Shown: positions 1 through 41,963 of the stretch, piece after piece
Layout: every line of letters begins with the position of its first letter
How positions within the stretch are numbered: the stretch's first letter is position 1
Origin: Akkermansiaceae bacterium
GTDB taxonomy: Bacteria > Verrucomicrobiota > Verrucomicrobiia > Verrucomicrobiales > Akkermansiaceae
DNA: 41,963 nucleotides
Direction: 5' to 3'
NCBI GenBank assembly: GCA_029253285.1
Contig: JAQWZU010000008.1
Span: 1 to 41,963 of the forward strand
The notes under the pieces: model-generated
Told to the model about the DNA's origin: nothing
The model's input: only the letters and a program-made list of their open reading frames with translations
Databases searched by the model: none
Translations under genes and position numbers: made by a program

Positions 1-13
1 AGGGTGTATTAAC

Positions 14-1246
14 CTAGAAGGAGTAGGTTGCGCCCAGGCCGAGACTGAACCCGGAGAGGTCGACGTCGAAGTCACTCTCGCCGACTGAGTCCCTCAAGGA
101 TTCGCTCCAGTCGTACCGGACATTTCCTTGAACCGACCATGATTCGCTGATTTGGTATCCGATGGTGCCCTGAAGATAGAATCCATAGAGGACGTCCGTT
201 CCGGAGTTCTCGAAGTTGGATGATCCAACTTCAACCGGAGGTCCGCCGTTAGTGACCTGAATGAGCCGGTCACTGCGATTGGCATCCCAGTCCGCGAAGT
301 TCAGAACAAATCCCGCTCCGATGCCGGTGATTAAATTGCTTTCCGATTGATAAATAGCCTCCGCTCCGATCGAGACACCGAATAGATTGACGTCGAGGTT
401 TTCATGAATTGAGTCAGAGAACACGGCGTTTTCGGGAGCCATTTGGAGGGAATCTTCGTAGGATCTTGCGCCGGCAATTGGTTCGGCAGGCAGGAGTGGT
501 GCGACGGCGCCGGGAGACCCGATGTAGGGGGCATCGGGAAGGACCAGTCCAGTGGAGTCGAATTGATCGATGGTTCTGACATCGAAGATGCTTCGGTTCT
601 CGGTTGCATTGATCGTATTTAATCCTCCTTGTTGTCCGTCGAAGTTGGTGAAGCTCAGATGGAGGGAGGGGCCGACGCTCCAACCATTTCCCAAATCGGT
701 GAGGCGGCTCAGAGTCAGGGATGGCGAGATCTCCCAATCATCTTCGGTGCTCCAGTCACTTGGTGAGAGAGAGTTCGATGTCGTGACAACGCGGCGTTCT
801 CCTCCGTCGGCATAAAACTCCAATCGATTGATCTGAATTTGCTCAGGAGTGACGTATCCATAGTCGGTCGTTCTGCCGGTTGCCGCAGTTCGGGGTCCGG
901 GGTTCACAAAGCCGTTGTCGTAGGCCCGGTTGAAGAGGCCTGTCTCCGGCCCGATTCTTGAAGGGATCGTAAATGAACTCGCTCCGAAGGCATTCGGAAC
1001 AGAGAGTCGGGTTGGGGCGGTATCAAAGTTGATTTTCCCAATTTGCCGCCCCGAGATTCCGAAGCCAAAATTCCACGGAGATTTTGGTTGAGAAGCCAAT
1101 TTGGGGAGGTCGATGACGCCTTTCGAGGAATAGTCTGTCGCAGGAGGGAGGGGGAGTCCTCCTTTGGCAGAGTTGAGAGCGTCTTCGCCAGCGGTGGCAG
1201 GGAGAATGCTGAGGGCGAAATAGGTGGATCTGAATCTGAAGTTCAT
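14..1246 (-). CDS. Outer-membrane beta-barrel protein
   Basis: Likely outer-membrane beta-barrel protein; substrate unknown. After an N-terminal hydrophobic segment ending near ATA-GE, the protein has many alternating-hydrophobicity strands in its second half (for example GFYLQGTIGYQ, WSVQGNVRYDW). It ends in FSLGLGATYSF, with the terminal phenylalanine typical of proteins inserted by the BAM machinery. I chose the ATG at 1246 because it places a signal-peptide-like segment at the N-terminus. An in-frame ATG at 1279 would overlap the upstream gene by 14 bases. Neither start has a clear Shine-Dalgarno sequence. The gene follows the large DUF11 repeat protein with a 19-base gap, so the two are probably co-transcribed, and the barrel may anchor or export the large protein (inference). 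I did not recognise a specific porin family. Confidence 0.7.
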   Translation of the reverse strand: MNFRFRSTYFALSILPATAGEDALNSAKGGLPLPPATDYSSKGVIDLPKLASQPKSPWNFGFGISGRQIGKINFDTAPTRLSVPNAFGASSFTIPSRIGPETGLFNRAYDNGFVNPGPRTAATGRTTDYGYVTPEQIQINRLEFYADGGERRVVTTSNSLSPSDWSTEDDWEISPSLTLSRLTDLGNGWSVGPSLHLSFTNFDGQQGGLNTINATENRSIFDVRTIDQFDSTGLVLPDAPYIGSPGAVAPLLPAEPIAGARSYEDSLQMAPENAVFSDSIHENLDVNLFGVSIGAEAIYQSESNLITGIGAGFVLNFADWDANRSDRLIQVTNGGPPVEVGSSNFENSGTDVLYGFYLQGTIGYQISESWSVQGNVRYDWSESLRDSVGESDFDVDLSGFSLGLGATYSF

Positions 1247-1265
1247 GAGAATTTGGGAGATGGAA

Positions 1266-4200
1266 TTATTGATCGGCATCTTTTTGAATCACGCGGTAGA
1301 GGCGGCGCTTCTCCTCTCGGGGATGGCTCGATGTCTTGGGCGGACCGTTGTCGATCCATTGTAATCGGGTTCCTCCGGCCACAACATCGGGTGCGACATT
1401 GGTCCAGGTTTCACCGTCATTACTATATTGGATCGTGAAAACCTGGTCGATCTGGGAATCGAACTCGATCAGAAGGTCTCCATTTGGAAGGATTTTTGGA
1501 GGGTCAACATTGACGCCTTCTCCGGCCACTTGTTCTTCTTCGGGGTCGAGCAATTCGATCTTAAAGGTAGCTTCGATTCCTCCCGAGGCATCGGCCTGAT
1601 AATATTCTACGACCAAATCGATGCTTTCACCACTGGCAAGGGCTTGTTTGTAGAGCAGGTAGGAAGTGCCATCGATGGTAGTGCCCTGGGCATTATGCAC
1701 CGTGACGCCATCTGGCAGTTCGTTGACGAGAATACGGAATGAGGGAAGAGTGCCGGGATTGTCGTTGGTGATGGTGATGACTTGCTTGAAGAGTCCTGTT
1801 TGGAAATCCAGTGCGACGGCACCTTGAGGGAGCCTCGTGCTGAAAGGACTGACGACATCAGTCGAGATGATCGCTGTGTCATCGGCAGCGTTAAGGAGAG
1901 TTTCGTTCGCTCCCGAAACGGTGGCTTCATTTTCAATGAGATCGACACCGCCTGCGACGGTCTCCGAGACATTAAAGTAGTAGATGATCGTGGATGAAGC
2001 TCCAACGTCTAGATCACCAACTGTCCAGAGTGAGTCTGCGAAAGAAGTGCCGGGTCCCGCACTGATGGAGTTGACAGTGGTCCCGGTGGGTAAGGTCTCG
2101 CCTATATTGATTGCCACGGCCGAGGCGTCACTCGGGCCATTGTTCACGACAGTGATGGTGTGGAAGAGGTTTTGAGGAAGATTGAACCCGGCCAGAACGG
2201 GGTCGCGGGAGTTCGTCGCCGAGATGGCGAGATCGACCTCTCGGATGATGTCTGCGGTGGTGGTCGCTGATTCATCGCCGGGATTGATTTCCCGCTGGTT
2301 GGCAGCGCTCACAGCAGCGGTGCTGGTGACTCCTGGAGAAGTTATTGCGGCGGATGGGCCAACGGTCAGGACGACCTGAAGAGTCTCCGAGACTCCGACT
2401 GCGAGGTCTCCGAGGCTCCAAACATCATCTGAAAAGGAACCAGCGGTAGGTGTGACTGAGTCAATCGTAATTCCGTCCCCAAAATTCAGGCTCTCGGTAA
2501 GCTCGATTCCCGTGGCTGCAAGTGGGCCTTGGTTCAAAACCTCCACGGTGTAGATGAGGTTGCCTGTTCCCGAGCCAGCCACGATCGGGGCTTCCGGGCC
2601 ACTTTGAGTGACGACTAAATCGGAACCGGCAACGATCGCCGTTGTTTCTGTCGCAGAATCGTTTGAATTGTTACTGTCGGTTCCCAAGGCTGATTCAAGA
2701 ATTGAAGTGCTGCTGATGGAGCCACCGTCCGGAGCGTCAGCCCCGACGGTGAGATTCACGGTGAGAGTGGCAGTTTCTCCGAATGGAAGGTCGAGGCTCC
2801 AAAGACCGTTGGGGTCGTTGGCGGGAGTGAATGACCCGACGCTGGGGATGATGGAATCCACACTGACCCCGGCGGGAAGGTTCAGGGCTTCTCGAATTCC
2901 AAGGTTGGTGGCATCGGAGGGTCCTGAATTGCTGGCGGTGATCGTGTAGACTAAATTTCCCGGTCCGGTGGCGGCTAGGACGGGCTCGATTGGCCCGGTT
3001 GTATCCAAGGCAATATCAAAGACATTGTTAACGGATGTAAACTCGGTTGCGGAGTTGTCGGAGTTGTTGGAATCAAGTTGATCAACCGAGGTGAGGATGA
3101 CCGTGCCTGTAATTGCATTGTTTCCAGATACGGTGTTCCGTTCCACGCTGTAGGTGATGGTAAGAGTTGCCGACTCACCTGAGAGAAGAGTTGGGATTGA
3201 CCAATCGGATTGATCGAACGAGCCAAGGCTCGTGGTTGCGCTGACCATTGAAGCTCCAAAGGGAAGTGTTTCGCTCTGATCAATAACGATGTTTGTCGCG
3301 GTCGATGGCCCGCCATTGAACGCGGTGATGACGTAGGTGAGGTTTTCGGGGCCGGAACCGGCAATGACTATCTCGGTGGAACCGTCAACGCTGAGTGCAA
3401 TCGCGACGAGAGGTTGGATATCGATGGTATCGCTTGCCGTTCCGCTATTACCGAGAGAGCTGGTGAGTTCGCCGCTTGTGTTAGCAAACTCGCCACCTTC
3501 GATACTAGTGACATTGACGGTAACTTCACAGATCTGTTCTGGGGGGGCCGTTCCCCCGGTGTAGGAGATAGTGCTTGTTCCGCTGACTGCAGAGAGCGTT
3601 CCTCCCTGACAAGTTGTGGAGGAGCCGGTTGGAGTGGAGAGAATCAATCCGGCCGGGAGTTGGTGATTCAGAGTGATATTTTCCGCAGGGAGCTGGGATC
3701 CGCTGTTGTCGATCGTGAAGGTCAGGGTGGAATCTTGGCCGGCATTGATGGCGTCGGGGCCAAAGTTCATTGAGAAAGCCGGAATGACCGGAGCGATCAG
3801 CAAGGTGTCGGTCGCGGGAAATCCTACCAAAGTCGATCCGATGACTTCTGTTGAGATGAGGCTGGTTGTGTTGAAGTATTCACCAAAGGAAGTGGCTACC
3901 GGGATTTTTACTCCTACTTGAAATGAGCATGTTTGTCCGGGCGTGAGTTGGCCTCCGCTTAATGACAAAACGTTGCTACCAGCGAGGGCTGAATTAGGTC
4001 CGCAAATTCGAGTAGGAGTTCGTGGAGTGCCGATTTGAACATCATCGAAGAAGACCTGCATCACCTCGGAGCCCGAGTTTGATTTGTTGTTGTAGCCACC
4101 GAGCAAGATTGTGTGTTCGCCCGCACCAAGGGAAATGTTGGTTGCGAAGGTCTGCCAGCCCGTATCCTGATCAACTCCGGCCCCACCTGAAAATTGTGCA

Positions 4201-6188
4201 AGTGAGTTGTTGGCGCCGTTGCCATAGCGAATACCATTTAATTCAAAAAGGGCCTGCCCGGATTCATCGCTCTCGAATGTTTCGTCAAAGATAAGCCGGT
4301 ATCGGAGACTGACCGGAATTACTCCGGCTTCATCAACGGTGAAGGTGCGTGACCACCCGCCGGAGCTTGGGGGGTTGAGGAAACCTGTGAAGAAGTTTTT
4401 GCCTCCCATGGTTGCGCTGATGCCGCCGCCGGTAAATCCGCCGACGGGATCAAGGACACCATCTGCGGTCCCGGCGTCGTTGGTTCCCTCGAAGGTGTCG
4501 TCTGCGTAGCTGAATCCTCCAGTTGGAGAGTCCGATCCTGGGATGAGATTCAGTGAAAATCCAACGTCACTGCTATCGAGAGTGGTTTGGTGTACTTCGA
4601 CGGCAATAGTGTTTGATCCAGCGGCAAGTAATCCTACGAGATTGACCGGAGAAATGACCTGACTGGATTCGTCACCGAGTTCTGAGAGGGTGGTTGTTGA
4701 AACCTGTCCGGCAGGCATTTGAGGTGATCGGTAGACTTCCTTGCCGTTAATATAGACGATGGCACCGTCGTCGAAGACGTGCTCGATCAGCCAGTTGGGA
4801 ATGTCAGCTTGAGTGGCATCGAGATTAAAGTCCTGACGGAAGAGGTAAGTGGTTACGAGGTTCTCTCCGTTTGGCGCGGCATCAATGCCATCAAGTATAG
4901 CGGGAGTTCCGGGAGGGAAGGCGTCGACTTCACCTGCCTGAAAGGGAGCATTTCCGGTTTCCCAAGGACCGATGGTAGACGTTGATGTGTCAAAGGTGGC
5001 GTCATTCCAAACGTTTCCAGAACCATCGACAGGGTAGTCATCATTTCTGCCATTTTCGTTTTGGAGTTCGTCAAGGTAATCCCAAGTATTACTCAGAATG
5101 ATGGGGGCGTTTCCGCCGAAGCTCGCGTTAACAAAATAGCCTCCATCATAGGGGAGATCCACCGCGATCGCTCCGGGCAGCATGGCGTCGAGATTGTCAG
5201 TGAAGTTGATTTGCGAGAAGGTCTCACTCTGGCTGTTATTGGTGATGGAAAACTCCAGTGTGGCGGTTCCGCCGGGTCCAACTGAGTCCTCGAGAAAATT
5301 TTTGGAAAAAGAAATGTTGGCGAGATCCTCGGGAGGGATCACTTCGAGAATGGCACAGGCGCGCCCGGAGGATACGGGTTGAGAGTTTTGGAAGCTTGAA
5401 GTGATGTCACCCGACATGCTGAAGTTTGATCCCGCAGTCACGCCGACGACATCGAGGGAGAGGGTGCAGCTTTGGCCCGCAGCGAGAGTTCCGCCACTGA
5501 AGGAGATTTGTTGGGAGCCTGCAATCACTGTGAGTGTCGCCGTGGAGCAGCTGTTGGCAATGTTAGCCTGGTTTGCCACCACGATTCCCGGAGAGAGATC
5601 ATCGGTAAAAGAAATCCCGAAGGCATCGACTTGGGATTGATTTTGAATAGTATAGTTGAGCGTCGTTTGTCCACCGAGCTGAATTGGGCTGGTGGTGAAG
5701 AATTTCGAAAACCCAAGGGAAGGTCCGTTGACGGGCGCTCCGACTTGAATCGTGGCATTTCCGCTGTTTCCGGTAATTGAGGTTAGATCGCTTGTTGTCA
5801 GGTCAAAGGGGCCCGACGCTGTGAGAGTGATTCCGACTCGGGCGGAGCAAGTGGCATTGGGGGCAACGGTTCCTCCGGCGAGGGAAATTGTATCTCCTCC
5901 ATCGGGCGCGCTGAATGTTCCGCCGCAATTGCTAATGGCTATGGCGGGATCGGTTAGAGCTACTCCGTTGGGTAAGTTGAGCGTGAAACCAAGATTGTTG
6001 GCCGCGACCCCGCTGTTATTCTGGATTTCAAAAGTGAGCTCAGCGCAACTTCCGATTCCAACGGTCTCGGACGATATACTGAGGGAGAAGGAAGGTGGTT
6101 GAGTCTGAGCCCCTGCTGAAGAGAGCAGGGCAAATAGGAGAGTAAATGAAGAGAGAAAGCGACGGAGGAAGAAAGAATGGGCGTTCAT
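1266..6188 (-). CDS. Giant secreted DUF11-repeat protein
   Basis: A 1640-residue secreted protein, probably a cell-surface or extracellular adhesin-like structure; function unknown. A signal peptide covers residues 1 to about 27. Immunoglobulin-like repeats follow: Cys-containing repeats at about 32-150, 155-285 and 290-800, a further one at 805-925, then four DUF11-type repeats from about 928 to 1500, each with a YTITxxNxGPSxA-like core. Each early repeat carries two cysteines about 25-30 residues apart around a SxxGGT strand, suggesting one disulfide per repeat. The third repeat is split by an insertion at about 346-727 that looks like one or two jelly-roll modules (VFDDGAIVYINGKEV; FFDDVQIGT). 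The C-terminal 100 residues (FTIQYSNDGETW and a final RLYRVIQ) resemble the C-terminal module common on Verrucomicrobia secreted proteins. A beta-barrel gene follows immediately. Confidence 0.8.
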   Translation of the reverse strand: MNAHSFFLRRFLSSFTLLFALLSSAGAQTQPPSFSLSISSETVGIGSCAELTFEIQNNSGVAANNLGFTLNLPNGVALTDPAIAISNCGGTFSAPDGGDTISLAGGTVAPNATCSARVGITLTASGPFDLTTSDLTSITGNSGNATIQVGAPVNGPSLGFSKFFTTSPIQLGGQTTLNYTIQNQSQVDAFGISFTDDLSPGIVVANQANIANSCSTATLTVIAGSQQISFSGGTLAAGQSCTLSLDVVGVTAGSNFSMSGDITSSFQNSQPVSSGRACAILEVIPPEDLANISFSKNFLEDSVGPGGTATLEFSITNNSQSETFSQINFTDNLDAMLPGAIAVDLPYDGGYFVNASFGGNAPIILSNTWDYLDELQNENGRNDDYPVDGSGNVWNDATFDTSTSTIGPWETGNAPFQAGEVDAFPPGTPAILDGIDAAPNGENLVTTYLFRQDFNLDATQADIPNWLIEHVFDDGAIVYINGKEVYRSPQMPAGQVSTTTLSELGDESSQVISPVNLVGLLAAGSNTIAVEVHQTTLDSSDVGFSLNLIPGSDSPTGGFSYADDTFEGTNDAGTADGVLDPVGGFTGGGISATMGGKNFFTGFLNPPSSGGWSRTFTVDEAGVIPVSLRYRLIFDETFESDESGQALFELNGIRYGNGANNSLAQFSGGAGVDQDTGWQTFATNISLGAGEHTILLGGYNNKSNSGSEVMQVFFDDVQIGTPRTPTRICGPNSALAGSNVLSLSGGQLTPGQTCSFQVGVKIPVATSFGEYFNTTSLISTEVIGSTLVGFPATDTLLIAPVIPAFSMNFGPDAINAGQDSTLTFTIDNSGSQLPAENITLNHQLPAGLILSTPTGSSTTCQGGTLSAVSGTSTISYTGGTAPPEQICEVTVNVTSIEGGEFANTSGELTSSLGNSGTASDTIDIQPLVAIALSVDGSTEIVIAGSGPENLTYVITAFNGGPSTATNIVIDQSETLPFGASMVSATTSLGSFDQSDWSIPTLLSGESATLTITYSVERNTVSGNNAITGTVILTSVDQLDSNNSDNSATEFTSVNNVFDIALDTTGPIEPVLAATGPGNLVYTITASNSGPSDATNLGIREALNLPAGVSVDSIIPSVGSFTPANDPNGLWSLDLPFGETATLTVNLTVGADAPDGGSISSTSILESALGTDSNNSNDSATETTAIVAGSDLVVTQSGPEAPIVAGSGTGNLIYTVEVLNQGPLAATGIELTESLNFGDGITIDSVTPTAGSFSDDVWSLGDLAVGVSETLQVVLTVGPSAAITSPGVTSTAAVSAANQREINPGDESATTTADIIREVDLAISATNSRDPVLAGFNLPQNLFHTITVVNNGPSDASAVAINIGETLPTGTTVNSISAGPGTSFADSLWTVGDLDVGASSTIIYYFNVSETVAGGVDLIENEATVSGANETLLNAADDTAIISTDVVSPFSTRLPQGAVALDFQTGLFKQVITITNDNPGTLPSFRILVNELPDGVTVHNAQGTTIDGTSYLLYKQALASGESIDLVVEYYQADASGGIEATFKIELLDPEEEQVAGEGVNVDPPKILPNGDLLIEFDSQIDQVFTIQYSNDGETWTNVAPDVVAGGTRLQWIDNGPPKTSSHPREEKRRLYRVIQKDADQ

Positions 6189-6403
6189 CTAAAGACTATG
6201 AGTGGCGACGTTAGGAAGAGAATGACGATCTTAGGCAGGGTATTCAAGCCTCTTAAGATTGCAGGGATGGGAAGGTTACAAAAAAGAAGCGATTTTTCGA
6301 TGAACGGGCATTTCTCGGACTTATTCACAATGAGAATTACAGAATTTCACAAATCTGAAGGAATCGCGCTTGCTTTCAGATCTCCATTTCCCTTCTATCG
6401 GCC
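6189..6403. other. Divergent intergenic region
   Basis: This 215-base gap separates the divergently read DUF11-repeat gene and guaB and must hold promoters for both. I see no convincing -35/-10 pair, no riboswitch-like fold and no small gene. The guaB start has no Shine-Dalgarno sequence. Confidence 0.5.
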
Positions 6404-7858
6404 ATGGCGGAACCTTCTTTGGCCCTTTCTTTTGACGACGTTTTATTAACGCCCGGTTTGAGCGAATTGCTCCCTTCGGAATCCGATGTTCGCACCGAAC
6501 TCTGCGACGGAATTCCTCTTAACATCCCCGTGGTCTCCGCGGCGATGGATACAGTTTCCGAAACCGAACTCGCGATGGCCTTGGCCCGTGAGGGCGGCAT
6601 TGCGGTGATTCACCGGGCCTGCCCCATCGACGAGCAGGCCTCGATGGTTGCAAAAGTGAAGCGATCTGAAAATGCCGTGATTCAACAACCACTTACGGTT
6701 TCTCGCAAGTTTACGGTGGCGCAAGTTCGCGAAATCATGGAGCGCGAGGGTTTCTCCGGATTTCCGGTTGTCGATAAAAATGACAAGCTCGAGGGAATGG
6801 TGACCGGTCGCGACCTTCGTCATGTTCCGAGCGAGACAGCCCTAGTGGAAGATGTCATGACTTCCATTGAGAAGTTGGTGACCGCTCCAGTTGGGATGGA
6901 TCAGCACAAGGCTCGTGTCATTCTCTACGAAAATCGCATTGAGAAACTTCCTCTTATTAATGCCGACGGCACGCTCGGTGGGTTGATTACCGGCGCTGAT
7001 ATTGAAAAGCGAATCACCTTCACCAATGCCGCCAAGGATCCCAATGGGCAGCTCCGTTGCGGTGCCGCCGTAGGACCGGGACCAGAATTTTTAGAACGGG
7101 CAAAAGCTCTCATCGATGCCGGAGCTGATGCGCTCTTCATTGATGCCGCTACCGGACACACCTCGCGGGTGATGGAAGTCATTGGAGCTCTTCGCGGATT
7201 GGGAAACATTCCCGTCGTCGCTGGCAATGTCGTCACCTCGCAGGGAGCGAAGGATCTGATCAGCGCGGGAGCGAGTTGTTTGAAGGTCGGTGTTGGACCC
7301 GGTTCGATTTGCACGACCCGTGTGATTTCCGGAGTGGGGATGCCTCAATTTACCGCAGTGCAAAACGTTGCAGATGCCGCCCACGAGTTAGGCGTCAAAG
7401 TAATCGCGGATGGAGGAATTCGATATTCAGGCGATATTACGAAAGCTCTCGCTGCAGGTGCTGATCTGGTAATGCTGGGGTCGCTTCTTGCAGGAACCCG
7501 CGAAAGTCCCGGACAGACAGTGCATTCGCAAGGGCGTCGCTTTAAGACCTACCGTGGCATGGGCTCGATCGGGGCAATGCGCAAAGGAGCGGGAGACCGT
7601 TACGGTCAGAATTCCAGTGGCAAACTTGTTGCGGAAGGAGTCGAGGGACGCGTTCCTTACAAAGGTCCATTGGCGGACGTCGTGTTTCAACTAATGGGCG
7701 GTCTTCGTTCGGGAATGGGCTACGTCGGAGCCCGCAATCTTACCGAACTTCGGAAGAAGGCCGAGTTCGTTAGAATCACTGCAGGCGGACTTCGTGAGAG
7801 TCACGCGCATGATGTCACCATCACCGAGGAGCCCACCAACTACCAGCCTGCCAGCTAA
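6404..7858 (+). CDS. guaB: IMP dehydrogenase
   Basis: Oxidises IMP to XMP with NAD+, the first committed step of GMP synthesis, in the cytosol. Length 484 is normal for the family. The TIM-barrel start is at residues 8-50 ([11 protein letters not shown]). Two CBS domains lie at about 95-145 and 155-205. The catalytic loop GPGSICTTR is at 298-306 with the nucleophile Cys303. A downstream RGMGSIGAM segment and YKGPL flap residues are also present. The gene is followed after two bases by guaA, so the two enzymes of GMP synthesis form one operon. No internal damage was seen. Confidence 0.97.
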
Positions 7859-7860
7859 TC

Positions 7861-9384
7861 ATGGAAGAAACCCAACACGTCGCGGTTTTCGATTTCGGTT
7901 CGCAATACACCCAGCTCATTGTGCGCCGGGTGCGTGAACTCGGATACTTTGCGAAACTCTATTCGCCGGAAGATATTTCTGAAATTGGAACGCCCGGAGC
8001 GATTATTCTTTCGGGTGGACCAAAAAGCACCAGTGAACCGGATGCTCCGGATATTGATTTTGAGAAACTGAAATCCTACGGCGTTCCTGTTCTTGGAGTG
8101 TGCTATGGAATGCAGCTGCTCAACATCAAGTTTGGTGGTTCGGTGAAGGCGAGCAACAAGCGTGAGTATGGTCCTGCAATGCTAGCTCCCACCACGCACG
8201 AGGATTTGTATGCCGACGTGTCTGCCGAATCGCAGGTCTGGATGAGTCACTCAGATACCGTGCAGGATCTTCACGACGATGTGGAAGTGATTGCCTCCAA
8301 CCAACACGGCACACCGGTCAGTTTGAAGTGGCCGGGTGGCTTCTTCGGAATTCAATTTCACCCCGAGGTGACCCACAGCCACGAGGGCAACAAGATACTT
8401 AACAACTTCCTTAATCAGGCGGAAAAGCTGCAGCCATTCCATATCGAAGATTTCAAACGCGAGATGATTGAAGGGATTCGTGAAGTCGTGGGCGAGCGCC
8501 AGGTGGTTTGCGGAGTGAGCGGGGGTGTCGATAGCACTGTGTTGGCCGTTCTGCTCAAAGAGGCCGGAGTCAATACACGCGCCATCTTTGTCGACAATGG
8601 TCTCCTTCGAAAAAATGAGGCAGCCGAAGTTCAGGCGAATTTCAAACGAATGAAAGTGGACATCGAAACGGTTGATGCCACTGATCGTTTTCTTGATGCC
8701 CTTGCTGGCAAGGACGATCCGGAGGAAAAGCGCAAGATCATCGGAAACATGTTCATCGACGTATTTTGGGATGCGGTTGGCGATGCCGAGATGTTGGCGC
8801 AGGGAACATTATATCCCGATGTCATCGAAAGTGCCTCCAATGCCAAGTCGAAGGCTTCCGTGATCAAGACTCACCACAACCGGGTTCCCAAAATTCTCGA
8901 ATTGCAGGAGCAGGGGAAAGTGCTGGAACCACTAGCGGAACTCTTCAAGGATGAGGTTCGAGAATTGGGTGCCTCTTTGGGGATTGAAAAGGATATTCTC
9001 AATCGCCATCCTTTCCCGGGACCGGGACTTGCGGTGCGTTGTCCGGGGGCAGTTGATCGTCATCGTCTCAATATTATTCGAGATTGTGACGCCGTTTTCA
9101 TCGGCAAACTCAAGGAGCATGGCTGGTATGACAAAGTTTGGCAGGCTTATGCCGGTCTGATCCCCGTGAAAACAGTTGGTGTGAAAGGCGATGAGCGGAG
9201 CTATGAATGGGCCACTAATCTGCGTGCGGTGATCAGTGAAGACGCAATGACCGCGGAGTGGGTTGATCTGCCTGCGCAACTCCTTCGCGAGGCCAGTCAG
9301 GATATTTTGAATGAGGTTAGCGGAATTAATCGCGTCCTTTACGACATTTCGACCAAGCCACCAGCGAGTATCGAGTGGGAGTAG
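7861..9384 (+). CDS. guaA: GMP synthase, glutamine-hydrolysing
   Basis: Converts XMP to GMP using ATP and glutamine. The N-terminal class I glutamine amidotransferase has the triad Cys81 (GVCYGMQ), His167 and Glu169 (FHPEV). The ATP-pyrophosphatase domain has its P-loop at 219-225 (VSGGVDS). The C-terminal dimerisation domain ends with the usual KPPASIEWE tail, so the protein is complete at 507 residues. The ATG lies two bases after the guaB stop, indicating translational coupling. Confidence 0.97.
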   Translation: MEETQHVAVFDFGSQYTQLIVRRVRELGYFAKLYSPEDISEIGTPGAIILSGGPKSTSEPDAPDIDFEKLKSYGVPVLGVCYGMQLLNIKFGGSVKASNKREYGPAMLAPTTHEDLYADVSAESQVWMSHSDTVQDLHDDVEVIASNQHGTPVSLKWPGGFFGIQFHPEVTHSHEGNKILNNFLNQAEKLQPFHIEDFKREMIEGIREVVGERQVVCGVSGGVDSTVLAVLLKEAGVNTRAIFVDNGLLRKNEAAEVQANFKRMKVDIETVDATDRFLDALAGKDDPEEKRKIIGNMFIDVFWDAVGDAEMLAQGTLYPDVIESASNAKSKASVIKTHHNRVPKILELQEQGKVLEPLAELFKDEVRELGASLGIEKDILNRHPFPGPGLAVRCPGAVDRHRLNIIRDCDAVFIGKLKEHGWYDKVWQAYAGLIPVKTVGVKGDERSYEWATNLRAVISEDAMTAEWVDLPAQLLREASQDILNEVSGINRVLYDISTKPPASIEWE

Positions 9385-9393
9385 AATTTCATT

Positions 9394-9984
9394 ATGTCTT
9401 CCATCAACGATTTATTGGAACTTCTTGAGGATGCCGAGGAGCTGGATCAGCTCGCTACGGCACGTCACCTTTACGAGAAGATCCTGGTAAAAGATGAGGC
9501 TGATGAAAATTATGCCGCGACCCTGATGTATGTTGCAAATCTGGTTGACCTCGGAGATCTCAATCATGCCGAGGCGACTCTGGCGCGAATCGAGGAAGAG
9601 ATTCCCGAGGACTTGAGTGCGGCATTCCTTTCCCAGCGGGGGGATTTGCAGTCTCATCGCGGAAATTACGCCGAGGCAGAGAAAGATTATCGCGAAGCCA
9701 ATCAGATCGATAGCAATGAGGGCGAGTATCTCGTTTTTGCTGCACAGGCAGCCTTCCAGCAAGGTGAAGTGGCGCGGGCCGAGTATCTCATCCGGGAAGC
9801 TATCGCGATCGGTGGAGAAGTTCTTGATGAAGCCTACGGGAATTTGGCAGGATATCTTGTCGCCCAGAAACGATATCAAGAGGCCAAGGTCTGTTACGAA
9901 AAGGTCGTTTCCTTGGATTCTGATAACGATCACGCCCGGGAGTGGATAGAGGACCTTAACAGAGTCCTAAAATTGCAGGCCTAG
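9394..9984 (+). CDS. Tetratricopeptide repeat protein
   Basis: A 196-residue cytosolic protein without signal peptide or membrane segment. It consists of about five TPR helical hairpins, for example ATARHLYEKIL near the N-terminus, NYAEAEKDYREANQID in the middle and RYQEAKVCYEKVVSLD near the C-terminus. Such proteins bind protein partners; the partner is not evident. It begins 9 bases after guaA and may be the last gene of the guaBA transcript. The htpG promoter follows it. Confidence 0.85.
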   Translation: MSSINDLLELLEDAEELDQLATARHLYEKILVKDEADENYAATLMYVANLVDLGDLNHAEATLARIEEEIPEDLSAAFLSQRGDLQSHRGNYAEAEKDYREANQIDSNEGEYLVFAAQAAFQQGEVARAEYLIREAIAIGGEVLDEAYGNLAGYLVAQKRYQEAKVCYEKVVSLDSDNDHAREWIEDLNRVLKLQA

Positions 9985-10003
9985 AGCGCTGTGCGGCCAT
10001 GAG

Positions 10004-10031
10004 TTGACAGCGGGTGAGTCTTCGCTATTTT
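10004..10031 (+). promoter_or_regulatory. Sigma-70 type promoter of htpG
   Basis: A perfect -35 TTGACA (10004-10009), a 16-base spacer and a -10 TATTTT (10026-10031) precede htpG. The predicted transcription start near 10038 gives a leader of about 17 bases. No CIRCE-like inverted repeat is seen, so HrcA control is not supported. Confidence 0.6.
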
Positions 10032-10054
10032 GCGCGCGCACTGATTTATTAGTT

Positions 10055-11890
10055 ATGAGCGAACCGCAAACCCAATCATTCCAGGCCGAAGTCCGGCAGC
10101 TTCTCGATATTGTTATCCATTCCTTGTATACCGATAAGGAAATCTTTGTCCGTGAATTGATTTCAAATGCCTCGGACTCTCTCGAGAAGCTGAGATTAAA
10201 ACAGTTGACCGAGAACAGCGTTTTCGAGGCTGATCTTCCACTGGAAATCAGCATTACTACCGACGAGGAAGCTAAGACGATCACCTTTTCAGATCATGGG
10301 ATCGGAATGAATCGTCAGGAACTTTCGGATAATCTCGGCACGATTGCCCGTTCCGGCTCAAAGGAGTTTTTGGAGGCGCTTAAAGAAAAAGGCGATGCCA
10401 ACGCTTCGGTGATCGGTCAGTTTGGAGTGGGATTCTACTCGGCCTTTATGGCTGCCGACAAGGTGGAGGTTTTCACTCACTCCTGGGATGAGGAAACGGA
10501 ACATTTGAAGTGGGAGAGTGATGGGCAGAGTGGTTACACCGTGTCTGATGCCGAAGGCGAAAAGCGTGGATGCCGGATTGTAGTGCATCTTAAAGAAGAT
10601 TGCGCGGATTTTGCCAAGGAGGCGACGATCAAGGGAATCATCGAACGCTACTCACGTTTCGTTTCATTTCCGCTTAATCTCAACGGAGAGCTCGTCAATA
10701 CTGTCGAAGCAATTTGGTTGAAGAATAAGAAGGAAATCAGCGACGAGGAGTATAAAGAGTTTTACCAATACTGCGCGCACGCTGTTGATGAGCCGCGTCA
10801 CACGCTTCACTTTAGTGCCGATGCGCCGATTGATATCAACGCATTGCTCTACTCTCCGGCTGAAAATACCGAGCGATTTGGTTTCGGGCAGATGAAGTCC
10901 GGAGTCTCGCTCTATTGCCGCAAGGTTCTTATCGATGCCGAGCCCCAGGGCCTTCTTCCCGAGTGGTTGCGTTTCCTTCGTGGTGTAGTGGATAGCGAAG
11001 ATCTTCCGCTGAACATTTCCCGTGAATCGATGCAGGACAGTGCCTTGATTCAGAAACTCAACCGTCTTTTGACGAAGCGCTTCATCAAGCATCTGACCAC
11101 CGAGGCGAAAAAGGACCCGAAGAAGCACGAAGAATTCTTCGAGGTCTTCGGGCGCTTCCTCAAAGAAGGAATCGCGACCTCCTTTGATCACCATGAGTCT
11201 CTCGCCGGGTTGCTCCGCTTCGAAACGAGCATGACGGAAGCTGGGGAGAAAACTTCACTTGAAGATTATCTCACTCGTGCCAAAGAAGAGCAGGATTCGA
11301 TCTACTACCTTGTTGGTCTGGATCGTGCGGCCATGGAGAGCGGAGCCTATCTTGAAGCTTTCCAGAAACGCGGAATCGAAGTCATTTTCTTCACCGATGG
11401 AATTGATGATTACATCATGGAGACCCTCCGTGAATATAAAGGGAAGGCTCTTGTCAGTGCTGATCGGGCGGAGATTGAAATGGACGATCTTCCGGAAGAG
11501 GAATCAAAGCTTAACGAAGAAGAAAGCAAGGAACTCGTCGATTGGTTGGGTGAGACTCTTAAGGATAAGGTTGAAAGTGTGGAGATCGGAAAGCGTCTGG
11601 TGTCGCACCCGGTCGTGGCTCTTACCCCCAAGGATGCTCCAAGTGGCCAAATGCGTGCCATGATGGAATCAATGGGCCAAAATGCTCCCGAGTTGAAGGC
11701 GCGTCTTGAGTTTAACCCTGGTCACGAATTGGTTGAAAAGCTCAACGAGCTGCGTTCTTCCAATGCCACGGTGGCTGAGATGGTCGCCCATCAATTGGCT
11801 GACAATGCTCTGCTCGCAGCCGGAATGGTCAAGAATCCCGCCAGTGTGGTAGCGGGTATGAACGACCTGATGGGCTCCTTGATGAAGTAA
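10055..11890 (+). CDS. htpG: Molecular chaperone HtpG (Hsp90)
   Basis: Bacterial Hsp90, an ATP-dependent cytosolic chaperone. The GHKL ATPase domain has Glu34 and Asn38 (RELISNASD), Asp80 with DHGIGM, and GQFGVGFYSAF at 121-131. The middle domain includes the NISRES catalytic-loop segment, and the C-terminal dimerisation domain is complete. I chose the ATG at 10055 (MSEPQTQ) because an upstream in-frame start at 10004 lies inside the promoter. This gives 611 residues, normal for HtpG. It is a single-gene unit, with a promoter before it and a terminator after it. Confidence 0.96.
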   Translation: MSEPQTQSFQAEVRQLLDIVIHSLYTDKEIFVRELISNASDSLEKLRLKQLTENSVFEADLPLEISITTDEEAKTITFSDHGIGMNRQELSDNLGTIARSGSKEFLEALKEKGDANASVIGQFGVGFYSAFMAADKVEVFTHSWDEETEHLKWESDGQSGYTVSDAEGEKRGCRIVVHLKEDCADFAKEATIKGIIERYSRFVSFPLNLNGELVNTVEAIWLKNKKEISDEEYKEFYQYCAHAVDEPRHTLHFSADAPIDINALLYSPAENTERFGFGQMKSGVSLYCRKVLIDAEPQGLLPEWLRFLRGVVDSEDLPLNISRESMQDSALIQKLNRLLTKRFIKHLTTEAKKDPKKHEEFFEVFGRFLKEGIATSFDHHESLAGLLRFETSMTEAGEKTSLEDYLTRAKEEQDSIYYLVGLDRAAMESGAYLEAFQKRGIEVIFFTDGIDDYIMETLREYKGKALVSADRAEIEMDDLPEEESKLNEEESKELVDWLGETLKDKVESVEIGKRLVSHPVVALTPKDAPSGQMRAMMESMGQNAPELKARLEFNPGHELVEKLNELRSSNATVAEMVAHQLADNALLAAGMVKNPASVVAGMNDLMGSLMK

Positions 11891-11909
11891 GAAGTGAACT
11901 TAGTAAAAG

Positions 11910-11939
11910 GCCGACGGGGATGACTCCGTCGGCTTTTTT
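11910..11939 (+). terminator. Rho-independent terminator of htpG
   Basis: An 8-base perfect stem (GCCGACGG at 11910-11917 with CCGTCGGC at 11926-11933) is followed directly by six T. It lies 20 bases after the htpG stop. Confidence 0.9.
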
Positions 11940-12242
11940 GTGAATGGATGGAATGTGTAAGGTCTTTGGCTTGCCAGTGCCTCGAGCTTGTCTTTGCCAA
12001 AGGTATGCTTATTGAGGAGTTCTTTCGATCCGGCGCTACCGGAAAACTTTATCAAACGAAGAGTCAACGATAGGATTGAATCCATAATGTTGAGAGGGGG
12101 ATCTTCGCGGATCTCTTCCATAGGAAATATGGACTGGTTCTGGGAGCATGTGATGAGTCGTCTTTTCTCGCAATTCCTATCCTGAGAGCTTTTTTGTCGA
12201 TCCCTTGTGCTGGTTTTCTTAAAAGCAGTGTCAGACATTATC
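11940..12242. other. Intergenic region without recognised gene
   Basis: About 300 bases between the htpG terminator and the first sulfatase. Open frames exist on both strands (65 codons plus, up to 146 codons minus), but none resembles a protein I know. The minus-strand frame runs through the htpG terminator and the start of the sulfatase gene. No clear promoter was identified. Confidence 0.5.
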
Positions 12243-13760
12243 GTGAAACAAAGCAAAGGGATTAGAGAGGTTGGCAGGGTCGTGTTATTGGTGGGCTTTT
12301 GTCTCTCCCGATTAATGGCCGAGAGCAGAAAGCCCAACATTATCTGGATTATGGCGGAGGATATGGGGACGGATCTGGAGTGCTATGGCACCGCTGGTGT
12401 AAAGACACCAAATCTCAACAAAATGGCCAGAGAGGGCGTGCTTTATGAAAGAGCCTATTGCCCGAACCCCATATGCTCGCCTAACCGTTCATCGATGATG
12501 GTGGGTGTTCATCAAACTGTGATTGATGCTCACCATCACCGGAGTAACCGGGGCGTTCCTTTAAAAGCTCCCTACAAGCCCATCACATCGTGGCTCCGCG
12601 ATGCCGGATACAATTGCTTACTCGGTCATGACGAGGTGATGCGGAAAGGGAAGAAGACAGACTGCAATTTCGAACACAAAGCGGTTGGGACTTGGGATGG
12701 GAAAAAGAAATTTGGGCTTTTTGATAAGATTGGAAGCTTCACGGCGACAGACCAACCATTCTTTAACCAAATTCAACTTGTTGTTACTCATCGCGGCGAT
12801 TGGTGGAATGGTGTCAGGAAAGCATCGAAGCATCCGGTGTCTTTAGATGAGATCGAGCTTCCGCCGTCCTTCGCAGATACCCCTGAGATTCGTTATGATT
12901 GGGCCTGCTATCTGGATCAGGTGGAATACATGGATAACGAGGTCGGAATGTTGATGGAGAGTCTCAAGGAGCAGAAGCTCGACCAAAACACCGTTGTGAT
13001 TTTTATCGCTGATAACGGTCGCTGTAATCTACGGGGTAAGGGATACCTTCATCAACCGGGTATTCACATTCCTATGATTATTTGGGCTCCGGGAATGGTG
13101 AAAGCGGGAACGGTTGTCGAAGAGTTGGTCACTACGACGGATATCTCGGCGACCGTATTGAGTTTGGCTGGCGCAAAGATCCCCGACTACATAACGGCCA
13201 GGCCACTCATTGGGATAGGGAAATCGGAGTATCGCCAGTATGTGCGCTCGGCCCGGGATATTTGGGACGAGATCGATGAATGCTCTCGTAGCATCACGAC
13301 GGCGGAGTTTAAGTATATTCGGAACCATATGCCTGAAGTTCCCTGGGCGACCGACCAGGCGTATTTGGAAATTAACCGTCCGGCCTTGCACGTCATGCGG
13401 AGATTGAAGCAGGAGGGGAGGCTGAGCGCGCGGGAATTGACCTTCTTTGCTGATCAAAAGCCGATCGAGGAGCTGTATGATTTAGCGAAGGATCCCGAAG
13501 AATTGAATAATCTGGCTAAAAATTCCGAATATGCTCCTGTGCTGAGAACGATGCGCGCTTATGAAGCCCAGTGGCAGATGGCGAATCACGACTTGGGCTT
13601 GGCTGACCTCGGGAGACGTAAACCAGAAAAGTGGCTTGCGGCTGAGCGTGCGCGTGCTGGAATCAAGAAGAACGAACCGGAACTCTGGAAGCGCCTCGAA
13701 GCTGGCGAATTGATGGAGACCCAGACCTGGATGAAGAAATACAAATCACTCAAAAAATGA
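12243..13760 (+). CDS. Secreted sulfatase 1
   Basis: Type I sulfatase (alkaline phosphatase superfamily) that would hydrolyse sulfate esters or N-sulfate from polysaccharides in the periplasm or outside the cell. The sulfatase signature is CSPNR (Cys78 from the GTG start), whose cysteine would need conversion to formylglycine; the usual fourth residue Ser/Thr/Ala is Asn here. The first metal site reads AEDMG instead of the commoner ADDxG, and DNGR near residue 260 supplies the second metal site. The segment with three histidines (AHHHRSNR) resembles N-sulfoglucosamine sulfohydrolase-like enzymes, but substrate assignment is uncertain. I chose the GTG at 12243 because it gives a clean signal peptide ending LMA-ES; an ATG at 12207 is also possible. 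The stop overlaps the next sulfatase start by four bases (ATGA). Confidence 0.85.
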   Translation: MKQSKGIREVGRVVLLVGFCLSRLMAESRKPNIIWIMAEDMGTDLECYGTAGVKTPNLNKMAREGVLYERAYCPNPICSPNRSSMMVGVHQTVIDAHHHRSNRGVPLKAPYKPITSWLRDAGYNCLLGHDEVMRKGKKTDCNFEHKAVGTWDGKKKFGLFDKIGSFTATDQPFFNQIQLVVTHRGDWWNGVRKASKHPVSLDEIELPPSFADTPEIRYDWACYLDQVEYMDNEVGMLMESLKEQKLDQNTVVIFIADNGRCNLRGKGYLHQPGIHIPMIIWAPGMVKAGTVVEELVTTTDISATVLSLAGAKIPDYITARPLIGIGKSEYRQYVRSARDIWDEIDECSRSITTAEFKYIRNHMPEVPWATDQAYLEINRPALHVMRRLKQEGRLSARELTFFADQKPIEELYDLAKDPEELNNLAKNSEYAPVLRTMRAYEAQWQMANHDLGLADLGRRKPEKWLAAERARAGIKKNEPELWKRLEAGELMETQTWMKKYKSLKK

Positions 13761-15322
13761 AAAAGAACCTAATCAGCTTAACCGCCTTGGTATTGCTCGC
13801 GCAAACCAGCGCCTTCGCAGAAAAACGTAAACCCAATATCGTCGTCATCATGGCCGATGATCTCGGCTATGGAGACGTGTCGTGTTACGGCGCGACCGAA
13901 CTTAAAACGCCTCATATCGACAAGCTGGCTTCTCAGGGTGTGAAGTTCACCAGTGGCTACTGCTCGGCGTCAACCTGCACTCCGACCCGATACTCGATGC
14001 TGACGGGGAATTACGCTTTTCGAGGGAAACGTACCGGGATTGCTCCCCCGAATGCTCCGGCGATTATCAAGCCGGGAGTCGAGACGATTGCTTCAATTCT
14101 TCGGCGTGGTGGATACGCAACTGCGGTGGTTGGGAAATGGCACCTTGGATTGGGTGCGGAGGGAGAGAATGGTAAGGATGGCGGACCTGATTGGAATGGC
14201 GAATTAAAGCCGGGACCTTTGGAGATTGGATTCGATAGCTGTTTCTTGCTTCCCACGACCAACGACCGTGTTCCGCAGGTGTACGTCAAAGATCACCACG
14301 TGCTCAATCTTGACCCCAAAGATCCTCTTTGGGTGGGTAGAAAGAAGCCCGAAGGCGAGCATCCCACCGGAGTGTCTCATCGCGACACCTTGAAAATGGA
14401 CTGGTCCCACGGCCACAATCAGACGATTCATAATGGGATCAGCCGGATTGGGTTTTACACCGGAGGGCACGCCGCCCGATTCCGTGATGAAGACCTCGCC
14501 GACAAGTGGGTCGAGCAATCGAACCTCTTTATGGAAGAGAATAAGGATAAGCCCTTCTTCCTTTTCTTCTCGGGACACGATATTCATGTGCCACGAATTC
14601 CTCACGAGAGATTTCAAGGGAAAAGCAAGTTGGGTTACCGTGGGGATTCTATTATTCAGATGGATTGGTGCGTGGGGGAAGTAATGAAAACTCTTGATCG
14701 CCTGAAGCTGGCTGAAAATACCCTCGTGATTTTCTGTTCCGACAACGGTCCTGTCATGGACGATGGTTACAAAGATGATGCTCTGGAGAAACTTGGGGCG
14801 CATCGTGCGGCCGGTCCCTATACCGGAGGGAAATACAGTGTGTATGAAGGAGGAACCCGCACGCCCTTCATCACTCGCTGGACGGGTAGGATTCAGCCCG
14901 CAATCAGTAGCGAGATGGTCTGCACCATCGATATGGCCTCCAGCTTTGCTAGACTTGCCGGACAGACTATTCCTGATGATCAATGTGTCGATAGTCAGAA
15001 TATTCTCGGAGCTCTTCTCGGAGAAAAGGGAGCCAAGGGGCGCGATCATTTGGTTCAACAGGATAATGGCGCTCGTGGAACTTTCGGACTGCGCGTGGTC
15101 TCGGACAAGGGGGATTGGAAATTACACCGTCACGATAAGAAGTCGTCACGGAACACTGTGGTGGAAAAGAAACTCGCGAATTACAAAGTCCCGCAATTTC
15201 AGTTGTTCGATTTGAGTGAAGATCCGGCTGAGAAGAAAAATGTCATGAAGGGGAATCCTGAGATTGGCGCTGAGTTGAAAGCCAAGCTACAGAGCATCAT
15301 TGATGCAGGACGCTCCCGCTAG
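13757..15322 (+). CDS. Secreted sulfatase 2 (arylsulfatase A-like)
   Basis: Type I sulfatase with a signal peptide of about 21 residues (cleavage after AFA). It has a canonical metal site (MADDLGYGD), formylglycine motif CTPTR with Cys74 followed by YSMLTG, a VVGKWHLGLG segment with catalytic Lys and His, SGHDIHVPR, and CSDNGP carrying the Asp-Asn metal ligands. At 521 residues it is full length. It starts within the stop of the preceding sulfatase, so the pair is translationally coupled. Substrate unknown; arylsulfatase A-type members in this phylum act on algal or host sulfated glycans. No sulfatase-maturating enzyme is encoded in the window. Confidence 0.92.
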   Translation: MKKNLISLTALVLLAQTSAFAEKRKPNIVVIMADDLGYGDVSCYGATELKTPHIDKLASQGVKFTSGYCSASTCTPTRYSMLTGNYAFRGKRTGIAPPNAPAIIKPGVETIASILRRGGYATAVVGKWHLGLGAEGENGKDGGPDWNGELKPGPLEIGFDSCFLLPTTNDRVPQVYVKDHHVLNLDPKDPLWVGRKKPEGEHPTGVSHRDTLKMDWSHGHNQTIHNGISRIGFYTGGHAARFRDEDLADKWVEQSNLFMEENKDKPFFLFFSGHDIHVPRIPHERFQGKSKLGYRGDSIIQMDWCVGEVMKTLDRLKLAENTLVIFCSDNGPVMDDGYKDDALEKLGAHRAAGPYTGGKYSVYEGGTRTPFITRWTGRIQPAISSEMVCTIDMASSFARLAGQTIPDDQCVDSQNILGALLGEKGAKGRDHLVQQDNGARGTFGLRVVSDKGDWKLHRHDKKSSRNTVVEKKLANYKVPQFQLFDLSEDPAEKKNVMKGNPEIGAELKAKLQSIIDAGRSR

Positions 15323-15327
15323 TTTTC

Positions 15328-16698
15328 ATGAAAATCCTCACAACCATATCCTTTGTCGTCTGCGGGGGTATTTTGTTTGCAAAGAATCCTAAAAACATTG
15401 TCCTGATTATGGCCGATGATATTGGGATTGAGTGTTTCGGTTCCTATGGAGGGACTTCTTACAAAACTCCCAACATCGACCGGTTGGCTTCGACGGGTTT
15501 GCGATTTACCCATGCGTATTCCCAGCCCTTGTGCACTCCGACTCGTTTGGAGATTATGACGGGGCGGGAAAATCATCGTAATTGGATGTATTTTGGTATC
15601 ATGCCGCCGAAGGAGAAGACCTTTGGGCACATGATGCAGGGTTTTGGTTACAAGACCTGCATGGCGGGGAAGTGGCAGTTGCAGTCGTATGATCCGCCTG
15701 ATTTTCCAAATGCCGATGAACGTCGGGGCAAGGGGATGCATCCAAAAGACGCGGGCTTTGATTCCTATGCGCTCTTCCATTCTCTCCATACCGAGGACAA
15801 GGGCTCGCGCTATGCTGATCCGACCTACCTGTCGGATGGGGAGTTGCACAAGGAGTTGAAGGGGCAGTATGGCGAAGATCTCTCAGTGGACTTTTTGTTG
15901 AAGTTCATGGGGAAGAACAGGGATAAGAAGATGTTTCTCTACTATCCAATGGCCTTGCCTCATTGGCCGATGAATCCAACGCCGAGTTCCGAGGCGTGGA
16001 AAGATTCTTCCCGCCGGCTGGAAGCTGATGAAAAGTATTTTCCGGATATGGTGGAATACATGGACACCATCGTGGGTCGCTTGGTGGATGGAGTCGAGAA
16101 GCTGGGGCTCCGAGACGACACCTTGATTCTTTTCTATTCAGATAACGGAACAGATCAACGAATCCATTCCCGGTTTATGGGAAAGAAGGTGCAGGGTGGA
16201 AAGAACCGCACTAGCCAAACCGGGATTCGTGTTCCTTTGATTGCGAATTGGCCGAATGGGATCGAATCGGGATTGAATTCTGATCTTGTGGAATCGTCGG
16301 ACTTTCTTCCGACGCTGGCAGCTCTGGCGGGGAAGAAAGTTCCTTCAGATTGGCAGATTGATGGGATGAGTTTTGAGCCTCAGTTATTTGGTGACAAGGG
16401 ACCTGTGCGAGACTGGGCTTTCTTCTGGTATGATCCTCGTCCGGGCTGGGATAAGGAAAAATTTTCCCGATCCATCTTTGCGCTGGATCATGACTACAAG
16501 CTTTTCTCAGATGGGCGGATGTATGAGATTTCAGGTGTAGATTTAAAGGAAGAACAATTGGATCTCTCCAAACTGACACCAGAGGCCGAAGTGGCTCGTA
16601 GAAAACTCAAAGGTGCGATTGCGAAAATGATGAAAGGTCCGATTTCGGCTGCTGCCCAAATTGAGTTCGATAGTTATGGCCGCCCGGTGAAAAAGTGA
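15328..16698 (+). CDS. Secreted sulfatase 3
   Basis: Type I sulfatase of 456 residues with a short signal peptide (to about residue 18, ending LFA). Metal site MADDIG, formylglycine motif CTPTR (Cys69), AGKWQL (Gln where His is commoner), and YSDNGTD as the second metal site. It is the third gene of the tandem cluster, starting 5 bases after sulfatase 2. The GKWQL variant differs from the GKWHLG of many arylsulfatases and may mark a different subfamily. It converges on sulfatase 4 across a 62-base gap without an obvious terminator. Confidence 0.9.
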   Translation: MKILTTISFVVCGGILFAKNPKNIVLIMADDIGIECFGSYGGTSYKTPNIDRLASTGLRFTHAYSQPLCTPTRLEIMTGRENHRNWMYFGIMPPKEKTFGHMMQGFGYKTCMAGKWQLQSYDPPDFPNADERRGKGMHPKDAGFDSYALFHSLHTEDKGSRYADPTYLSDGELHKELKGQYGEDLSVDFLLKFMGKNRDKKMFLYYPMALPHWPMNPTPSSEAWKDSSRRLEADEKYFPDMVEYMDTIVGRLVDGVEKLGLRDDTLILFYSDNGTDQRIHSRFMGKKVQGGKNRTSQTGIRVPLIANWPNGIESGLNSDLVESSDFLPTLAALAGKKVPSDWQIDGMSFEPQLFGDKGPVRDWAFFWYDPRPGWDKEKFSRSIFALDHDYKLFSDGRMYEISGVDLKEEQLDLSKLTPEAEVARRKLKGAIAKMMKGPISAAAQIEFDSYGRPVKK

Positions 16699-16760
16699 GG
16701 AAGGACTAAAATAGAGCAGTGCTCAGATAGTGAAATCCATCTCATCGCAAGAAAATAGGA

Positions 16761-18212
16761 TCAGAGTCGAGGTTGATTGAAAGGAGAGCTTGGGACTTTT
16801 CCGGAGGCCTTGCTTTGGAATTGTTTGCGGAGTTTTGAGATGATCGCTTTGGCCTCTGCGTCGGGATTGATGGCGAGATTATTGAATTCCATTGGGTCTG
16901 CGGCATGATCGTAGAGTTCGACTCCTTCCTTGCCTTCATTCCATTCGCTGTAGCGCCACCGTTCGGTTTTGATGCTTCGGCCCATGACGGGAGTCTTAAG
17001 GCGTTTGTCGGCGGGACGGAGGATTTGCGTAATGGCTGAGCTATCCCATCTGGCGATGGGATTAGTCAGAAGGGGTGTGAGGCTTTGTCCGGCCAGTTCC
17101 TGGGCCTTGGGTTGAGGGAGTTTAGCGAGGTCGACGAGGGTCGGGTAGATGTCTACGAATTCGACAACGCGTGGAGAGGCCAGGCCGTTGCCTTTGGCTC
17201 CGGGGGAGCGGATGATGAGAGGGGTTCTGGCTCCTTGCTCGAAGAGGGTGCGTTTTTGCCAGATGCCATTATGTTCGCCCAGATGGTATCCGTGGTCACT
17301 CCAAAAAACAACGATAGTGTTGCCGGCGAGTCCATTTTTTTCGAGAGCATCGAGCATGCGTCCGACTTGAGTGTCAATGAATGAGACACAAGCATAATAG
17401 GCTTGGAGGGCTTTGCGACAGGTGAGTTTGTCGAGGTTGTAATGCGGGACTGGATTATTGTGAGCGAAGGCCGCGGTGGGAATGTCATCGCGATCATCTT
17501 TTGGTGCGTAGGGAAGACGGATCGTGTCGAGCGGGTAGAGCTCGAAGTATTTCTTCGGCGCGACGAAGGGCGTGTGGGGCCGGAAGAAGCCGGCTGCGAC
17601 GAAGAAAGGTTCATCCCGTTTTTCAATCATGAGTTTGATCGCTTCGGTGGCGATCATGCCGTCGGTTTGTTCTTCGTCATTACCATCGGCGGCGAGCCAG
17701 CTAAGGGCACCGCTGATCTTGCGGTGCGGTTCGGCATTGAAGACGAGGTGTTCGTCGGTTTTGTCGCGGCCGATGGGATTGATGACGCGTTGCCATGACG
17801 GTTTGTCATCAAAGCCATCGGTGCCGATGCTGGCGGGGACGTTGTAGTGGTAGATTTTACCCACACGGGACACGTCATAGCCATTTTGAATAAAATGCTG
17901 GGAGAGGGTGATGGCATCGGGGACGGCAGTGCGAAAATGTTCGTCGAGGTCGTAGACTTTGATTTGGTCGGGCCGGAGCCCGGTCATGATGGAGGCCCGG
18001 CTGGGGTTGCAGAGTGGGAGTTGATTGTAGGCCCGGTCAAAGCGGACGCCCTGGGCGGCGAGGCGGTCGATGTGGGGTGTTTTGACGACAAGATTTCCGT
18101 AACAACCCAGAGACGCAGCGAGATCATCGACGGCGATGAAGAGGACGTTGGGTTGTTTGGCTGCCGAAGTGAGAGTGCAGGCGAGAAAGAGAAGGCGAGT
18201 GATCATGTGCAT
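16761..18212 (-). CDS. Iduronate-2-sulfatase-like sulfatase
   Basis: Type I sulfatase of 483 residues with a short N-terminal signal (to about residue 18). The metal site is [13 protein letters not shown], the formylglycine motif is CNPSR with Cys68, and then [10 protein letters not shown] and RVGKIYH follow. These features, with the [16 protein letters not shown] segment and [11 protein letters not shown] near the second metal site, are typical of the iduronate-2-sulfatase branch. It probably removes 2-O-sulfate from uronic acid or related sugars, though the true glycan is unknown. It lies 17 bases downstream of a truncated cytochrome fragment on the same strand and faces the three-sulfatase operon. 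Confidence 0.92.
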
Positions 18213-18229
18213 GTGAAAGTTTGTGATAG

Positions 18230-18487
18230 TTAGGCAAGGGTGTTTCGGATGACGCCCCCGTGGACGTCGGTCAAGGCTTCTCCCTTTTTGGTATCCCTGC
18301 CTTTGACGATCATTTCTTCGTCGAAATCCAATACCTCAGAGAGATCGCTCTTGCTGAGGTTTGGGTTGTGGCAGGAGAGGGACTTTTGCTCCCGGACCAG
18401 GACGAGATCTTTGGCGAAATTAACTGCAGCACCGGCAGGAAGGGTGGCGATGGCTGCCATGATTATTGACCGGACGAGAGGGCTCAT
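18230..18487 (-). pseudogene. Remnant of PSCyt1-type cytochrome
   Basis: An 85-codon frame with an N-terminal signal-like stretch, then FAKD, REQKSLSCHNPN and KGEAL-like segments. This matches the beginning of the large cytochrome c-like proteins of Planctomycetes and Verrucomicrobia (PSCyt1/DUF1549/DUF1553), which normally have about 700-1100 residues and are often next to sulfatases. Two things indicate decay: the heme motif CxxCH reads SLSCH, with the first cysteine replaced by serine (codon TCC), and the rest of the protein is missing. The frame ends 17 bases before sulfatase 4. An alternative is a genuine small protein, but the lost heme ligand argues against a cytochrome function. Confidence 0.55.
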
Positions 18488-18644
18488 GAGGAGAACTTAT
18501 AAGGTGAGGATTATTCAGTGGACAGTGGGAGAACCAAGCTGGAAATCATATTCATTCGTGGATTACAGGAGCTGACCGGGAGCGTTGAAAGCACCGTATC
18601 GATTTCGGGATTGAGCTTTGGGGGCGGGAGCGTTACGGGGGGGC

Positions 18645-20075
18645 GTGCCCAAGGTATTTATTAAGACTTACGGATGACAGATGAACGAGCGTGATTCTGA
18701 GCAGGTTGCCCAGACATTTTCCGAGCGTGGCTATACTCTGACTCCTACCGAGCATGATGCGGATGCGATTCTGATCAATACCTGCAGTGTGCGGGATCAG
18801 GCCGAGCAGAAGGCTTTGGGCAAGATGGGCATGATGGGAAAGTATCGTGATCAGCGGGCGCACGTTGTCTACGGTTTCATGGGATGTATGGCCCAGAGTC
18901 GCGGAGAGGAGCTTTTTAAGCGGGTGCCGCATCTTGATTTGGTGGTGGGAACGCAAAAGTATCATCGCGTTTTTGACTATGTGGACAGTATCTTGAATCG
19001 TCGTCTTGAGACGAGGATGGATGAGGTGGGTGCAGAGTTGGTAACCCAGCGAGTGGAGGACGAAGTGGTGCAGGTTAATGCTGATAAGGTGATTTCTGCG
19101 CGCGTGGTTGATACCGAGGAAGAAGTGGGAAGTCAGAACACGATTCGTGATCACATTCCGCGGGAGACCCGGCGGGCGACGGCTTTCGTGAGCATCATGC
19201 AGGGATGTAATATGCGTTGTTCCTTTTGTATCGTCCCGGATACGCGCGGAAAAGAACGGGGCCGGCCGATTTCGGATATTGCGGAGGAGGTGAAGAGGCT
19301 GGTTGGCGAAGGGGTGCGTGAAGTGACTCTATTGGGACAGATCGTGAACCTCTACGGTCGGACCGAATTTGATAAAGTGGATGGAAAATCACCCTTCGTA
19401 CAGTTGTTGGAAGAGGTGCACGAGATTGGCGGGCTGGATCGGATTCGTTTTACGAGCCCGCATCCGATTGGTTATCGTGATGATTTGGTAGAAGCGTTTA
19501 CCTATTTGCCCAAGCTGTGCTCTCACATCCACTTTCCGATGCAGAGTGGTAGTGATCGGATTTTGAAGGCGATGCGTCGCCCGTATAAGAATGAGAAATT
19601 CCTGACGATCTGTGACAAGATGAAAGCAGCCCGTCCGGATCTCGCAATCACGACCGATATTATCGTAGGCTTTCCCACTGAGACCGAGGAAGATTTTCAG
19701 GATACTATTGATTGTGTTCAGCATGTGGGATTCGACAATAGTTTCATCTTTCGCTATTCGAAACGGAAAGACACTCCGGCAGCGGAGATGGACGGGCAGT
19801 TGAGCGAGTCGGTGAAGGAGGAGCGGAATCAACGTCTGCTGAAGGTTCAGGACGAGATCACGAAGGCCAAGCATGAGAAGTTGATAGGCACGACCCAGAC
19901 GATTTTGTGTGAGGGGCCTAGCAAGACCAACAAGGAGCGTTTAAGTGGCCGAACGAGCCAGAACAAGATTGTCATCTTCGACGGAGACGCCGAACGGATG
20001 ACAGGCGAGATTTTGGATGTGAAAATCGAGGATTCGACCGGATTTACCCTCTACGGGACACCGGAAATCATGTGA
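18645..20075 (+). CDS. miaB: tRNA methylthiotransferase MiaB, probable selenoprotein
   Basis: MiaB adds a methylthio group to N6-isopentenyladenosine-37 of tRNAs, using two 4Fe-4S clusters. Starting at GTG 18645 the frame reads VPKVFIKTYG, then TGA (18675-18677), then QMNERDSE. This is exactly the conserved MiaB N-terminus, with TGA at the position of the first auxiliary-cluster cysteine (residue 11). The other two ligands are present: Cys47 (NTCSVRD) and Cys81 (GCMAQ). The radical SAM motif is intact (Cys188, Cys192, Cys195), and a TRAM-like C-terminal domain is complete. Read through, the protein has 476 residues. Starting at ATG 18681 gives 464 residues and loses the first ligand. A SECIS-like hairpin follows the TGA, so selenocysteine is the favoured reading; a sequencing error (TGC to TGA) or a real truncation are the alternatives. 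Confidence 0.88.
18675..18714 (+). promoter_or_regulatory. In-frame UGA and putative bacterial SECIS hairpin
   Basis: UGA at 18675-18677 is followed after 18 bases by a hairpin: UCUG at 18696-18699 and GC at 18701-18702 pair with GC at 18708-18709 and CAGA at 18711-18714. There is one A-C mismatch (18700/18710) and an apical loop AGGUU (18703-18707). The UGA-to-loop distance is 25 bases and the second loop base is G, both within the published bacterial SECIS model. The top of the hairpin, GCAGGU, is identical to that of E. coli fdhF. The match was made by eye; no folding program was run. Confidence 0.6.
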
Positions 20076-20130
20076 TGGAATCAGACCTTTGGGCTTTACC
20101 CTCTAAGGAGTTGCTCTAGCTTGGCGGCGC

Positions 20131-20748
20131 ATGAATGGCGGACCCCATCCTTATCAGGAATTATCTCTTAGTAGCACCGGAATGGTGCTGGGGATCATTT
20201 TGTCGGCATTATACGCGTTTTGCCTCTTCAAATCCGAAGCTTCAATGGCTTGGGCGAAGAAGGCGCATCGGAATCACCAGGCTGGCACTTATGCCATGGC
20301 GATCGGAATGGTTTGGTTCTGGTTGTTGGTTGCGCCGAATGTGAAGGGGTCACTTTCGTTTATGGGGTCCCTATCGATGGATCTTGGTGAGTTCACCAAA
20401 TTGAAACCTTATCTCCAACTGGGAGTCCCTTTGTTCTGTGTTGGGATGATCATGTATGTGAGGGAGTTTTTGTTTGTGCGTGGCTTGGGGCTTTGCCTTC
20501 TGATGGGCGCGGCTCCAGTTCTCTATGCGGCAGATTTTGAGACGGCACCGATGAGAGTGCTTATGCCGTTGGTAGCCTATGGAATGATTATCAAAGGCCT
20601 CTTTTATGTCGGAATGCCTTACCTCTTCCGCGATGGAGTGAGTTGGGCTACGGCGACGAAAGGTCGCTGGAAGGTGCTTTCTTCGGCCGGGTTGGCGTTG
20701 GCCCTCGTGATTTTAGGATGCTCACTCACAATTTGGCGTGGCTATTGA
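20131..20748 (+). CDS. Multi-spanning membrane protein, unknown
   Basis: A 205-residue protein with about six hydrophobic segments (near residues 16-34, 53-70, 92-108, 114-132, 140-160 and 183-201), so an inner-membrane protein. No catalytic motif or known family was recognised. It lies between miaB (55 bases upstream) and the pyrophosphatase gene, whose start overlaps or closely follows its stop, suggesting co-transcription. The ATG at 20131 has only a distant AAGGAG about 20 bases upstream. Confidence 0.75.
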   Translation: MNGGPHPYQELSLSSTGMVLGIILSALYAFCLFKSEASMAWAKKAHRNHQAGTYAMAIGMVWFWLLVAPNVKGSLSFMGSLSMDLGEFTKLKPYLQLGVPLFCVGMIMYVREFLFVRGLGLCLLMGAAPVLYAADFETAPMRVLMPLVAYGMIIKGLFYVGMPYLFRDGVSWATATKGRWKVLSSAGLALALVILGCSLTIWRGY

Positions 20749-20755
20749 TCGGATC

Positions 20756-22429
20756 ATGACTCCGCCCTGGTATGTTCTGGGGCACCAAAATCCTGACGCG
20801 GATGCGATCTGCGCGGCGATAGGGCATGCGGCATACCTCAAGGCTCTGGGTGAGTCTGATGTGGTGGCGGCACGTTGCGGCGTGGTTCCTCCGCGGGTGA
20901 AGATTGTTTTGGAGAAGGCGGGGTTGGAAGCTCCGCCCCTGGTCGATGATGTTCGGCCGACGGCGGGGTCGATTAGTCGCAAGAGCGTCGTGGCGGTGAG
21001 GCAGGATGATACTTTCCTAATGGCTTATCGGTTAATGGTCGATCACGGGGTAAGGGCGGTTCCGGTTTTGAACAATGGCGGAGAGATTCGTGGATTGTTG
21101 CACTTTTTGGATTTGTTGCAGTTACTTCTTCCGCCAGCGACTGATGGTCGGGATGTGAAGCTTCTTCGGGCGAGTCTCGAGAATATTGCTGCGACTCTCG
21201 GAGCCAACGACCAGTTTGGTGCTGACTGTATTAATGAGGAAGAAGATCTCATCATGATGGTGGGAGCTTCCAGTCAGGATACCGTGAAGCGGCGTCTGCA
21301 AGTGGCCAAGGAAGAGGGGAATGTTCACCAATATATGGTGATTTGCGGAGATCGTCCGGTGGTGCATCAACGAGCGGTTGAGTATGGTGCGAGAGCTTTG
21401 CTTGTGACGGGCGGTTATTCGCCTGATCCCGAACTCGCAGCACGCGCCAAGGAGGAGGGGATTGTCATATTATGCACTCCGCACGATACGGCAACTGCGG
21501 TAAAGTTGGCGCTTTGTGCCCGAAAGGTGCGCAATATTATTAGCGACGATTTCATGGCGCTGGCTTCTAACCGGGTGGTGAGCCGCTTCAGTAAAGAAGT
21601 GTCAAATTCAGATCAGGACCTCTTTCCCGTCGTCGAGGCAGGAACAAGGAGATTGATGGGCGTCTTTTCAAAGTCCGACCTGGTTGATCCGCCGCGAACG
21701 CGGCTTTCTCTGGTGGATCACAATGAGTTTTCACAGGCTGTTAAAGGCGTGGAGGAAGCCAAGATTATTGAAATTCTGGATCACCACCGCTTGTCGGGGG
21801 ATTTGACGACGCGTGATCCGGTCCGCTTTATCAATGAGCCGGTCGGGAGTTCGTCAACGATTGTGGCCCGTCGTTTTCGGGAAAAGGGATTGGAGCCGGA
21901 CGCTTCAGTGGCGCTTTGCCTTTGTGCGGGGTTGGTGTCGGATACCTTGAATCTGACGTCGCCAACGACCACGGAGGTGGATCGCGAGATTCTAAGCTGG
22001 CTCTCAGCTCTGGCTGGTGTTGATGCGGATGAGTTTGCAGAGGCTTTCTTTGCGTCCGGTTCTCTTCTGCTTCACGCGGATGCCAAGGCAATCGTGGGCA
22101 CAGATCGGAAGGAATTTAACGAAGAGGGAGTCTTCCTCAGTCTTTCTCAAGTTGAAGAAACAAGCTTCAAAGGTCTTTCCGATCGAAAGGAAGAATTGGT
22201 GGAAGAATTGGAGCGATTGCGTAACGATAAGGGATATGATCTGTGCGCGCTTATGGTGACGGATATTCGTCGTCACGACAGTACGATCCTTGCGGTTGGA
22301 CACGACAATTTGTTGATTAAATTTCCCTTTGACAGGGTGGCAACGACAGAGTTCTCCGCTCCAGGTGTCGTGTCACGTAAGAAGCAGCTTTTCCCGGCGG
22401 TTTGTGAAGCGATCCGCCGGATGGGCTAG
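20756..22429 (+). CDS. Family II Mn-dependent pyrophosphatase with CBS and DRTGG
   Basis: Hydrolyses inorganic pyrophosphate to phosphate in the cytosol. The DHH-type catalytic half is split by a regulatory insert: metal motif HQNPDAD at residues 10-16, CBS-1 about 75-125, DRTGG-like domain about 140-250, CBS-2 about 255-315. Then DHNE (321-324), DHH (342-344) and the DHHA2 substrate-binding domain with SRKKQ at about 540-544 follow. In known CBS-pyrophosphatases the insert binds adenine nucleotides, and diadenosine polyphosphates activate those with DRTGG; that behaviour here is inference. I chose ATG 20756 (seven bases after the previous stop); a GTG at 20738 in frame would overlap the previous gene. 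The stop TAG shares CTAG with the convergent argH stop. Confidence 0.9.
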   Translation: MTPPWYVLGHQNPDADAICAAIGHAAYLKALGESDVVAARCGVVPPRVKIVLEKAGLEAPPLVDDVRPTAGSISRKSVVAVRQDDTFLMAYRLMVDHGVRAVPVLNNGGEIRGLLHFLDLLQLLLPPATDGRDVKLLRASLENIAATLGANDQFGADCINEEEDLIMMVGASSQDTVKRRLQVAKEEGNVHQYMVICGDRPVVHQRAVEYGARALLVTGGYSPDPELAARAKEEGIVILCTPHDTATAVKLALCARKVRNIISDDFMALASNRVVSRFSKEVSNSDQDLFPVVEAGTRRLMGVFSKSDLVDPPRTRLSLVDHNEFSQAVKGVEEAKIIEILDHHRLSGDLTTRDPVRFINEPVGSSSTIVARRFREKGLEPDASVALCLCAGLVSDTLNLTSPTTTEVDREILSWLSALAGVDADEFAEAFFASGSLLLHADAKAIVGTDRKEFNEEGVFLSLSQVEETSFKGLSDRKEELVEELERLRNDKGYDLCALMVTDIRRHDSTILAVGHDNLLIKFPFDRVATTEFSAPGVVSRKKQLFPAVCEAIRRMG

Positions 22430-23775
22430 GATTTTCTCCAGCGCGCGATTTGAGCTCGTATGTTCTCGACGGACGGAGCACCGGGATTAGTTCGGGCGGC
22501 AAGAGCTCTGGTAAGGGAGAAGACAGAGGAGGCGTCACTGGTGAACGTTGGATCCACTTTTGTTAGGTCAAGTTGATCAAGTGGTGTCTTGGTGGCGACG
22601 GCTTCGGCGACGGCTCTGCCGACTAATTCATGGGCGCTTCGAAATGGCACGCCTTGTTTGACGAGCCAGTCGGCGAGATCAGTTGCAAGAAGCATGGGGT
22701 CGGATGAGGCAATTTGGCAGGCTTCGGTGTTAATTTCCATTGCTGCGACCATTTCGGTATTCACCTTGAGGGCGATTGTGAGTGTGTCGATTGAGTCGAA
22801 GAGAGGTTCCTTGTCTTCCTGTAAATCCCGGTTGTAGGTAAGTGGCAGTCCTTTGAGGGCTGTGAGAACGGAGACGAGATTGCCATAGAGTCGTCCGGAT
22901 TTTCCGCGGGTGATCTCGCAAATGTCAGGATTTTTCTTCTGCGGCATCAGGGATGATCCGGTAGTGTGGGCATCGGAAAGGGTCACAAACCCAAATTCCG
23001 CCGAACTCCAGAGGATGAGATCCTCGGAAAGCCGGGAAAGGTGGGCGCCGCAGAGTGCGAAATTGAAAAGAAGCTCGGCGAGGTAATCCCGGTCGGAAAT
23101 GGCATCCATGGAATTTGTCGTCACGCCATCGAATCCCAGCTCCCGGGCAATGGCCTCTCGATCAAGGTTGATCGTGGAGCCTGCTAGGGCTCCCGATCCG
23201 AGCGGACAGATGTTGACCCGCTTGCGCGTGTCGACGAGACGTTCCTTGTCCCGGACTAGCATTTCCACATAGGCGAGGAGGTGATGGCCGACCGTGACGG
23301 GCTGCCCCCGCTGAAGGTGGGTGTAACCCGGGAAAATGGTATCGGCGTGCTTGTCAGCCTGATCGAGGAGGGCGGATTGAAAATCACTTAAGAGATCCAG
23401 AAGGTTGTCGATGGCGGAACGACAGTAGAGGCGGGTGTCGGTCGCAACCTGGTCGTTCCGGGACCGCGCAGTGTGAAGCTTTCCTCCTGCGGTCCCTATC
23501 CGCTCGGTGAGCGCGGACTCGATATTCATGTGAATGTCTTCGAGTTCGGTCGAAAATTCAAACTTACCCTCGCTGATTTCCTTCTCAATTTCCCTAAGAC
23601 CGTTTTCAATTTGAGAGAACTCGCTTTTACTTAGAATTCCCGCATTCACTTGGGCGCGGGCGTGGGCGATCGATCCAGCGACGTCGTGCGGGTATAGACG
23701 CCAATCGTATGAGATTGATTCGCCATACTGTTGCAGGAGATCAGCGGTTGCTTGAGAAAATCGGCCCTTCCACAT
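22426..23775 (-). CDS. argH: Argininosuccinate lyase
   Basis: Cleaves argininosuccinate to arginine and fumarate, the last step of arginine synthesis. The family hallmarks are in order: HTARSRND at 101-108, THLQRGQP at about 152-159 with the catalytic His, and the flexible loop GSSLMPQKKNPD at 273-284 with the catalytic Ser. At 449 residues it is full length. It stands alone on the minus strand; its last four bases overlap the pyrophosphatase gene on the other strand. No other arginine gene is nearby. Confidence 0.97.
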   Translation of the reverse strand: MWKGRFSQATADLLQQYGESISYDWRLYPHDVAGSIAHARAQVNAGILSKSEFSQIENGLREIEKEISEGKFEFSTELEDIHMNIESALTERIGTAGGKLHTARSRNDQVATDTRLYCRSAIDNLLDLLSDFQSALLDQADKHADTIFPGYTHLQRGQPVTVGHHLLAYVEMLVRDKERLVDTRKRVNICPLGSGALAGSTINLDREAIARELGFDGVTTNSMDAISDRDYLAELLFNFALCGAHLSRLSEDLILWSSAEFGFVTLSDAHTTGSSLMPQKKNPDICEITRGKSGRLYGNLVSVLTALKGLPLTYNRDLQEDKEPLFDSIDTLTIALKVNTEMVAAMEINTEACQIASSDPMLLATDLADWLVKQGVPFRSAHELVGRAVAEAVATKTPLDQLDLTKVDPTFTSDASSVFSLTRALAARTNPGAPSVENIRAQIARWRKS

Positions 23776-23853
23776 GTTGGAGTGAGTCTTGGTCGTTGTG
23801 CGGCGAGATTCAAGCCCCGACCGAGCGGATGGGGTTAAAAAATCAAATGATCG

Positions 23854-23881
23854 TTGATTCAGTTTACGATTGTATTATCAT
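23854..23881 (+). promoter_or_regulatory. Putative promoter, near-leaderless transcript
   Basis: TTGATT (23854-23859), a 16-base spacer and TATCAT (23876-23881) precede the ATG at 23891. The predicted transcription start near 23888 leaves almost no leader, and the site overlaps an alternative upstream ATG at 23870, which is therefore unlikely. Confidence 0.4.
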
Positions 23882-23890
23882 TTACTCGAC

Positions 23891-25042
23891 ATGAATGATT
23901 CTGCACCTCCTAGTCCGATGAGCGCCGCAGGAAAGGTGGCTCCGCCCGCTGGAGGGTCCTCTCCGAAGAAGATCCCCAAGCCTCCGCAACCGATGCATTC
24001 TTCGATTCCTCCGTTGCTAAAAGATGAGGAGAAAGTGGATACATCCGAGGCTGTTTCGATTCTAAAGCAAGCTGCTCAAGAGACCTTAAAATCATCCGAG
24101 GTCGTAAAAAACCAGGTGCCACGTCCAGCGAAAATCGATGGCAAAGCGGTTGAAAGATTGCCGGCCCAGATCGGGGAAGAGGTTCCTGAAAAGGAAAACG
24201 GTCCTGGCTCGTCTGAGATTAAGAAGACGACGGCCAGAGTGACCCTTGAATCGACTCCGGTAGGACTTCCAAAGGTGGTTGAAAATGTTCCGGCTGAAGT
24301 TATTAAAACCGATGTTTTCAAGTCCGAGCCCGCTCAGAAAGAACCAGTTAAGCAGGAGCAGTTTCCAGCTTCCAAACCCGGAGTGACCGTTGAGGAGGCT
24401 GCCAAGCGTCCTTGGTGGAAGTTTTGGGGGAAGACACCCGAAATTGCGGTGGATTGTAAGGCCGATGAGCTCGTCGAGGGCGCGAAACGTCCTTTGACAG
24501 AGAAGGAATTGGTGCATAAGCGCCATGAGGCCTTGATCGATTCGGTCAATCAGATTTGTCATAGCCTGGAAGCATCGACCAATCGTCCGATTGAGGTGAA
24601 AGCAACCGACTTGGTCCCATTAATCCCCGGCGACAATATCGATACCTTAAATCGCACCCAAGAGTTGGTCAGTGGAGTCCTCAAGCAGGTTTCCGGACGT
24701 CTGGAGAAGGCTGGAGAGCGGGACGCAGTGATGATTGACTCACTGAGTTCGATGGATAAGTCGATCACCTCGCTAAACGACGTCGGGGAGAGAACGATCA
24801 CCACGATGGATGGCATGAAGGGGATTCTTTCCCAGGTCAGTGGTGCGATGGTTACGATGCAGACAGAGCTGAAGCAGTCCAGTAAGCGATACGAAGAGCT
24901 TCTCAAGAGGGTTCAGAAGGCTGAGAGCGAGAATATTACCAAAGTGCAGAAGTTGCAAAAATCGACACTCTGGGTGAACGTCATCCTAGGACTTGCTGTG
25001 GTTTCTGGATTGATCGCAGTCGCGATTTCGAAAGCCGGCTAA
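23891..25042 (+). CDS. Tail-anchored coiled-coil protein, unknown
   Basis: A 383-residue protein with no signal peptide. The first 160-170 residues are rich in Pro, Lys, Glu and Ser and look disordered. A short WWKFWGKTPE motif follows. The second half is helical with heptad-like patterns (SLSSMDKSITSLNDVGERTITTM region, YEELLKRVQKAESEN). A single C-terminal membrane segment (VNVILGLAVVSGLIAVAIS) is followed by only a few residues, so the bulk should face the cytosol. I do not recognise a family. It has its own promoter and stands alone on the plus strand. Confidence 0.7.
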   Translation: MNDSAPPSPMSAAGKVAPPAGGSSPKKIPKPPQPMHSSIPPLLKDEEKVDTSEAVSILKQAAQETLKSSEVVKNQVPRPAKIDGKAVERLPAQIGEEVPEKENGPGSSEIKKTTARVTLESTPVGLPKVVENVPAEVIKTDVFKSEPAQKEPVKQEQFPASKPGVTVEEAAKRPWWKFWGKTPEIAVDCKADELVEGAKRPLTEKELVHKRHEALIDSVNQICHSLEASTNRPIEVKATDLVPLIPGDNIDTLNRTQELVSGVLKQVSGRLEKAGERDAVMIDSLSSMDKSITSLNDVGERTITTMDGMKGILSQVSGAMVTMQTELKQSSKRYEELLKRVQKAESENITKVQKLQKSTLWVNVILGLAVVSGLIAVAISKAG

Positions 25043-25090
25043 ATTAGGCCGAAAGTTCAGTAAAGCTGTGGATGGGCGAGTGATTTTCGC

Positions 25091-25129
25091 GGCTTTTCTT
25101 TGCCTGATTCTTGGGGCAAAGAAAAAGCC
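25091..25129. repeat. Inverted repeat overlapping terminator
   Basis: The arm GGCTTTTCTTTGCC (25091-25104) is complementary to 25115-25129 apart from one extra A. The right arm shares bases with the neighbouring terminator hairpin (25124-25155), so the two folds exclude each other. It may act as the terminator of the plus-strand gene ending at 25042, or as an antiterminator. Confidence 0.55.
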
Positions 25130-25155
25130 CCACTACATTGAAGCAGCGGGGCTTT
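25119..25155 (-). terminator. Terminator of the VTC/DUF4956 operon
   Basis: Read on the minus strand, AAAGCCCC (25155-25148) pairs with GGGGCTTT (25131-25124), followed by TTCTTT. It lies 20 bases after the DUF4956 stop. On the plus strand the T-run is only three bases, so it mainly serves the minus strand. Confidence 0.8.
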
Positions 25156-25175
25156 AGGAAAATGATTGGGACTTC

Positions 25176-25889
25176 CTAGCGGTCGAGGTCGCGCTGGGTT
25201 GTGGTCAGGATCGCGCGGTTGTTTCCGCAAGCGATTTGAACTTCCTCCATGAAGTCGGAGACTTGCACGCCATTTTTGAGGACGAGGCCGTAACGGAGCT
25301 CGCTCATCATACCTGCCTGCACGGACTCGACACTGATCATCTCGATGGCGTCAGTAAATTTTTCGAAGATCTCTTCGAAAGCGACGGAAAAATCGACGTC
25401 GTTGTTGACGCGAATACGGAGTTGGTGGGAGGCGCGACGCGGAGCGAAGGCATCTTGTTTGGAAATGAAGAAGATCGCACCACCAACGATGAGGGTAGTA
25501 ACGAGAACGATGGGGTATTCGCGCGCGCCGACGCCCATTCCGGTTGCCATGGCGAAGAAGACGAAGGCCAAATCCCGGGATTGACCCAAGTTGCGACGGA
25601 AGCGAATCATCGAGAAGGCGGCAAACATTCCGAAGGCGACTGCGCCGTTTCCGTTCACGACCATGATGAGGATGGTCGTGACGGTTCCGATGATGACGAG
25701 AGTGTGGACGTAGTCCTGAGAATAGCGGGTACCCTTGTATGTGTGCTTGTAAAGGGCTCCGATGAGCATGTTGAGAACAAAGCTCAAGCACATAGCGCCT
25801 ATGACCTCCAGCGGCTGTGGGTCAGCAGCGGTGTTTGGTGACATATTACTGAAGAAATCATCGACGGCGTTTGCGATTACGGGATCCAT
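25176..25889 (-). CDS. DUF4956 membrane protein
   Basis: A 237-residue inner-membrane protein. About four membrane segments occupy residues 28-150 (including VIGAMCLSFVLNMLIGALY and a TVTTILIMVV segment). The FGMFAAFSMIRFRR signature and a cytosolic C-terminal domain of about 80 residues follow. This pattern fits the DUF4956 family, whose members are often encoded beside VTC-type polyphosphate polymerase domain proteins, as here (71 bases upstream on the same strand). The pair may form a membrane-linked enzyme that makes or moves polyphosphate or a related polymer; this is inferred from the neighbours only. Confidence 0.85.
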   Translation of the reverse strand: MDPVIANAVDDFFSNMSPNTAADPQPLEVIGAMCLSFVLNMLIGALYKHTYKGTRYSQDYVHTLVIIGTVTTILIMVVNGNGAVAFGMFAAFSMIRFRRNLGQSRDLAFVFFAMATGMGVGAREYPIVLVTTLIVGGAIFFISKQDAFAPRRASHQLRIRVNNDVDFSVAFEEIFEKFTDAIEMISVESVQAGMMSELRYGLVLKNGVQVSDFMEEVQIACGNNRAILTTTQRDLDR

Positions 25890-25960
25890 AGGTTTAACGA
25901 AGGTTTGAGGTGTCGGAGAGAAAGGGAGATAGATTACTTTGCTGCTTTGGAACAGAGAAA

Positions 25961-26725
25961 TTACGCAGCGTTTGGGGGGGCGTTTTTGAGTTGCTCTTTG
26001 AGGACTGGGTCGATGACCTTCATGGCGGTGCAGAACTTACTGAAACTGCGTCGCATAAGGTCCTTTTCTCCACCATACTCCCGGAACCAAAATGGGACTG
26101 GGCCGATCGATTTCACCTCAAAAATCGATTTATCAGGTGGAATGATATAATCCGAGAAGCGTTGATCGTTTGGCTCCAGCGAGAGTAGCTCGGCGCGACA
26201 CATTAATCGGGTGTCGAAAGTGATGCGAAGCTGGCCATCCGGAGTCATGAGGGCTCGTCGATCGTAGCGAAGTTGAATGGCTGGTTCAAATTTACGGCGT
26301 TCAATGAGATCAAAGAGCTCGGCAATGATCATACGCTGTCCACGGGACCAGTCACGCTTGACGGTGCGGAGAATGTCATAGTTTCCGTTGGCGAACTCGA
26401 TTGCCTCTTCAACAGGAAGGAAAAGGCGGCGTTTGGCGCCGAGTCCGAAATGCTTGTGTTTGATTTCGATGAAGCCGGTGGGAGGAATCTTGCCGCCTTC
26501 CATTCCGTATATACGAACACGGATCTTGCGACGGCTGGCTAATCCTCGGTTTTTCTCCCAGAAACACTGACGGTCCGGAGTTTCAAAGTATTCCGTGACA
26601 ATCGGATAGTTCCCGTCTTCCGAAGCCAGGCTGTCTACAACAAGCCGATCGGCGAGATCCTTCTGGATTTCCTCCATGTCGTCCAAGCTGATCAGATACT
26701 TGTATTCGGTGCGGTTGAGACTCAA
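25961..26725 (-). CDS. VTC-type polyphosphate polymerase domain protein
   Basis: A 254-residue protein of the triphosphate tunnel metalloenzyme fold, related to the catalytic domain of the yeast vacuolar transporter chaperone that makes polyphosphate from ATP. The strand order carries the expected charged motifs: RTEYKYLI at 5-12, YFETPDRQCF at about 47-56, RRKIRVRIYG at 66-75, FIEIKHK at 85-91 and, near the end, FEVKS. No membrane segment is present, so it probably works with the DUF4956 membrane protein downstream. Bacterial members are not all shown to make polyphosphate, so activity is inference. A ppk2 remnant lies about 1 kb away. Confidence 0.85.
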   Translation of the reverse strand: MSLNRTEYKYLISLDDMEEIQKDLADRLVVDSLASEDGNYPIVTEYFETPDRQCFWEKNRGLASRRKIRVRIYGMEGGKIPPTGFIEIKHKHFGLGAKRRLFLPVEEAIEFANGNYDILRTVKRDWSRGQRMIIAELFDLIERRKFEPAIQLRYDRRALMTPDGQLRITFDTRLMCRAELLSLEPNDQRFSDYIIPPDKSIFEVKSIGPVPFWFREYGGEKDLMRRSFSKFCTAMKVIDPVLKEQLKNAPPNAA

Positions 26726-26812
26726 GGTGGAAAGTTGTTTAAGGTGACGAAACCGTTACTAATCCTAAAATTTAGCAAATCCAGCAATCAAAAAAGGAAT
26801 GGGAGTGGCAAT

Positions 26813-27658
26813 TTAATCAATTTTGGTGGGGAGTTGATAGGCTTCCTCACCGTTAATCAGGAGGATTCTTAGCTGCTCATCGGAAGAAAGGGAAGACGCA
26901 AGATTGCGCACAGTTTCCGCCCATTCGCGGTATTCGTTAATTTTGAGGAGGCAAACCGGCCAATCGGTCCCAAACATCACGCGATCAGAACCAAAAATCT
27001 CCAAAGTTTCCTCGAAATAGGCCCTAATGGTGCTTTGGTCGATAACCTCATCATGATTGAATTCGGTGACCAGGCCGGAAAATTTCACCCCGAGAACATT
27101 GTCCCGTTTCGCTAATTCCTTCATTCCACGCCGCCAAGCTCCCTCGACCTGTCCATTTCGGGCCTCTGGCTTGGCGATGTGATCGACAATGAAACCTAGT
27201 TCGGGTTGTTTATCGACGAGTTGGATTCCGACCGGAAGCTGTCGTTGAAAGAGGAGAAGGTCGTATCTGAGATTGTGGTTCGGCAGAAGAGCGAGACCGC
27301 GATGGAAATCATCCCTGAGGAAGTAGTCATCTGCTTCCTCCTGAAGAACATGTCGGACACCGACGAACTTGGAATGAGGAGCGAGTCGTTCCAGATCGGA
27401 GTCAACATTGTTGTTGATTAGGGGGACCCAGCCAACGATGCCGCGAATGAGGTCACCGGCATCGGCTAATTTGAGAAGGTCATCTGATTCCTCAATGATC
27501 TGGCGGGCCTGGACCGCAACCGTTCCAGTAACTTGAGCTTCGGAAGTGGCGGATTTCAGTTCAGGGAGTAATTGATCCTGGGCAAGGAGAGAGCCTTCGG
27601 GGATCCAGTCGTATTCTTCTTTGGAATAGCTCCAGAGGTGGTGATGAGTATCAAGCAC
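26813..27658 (-). CDS. Amidohydrolase, fuconolactonase-like
   Basis: A 281-residue cytosolic enzyme of the amidohydrolase superfamily, COG3618 branch. Metal-binding DTHHHLW is at residues 3-9, FVGVRH in the middle, the DHIAKP motif at about 159-164, and FGTDWPVC near 233. Characterised relatives hydrolyse sugar lactones such as L-fuconolactone in non-phosphorylative deoxysugar degradation. That would suit an organism degrading fucose-containing sulfated polysaccharides, but the substrate is not shown. No neighbouring gene of that pathway is present, and the substrate assignment is weak. Confidence 0.85.
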   Translation of the reverse strand: MLDTHHHLWSYSKEEYDWIPEGSLLAQDQLLPELKSATSEAQVTGTVAVQARQIIEESDDLLKLADAGDLIRGIVGWVPLINNNVDSDLERLAPHSKFVGVRHVLQEEADDYFLRDDFHRGLALLPNHNLRYDLLLFQRQLPVGIQLVDKQPELGFIVDHIAKPEARNGQVEGAWRRGMKELAKRDNVLGVKFSGLVTEFNHDEVIDQSTIRAYFEETLEIFGSDRVMFGTDWPVCLLKINEYREWAETVRNLASSLSSDEQLRILLINGEEAYQLPTKID

Positions 27659-27715
27659 GGGGGCTAGATTGTCAGAGACCTAAGTTGATGTCAAAGGCCC
27701 AATCTAACAGTCTAG

Positions 27716-27871
27716 TATGTTATTCCGGCGGATGACAACAAAACGGCCCGTTCATTAGGGTCGAAAATCGTGCGGGAGGAATTGAAACCAATGGGGCAAT
27801 CCTATCCTAAGGTCTCCCGGGAGAGGAGGGTGGAGTTGCAGAATTACCGGGCCCAGTTGTTGCAGGAATAA
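27716..27871 (+). pseudogene. C-terminal remnant of polyphosphate kinase 2
   Basis: A 51-codon open frame without a plausible start, bounded upstream by a TAG (27713-27715). It reads YVIPADDNKTARS, then IVREELK, SYPKV and a charged helical tail. The VIPADD stretch followed by a helix and YPK resembles the last 50 residues of PPK2 family enzymes, which transfer phosphate between polyphosphate and nucleotides. The rest of the gene (about 200 residues) is absent. The fragment abuts the amidohydrolase start region, so a deletion probably joined the two. The family match is from memory of the PPK2 C-terminus and was not searched. Confidence 0.55.
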
Positions 27872-27903
27872 AAAAGAGACCGGGTGAGGCACCCGATCTC
27901 TTT
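27868..27903 (-). terminator. Terminator of the EF-hand gene
   Basis: A 14-base stem with one mismatch (27873-27886 with 27890-27903) and a three-base loop. On the minus strand it is followed by six T. It lies 27 bases after the EF-hand stop. It may also serve what remains of the plus-strand ppk2 fragment. Confidence 0.85.
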
Positions 27904-27930
27904 GAAATGATTTGGATCTAAGAAAGAGGA

Positions 27931-28368
27931 TTACTTGTCGCCCTTTTTGGGACCCTTCTTGCCGCCTTTTCCTTCAGGTTTTCCTTTTCCTTCTCCACGA
28001 GGGCCACGAGGTCCGCGCTTGGGCATGGCCTTACGCTCGTCTTCGCTGAGTTTTCCGTCTCCGTCTTTGTCGAAACGCTTGAGCATTTCAGCTTTGCGGG
28101 CTGCTCCGGCTGCCTTGCGCTCGTCTTCGCTGAGTTTTCCGTCACCGTCTTTATCGAACTTCTTGATCATTTCGGCTTTGCGGGCTTCGAAAGCCGCTTT
28201 GCGTTCATCCTTGTCCAGCTTGCCATCTTTGTTGGTGTCGAATTTCTCAAGCATTTCTGCGGGGGCGGGACGATCTCCTCCACGCTCTCCCTTGCTCTTG
28301 GGCGGCTCACTGAAAGCGAGGCCTGCGGTGGCGAGTGCGACGGTTACGGCTGTAATTGTAGTTTTCAT
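27931..28368 (-). CDS. Secreted EF-hand protein with three 28-residue repeats
   Basis: A 145-residue exported protein. The signal peptide covers residues 1 to about 20 (cleavage after AFS or LAF). Three consecutive 28-residue units follow, each with a calcium-binding loop: DTNKDGKLDKDE, then DKDGDGKLSEDE twice, all with the Asp/Asn ligands and final Glu of an EF-hand. The last 40 residues are very basic and glycine-rich (KGKPEGKGGKKGPKKGDK), suggesting binding to an acidic polymer. I chose the ATG at 28368 because it gives the signal peptide; the longer frame to 28440 would overlap the region upstream of cdsA. Role unknown. Confidence 0.85.
   Translation of the reverse strand: MKTTITAVTVALATAGLAFSEPPKSKGERGGDRPAPAEMLEKFDTNKDGKLDKDERKAAFEARKAEMIKKFDKDGDGKLSEDERKAAGAARKAEMLKRFDKDGDGKLSEDERKAMPKRGPRGPRGEGKGKPEGKGGKKGPKKGDK
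28031..28200. repeat. 84-base tandem repeat within EF-hand gene
   Basis: Two nearly identical 84-base units (for example around 28031 and 28115) encode the second and third EF-hands; a third, more diverged unit lies just upstream in gene sense. The period of 28 codons indicates duplication of whole EF-hand modules. Confidence 0.75.
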
Positions 28369-28506
28369 TGGTTTTTGGTCTTTTGGGTTTTTCAAGTGTT
28401 GGTTTCTTGAATTCACGGAATGAAACTGCGGGACTTGCAAAAAGTTGCAGATTTTTTCAGGGGATTGTCATTGCGGCATCTCGCCGGAGTAAAGAGGATG
28501 CTCGCG

Positions 28507-29406
28507 ATGTCAGACGAGGCGGAGAAACCAACAAAGGCTCAGGTCTTTAGAGCCCGGCTCACAAGCACGCTTATTTTGTGGGTCATCGTGACCGGCGTGT
28601 TCGTGTCCCAGCAGCCGTGGGCCTTTTTTGGGCTGATTGGATTTTTAACCGTTGCAGGTGCAGCTGAGTTTTTTGGTCTTTTTCGAAAGTTCCCGGGATC
28701 GGCCTGCCGGGTCCTGGGTCTGCTTCCGGGATTGGCGGTGGCATTGGTGACGGGGGTCTTCCTGATCTGCGGGTGTCAGGAGGTGGGAGGATTTATCCTG
28801 GAAGCCGCTGGTCTTGTCTTTGTGGTGCTGGCTGCTTTTTGTTGGAGGTTTCGCAATGGTATCGAGGGACGCGAAAGTGTCGATGCGGTAGGCGATGCCT
28901 TGCTGGCTTATGTCTATGTACCAATTTTGTTTGGCTCCTTTGTCTTTCGATTATTGTTCCTTCCCGACAGTGGAAATGTTGGCCCTGGATCATGGTTGGT
29001 TTTGATGATGATTGCCTCGGCAAAGTTTACCGACATGGGGGCATACATTACCGGTTCATTGATCGGGAAAAACAAGATGGCCCCTCATCTTAGTCCGGCG
29101 AAAACCTGGGAGGGATTTGCCGGGGCTTTGGGATTTGCTCAGCTGGCGGCTTGGTCGGTTTGGGGATTGTCGGGAGATATTCTGGCGTGGATTACTCCAC
29201 TGCATGTGTTTGTTCTTGGATTGTTGATGGCCTTATCCGCAGTTGCGGGTGATTTGGCCGAGTCAGTTCTCAAGCGGAGTCTAAAGGTGAAGGATTCGGG
29301 GAATTGGATGCCCGGAATTGGTGGCGTCCTTGATCTCATCGACAGCCTTTGTTTCGCTGCACCGGTGATGTATTTTTATTTGATCGTAACAGGCTTGGCT
29401 TCATGA
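28507..29406 (+). CDS. cdsA: Phosphatidate cytidylyltransferase
   Basis: Makes CDP-diacylglycerol from phosphatidic acid and CTP at the inner membrane, the branch point of phospholipid synthesis. It has about eight membrane segments. The signature region at the C-terminus reads LKRSLKVKDSGNW then MPGIGGVLDLIDS. In the classical signature the last part is PGHGGxxDRxD, so His and Arg are replaced here by Ile and Leu. The SPAKTWEGF segment is also present. I chose ATG 28507 (299 residues); the frame stays open back to 28420, but the extra residues are not part of the family. The stop overlaps the dxr start (ATGA). Confidence 0.93.
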   Translation: MSDEAEKPTKAQVFRARLTSTLILWVIVTGVFVSQQPWAFFGLIGFLTVAGAAEFFGLFRKFPGSACRVLGLLPGLAVALVTGVFLICGCQEVGGFILEAAGLVFVVLAAFCWRFRNGIEGRESVDAVGDALLAYVYVPILFGSFVFRLLFLPDSGNVGPGSWLVLMMIASAKFTDMGAYITGSLIGKNKMAPHLSPAKTWEGFAGALGFAQLAAWSVWGLSGDILAWITPLHVFVLGLLMALSAVAGDLAESVLKRSLKVKDSGNWMPGIGGVLDLIDSLCFAAPVMYFYLIVTGLAS

Positions 29407-30554
29407 GGAAACGGGTCGTGATTTTAGGGTCCACCGGATCCATCGGAACAAGCGCTTTGACAGTGGCTCGGCAAATCCCGGACCGGATGGACGTTGTTGG
29501 TTTGGCTGCCGGGACTCGATCTCAGGAGTTGGATAAACAGGCCAGGGAATTTGGAGTTTCTCATTTGTGTATCGGAGATGAGAAATTGCGCCCAGACCTC
29601 GAAGGTGGAGACCGAACGGTGTTCGTGGGGGAAGAGGGTTTGTGTGAGTTGATCGAAACGACGAATCCTGATCTCGTTCTTGTTGCCATTGTGGGCGTGG
29701 GAGGTTTGAAACCTTCGCTTGTGGCGATTGAGCGGGGATGTGATCTGGCGGTTGCGAGTAAGGAAATCCTCGTGATGGCCGGTGAGGTGGTCATGAAGGC
29801 CGCACGCAAAAAAGGGGTGAAAATTTTACCGGTCGATAGCGAACACAATGCCATTTTCCAGTGTCTCGAGGGGCATCGCGGTGGTTCAGATGAGGTGAGT
29901 CGCTTAATTGTGACGGCCTCGGGTGGACCGTTCCGGACCTGGCCGGTTGAAAAACTGGCCGCGGTGAAGTTGGAGGACGCCTTAAAGCATCCCACCTGGG
30001 AGATGGGCCAGAAGATCACCATTGATTCCGCGAGTTTGTTTAACAAAGGGCTGGAAATGATCGAGGCCCGTTGGCTCTTCGATATTCCCATGTCCAAGGT
30101 CGATGTGGTGGTGCATCCGCAGAGTATCGTGCATTCGATGGTGGAATTTATAGACGGCAGTGTGTTGGCCCAATTGAGTACGACGGATATGTGTTTTCCG
30201 ATTCAGTATGCCGTGACCTGGCCCGAGCGTTTGTCCAACGAACTCAAGCCGCTCGACTTTCCAAGTTTGGCCAAACTGGAATTTGAAGCACCTCGCGAAG
30301 ATGCATTCCCTGCTCTCAGACTCTCACGCGAGGCGGGAGAGAGGGGTGGGTCTTTACCGGCGGTGTTGAATGCGGCCAATGAAGTAGCCAATCAAGCGTT
30401 CCGAATGGGTGCGCTGAGTTTCCCCGGGATTTGGCAAATTGTGGAGAAGACGATGTCCTCCGTCGCTCATGAGGATTCCCAGGCTTTGGAGATCGTCGTC
30501 GCAGCTGATTTGGAAGCGAGACGGGTGGCGTCTTCGTTTTTGCCATCCCTCTAA
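29403..30554 (+). CDS. dxr: 1-deoxy-D-xylulose 5-phosphate reductoisomerase
   Basis: Converts DXP to MEP with NADPH, the committed step of the non-mevalonate isoprenoid pathway. NADPH-binding GSTGSIG is at residues 9-15. The active-site motifs SEHNAIFQ, ASGGPF and HPTWEMGQKITIDSA follow in order. At 383 residues from ATG 29403 the length is normal. It overlaps the cdsA stop by four bases; the cdsA-dxr order is common in bacteria. The adjoining rseP that often follows is absent. Confidence 0.97.
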   Translation: MRKRVVILGSTGSIGTSALTVARQIPDRMDVVGLAAGTRSQELDKQAREFGVSHLCIGDEKLRPDLEGGDRTVFVGEEGLCELIETTNPDLVLVAIVGVGGLKPSLVAIERGCDLAVASKEILVMAGEVVMKAARKKGVKILPVDSEHNAIFQCLEGHRGGSDEVSRLIVTASGGPFRTWPVEKLAAVKLEDALKHPTWEMGQKITIDSASLFNKGLEMIEARWLFDIPMSKVDVVVHPQSIVHSMVEFIDGSVLAQLSTTDMCFPIQYAVTWPERLSNELKPLDFPSLAKLEFEAPREDAFPALRLSREAGERGGSLPAVLNAANEVANQAFRMGALSFPGIWQIVEKTMSSVAHEDSQALEIVVAADLEARRVASSFLPSL

Positions 30555-30560
30555 AATGAG

Positions 30561-30597
30561 GATACCCGGGGACTTCACGTGGAAGCCTCCGGGTATC
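30561..30597. terminator. Long hairpin between dxr and LysM gene
   Basis: GATACCCGG (30561-30569) pairs with CCGGGTATC (30589-30597), and the inner CTTC/GAAG also pairs, giving a 37-base hairpin. It lies 6 bases after the dxr stop and 28 bases beyond the convergent LysM gene. There is no T-run on the plus strand and a weak one (ATTTTA) on the minus, so it may be a transcript-end stabiliser or weak bidirectional terminator. Confidence 0.6.
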
Positions 30598-30625
30598 GCC
30601 CTGCCTTACCTTGGAAAAGGGGAAA

Positions 30626-31621
30626 TTATTTAGGAATGTAGATTTCCGAACCGCGGGCCAGAACGGTTGCCTTGGGAAGAGTCCATCCGTTGAGAGAATT
30701 GAGCTGGTCGGTACTGACGTCGTGTTTCTTGGCGAAGGCATCGAACGTCATTTCGTCGGTCAGAATGATCGAGGCAACACCAGTGGCTTGTATGGGTGCG
30801 GGCTCGTCGACTTTGGGAGGGATCGGTGGGGCATCGGCAGCCACTGTTTCTTTGATAGAATACTCAGGAGTGGGGGGTGTTGGTGGAGTCTTCTCTTTGG
30901 CGGGAGGAGCGCTGACGGTTTCCTTTTTAGATGGAGCTTGTGCGGGAGTGCTGACCTTTTTCCTGGTCGAAATCATTGCTGGGCCGGAATTGCCGGTGTT
31001 CGCGGTGGCCCGGAAATCGGTAGCCTTCTTTTCCAACTTCTTGGTAGCAACGGCTGTTGTCGCCTGCTGGCCGGAGACTTTGAGGGTCGAGCCTGCAGTA
31101 ATGAGGTGTGTTTTGATATCCGGATTGAGCCCACGGAGCTTGGTCACCGTCATTTTGTGTTCCCGGGCGATCGAGTAGAAAGTGTCACCTTGCTGAATAA
31201 GGTAATCGGAAGTTTTTGAAGAAGTTGCCGGGGAGGCGGGCTTTTCGGCCAGCTTGGCCGGGGTGGGTGCAGCCACAGGAGCGGGAGCCGGTGATCCGGA
31301 GGATACGTTCAGAGACTGTCCGATTTGGATTTTTGAAGGATCGCTCAGATTGTTGAGGGCGATGATTTGGGAAGGGGACATTTTGTGCTGCCGGGCGATC
31401 GAGCTCACAGTATCGCCGGTTTTGACAACATGGCTTCCAGTCGCGGTGACTGCTGCTGAGGGTGTTGTCAGGTTGCTGCGGAGAGCTGTAATTTCTTTTT
31501 GAAGTCGGATGATTTCCTGTTCCTTGGCGGAAATGGAGGAATTGATGCTGGATGCGCTTTGGCCGAATGCGGGAAGCGAGATAAGCGCGACGAGAGTTGA
31601 AGTAAGGGTAAGGTTTTTCAT
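30626..31621 (-). CDS. Secreted LysM-domain protein
   Basis: A 331-residue exported protein that probably binds peptidoglycan. Signal peptide about 1-20 (LPAFG-QS). A short coiled coil lies at about 28-50. LysM-1 is at 64-106 (VVKTGDTVSSIARQHK), LysM-2 at 139-182 (LIQQGDTFYSIAREHK), and a diverged third LysM-like module at about 283-331. Proline/alanine-rich linkers join them. No peptidase or amidase domain is present, so it is a binding or scaffold protein. The gene has a clear promoter whose start point lies about five bases before the ATG. Confidence 0.88.
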   Translation of the reverse strand: MKNLTLTSTLVALISLPAFGQSASSINSSISAKEQEIIRLQKEITALRSNLTTPSAAVTATGSHVVKTGDTVSSIARQHKMSPSQIIALNNLSDPSKIQIGQSLNVSSGSPAPAPVAAPTPAKLAEKPASPATSSKTSDYLIQQGDTFYSIAREHKMTVTKLRGLNPDIKTHLITAGSTLKVSGQQATTAVATKKLEKKATDFRATANTGNSGPAMISTRKKVSTPAQAPSKKETVSAPPAKEKTPPTPPTPEYSIKETVAADAPPIPPKVDEPAPIQATGVASIILTDEMTFDAFAKKHDVSTDQLNSLNGWTLPKATVLARGSEIYIPK

Positions 31622-31632
31622 AACTCGCCGTG

Positions 31633-31661
31633 AGATTAGGAAAAGGAAATATAACGGTCAA
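31633..31661 (-). promoter_or_regulatory. Promoter of the LysM gene, near-leaderless
   Basis: On the minus strand TTGACC (31661-31656), a 17-base spacer and TAATCT (31638-31633) form a good sigma-70 promoter. The predicted start near 31626 is only about 5 bases from the ATG at 31621. Confidence 0.6.
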
Positions 31662-31823
31662 CTTAATTTTTAAGATTTGTTAATAAAATTTGTTGAAATT
31701 CACAAAAGTACCGTAGTTGTTGGGATTGAGTGACAAAAGTTTTATGTGATGAGAGGTAAAAAAAGGAAATTTGCTCTAAGAGAATTCGCTCATTGTCCGT
31801 TCCTCTCATAGAATTGACGAGTA

Positions 31824-32378
31824 ATGGAGGACGGTTGCGAAGACATGATCATTGATCAGGACAGATTTGTTCGGGAGGCACTCGCTGAGTATGAGTCGCC
31901 TTTGATCGGATACGCCGTTGGCTTTTTTCATGATGTCGAGAAAGCCCGCGATGTGGTGCAAGATACCTTCATTCGTTTGTATCAGCAGGATGCGAAGAAA
32001 ATTCAGCATGGTCTGAAAACCTGGCTTTTCACCGTATGCCGAAATCGTGCTCTTGATGTCCTTCGTAAGGAAAAACGTATCGTCGCCCTTGTAGAGGACA
32101 AATTGGCCCAAGTTCCGGCGACGCGTCGGGATCCCTCGGAGCGGGCTGATATTCAGGAGCGGGTGGGGCAGGTTCATGACGCCTTGTCGCGACTTTCCGA
32201 AAACCAGCGGGAGGTCATTCTCTTAAAGTTCGAGCAAGGGCTCAGCTACCAGGAAATCAGCGAGGTAACAGGTCTCAGCACGGGGAACGTTGGTTTCCTC
32301 CTCCACGCTGGTCTGAAGCGCCTTCGCAGCATCCTCCCCGAAGATCTCGTTCAAAATCTAACTCCCCAATCACTTTAG
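31824..32378 (+). CDS. ECF-type RNA polymerase sigma factor
   Basis: A 184-residue sigma factor with only regions 2 and 4. Region 2 covers about 15-85 (DVVQDTFIRLYQQ, LKTWLFTVCRNRALDVLRKEKR) and region 4 about 120-175 (LSENQREVILLKFEQGLSYQEISEVTGLS). It directs RNA polymerase to an unknown regulon. The next gene starts 4 bases after its stop and has a membrane segment behind an anti-sigma-like N-terminus, as expected for its partner. An internal ATG at 31845 is an alternative start. Confidence 0.93.
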   Translation: MEDGCEDMIIDQDRFVREALAEYESPLIGYAVGFFHDVEKARDVVQDTFIRLYQQDAKKIQHGLKTWLFTVCRNRALDVLRKEKRIVALVEDKLAQVPATRRDPSERADIQERVGQVHDALSRLSENQREVILLKFEQGLSYQEISEVTGLSTGNVGFLLHAGLKRLRSILPEDLVQNLTPQSL

Positions 32379-32382
32379 TCCC

Positions 32383-33546
32383 ATGAAACTGACTCCGGAA
32401 GATCCCAAGATGACGGCATACGTTCTCGATGAGTTGTGCGAATTCGATAACGCCCGGGTGGCAATGGCGTTGGAAGGCAATCCTACACTCGCTGAAGAGA
32501 GCAAGGCGATGTCAGGAATGGCGGCCCTTCTCTCCGGAACGCTTGGCGCGGATCAGTTCACACTCGGAGAAAAGCGCCGGGAAGCGATTTTCAAGTCCGG
32601 GCGTCGTCCCGATACAGCCGTCCTTGTCAGTGACCATAAAAGACGGGCCCGTCGGCAGTCGCTGATGGCGATGGCTGGAGTGGCTGCCGTGGTTACGGTG
32701 GGATTCATGGGTCTTTCGAGGTTGGGGGTGGATCCTCCGCTCTCGAGCGGAGTGGGCGTCACCGGACAAGTCCAAGGTGACGGTGAAGCCGGGGTCGCTG
32801 CCGCTGATTTCCCATTGCTTTCGCCATTTTCCACCGATGTGGTAAGGAATGTTCAGGACCTTTCGTTGAGACTGCCGCTCTCGCTTCAGATTGCGGATCC
32901 ATCTTTGGTCGAGCGAGTATTGATCGAATCCGGGAAATTGCCGGGAACTGATCACTTTCGGGTTGATAATTGGGTTAACATTCTCCAAGCCGAATCCAAG
33001 CCACAGGTGCAAGTCGGGCCGGTGGGTGTTTCAAGCGAGTTGGGACTTTGCCCTTGGGATCATCAAAAGGCGCTGTTGCTTGTGAATCTCCAGGGGGGAG
33101 ATAATCCGCATGAAAATGTGAGCGCGCAAATTAACTTCGACCCTGAGAGAGTCGAGTCGGTGCGCTTGGTTGGCGAATCGTATACTCCAGAAAACCCCAA
33201 AGGTGACGGAGGGGTTCTGCTCGGCAATCAATCGTATTTTTATGAGGTCAAGCTCACCGGGTTCAAAGGGAGGCTTGGTCAGATCGATCTCGAACTAGAG
33301 AAAGGCACGGAGACCGCCCGAGGCGGCATGTTGCCTTTGGATGCAGTTGTTCGTGAGGGTGAAGAACTTTCGGATGATTTTAGGGTTGCTCTGACGCTGG
33401 CAAGATTTGCCCGTTATGGTCGGACCGAGGACGGTGACTTTTCCCAAATCGCGGCGGAGGCCCGGGACTTGCTCGGAACAGTGCAAAATGCGCAAAACCG
33501 CTACGCTCTCGATGTCATTCTCCTCGCAGAAGAACGGCTTCAGTAA
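32383..33546 (+). CDS. Anti-sigma-like YfbK-type protein lacking vWA domain
   Basis: A 387-residue membrane protein, probable partner of the ECF sigma factor. Residues 5-55 (DPKMTAYVLDEL then NPTLAEESKAM) resemble the anti-sigma N-terminus attached to YfbK-like proteins of this phylum. One membrane segment spans about 94-113. Residues 172-232 (LVERVLIESGKLP, RVDNWVNIL, CPWD) resemble the N-terminal von Willebrand-associated domain, and 248-387 (INFDPERVESVRLVGE, SDDFRVALTLARFA) the C-terminal DUF3520 domain. In YfbK proteins a vWA domain of about 170 residues sits between these, with a MIDAS motif; here it is missing, the junction being near residue 238. No frameshift is visible at the join, so the deletion may be functional. 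Confidence 0.75.
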   Translation: MKLTPEDPKMTAYVLDELCEFDNARVAMALEGNPTLAEESKAMSGMAALLSGTLGADQFTLGEKRREAIFKSGRRPDTAVLVSDHKRRARRQSLMAMAGVAAVVTVGFMGLSRLGVDPPLSSGVGVTGQVQGDGEAGVAAADFPLLSPFSTDVVRNVQDLSLRLPLSLQIADPSLVERVLIESGKLPGTDHFRVDNWVNILQAESKPQVQVGPVGVSSELGLCPWDHQKALLLVNLQGGDNPHENVSAQINFDPERVESVRLVGESYTPENPKGDGGVLLGNQSYFYEVKLTGFKGRLGQIDLELEKGTETARGGMLPLDAVVREGEELSDDFRVALTLARFARYGRTEDGDFSQIAAEARDLLGTVQNAQNRYALDVILLAEERLQ

Positions 33547-33558
33547 TTCCAGGACAGA

Positions 33559-34104
33559 CTAGACCATCCCCAGTTTCATTTTGCCCTCCTCAGAGATCAT
33601 GTCTTGATTCCAAGCAGGGTCCCAAACGAGTTCGACGCGGGCGTCGTTAATTTCGCTGAGTGACATAATACGTGCCTGGGCGTCGGCTGCGATGACGGGT
33701 CCCATGCCACAGCCGGGTGCGGTGAGAGTCATTTTGACATCTACGTCGGTGCCTTCATCGACTTCGGTGAGCTTACAGTCGTAGACTAGTCCGAGGTTCA
33801 CGATATCGACGGGGATTTCCGGGTCGAAGACTTGCTTCATTTGATGCCAGACCTGCTCTTCGAGAGTGGCGTCTTTTAGGCGATTTTCTTCTTCTTGTTT
33901 GGCGGCTTTCTCCTCGGGGTCGACGCCGAGGGCGTCAGTGTCATTTGAAGAGATCCGGGCGAGGCCTGCGGAAGTGGCCACTGTATAAGTGCCGCCAAGT
34001 GTTTGCGTGATGACCACTGGAGTGCCCGCCGGGAGTGTGATGGTGTCTCCGGAGGGAATCTGAATGGCGTCGACTTCGCGGGTGAGGCTTACTTCTTCGT
34101 GCAT
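33559..34104 (-). CDS. sufT: Fe-S cluster assembly protein SufT
   Basis: A 181-residue cytosolic protein. An N-terminal segment of about 60 residues precedes a DUF59/MIP18 domain with VFDPEIPVDIVNLGLVYD at about 93-110 and the conserved cysteine in TAPGCGMGP at about 132-140. The combination of N-terminal extension and DUF59 is the SufT type, which helps mature Fe-S proteins. Cluster-dependent MiaB is encoded in the same window. No other suf gene is adjacent. It converges on the YfbK-like gene with a 12-base gap. Confidence 0.88.
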   Translation of the reverse strand: MHEEVSLTREVDAIQIPSGDTITLPAGTPVVITQTLGGTYTVATSAGLARISSNDTDALGVDPEEKAAKQEEENRLKDATLEEQVWHQMKQVFDPEIPVDIVNLGLVYDCKLTEVDEGTDVDVKMTLTAPGCGMGPVIAADAQARIMSLSEINDARVELVWDPAWNQDMISEEGKMKLGMV

Positions 34105-34176
34105 GGCGTTCTTAGGGAGAGGTTCAACGATGCCGGTCAGTGCGCAAAGGTTTATTTTGGGAAATCAATGGTGATT

Positions 34177-35184
34177 CTACTGCTTTTGCTTCTTTAAGCA
34201 GGAGTCATCCATCGGGACGGGTTTGCCGACGCTGTCGACGGGGTGGGTGAAGAGGTAGCGCCAGACTGGCTCGTGGAGGTAGTTACCCTTCTTGTCGGCG
34301 AGGGAGCCTTTGCGGGGGATGACGGCGCCGTGAGCGACTTTGGCGTCGTTTTTGACGTCGAAGTCAGTGATGAGACGGCGGGTATTCCCGTAGGGTGGTT
34401 TGGATTTTTCAACGTTTACGATGGGGCCGAATTGGTGCATGCCAAGGAGCTCCCAGGATCGGCAATAGTGATCGGCTTCCCAGCCGGAATCCTGAATGTG
34501 GGTGAATCCGAAATAGCGGTTTTCCGGTGTAGCGGAGGGGCCAGCCTGCCAGTCCTGATATTGATCGCGGGGGCCCGAGAAGGCGACGACACGGGCGACT
34601 TTTGTGTGTTTGGCAAAGCGGGCGGAAGTGGTTGAGCCATGGGAAATCCCCGAAAGGATGACTTTTTCCCAGAGGAGGTCGTCTTTCTTCGAGTTGAGGA
34701 ATTGCCCCCATTTTCCCTCCGGGTTTTTCTTGGCGAGATGCTTTACAAAGGTCAGTGCGCGGCCTTTAACGCTGTCGGGTTTGGCGATGGCGGTTACGTT
34801 GGTATGGTCTTCTCCGGTGGCTGCTTCGAGGCGAATATTGCCGCGGCAATGCGGGTCGACAGGCCGTTCTTTACAGCAAAGGGAAAACCACTTGTTGGCG
34901 TAGGCAACTTGCATGGTGTGGAGTCCATATTTGTTGAGTTGATGGAAGAGCTTGGTGTTCGGGCTCATCAGCCAAATGACGAGCCGTCCGCGTGATTCGG
35001 CGCGGGTGTCGATACTGGCGTATTGCGTGTCTTGGGCTTTGCCTTTCTTGTCTTTGATGAGAAATCCGATTTCAGGATATTCTTTGACCTTTGAATCGAG
35101 TTCGCTGGCGCGGGTTTTGAATTCGTAAAGTTGTGGTTTTGCAGCAAGTGGAAGAATAGTGAGGATTACGAGGAGTGATTTCAT
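34177..35184 (-). CDS. Secreted alpha/beta-hydrolase-like protein
   Basis: A 335-residue exported protein (signal peptide about 1-15). The nucleophile elbow GISHGSTTSA follows a beta strand (KVILS), and then ARVVAFSGPRDQYQDW and a late HGAVIP histidine complete a plausible Ser-Asp-His triad. The pattern resembles the BPSS1187-type hydrolase-like family, whose function is unknown to me. I chose ATG 35184 because it gives the signal peptide. It lies eight bases after a polysaccharide lyase remnant on the same strand, so it may have been part of a polysaccharide-degradation operon. Confidence 0.75.
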   Translation of the reverse strand: MKSLLVILTILPLAAKPQLYEFKTRASELDSKVKEYPEIGFLIKDKKGKAQDTQYASIDTRAESRGRLVIWLMSPNTKLFHQLNKYGLHTMQVAYANKWFSLCCKERPVDPHCRGNIRLEAATGEDHTNVTAIAKPDSVKGRALTFVKHLAKKNPEGKWGQFLNSKKDDLLWEKVILSGISHGSTTSARFAKHTKVARVVAFSGPRDQYQDWQAGPSATPENRYFGFTHIQDSGWEADHYCRSWELLGMHQFGPIVNVEKSKPPYGNTRRLITDFDVKNDAKVAHGAVIPRKGSLADKKGNYLHEPVWRYLFTHPVDSVGKPVPMDDSCLKKQKQ

Positions 35185-35191
35185 GTGGTGA

Positions 35192-35432
35192 TTATTTTTG
35201 GGTGACGATCGGTCCAATGTATTTTCGAGCGATGACGAGGTTGTCGATGAAGAGTTTATCCTGGGAGAAAGCGGAGCGTTCCCTCCGTGATAGAGGTTGA
35301 TCCAGATTTTCTCAATCTTGAGTTTTCAATTTCACGCATTTGGAGGTTAATCTTTTTGAAGGCAAGTTTCCCATTGATCCAGCCGCGGAGGTTGCCATCG
35401 CTTTTTCCGAGCTTCTCCCCTCAATTGAACGA
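35192..35432 (-). pseudogene. C-terminal remnant of a polysaccharide lyase-like gene
   Basis: On the minus strand three frames together spell the end of a PL14-like polysaccharide lyase: GKSDGNLRGWINGKLAF in one frame, KIEKIWINLYHGGNAPLS in a second, and QDKLFIDNLVIARKYIGP in the third, ending at a TAA (35194-35192). The DG..W.NG, YHGG and DN.V.A..YIGP motifs in this order fit jelly-roll lyases. Two frameshifts in about 80 codons and the absence of the upstream part indicate a pseudogene, unless both shifts are assembly errors. No further lyase-like sequence is recognisable between 35433 and 35520. Confidence 0.6.
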
Positions 35433-35514
35433 CGCGATAGCGGGAAAGAAAAGAGAAGAGCAGATCATTGGAGATGTATTATGTGGAGCCGGAGCATGAT
35501 TTTCCATATCCCGG

Positions 35515-35556
35515 GAACAGAAAAAACGGCCTCCGGAATAACCAGAGACCGCTTTT
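35515..35556 (-). terminator. Rho-independent terminator of glnA
   Basis: On the minus strand a 15-base stem with several G-U pairs (35556-35542 with 35536-35522) and a five-base loop is followed by further T. It lies 25 bases after the glnA stop. Confidence 0.85.
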
Positions 35557-35580
35557 GAGAAGGTGAAACCTTGGAGTGGC

Positions 35581-36588
35581 TTACTCGACTTCCGAGATAG
35601 TCTTAAGGATACGAGAAGCGATGGCGTAAGGGTCTCCCTGGGAGTTCGGACGACGATCTTCAAGGTAGCCTTTCCAGTCGTTCTTGGCGAAGGAGTGTGG
35701 CACGCGAATGGACGCTCCGCGGTCGGCGATGCCCCAGGAGAACTTGTCGATTGACTGGGTCTCGTGCAGGCCGGTGAGACGCATGTCGTTGTCGGGTCCG
35801 TAAACGGCGATGTGCTCCATGCAGTTCTTGTCGAACTGAGCCATAAGCTTTTCGAAGTATTCCTTACCGCCTTCTTCACGAAGTTTTTCAGTGGAGAAGT
35901 TGGCGTGCATGCCGGAGCCGTTCCAGTCGCCTTTGAGTGGCTTGCAGTGGTAGTTCACGTCGACAGCATACTCTTCGCAGAGACGCTCAAGAAGAAAGCG
36001 GGCAACCCAAATTTGGTCGGCGGCGCGCTTGGATCCTTTTCCGAAAACCTGAAATTCCCACTGGCCCATAGCCACTTCAGCGTTGATGCCTTCGTGGTTG
36101 ATACCGGCGTAGAGGCAGAGGTCGAGGTGCTCGTCGACGATGGCACGACCGATGTCGCCCACGTTCTTGTAGCCAACTCCGCAGTAGTATCCACCTTGGG
36201 GCTCGGGATATCCGCCTTTAGGGAATCCGAGGATGTTGCCGTCTTTTTCGAGGAAGTATTCCTGCTCAAATCCGAACCATGCGTTTTCATCGTCGAGGAT
36301 GCCGGCGCGAGCGTTGGAGGGATGAGGAGTGCCGTCGGGAAGCATAACCTCACACATCACGAGCGCCCCATTTTCACGGGTTCCGTCGGGATAAACAGCG
36401 ACTGGCTTGAGAATGCAGTCGGAGTCGCTTCCGTCTGCCTGCTGGGTGGAGGATCCGTCAAATCCCCACTCGGGCAATTGCTCGAGAGTCGGGAAATCAT
36501 CAAATTCCTTGATGCAGCATTTAGTACGAAGGTTTGGGACGGGCGTGTAGCCGTCCAGCCAGATATAATCGAGTCGGTATTTAGCCAT
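35581..36588 (-). CDS. glnA: Glutamine synthetase, type II (GSII)
   Basis: Makes glutamine from glutamate, ammonia and ATP, the main entry of ammonium into metabolism. The 335-residue length and sequence (MAKYRLDYIWLDGY start, WGFDGSST at about 41-48, NHEGINAEVAMGQWEFQ near the middle, NGSGMHANFST) are those of the eukaryote-like GSII class, not the 450-470-residue GSI usual in bacteria. It lacks the GSI adenylylation loop, so control must be transcriptional or by feedback. A near-consensus sigma-54 promoter lies about 110 bases upstream and two small hairpins lie in the leader. A strong terminator follows, making a single-gene unit. Confidence 0.96.
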   Translation of the reverse strand: MAKYRLDYIWLDGYTPVPNLRTKCCIKEFDDFPTLEQLPEWGFDGSSTQQADGSDSDCILKPVAVYPDGTRENGALVMCEVMLPDGTPHPSNARAGILDDENAWFGFEQEYFLEKDGNILGFPKGGYPEPQGGYYCGVGYKNVGDIGRAIVDEHLDLCLYAGINHEGINAEVAMGQWEFQVFGKGSKRAADQIWVARFLLERLCEEYAVDVNYHCKPLKGDWNGSGMHANFSTEKLREEGGKEYFEKLMAQFDKNCMEHIAVYGPDNDMRLTGLHETQSIDKFSWGIADRGASIRVPHSFAKNDWKGYLEDRRPNSQGDPYAIASRILKTISEVE

Positions 36589-36608
36589 TGGTCTGATTGG
36601 TTGCTTGA

Positions 36609-36656
36609 GAACTGTGGTTCAGTTCGGAAGTGCGGGAGGCTCAATGAAAATCGAGC
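36609..36656 (-). promoter_or_regulatory. Two hairpins in the glnA leader
   Basis: GAACTG/CAGTTC (36609-36625, five-base loop) and GCTCAAT/ATCGAGC (36639-36656, four-base loop, one G-U pair) lie between the predicted sigma-54 start and the glnA ATG. They do not match the glutamine riboswitch patterns I know. Function unknown; they could be regulator sites or RNA structures. Confidence 0.35.
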
Positions 36657-36695
36657 GTCTGGCAATTCCTTACTTACAATTTCCCGTCAAAATCA

Positions 36696-36712
36696 AGCAA
36701 TTAGCGTGCCAA
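36696..36712 (-). promoter_or_regulatory. Sigma-54 promoter of glnA
   Basis: On the minus strand the sequence TTGGCACGCTAATTGCT fits the sigma-54 consensus (-24 TGGCACG, -12 TTGCT) with the obligatory ten bases between GG and GC. Predicted transcription start is near 36685, giving a leader of about 97 bases. It sits in the gap between the kinase-PP2C gene and glnA. Confidence 0.7.
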
Positions 36713-36717
36713 GTGGT

Positions 36718-37923
36718 TTAAATACGGGAGATTTTGGCGACAATTAGGGTGGTGTCGTCGCGATCATCGTTTTCGTAGGCTCTGAAGCAGAGATCCTTGG
36801 CTGTTTCAGCAAGGCTGCGATCTTCGAGGAGCTCCTCGCGGATGCTTTTTTCCCAGAGGCCGTCCATGATCCCGTCGGTGCAGAGCATGATTTCTTGGGT
36901 TTCTTCCAATTCGACAAATCCGACTTGCGGGCTGGGCTCGTGAGGGCTGCCGCCGAGCACGTCGCTGAGGACGGACTTCCGGGGATGGTTGCGATAGGAG
37001 TATTCGGTGATCATCCCGCGATCCCATTGATGCCAGGCGATGCAGTCATCTTTGGTGAGTTGCTCGACCGAGCCGTTTTTTACAAGATAAAGCCGTGAAT
37101 CGCCAATGTGGGCCCAATAGAGGCGTTCGTGAGTGATCCAGGTCATGGTGAGAGTGGCTCCCATGCCTTCGGCGTTGCCTCCCTTTTTGGCGAGATCCAT
37201 CAGGTCGTGGTGCGCATTGCGAAGGAGATGGTCGAGAGCTTCTTCGGCTTCTTGTTTCGCGGTGAGAATGCTGTAAAGGCGGTCTGCTTCCCGGTGAATG
37301 CGGCTCATAAGGAGACGGGAGGCGAATTCACCGGCGTTCTTTCCACCCATGCCATCGGAGACGGCCAGGACGAGGTGGGAGGGGTCGAGGAGGATCTCTC
37401 CGGAATCTTCGAGGTGGAGTGTTTTCTCAGGATTGACGGTGAGAGCGAGGAAGGCATCGTCATTGGCAGCGTGATATTTCCCTTTTTGAGAGAGGGCTGA
37501 CCAGGTGGTTCGGAGGACTTTTCCTTGAGAGGAGGGTTTTGCGGGCTCAGGTAGAACTTCCGAGAGTTCGAAATCGATGAGGCAAAAACGTCCCAGTTGC
37601 GCCGAGTAGGTGACATTACGAGGTTCCGGGTCGTCGTGACGCACGCCGTAAAGTTCCTCGAGTTCGTTAAAAAGCGCAGTGGCTTTTTCCGCCGTGACCA
37701 GGGGTGCCGGAGCGCCGCAGTTGGTGGTGACCAGCGTGAGTGTTTTGGGATCGTGATCTAACAGCCGTGGGACATTCTCACACCCCCGGTCTTCAAGGAC
37801 TTTGAGGACTTTCACTTCATTCTTGAAGCGTTTGTCTCGATCGGTGCCCCGGAATTGTTTGTGGACGTGGCCCTTGAAATCGATTCGAACGAGCGAGCGT
37901 ATGCCGTCTTTGAGTTCCTTCAT
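36718..37923 (-). CDS. Fusion of minimal kinase-like domain and PP2C phosphatase
   Basis: A 401-residue cytosolic protein. Residues 1-125 look like a minimal protein kinase of the RIO/Bud32 type: candidate ATP-lysine Lys22, Glu36, catalytic loop HDDPEPRN (His96, Asp98, Asn103) and DFE at 117-119 in place of DFG. There is no clear glycine-rich loop. Residues 145-401 form a PP2C serine/threonine phosphatase with NDD at 154-156, SDGMGG around Asp190, GMGATLT at 253-259, HIGDSR with Asp275, CTDG with Asp350 and DDTT at 389-392, so all metal ligands are present. The domains may act on the same substrate in opposite directions; this is inference. It lies upstream of glnA on the same strand; a functional link to nitrogen control is possible but unproven. 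Confidence 0.85.
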   Translation of the reverse strand: MKELKDGIRSLVRIDFKGHVHKQFRGTDRDKRFKNEVKVLKVLEDRGCENVPRLLDHDPKTLTLVTTNCGAPAPLVTAEKATALFNELEELYGVRHDDPEPRNVTYSAQLGRFCLIDFELSEVLPEPAKPSSQGKVLRTTWSALSQKGKYHAANDDAFLALTVNPEKTLHLEDSGEILLDPSHLVLAVSDGMGGKNAGEFASRLLMSRIHREADRLYSILTAKQEAEEALDHLLRNAHHDLMDLAKKGGNAEGMGATLTMTWITHERLYWAHIGDSRLYLVKNGSVEQLTKDDCIAWHQWDRGMITEYSYRNHPRKSVLSDVLGGSPHEPSPQVGFVELEETQEIMLCTDGIMDGLWEKSIREELLEDRSLAETAKDLCFRAYENDDRDDTTLIVAKISRI

Positions 37924-38024
37924 CTGCGATGGTGATCACGATACTCCCATCCGGCTGACGACCAAGTGAAAATGAAGAGTGCGAACAGCTTGGATGAACT
38001 TGAGGACTGTGATAGAACTCGGTT

Positions 38025-39077
38025 ATGGACGCAATCATTCATCATTTGGAGAACAGGGAGGAATTGCCTCCGCGGGAAGTCGCAGTGGCGGCAGATTATT
38101 TGCTCGATGAAAGCGGAGAGGTTGAAAAGAAGGCCCGTCTGTTGAAAGCCTTGGCAGACAAAGGTGAGACGGCGGCGGAGATTGCTGAGTTTGTGACCGT
38201 TTTTTTGGAGAAAGCACAGACACCAGACTTTATCGATCAGTCATTTGATGGGCCAACGATTGATGTTTGTGGAACGGGTGGGGATAAGCTCGACCTGTTT
38301 AATGTTTCGACGACCAGCATGTTTGTCGTTGCCGCCGCGGGAGGCGTGGTGATTAAGCACGGAAACAGAGGGATTACCTCCAAGAGTGGTGGCGCTGATG
38401 TTTTGGAGGCTCTTGGGGTGGGTATTGATCTTCCTTCAGCCCAAGTGGGCACCTGTTTGGAGAAGGCGGGAGTGGGCTTTCTGTTTGCTCCGCAATATCA
38501 CCCTGCTTTCAAGGCCGTGGTGCCCGTTCGGAAATTGCTCGCGGAGCAAGGGCAGCGAACGATTTTTAATCTGATTGGCCCCTTGTTAAATCCGGCTCGT
38601 CCGGAATGCCAGTTGGTGGGAGTTTTTGATCGCACCTTGTGTCCCATATTTGCGGAAATTCTGCAACGTTTGGGTCGGGACAGCGCGTGGGTGGTCAATG
38701 GGGCGACGGCTGATGGCCGGGTGGTCGACGAGGTCAGTCTGATGGGGCCGACCTTGGTTTGTAAGTCAGGAAATTTCCAGAGGCAGGTGGACGAAGAGTT
38801 ACAACCTTCTGATTTTGGTCTGGAGGTCGTGCCGGCAACTGAGCTTCAAGGGGGTGACGCAGCAGAGAACGCTGTGATTCTGGAAGAAATTCTCAGTGGG
38901 CAGGAACGTGGGCCCAAGCGCGACATTGTCCGTTTGAATGCGGCAGCTGCGATTGCCTGTGCGGGATTGGCTGATGATATGGGCGATGCTTTCAGAAAAA
39001 CGGGCGAAATTTTGGACAATGGGGCTGCTTTGGACCGCTTGCGCATTCTGCAGGAATATGGAAAAATTTCCTGTTAG
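38025..39077 (+). CDS. trpD: Anthranilate phosphoribosyltransferase
   Basis: Transfers phosphoribose from PRPP to anthranilate in tryptophan synthesis. PRPP-binding GTGGD is at residues 83-87 and KHGNRGITSKSGGAD at 111-125. At 350 residues it is full length. No other trp gene is in the window, so this is an orphan trpD. A weak promoter (TTGGAT at 37990, TAGAAC at 38013, 17-base spacer) would place the transcription start almost at the ATG. Confidence 0.95.
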   Translation: MDAIIHHLENREELPPREVAVAADYLLDESGEVEKKARLLKALADKGETAAEIAEFVTVFLEKAQTPDFIDQSFDGPTIDVCGTGGDKLDLFNVSTTSMFVVAAAGGVVIKHGNRGITSKSGGADVLEALGVGIDLPSAQVGTCLEKAGVGFLFAPQYHPAFKAVVPVRKLLAEQGQRTIFNLIGPLLNPARPECQLVGVFDRTLCPIFAEILQRLGRDSAWVVNGATADGRVVDEVSLMGPTLVCKSGNFQRQVDEELQPSDFGLEVVPATELQGGDAAENAVILEEILSGQERGPKRDIVRLNAAAAIACAGLADDMGDAFRKTGEILDNGAALDRLRILQEYGKISC

Positions 39078-39114
39078 GATTGACTCTTTCAAAATCCCTC
39101 TGAGAAGTAGAATT

Positions 39115-39825
39115 GTGCTGTCGATAATAAGAAGAGCTTCCGCGTTGGTGGGTGTGATGTTCGCGCTGGTGTCCTGTACTTTTCCGGCAAAGCCGACGGG
39201 GTTTCTCAAGGAGCCTCCCAAGATGACAAAGGATAAATCGACCTCGTATCAACGGAGTTGGACGAATCCCTCCGCTGGGCTTTCCAACTACCGTAAAGTG
39301 TATCTCGCCCCGGTGGCTCTGCATAAGGCGAGGTTACGTAACATGGCATTGAACAGCCGAAATCTTACTGGGCGTCAAAAGACAGATCTTAAAATGTTGA
39401 GTCGATTACTGAGGTCTGAGTTCACGGCAGCATTTTCGGAATCGCCTAATGGATGGCGGGTGCTTGATCAACCGAGCAAAGAGGCCGGTGCTATTGGGAT
39501 TGAGCTAAATGTCGTTGAGGTGGCAGCGTCTCGTCCGGTGGTTGAGCTTATCGGAAAATTGGTCCCCGGTGGAGGAGTTTTAAACCGTCCCTCAATGGCG
39601 ATTGAAGGGCGAGTGATTGAGATGAAGAGCGGGAAAGTTCTTGCGAAGTTTGCCGACCGGGAAAAGCCGCCAACCTCACCCTTGTCAATTTCGCAATTTC
39701 AGTATTACAAGGTGCATCGCAATCTCATGCGGGATTGGGCAGGCCAGACGGTGAAGTGGATTGAGCGAACGAATCCGAAAGAAAAAGTCTGGGATGTTCT
39801 CCCTTTCACCTTGATTGATTTCTAG
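39115..39825 (+). CDS. DUF3313-like lipoprotein
   Basis: A lipoprotein of about 236 residues. From GTG 39115 a 20-residue signal peptide ends at the lipobox ALVSC, with lipidation expected at Cys21. The mature part has KVYLAPVALHKARL, a helical region, then beta strands (GIELNVVEVAASRPVVELIG, MAIEGRVIEMKSGKVLAKFADR). This resembles the DUF3313 family of unknown function. A longer start at ATG 39058 overlaps trpD by 20 bases and adds 19 residues; I prefer the GTG because it gives a textbook lipoprotein signal. It converges on the next gene with a two-base gap. Confidence 0.75.
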   Translation: MLSIIRRASALVGVMFALVSCTFPAKPTGFLKEPPKMTKDKSTSYQRSWTNPSAGLSNYRKVYLAPVALHKARLRNMALNSRNLTGRQKTDLKMLSRLLRSEFTAAFSESPNGWRVLDQPSKEAGAIGIELNVVEVAASRPVVELIGKLVPGGGVLNRPSMAIEGRVIEMKSGKVLAKFADREKPPTSPLSISQFQYYKVHRNLMRDWAGQTVKWIERTNPKEKVWDVLPFTLIDF

Positions 39826-39827
39826 GA

Positions 39828-40334
39828 TCAAAGGCCCGCTGCCGCACTTTCCCCCTTGGAAGTAGCATCGATGTGAGCGATTTTCCATTCATCATCGATT
39901 ACTTCGAAATCGAGGATGATGACCCAGTTTTCCTCTGTTTTGAATTGCTGGCCGGCGGCTGCTTTGACCACGCAATCGAGCCTGACTTGAGCAGTGTCAT
40001 TTTTAAGGAGCATTTTTCGGTCGGTTTCGATGATCTCTACCCAGCTCGTCATGGTGTGGAGGGAATCGAGACGCTTAATGATGGTGTCGACCCCTGTCTC
40101 ACCATCGGGAACTGGGGGGGAGCCCTCAAAGCTTACGCTCTCGGCGAGAATTTCCCGTAATATTTCGTGGCGGTTTTCCCGGTTGTCCAGCGATACCTTG
40201 CGATACTCGAGGACTTCAACAAGCGATTCGATTCGCTCGTTGATTTGCTGTTCCGGAGTGCTCTTCCATAAGAAATAGCCGCCAAAGGCGACAAGAATGG
40301 CGATTGCTGAGATGAGAATTTCTTTAGAGCTCAT
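39828..40334 (-). CDS. Membrane-anchored NTF2-like protein
   Basis: A 168-residue protein with one N-terminal membrane segment (about 6-23) and a soluble domain with an alpha/beta pattern: helices at about 30-65 and strands such as WVEIIETDRKMLLK, AQVRLDCVVKA, NWVIILDFEVI and EWKIAHIDA. This fits an NTF2-like fold, but no ligand site is evident. Its ATG directly follows the TGA of the methyltransferase gene (TGAATG), so the two are translationally coupled. Function unknown. Confidence 0.75.
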   Translation of the reverse strand: MSSKEILISAIAILVAFGGYFLWKSTPEQQINERIESLVEVLEYRKVSLDNRENRHEILREILAESVSFEGSPPVPDGETGVDTIIKRLDSLHTMTSWVEIIETDRKMLLKNDTAQVRLDCVVKAAAGQQFKTEENWVIILDFEVIDDEWKIAHIDATSKGESAAAGL

Positions 40335-41495
40335 TCAGCGATTAGGCGCGAGTTCGAGGACGAATCCTTTTAAATACTCCGTCTCTGGAATTGTGGTAAT
40401 CACTGGATGGTCGAGCCGCTGGCTATGCGACTGGATGGTGCGAAGAGTGCGTTTGCCGTCGATGGCGGCCCGTTGAATCGTCTCAAGGAAGAGTTCGCGG
40501 GAAGCGTGGTGGGAGCAGCAGAAGGTTGCGACTTGGCCATCGTGATTGAGCATCTTCAAAGCGCGGAGGTGGATTTCCTTGTATCCGCGCATCGCGTCTT
40601 TGACCGTTTTCTTGTTTCGCGTGAAAGATGGTGGATCGAGAATGATGAGATCGTAAGTTTCCTCGTGTCTTCGGAGGAAATCGAAGGCGTTGGAGGTAAC
40701 CGTTTCGATTTCCACTCCGGTGAGTTCGGCGTTCCGCTTGGTCGCGGCGGTGGCTTCTTCGGAAATGTCGACTGCAAGCACGGATTCCGCCCCGGCTTTC
40801 ATGCAGGCGAGACCGAAGCCGCCTTGGTTGCAGAAAACGTCGAGGACTTTCTTGCCCTTTGCCAACTCGGCCACGCGGCGATAACTGTCCATGATGTCAA
40901 GGAAGAGACCTGTTTTTTGGCCGTTGGCGGGATCAATTTCGAAGATAGATCCCTGATGCTCGACCGTGAAAGGCTCGGGGTGGCTGCCGTGGAGCATTCT
41001 GATTTCATTCTCTAGGCCCTCGGCTTTCCGCATGGAGGAATCATTGCGTAATGTGATCGATACGGGATTACAGAGATCGACCAATGCCTTTGAGATAAGT
41101 TCCTTGCGCTGATCCATTGCCAGAGTGGTCGTTTGAAGAACCAAGTGATCGCCATATTTATCAACAATGATGCCCGGTAGTCCGTCGGATTCACTCCAGA
41201 CAAGGCGGCAGAGCTCGGGATCAATGTGGATTTTCTGGCGATAGGCAATGGCCTGACCGATTCGTCGGGTAAAAAACTCCTGATCCAGCTTTTGAAGTCT
41301 CCGGGAGATGCGTCGGGCGACGATTTGGGAGTTGGGATTGTAAATACCGCAGCCGAGCGGGCGATCCTTGAAGTCCTTCAGGGTAATTAGGTCCCCAGGC
41401 TCTGGATTTCCAAAGGTTTTTTGGATATCGGATGCATAAACCCATTCGTGTCCGTGGAAAATTCGGGCGCGGGGTTTGATAATCAGGCCTGCCAT
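40335..41495 (-). CDS. rlmI: 23S rRNA cytosine-C5 methyltransferase, RlmI type
   Basis: A 386-residue SAM-dependent methyltransferase. The N-terminal PUA domain starts IIKPRARIFHGHEWVYASDI. A SAM-binding motif VLDVFCNQGGFGLA lies near the middle. The catalytic DPPSF segment and a cysteine in CCSHH follow. Relatives methylate C1962 of 23S rRNA; specificity here is by homology. I chose ATG 41495: the frame is open to 41927, but the extra part is the antisense of the lysine-rich gene and gives low-complexity Ala/Phe sequence. Its stop touches the next gene's ATG. Confidence 0.92.
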   Translation of the reverse strand: MAGLIIKPRARIFHGHEWVYASDIQKTFGNPEPGDLITLKDFKDRPLGCGIYNPNSQIVARRISRRLQKLDQEFFTRRIGQAIAYRQKIHIDPELCRLVWSESDGLPGIIVDKYGDHLVLQTTTLAMDQRKELISKALVDLCNPVSITLRNDSSMRKAEGLENEIRMLHGSHPEPFTVEHQGSIFEIDPANGQKTGLFLDIMDSYRRVAELAKGKKVLDVFCNQGGFGLACMKAGAESVLAVDISEEATAATKRNAELTGVEIETVTSNAFDFLRRHEETYDLIILDPPSFTRNKKTVKDAMRGYKEIHLRALKMLNHDGQVATFCCSHHASRELFLETIQRAAIDGKRTLRTIQSHSQRLDHPVITTIPETEYLKGFVLELAPNR

Positions 41496-41595
41496 GGGCA
41501 AAGAAAAGGGCAGGGGAATTGGAATATCAAGAACTGCCCGTCCTTTTCGCTTGATCATCGGGGTCTCTCTGCCTAAGCCCTCCCCACCTACCATT

Positions 41596-41901
41596 ATGGG
41601 CCAGAATCTTAAAACACGACTGAAGCGCCGCCGGAGAAGCCAATATCTCAAGCGGAAGAACGAGCAGGCTAAAGCAAATGCTGCTATCAAGAAAGCCGCT
41701 CCGAAGGACGAAAAGCCTGCTAAAAAGGCCGCCAAGAAGGCTGCTAAGAAGGCCGCCAAAAAAGCAGCCACTAAAAAAGTAGCCAAGAAAGCCGCCGCCA
41801 AGAAAGTGGCGAAGAAGGCCGCCCCCAAAAAAGAGGCTGCTGCCAAGACTCCCGAGGTGAAAGCCGAGGACACTGGTGCTGAAACCAAAGAAGGGGAATA
41901 G
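41596..41901 (+). CDS. Histone H1-like lysine/alanine-rich protein
   Basis: A 101-residue, strongly basic protein. A 30-residue N-terminus (MGQNLKTRLKRRRRSQYLKR) precedes a low-complexity tail of KKAAKKA units (residues about 45-80) and an acidic end. The repeats resemble the C-terminal tails of bacterial histone H1-like and AlgP-like DNA-compacting proteins. The N-terminus is not one I recognise, so RNA or ribosome binding is equally possible. It is divergent from rlmI with a 100-base gap. A terminator follows. Confidence 0.75.
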   Translation: MGQNLKTRLKRRRRSQYLKRKNEQAKANAAIKKAAPKDEKPAKKAAKKAAKKAAKKAATKKVAKKAAAKKVAKKAAPKKEAAAKTPEVKAEDTGAETKEGE

Positions 41902-41925
41902 GACTCCTCTTCAAAAATAACCTTC

Positions 41926-41957
41926 AAAACCCGCCCGGCTTCCGTCTGGCGGGTTTT
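41926..41957 (+). terminator. Rho-independent terminator
   Basis: AAAACCCGCC (41926-41935) pairs perfectly with GGCGGGTTTT (41948-41957), ending in TTTTC. It follows the lysine-rich gene by 24 bases. Confidence 0.85.
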
Positions 41958-41963
41958 CTTTGC

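Follow-up and report, generated by a model that had tools for sequence, protein, structure and literature searches.

In all methylthiotransferases, the auxiliary (UPF) [4Fe-4S] cluster has the motif CysX35-36CysX32-33Cys (PMC5352715, a review). Sulfur incorporation involves this cluster (PMC10702137), and the titles of PDB entries describe both MiaB and RimO with a pentasulfide. The characterized MiaB (TIGR01574; Bacteroides uniformis, 7mjv-7mjz) shares with the MiaB reported here its domains, its radical-SAM motif, and the spacing of the three auxiliary-cluster positions, but in the latter the first auxiliary-cluster cysteine is replaced by an in-frame UGA, proposed to encode selenocysteine (Sec), with a hairpin behind it. 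We tentatively refer to this variant as Sec-MiaB.

Selenoproteins with links to iron-sulfur clusters have been listed before, namely HdrA, the ferredoxin HgcB, CopZ-type (2Fe-2S) proteins, and an Fe-S cluster domain protein (PMC13188914, Table 1). They resemble Sec-MiaB in having Sec in an Fe-S protein, but are not methylthiotransferases. Sec reportedly ligates a cluster in HdrA, but a printed case of this was sought in the literature (including PMC9012536 and PMC6288185) and no such passage was found. The same inventory lists two radical-SAM selenoproteins, the TIGR04167 radical SAM domain protein (motif GxxU) and TrsS (NF045646), which combine radical-SAM with Sec as Sec-MiaB does, but belong to other families, neither of them being among the 25 listed family matches of our protein. 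The first-pass annotation, made without database searches, had considered the role of Sec here unusual and knew of no established precedent, and this holds only in part, as Sec in Fe-S proteins has the precedents above. MiaB itself is absent from the inventory, which covers 119 prokaryotic selenoprotein families and subfamilies (PMC13188914, May 2026); the terms “MiaB” and “methylthio” occur neither in its text nor in PMC12013277, PMC9312934, and PMC2398784. Sec-MiaB was not found elsewhere in the literature searched (including PMC4807772), a search that was not exhaustive and did not cover RefSeq annotation.

The window, i.e., the whole stretch of 41,963 nucleotides analyzed here, is contig 207 of an Akkermansiaceae genome of 4.3 Mb (96.7% complete, 224 contigs). 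On its plus strand, miaB spans 18645..20075 when the UGA is read through, and encodes 476 residues from a GTG start to a TGA stop at 20073-20075. Its N-terminus reads VPKVFIKTYG-U-QMNERDSEQ, where U is the TGA at 18675..18677 (codon 11), and the frame is open on both sides. The first-pass annotation had placed the TGA exactly at the first cysteine of TYG-C-QMNERDSE, in a frame running from GTG 18645 to the MiaB stop without a break, and this was confirmed. Against TIGR01574, the equivalog model of MiaB, the read-through protein reaches 471 bits, above the curated cut-off of 355.3, and is therefore a member of this family. As expected of a MiaB, it contains the UPF0004, Radical_SAM, and TRAM domains, and the CX3CX2C radical-SAM cluster motif is present as Cys188, Cys192, and Cys195 (19206..19229, plus strand). 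An AlphaFold2 model is mediocre (mean pLDDT of 72.5, weak in the radical-SAM core); MiaB structures rank first when it is searched with Foldseek, and ligand geometry is beyond its quality. The closest MiaB relatives, in two other genomes (G017 and G002), are 98-99% identical.

Codon 11 is aligned with a cysteine of the solved MiaB 7mjv and RimO 4jc0. The second and third residues of the auxiliary-cluster motif, by residue position and the published motif, are Cys47 (18783..18785) and Cys81 (18885..18887), both on the plus strand. The resulting spacing, U11-X35-C47-X33-C81, matches CysX35-36CysX32-33Cys exactly except that the first residue is encoded by UGA, so that the fit is full only if Sec counts as Cys.

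Several other genes in the window were noted. Just upstream of miaB (12207-18212) are four consecutive sulfatase genes (PF00884), three on the plus and one on the minus strand. The protein encoded at 20738-22429 has DHH, DHHA2, DRTGG, and CBS domains, and we take it to be a CBS-regulated pyrophosphatase. An open frame of 1640 codons lies on the minus strand at 1266-6188.

In 89 of the 97 genomes searched, our own included, MiaB was matched at a threshold of E 1e-60; the other eight were left out of the counts. Codon 11 is TGA in 32 of the 89 and TGC or TGT in the remaining 57, and no other stop was ever seen there. An in-frame UGA aligned to a cysteine of homologs, in a frame open on both sides, is one of the marks of a bacterial selenoprotein gene, and it is present here. 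In the genus of the window, TGA is found in 23 of 24 matched genomes (the exception is G010), while three genera (g9, g12, and g16) contain both the UGA and the Cys states, and one UGA case (G076) sits in another family of the order. On a tree of the 89 proteins built with the site masked, parsimony requires 9 state changes, at least 5 of them on supported branches. In addition, a pattern scan of 84,980 species genomes, limited to MiaB with a motif like T-x-G-UGA-Q-M-N-x-x-D-S/T, returned 66 stretches, of which 59 are verrucomicrobial UGA-containing MiaB. In 49 of these 59 records, the frame downstream of the UGA continues without a stop until MiaB ends; in the other 10, it is still open where the fetched stretch stops. 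Cultured species account for two of the records (Rubritalea marina DSM 17716 and R. profundi SAORIC-165). The 59 scan records overlap with the 32 UGA genomes, many being identical, and the two counts are not additive.

The seven non-verrucomicrobial stretches of the scan were all excluded from the counts. Three of them (L161, L172, and L177) have no MiaB frame. Two from Elusimicrobia, L133 (1-987) and L145 (1-2771), have an N-terminus resembling that of MiaB in which UGA stands at the cysteine, but the frame breaks 24 and 49 residues on, respectively, and their genomes have no selA match. The last two, L139 from a Hyphomicrobiales MAG and L154 from a Terriglobus MAG, have UGA at the same codon in an open MiaB frame, in genomes without a selA match, and the stem is absent by eye. 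The UGA in L139 and L154 is probably a sequencing error or a nonsense mutation, and the two serve as a natural negative control.

These two cases bear on the explanation that the UGA in the window is itself a sequencing error, a nonsense mutation, or the mark of a pseudogene: they show that such cases exist, with neither a selA match nor a hairpin, and the assembly of the window is in 224 contigs. Against this explanation, the same UGA occurs in 32 genomes and 59 scan records with intact frames, including two cultured species, and the hairpin and the Sec machinery described below are conserved. It is thereby refuted for the clade and can be all but dismissed for the window copy. The support for the TGA itself, which the first-pass annotation had proposed to check, comes from its recurrence in 31 of the 88 further genomes where MiaB was matched and in the two Rubritalea species, not from read-level data.

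A second explanation is that translation starts at the internal ATG (Met13, 18681..18683, plus strand), giving a 464-residue MiaB without the first cluster ligand, the UGA being no more than the stop of a short leader. In favor of it, this ATG lies four bases past the UGA codon, a mechanical list of open reading frames begins the gene there, and the part from ATG 18681 alone still scores 447 bits against TIGR01574. The region upstream of the UGA argues otherwise. A start codon lies exactly 10 codons before the UGA in all 54 distinct UGA sequences (46 ATG, 8 GTG). A comparison of all pairs at codons 2-10 finds 6158 silent and 556 amino-acid differences; with random single changes, the numbers are 4515 silent, 14368 amino-acid, and 1117 stop. 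Codons 2-10 are thus constrained as protein, which leads us to reject both initiation at ATG 18681 and a pseudogene. Further, across the 89 genomes the stop is always UGA and the alternative always Cys, and UGA is confined to genomes with selA and/or selB. We thus regard the internal start as very unlikely, and the fallback of the first-pass annotation, a truncated enzyme lacking one cluster ligand, is rejected by the same constraint.

With translation through codon 11 as the preferred reading, the UGA could still be decoded as another amino acid, e.g., Cys or Trp, by a reassigned code or by near-cognate read-through. Some bacterial codes do read UGA as an amino acid, and position 11 accepts Cys. 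However, TGA terminates 5 of the 15 window genes with confident families, miaB included, which speaks against reassignment; a tRNA-Sec with anticodon TCA is present; and this explanation would leave the hairpin and the sel genes unaccounted for. We consider it very improbable, and insertion of Sec remains the preferred reading.

The machinery for Sec insertion is found in the same genome as the window, with bit scores of 490.6 for selA, 274.6 for selB, and 373.5 for selD, and a tRNA-Sec (score of 54) with the anticodon TCA (UCA). The search for selA, selB, selC, and selD that the first-pass annotation had proposed therefore found all four. The genome also encodes FdhA (733.4 bits). Like miaB, both selD and FdhA contain one in-frame TGA each, but they belong to listed selenoprotein families (PMC13188914) and are not radical-SAM proteins, and the Sec of FdhA binds Mo/W. 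Across the 89 genomes, selA and/or selB exceed the cut-off in all 32 UGA genomes (both in 29) versus 20 of the 57 Cys genomes (Fisher p 1e-10, uncorrected for kinship), and the 37 genomes with neither gene all have Cys. The first-pass annotation had listed relatives with an intact Cys codon and no Sec machinery as a possible refutation; since those genomes lack the machinery, Cys is what would be expected there, in contrast to the UGA genomes, and does not refute the reading. Of the 32 UGA genomes, 28 have selD and 27 have tRNA-Sec above the cut-off of the respective model. Several of these genomes are incompletely assembled, and the tRNA-Sec score lacks specificity, in that genomes without selA or selB also pass. 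ARAGORN identified a tRNA-Sec with anticodon tca at all nine loci, from seven genomes, that were submitted to it. The anticodon loop of the tRNA-Sec gene, TTTCAAAA, has A36-A37-A38 (anticodon UCA, followed by AA), which is the substrate context of MiaA/MiaB. A TGA-type formate dehydrogenase (E 1e-60) was seen in 20 of the 32 UGA genomes. No such match at this threshold was found in the other 12, including R. marina (G055, 95% complete), G046, G049, G058, and G018, where MiaB may be one of few selenoproteins keeping the Sec trait, a possibility only, as no other selenoproteins were sought.

The bacterial SECIS hairpin lies just 3' of the UGA and has G in the first two loop bases. In the window, a SECIS-like hairpin (18696..18714, plus strand) starts 18 bases after the UGA, with a stem of 18696-18702 paired with 18708-18714 and the loop AGGUU at 18703-18707; with the T of TGA numbered 0, the stem is 21-27 with 33-39 and the loop 28-32. 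Six of its 7 stem positions are paired, and the remaining one is an A.C mismatch, so that the hairpin proposed in the first-pass annotation, with its loop, distance, and single mismatch, was upheld. According to that annotation alone, its top, GCAGGU, equals that of the E. coli fdhF SECIS. The UGA-type selD of the same genome has a similar hairpin after its UGA, with GCAGGUC at the top (by eye).

At least 6 of the 7 pairs are formed in 54 of 54 distinct UGA sequences versus 7 of 55 distinct Cys sequences, and all 7 pairs in 39 of 54 versus none of 55 (L123, with only 70 bases available, was left out). The loop is AGGTT in 49, AGGTG in 3, and AGGTC in 2 of the UGA sequences, thus with the expected G in all 54, as judged by pair and loop counts and not by a dedicated SECIS predictor. 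At positions with the same amino acid, the silent codon choice is skewed between UGA and Cys sequences, with GTT in 49/54 versus 6/55, GAG in 54/54 versus 26/48, CAG in 54/54 versus 33/54, and GCT in 44/54 versus 4/38. Among neighboring codons outside the stem, those for Q and N are unskewed, and that for D just before the stem is skewed (GAT 48/54 versus 10/55). A single pair shows a two-sided change (UA 18, UG 13, CG 12, and unpaired 4 in 47 distinct rows). When the partner strand is slid along, pairing is lost (97% of cells in place versus 13-42%).

On its own, the hairpin of a single gene is weak evidence, because the fold of the window copy (-6.1 kcal/mol, z -1.2) is no better than that of the Cys-type L019 (-7.2 kcal/mol, z -1.2), and the peptide by itself already favors part of the pairing, with 6 pairs reached by 9% of synonymous recodings under uniform codon usage and by 38% under pooled local usage, which includes the hairpin codons themselves. 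For five other UGA sequences, folding energies are between -10.3 and -12.4 kcal/mol, with z between -3.3 and -3.9. Of 500 shuffles, 13 score as high in covariation, and one pair with a two-sided change arises in 141. Contrasts between Sec and Cys lineages on the tree give only five supported independent pairs, which are too few: the hairpin differs in the same way in 2.4 and shows no difference in 2.6 on average (p 0.5), while GTT goes the same way in 4.0 and the other way in 0.2. The argument from the hairpin thus rests on its conservation in every UGA sequence, and not on the window copy. L019 (G010:C149), the only Cys-type MiaB in the genus of the window, keeps 6 of 7 hairpin pairs in a genome with selA and selB, and looks like a recent reversion from Sec to Cys, which we put forward tentatively.

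No second MiaB was matched in the source genome, and the sole other methylthiotransferase match is a RimO on contig 184, with the cysteine. RimO is not a selenoprotein in the genomes searched: 43 of 58 gave a match, none of them with an internal stop, although 3 of these matches fall short of the N-terminal cysteine. Searches of mobile elements recovered six MiaB relatives in viral contigs (26-40% identity) and none in the plasmid collection searched. One of the viral sequences, at 1001-2287 of a 57 kb IMG/VR contig (L209), is a nearly full-length MiaB relative with 40% identity.

The position and frame of the UGA, its conservation, the conserved hairpin with its silent-site constraint, the protein constraint upstream, and the presence of the Sec machinery are all shown by these data. 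From them, we infer with considerable confidence, in the absence of protein or selenium data, that translation of the gene yields MiaB at full length, with the UGA at codon 11 read as Sec in place of the first auxiliary-cluster ligand. The two parts of this reading differ in strength. Insertion of Sec at codon 11 is very well supported, if still inferred without a protein or selenium measurement, while ligation of the auxiliary [4Fe-4S] cluster by Sec11 is likely by residue homology, without a structure. The proposal of the first-pass annotation that Sec takes the place of a cluster-ligand cysteine is supported to this extent. An alternative to the latter part is that Sec is inserted but is not a permanent cluster ligand, acting instead as a redox switch, or as a Se/S carrier in cluster rebuilding or sulfur donation. 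Most uncharacterized selenoproteins are probably redox-functional (PMC13188914), and the pentasulfide in the PDB titles of MiaB and RimO points to a rich sulfur chemistry. Against this, the position is one of only three motif cysteines (PMC5352715) and is Cys in all 57 Cys-type genomes, and we consider such a role unlikely compared with cluster ligation.

We infer from the known bacterial pathway that SelB, loaded with Sec-tRNA-Sec(UCA), would bind the hairpin 18 bases after the UGA, and that the ribosome would insert Sec at the UGA rather than terminate. By homology, Sec11, Cys47, and Cys81 would then hold the auxiliary cluster with one Se and two S protein ligands, the cluster being the predicted carrier of the methylthio group, and Sec-MiaB would still make ms2i6A37 on tRNAs. 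Since this is the only MiaB matched in the genome, ms2i6A formation is likely selenium-dependent, an inference, with tRNA modification untested. What advantage Se may confer is a matter of conjecture, and our data do not separate the candidates: a cluster with an open coordination site might be tuned in its redox behavior or made more tolerant of oxygen, or the donated sulfur might be released and rebuilt more easily.

As far as the literature was searched, Sec-MiaB very likely represents a selenoprotein family not described before and, at the same time, a new form of MiaB, with Sec insertion and ligation being inferred. It also exposes an annotation gap, in that a mechanical list of open reading frames begins miaB after the UGA. 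If our reading is true, a widely conserved tRNA-modification enzyme would join the selenoproteins, with Sec at a sulfur-donating [4Fe-4S] cluster. It would be a natural Se-substituted form of an enzyme for which the mechanism of sulfur insertion is not yet fully established, and Se would provide a spectroscopic handle (Se EXAFS, 77Se) on that cluster. In these verrucomicrobia, mostly a marine group, ms2i6A37, a general feature of translation, would be tied to a trace element, and a basic step of translation would be selenium-dependent; cultured Rubritalea species are available for testing.

A bolder reading, which we offer only as a possibility, is that Sec-MiaB is a selenium gauge for translation, as the sole MiaB found needs Sec and tRNA-Sec itself has A36-A37-A38. 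In that case, the available selenium would determine ms2i6A both on the tRNAs served by MiaB and on the tRNA-Sec that decodes MiaB's own UGA, forming a feedback loop. The Se ligand would, in addition, make the sulfur-donating cluster chemically distinct from that of every characterized methylthiotransferase.
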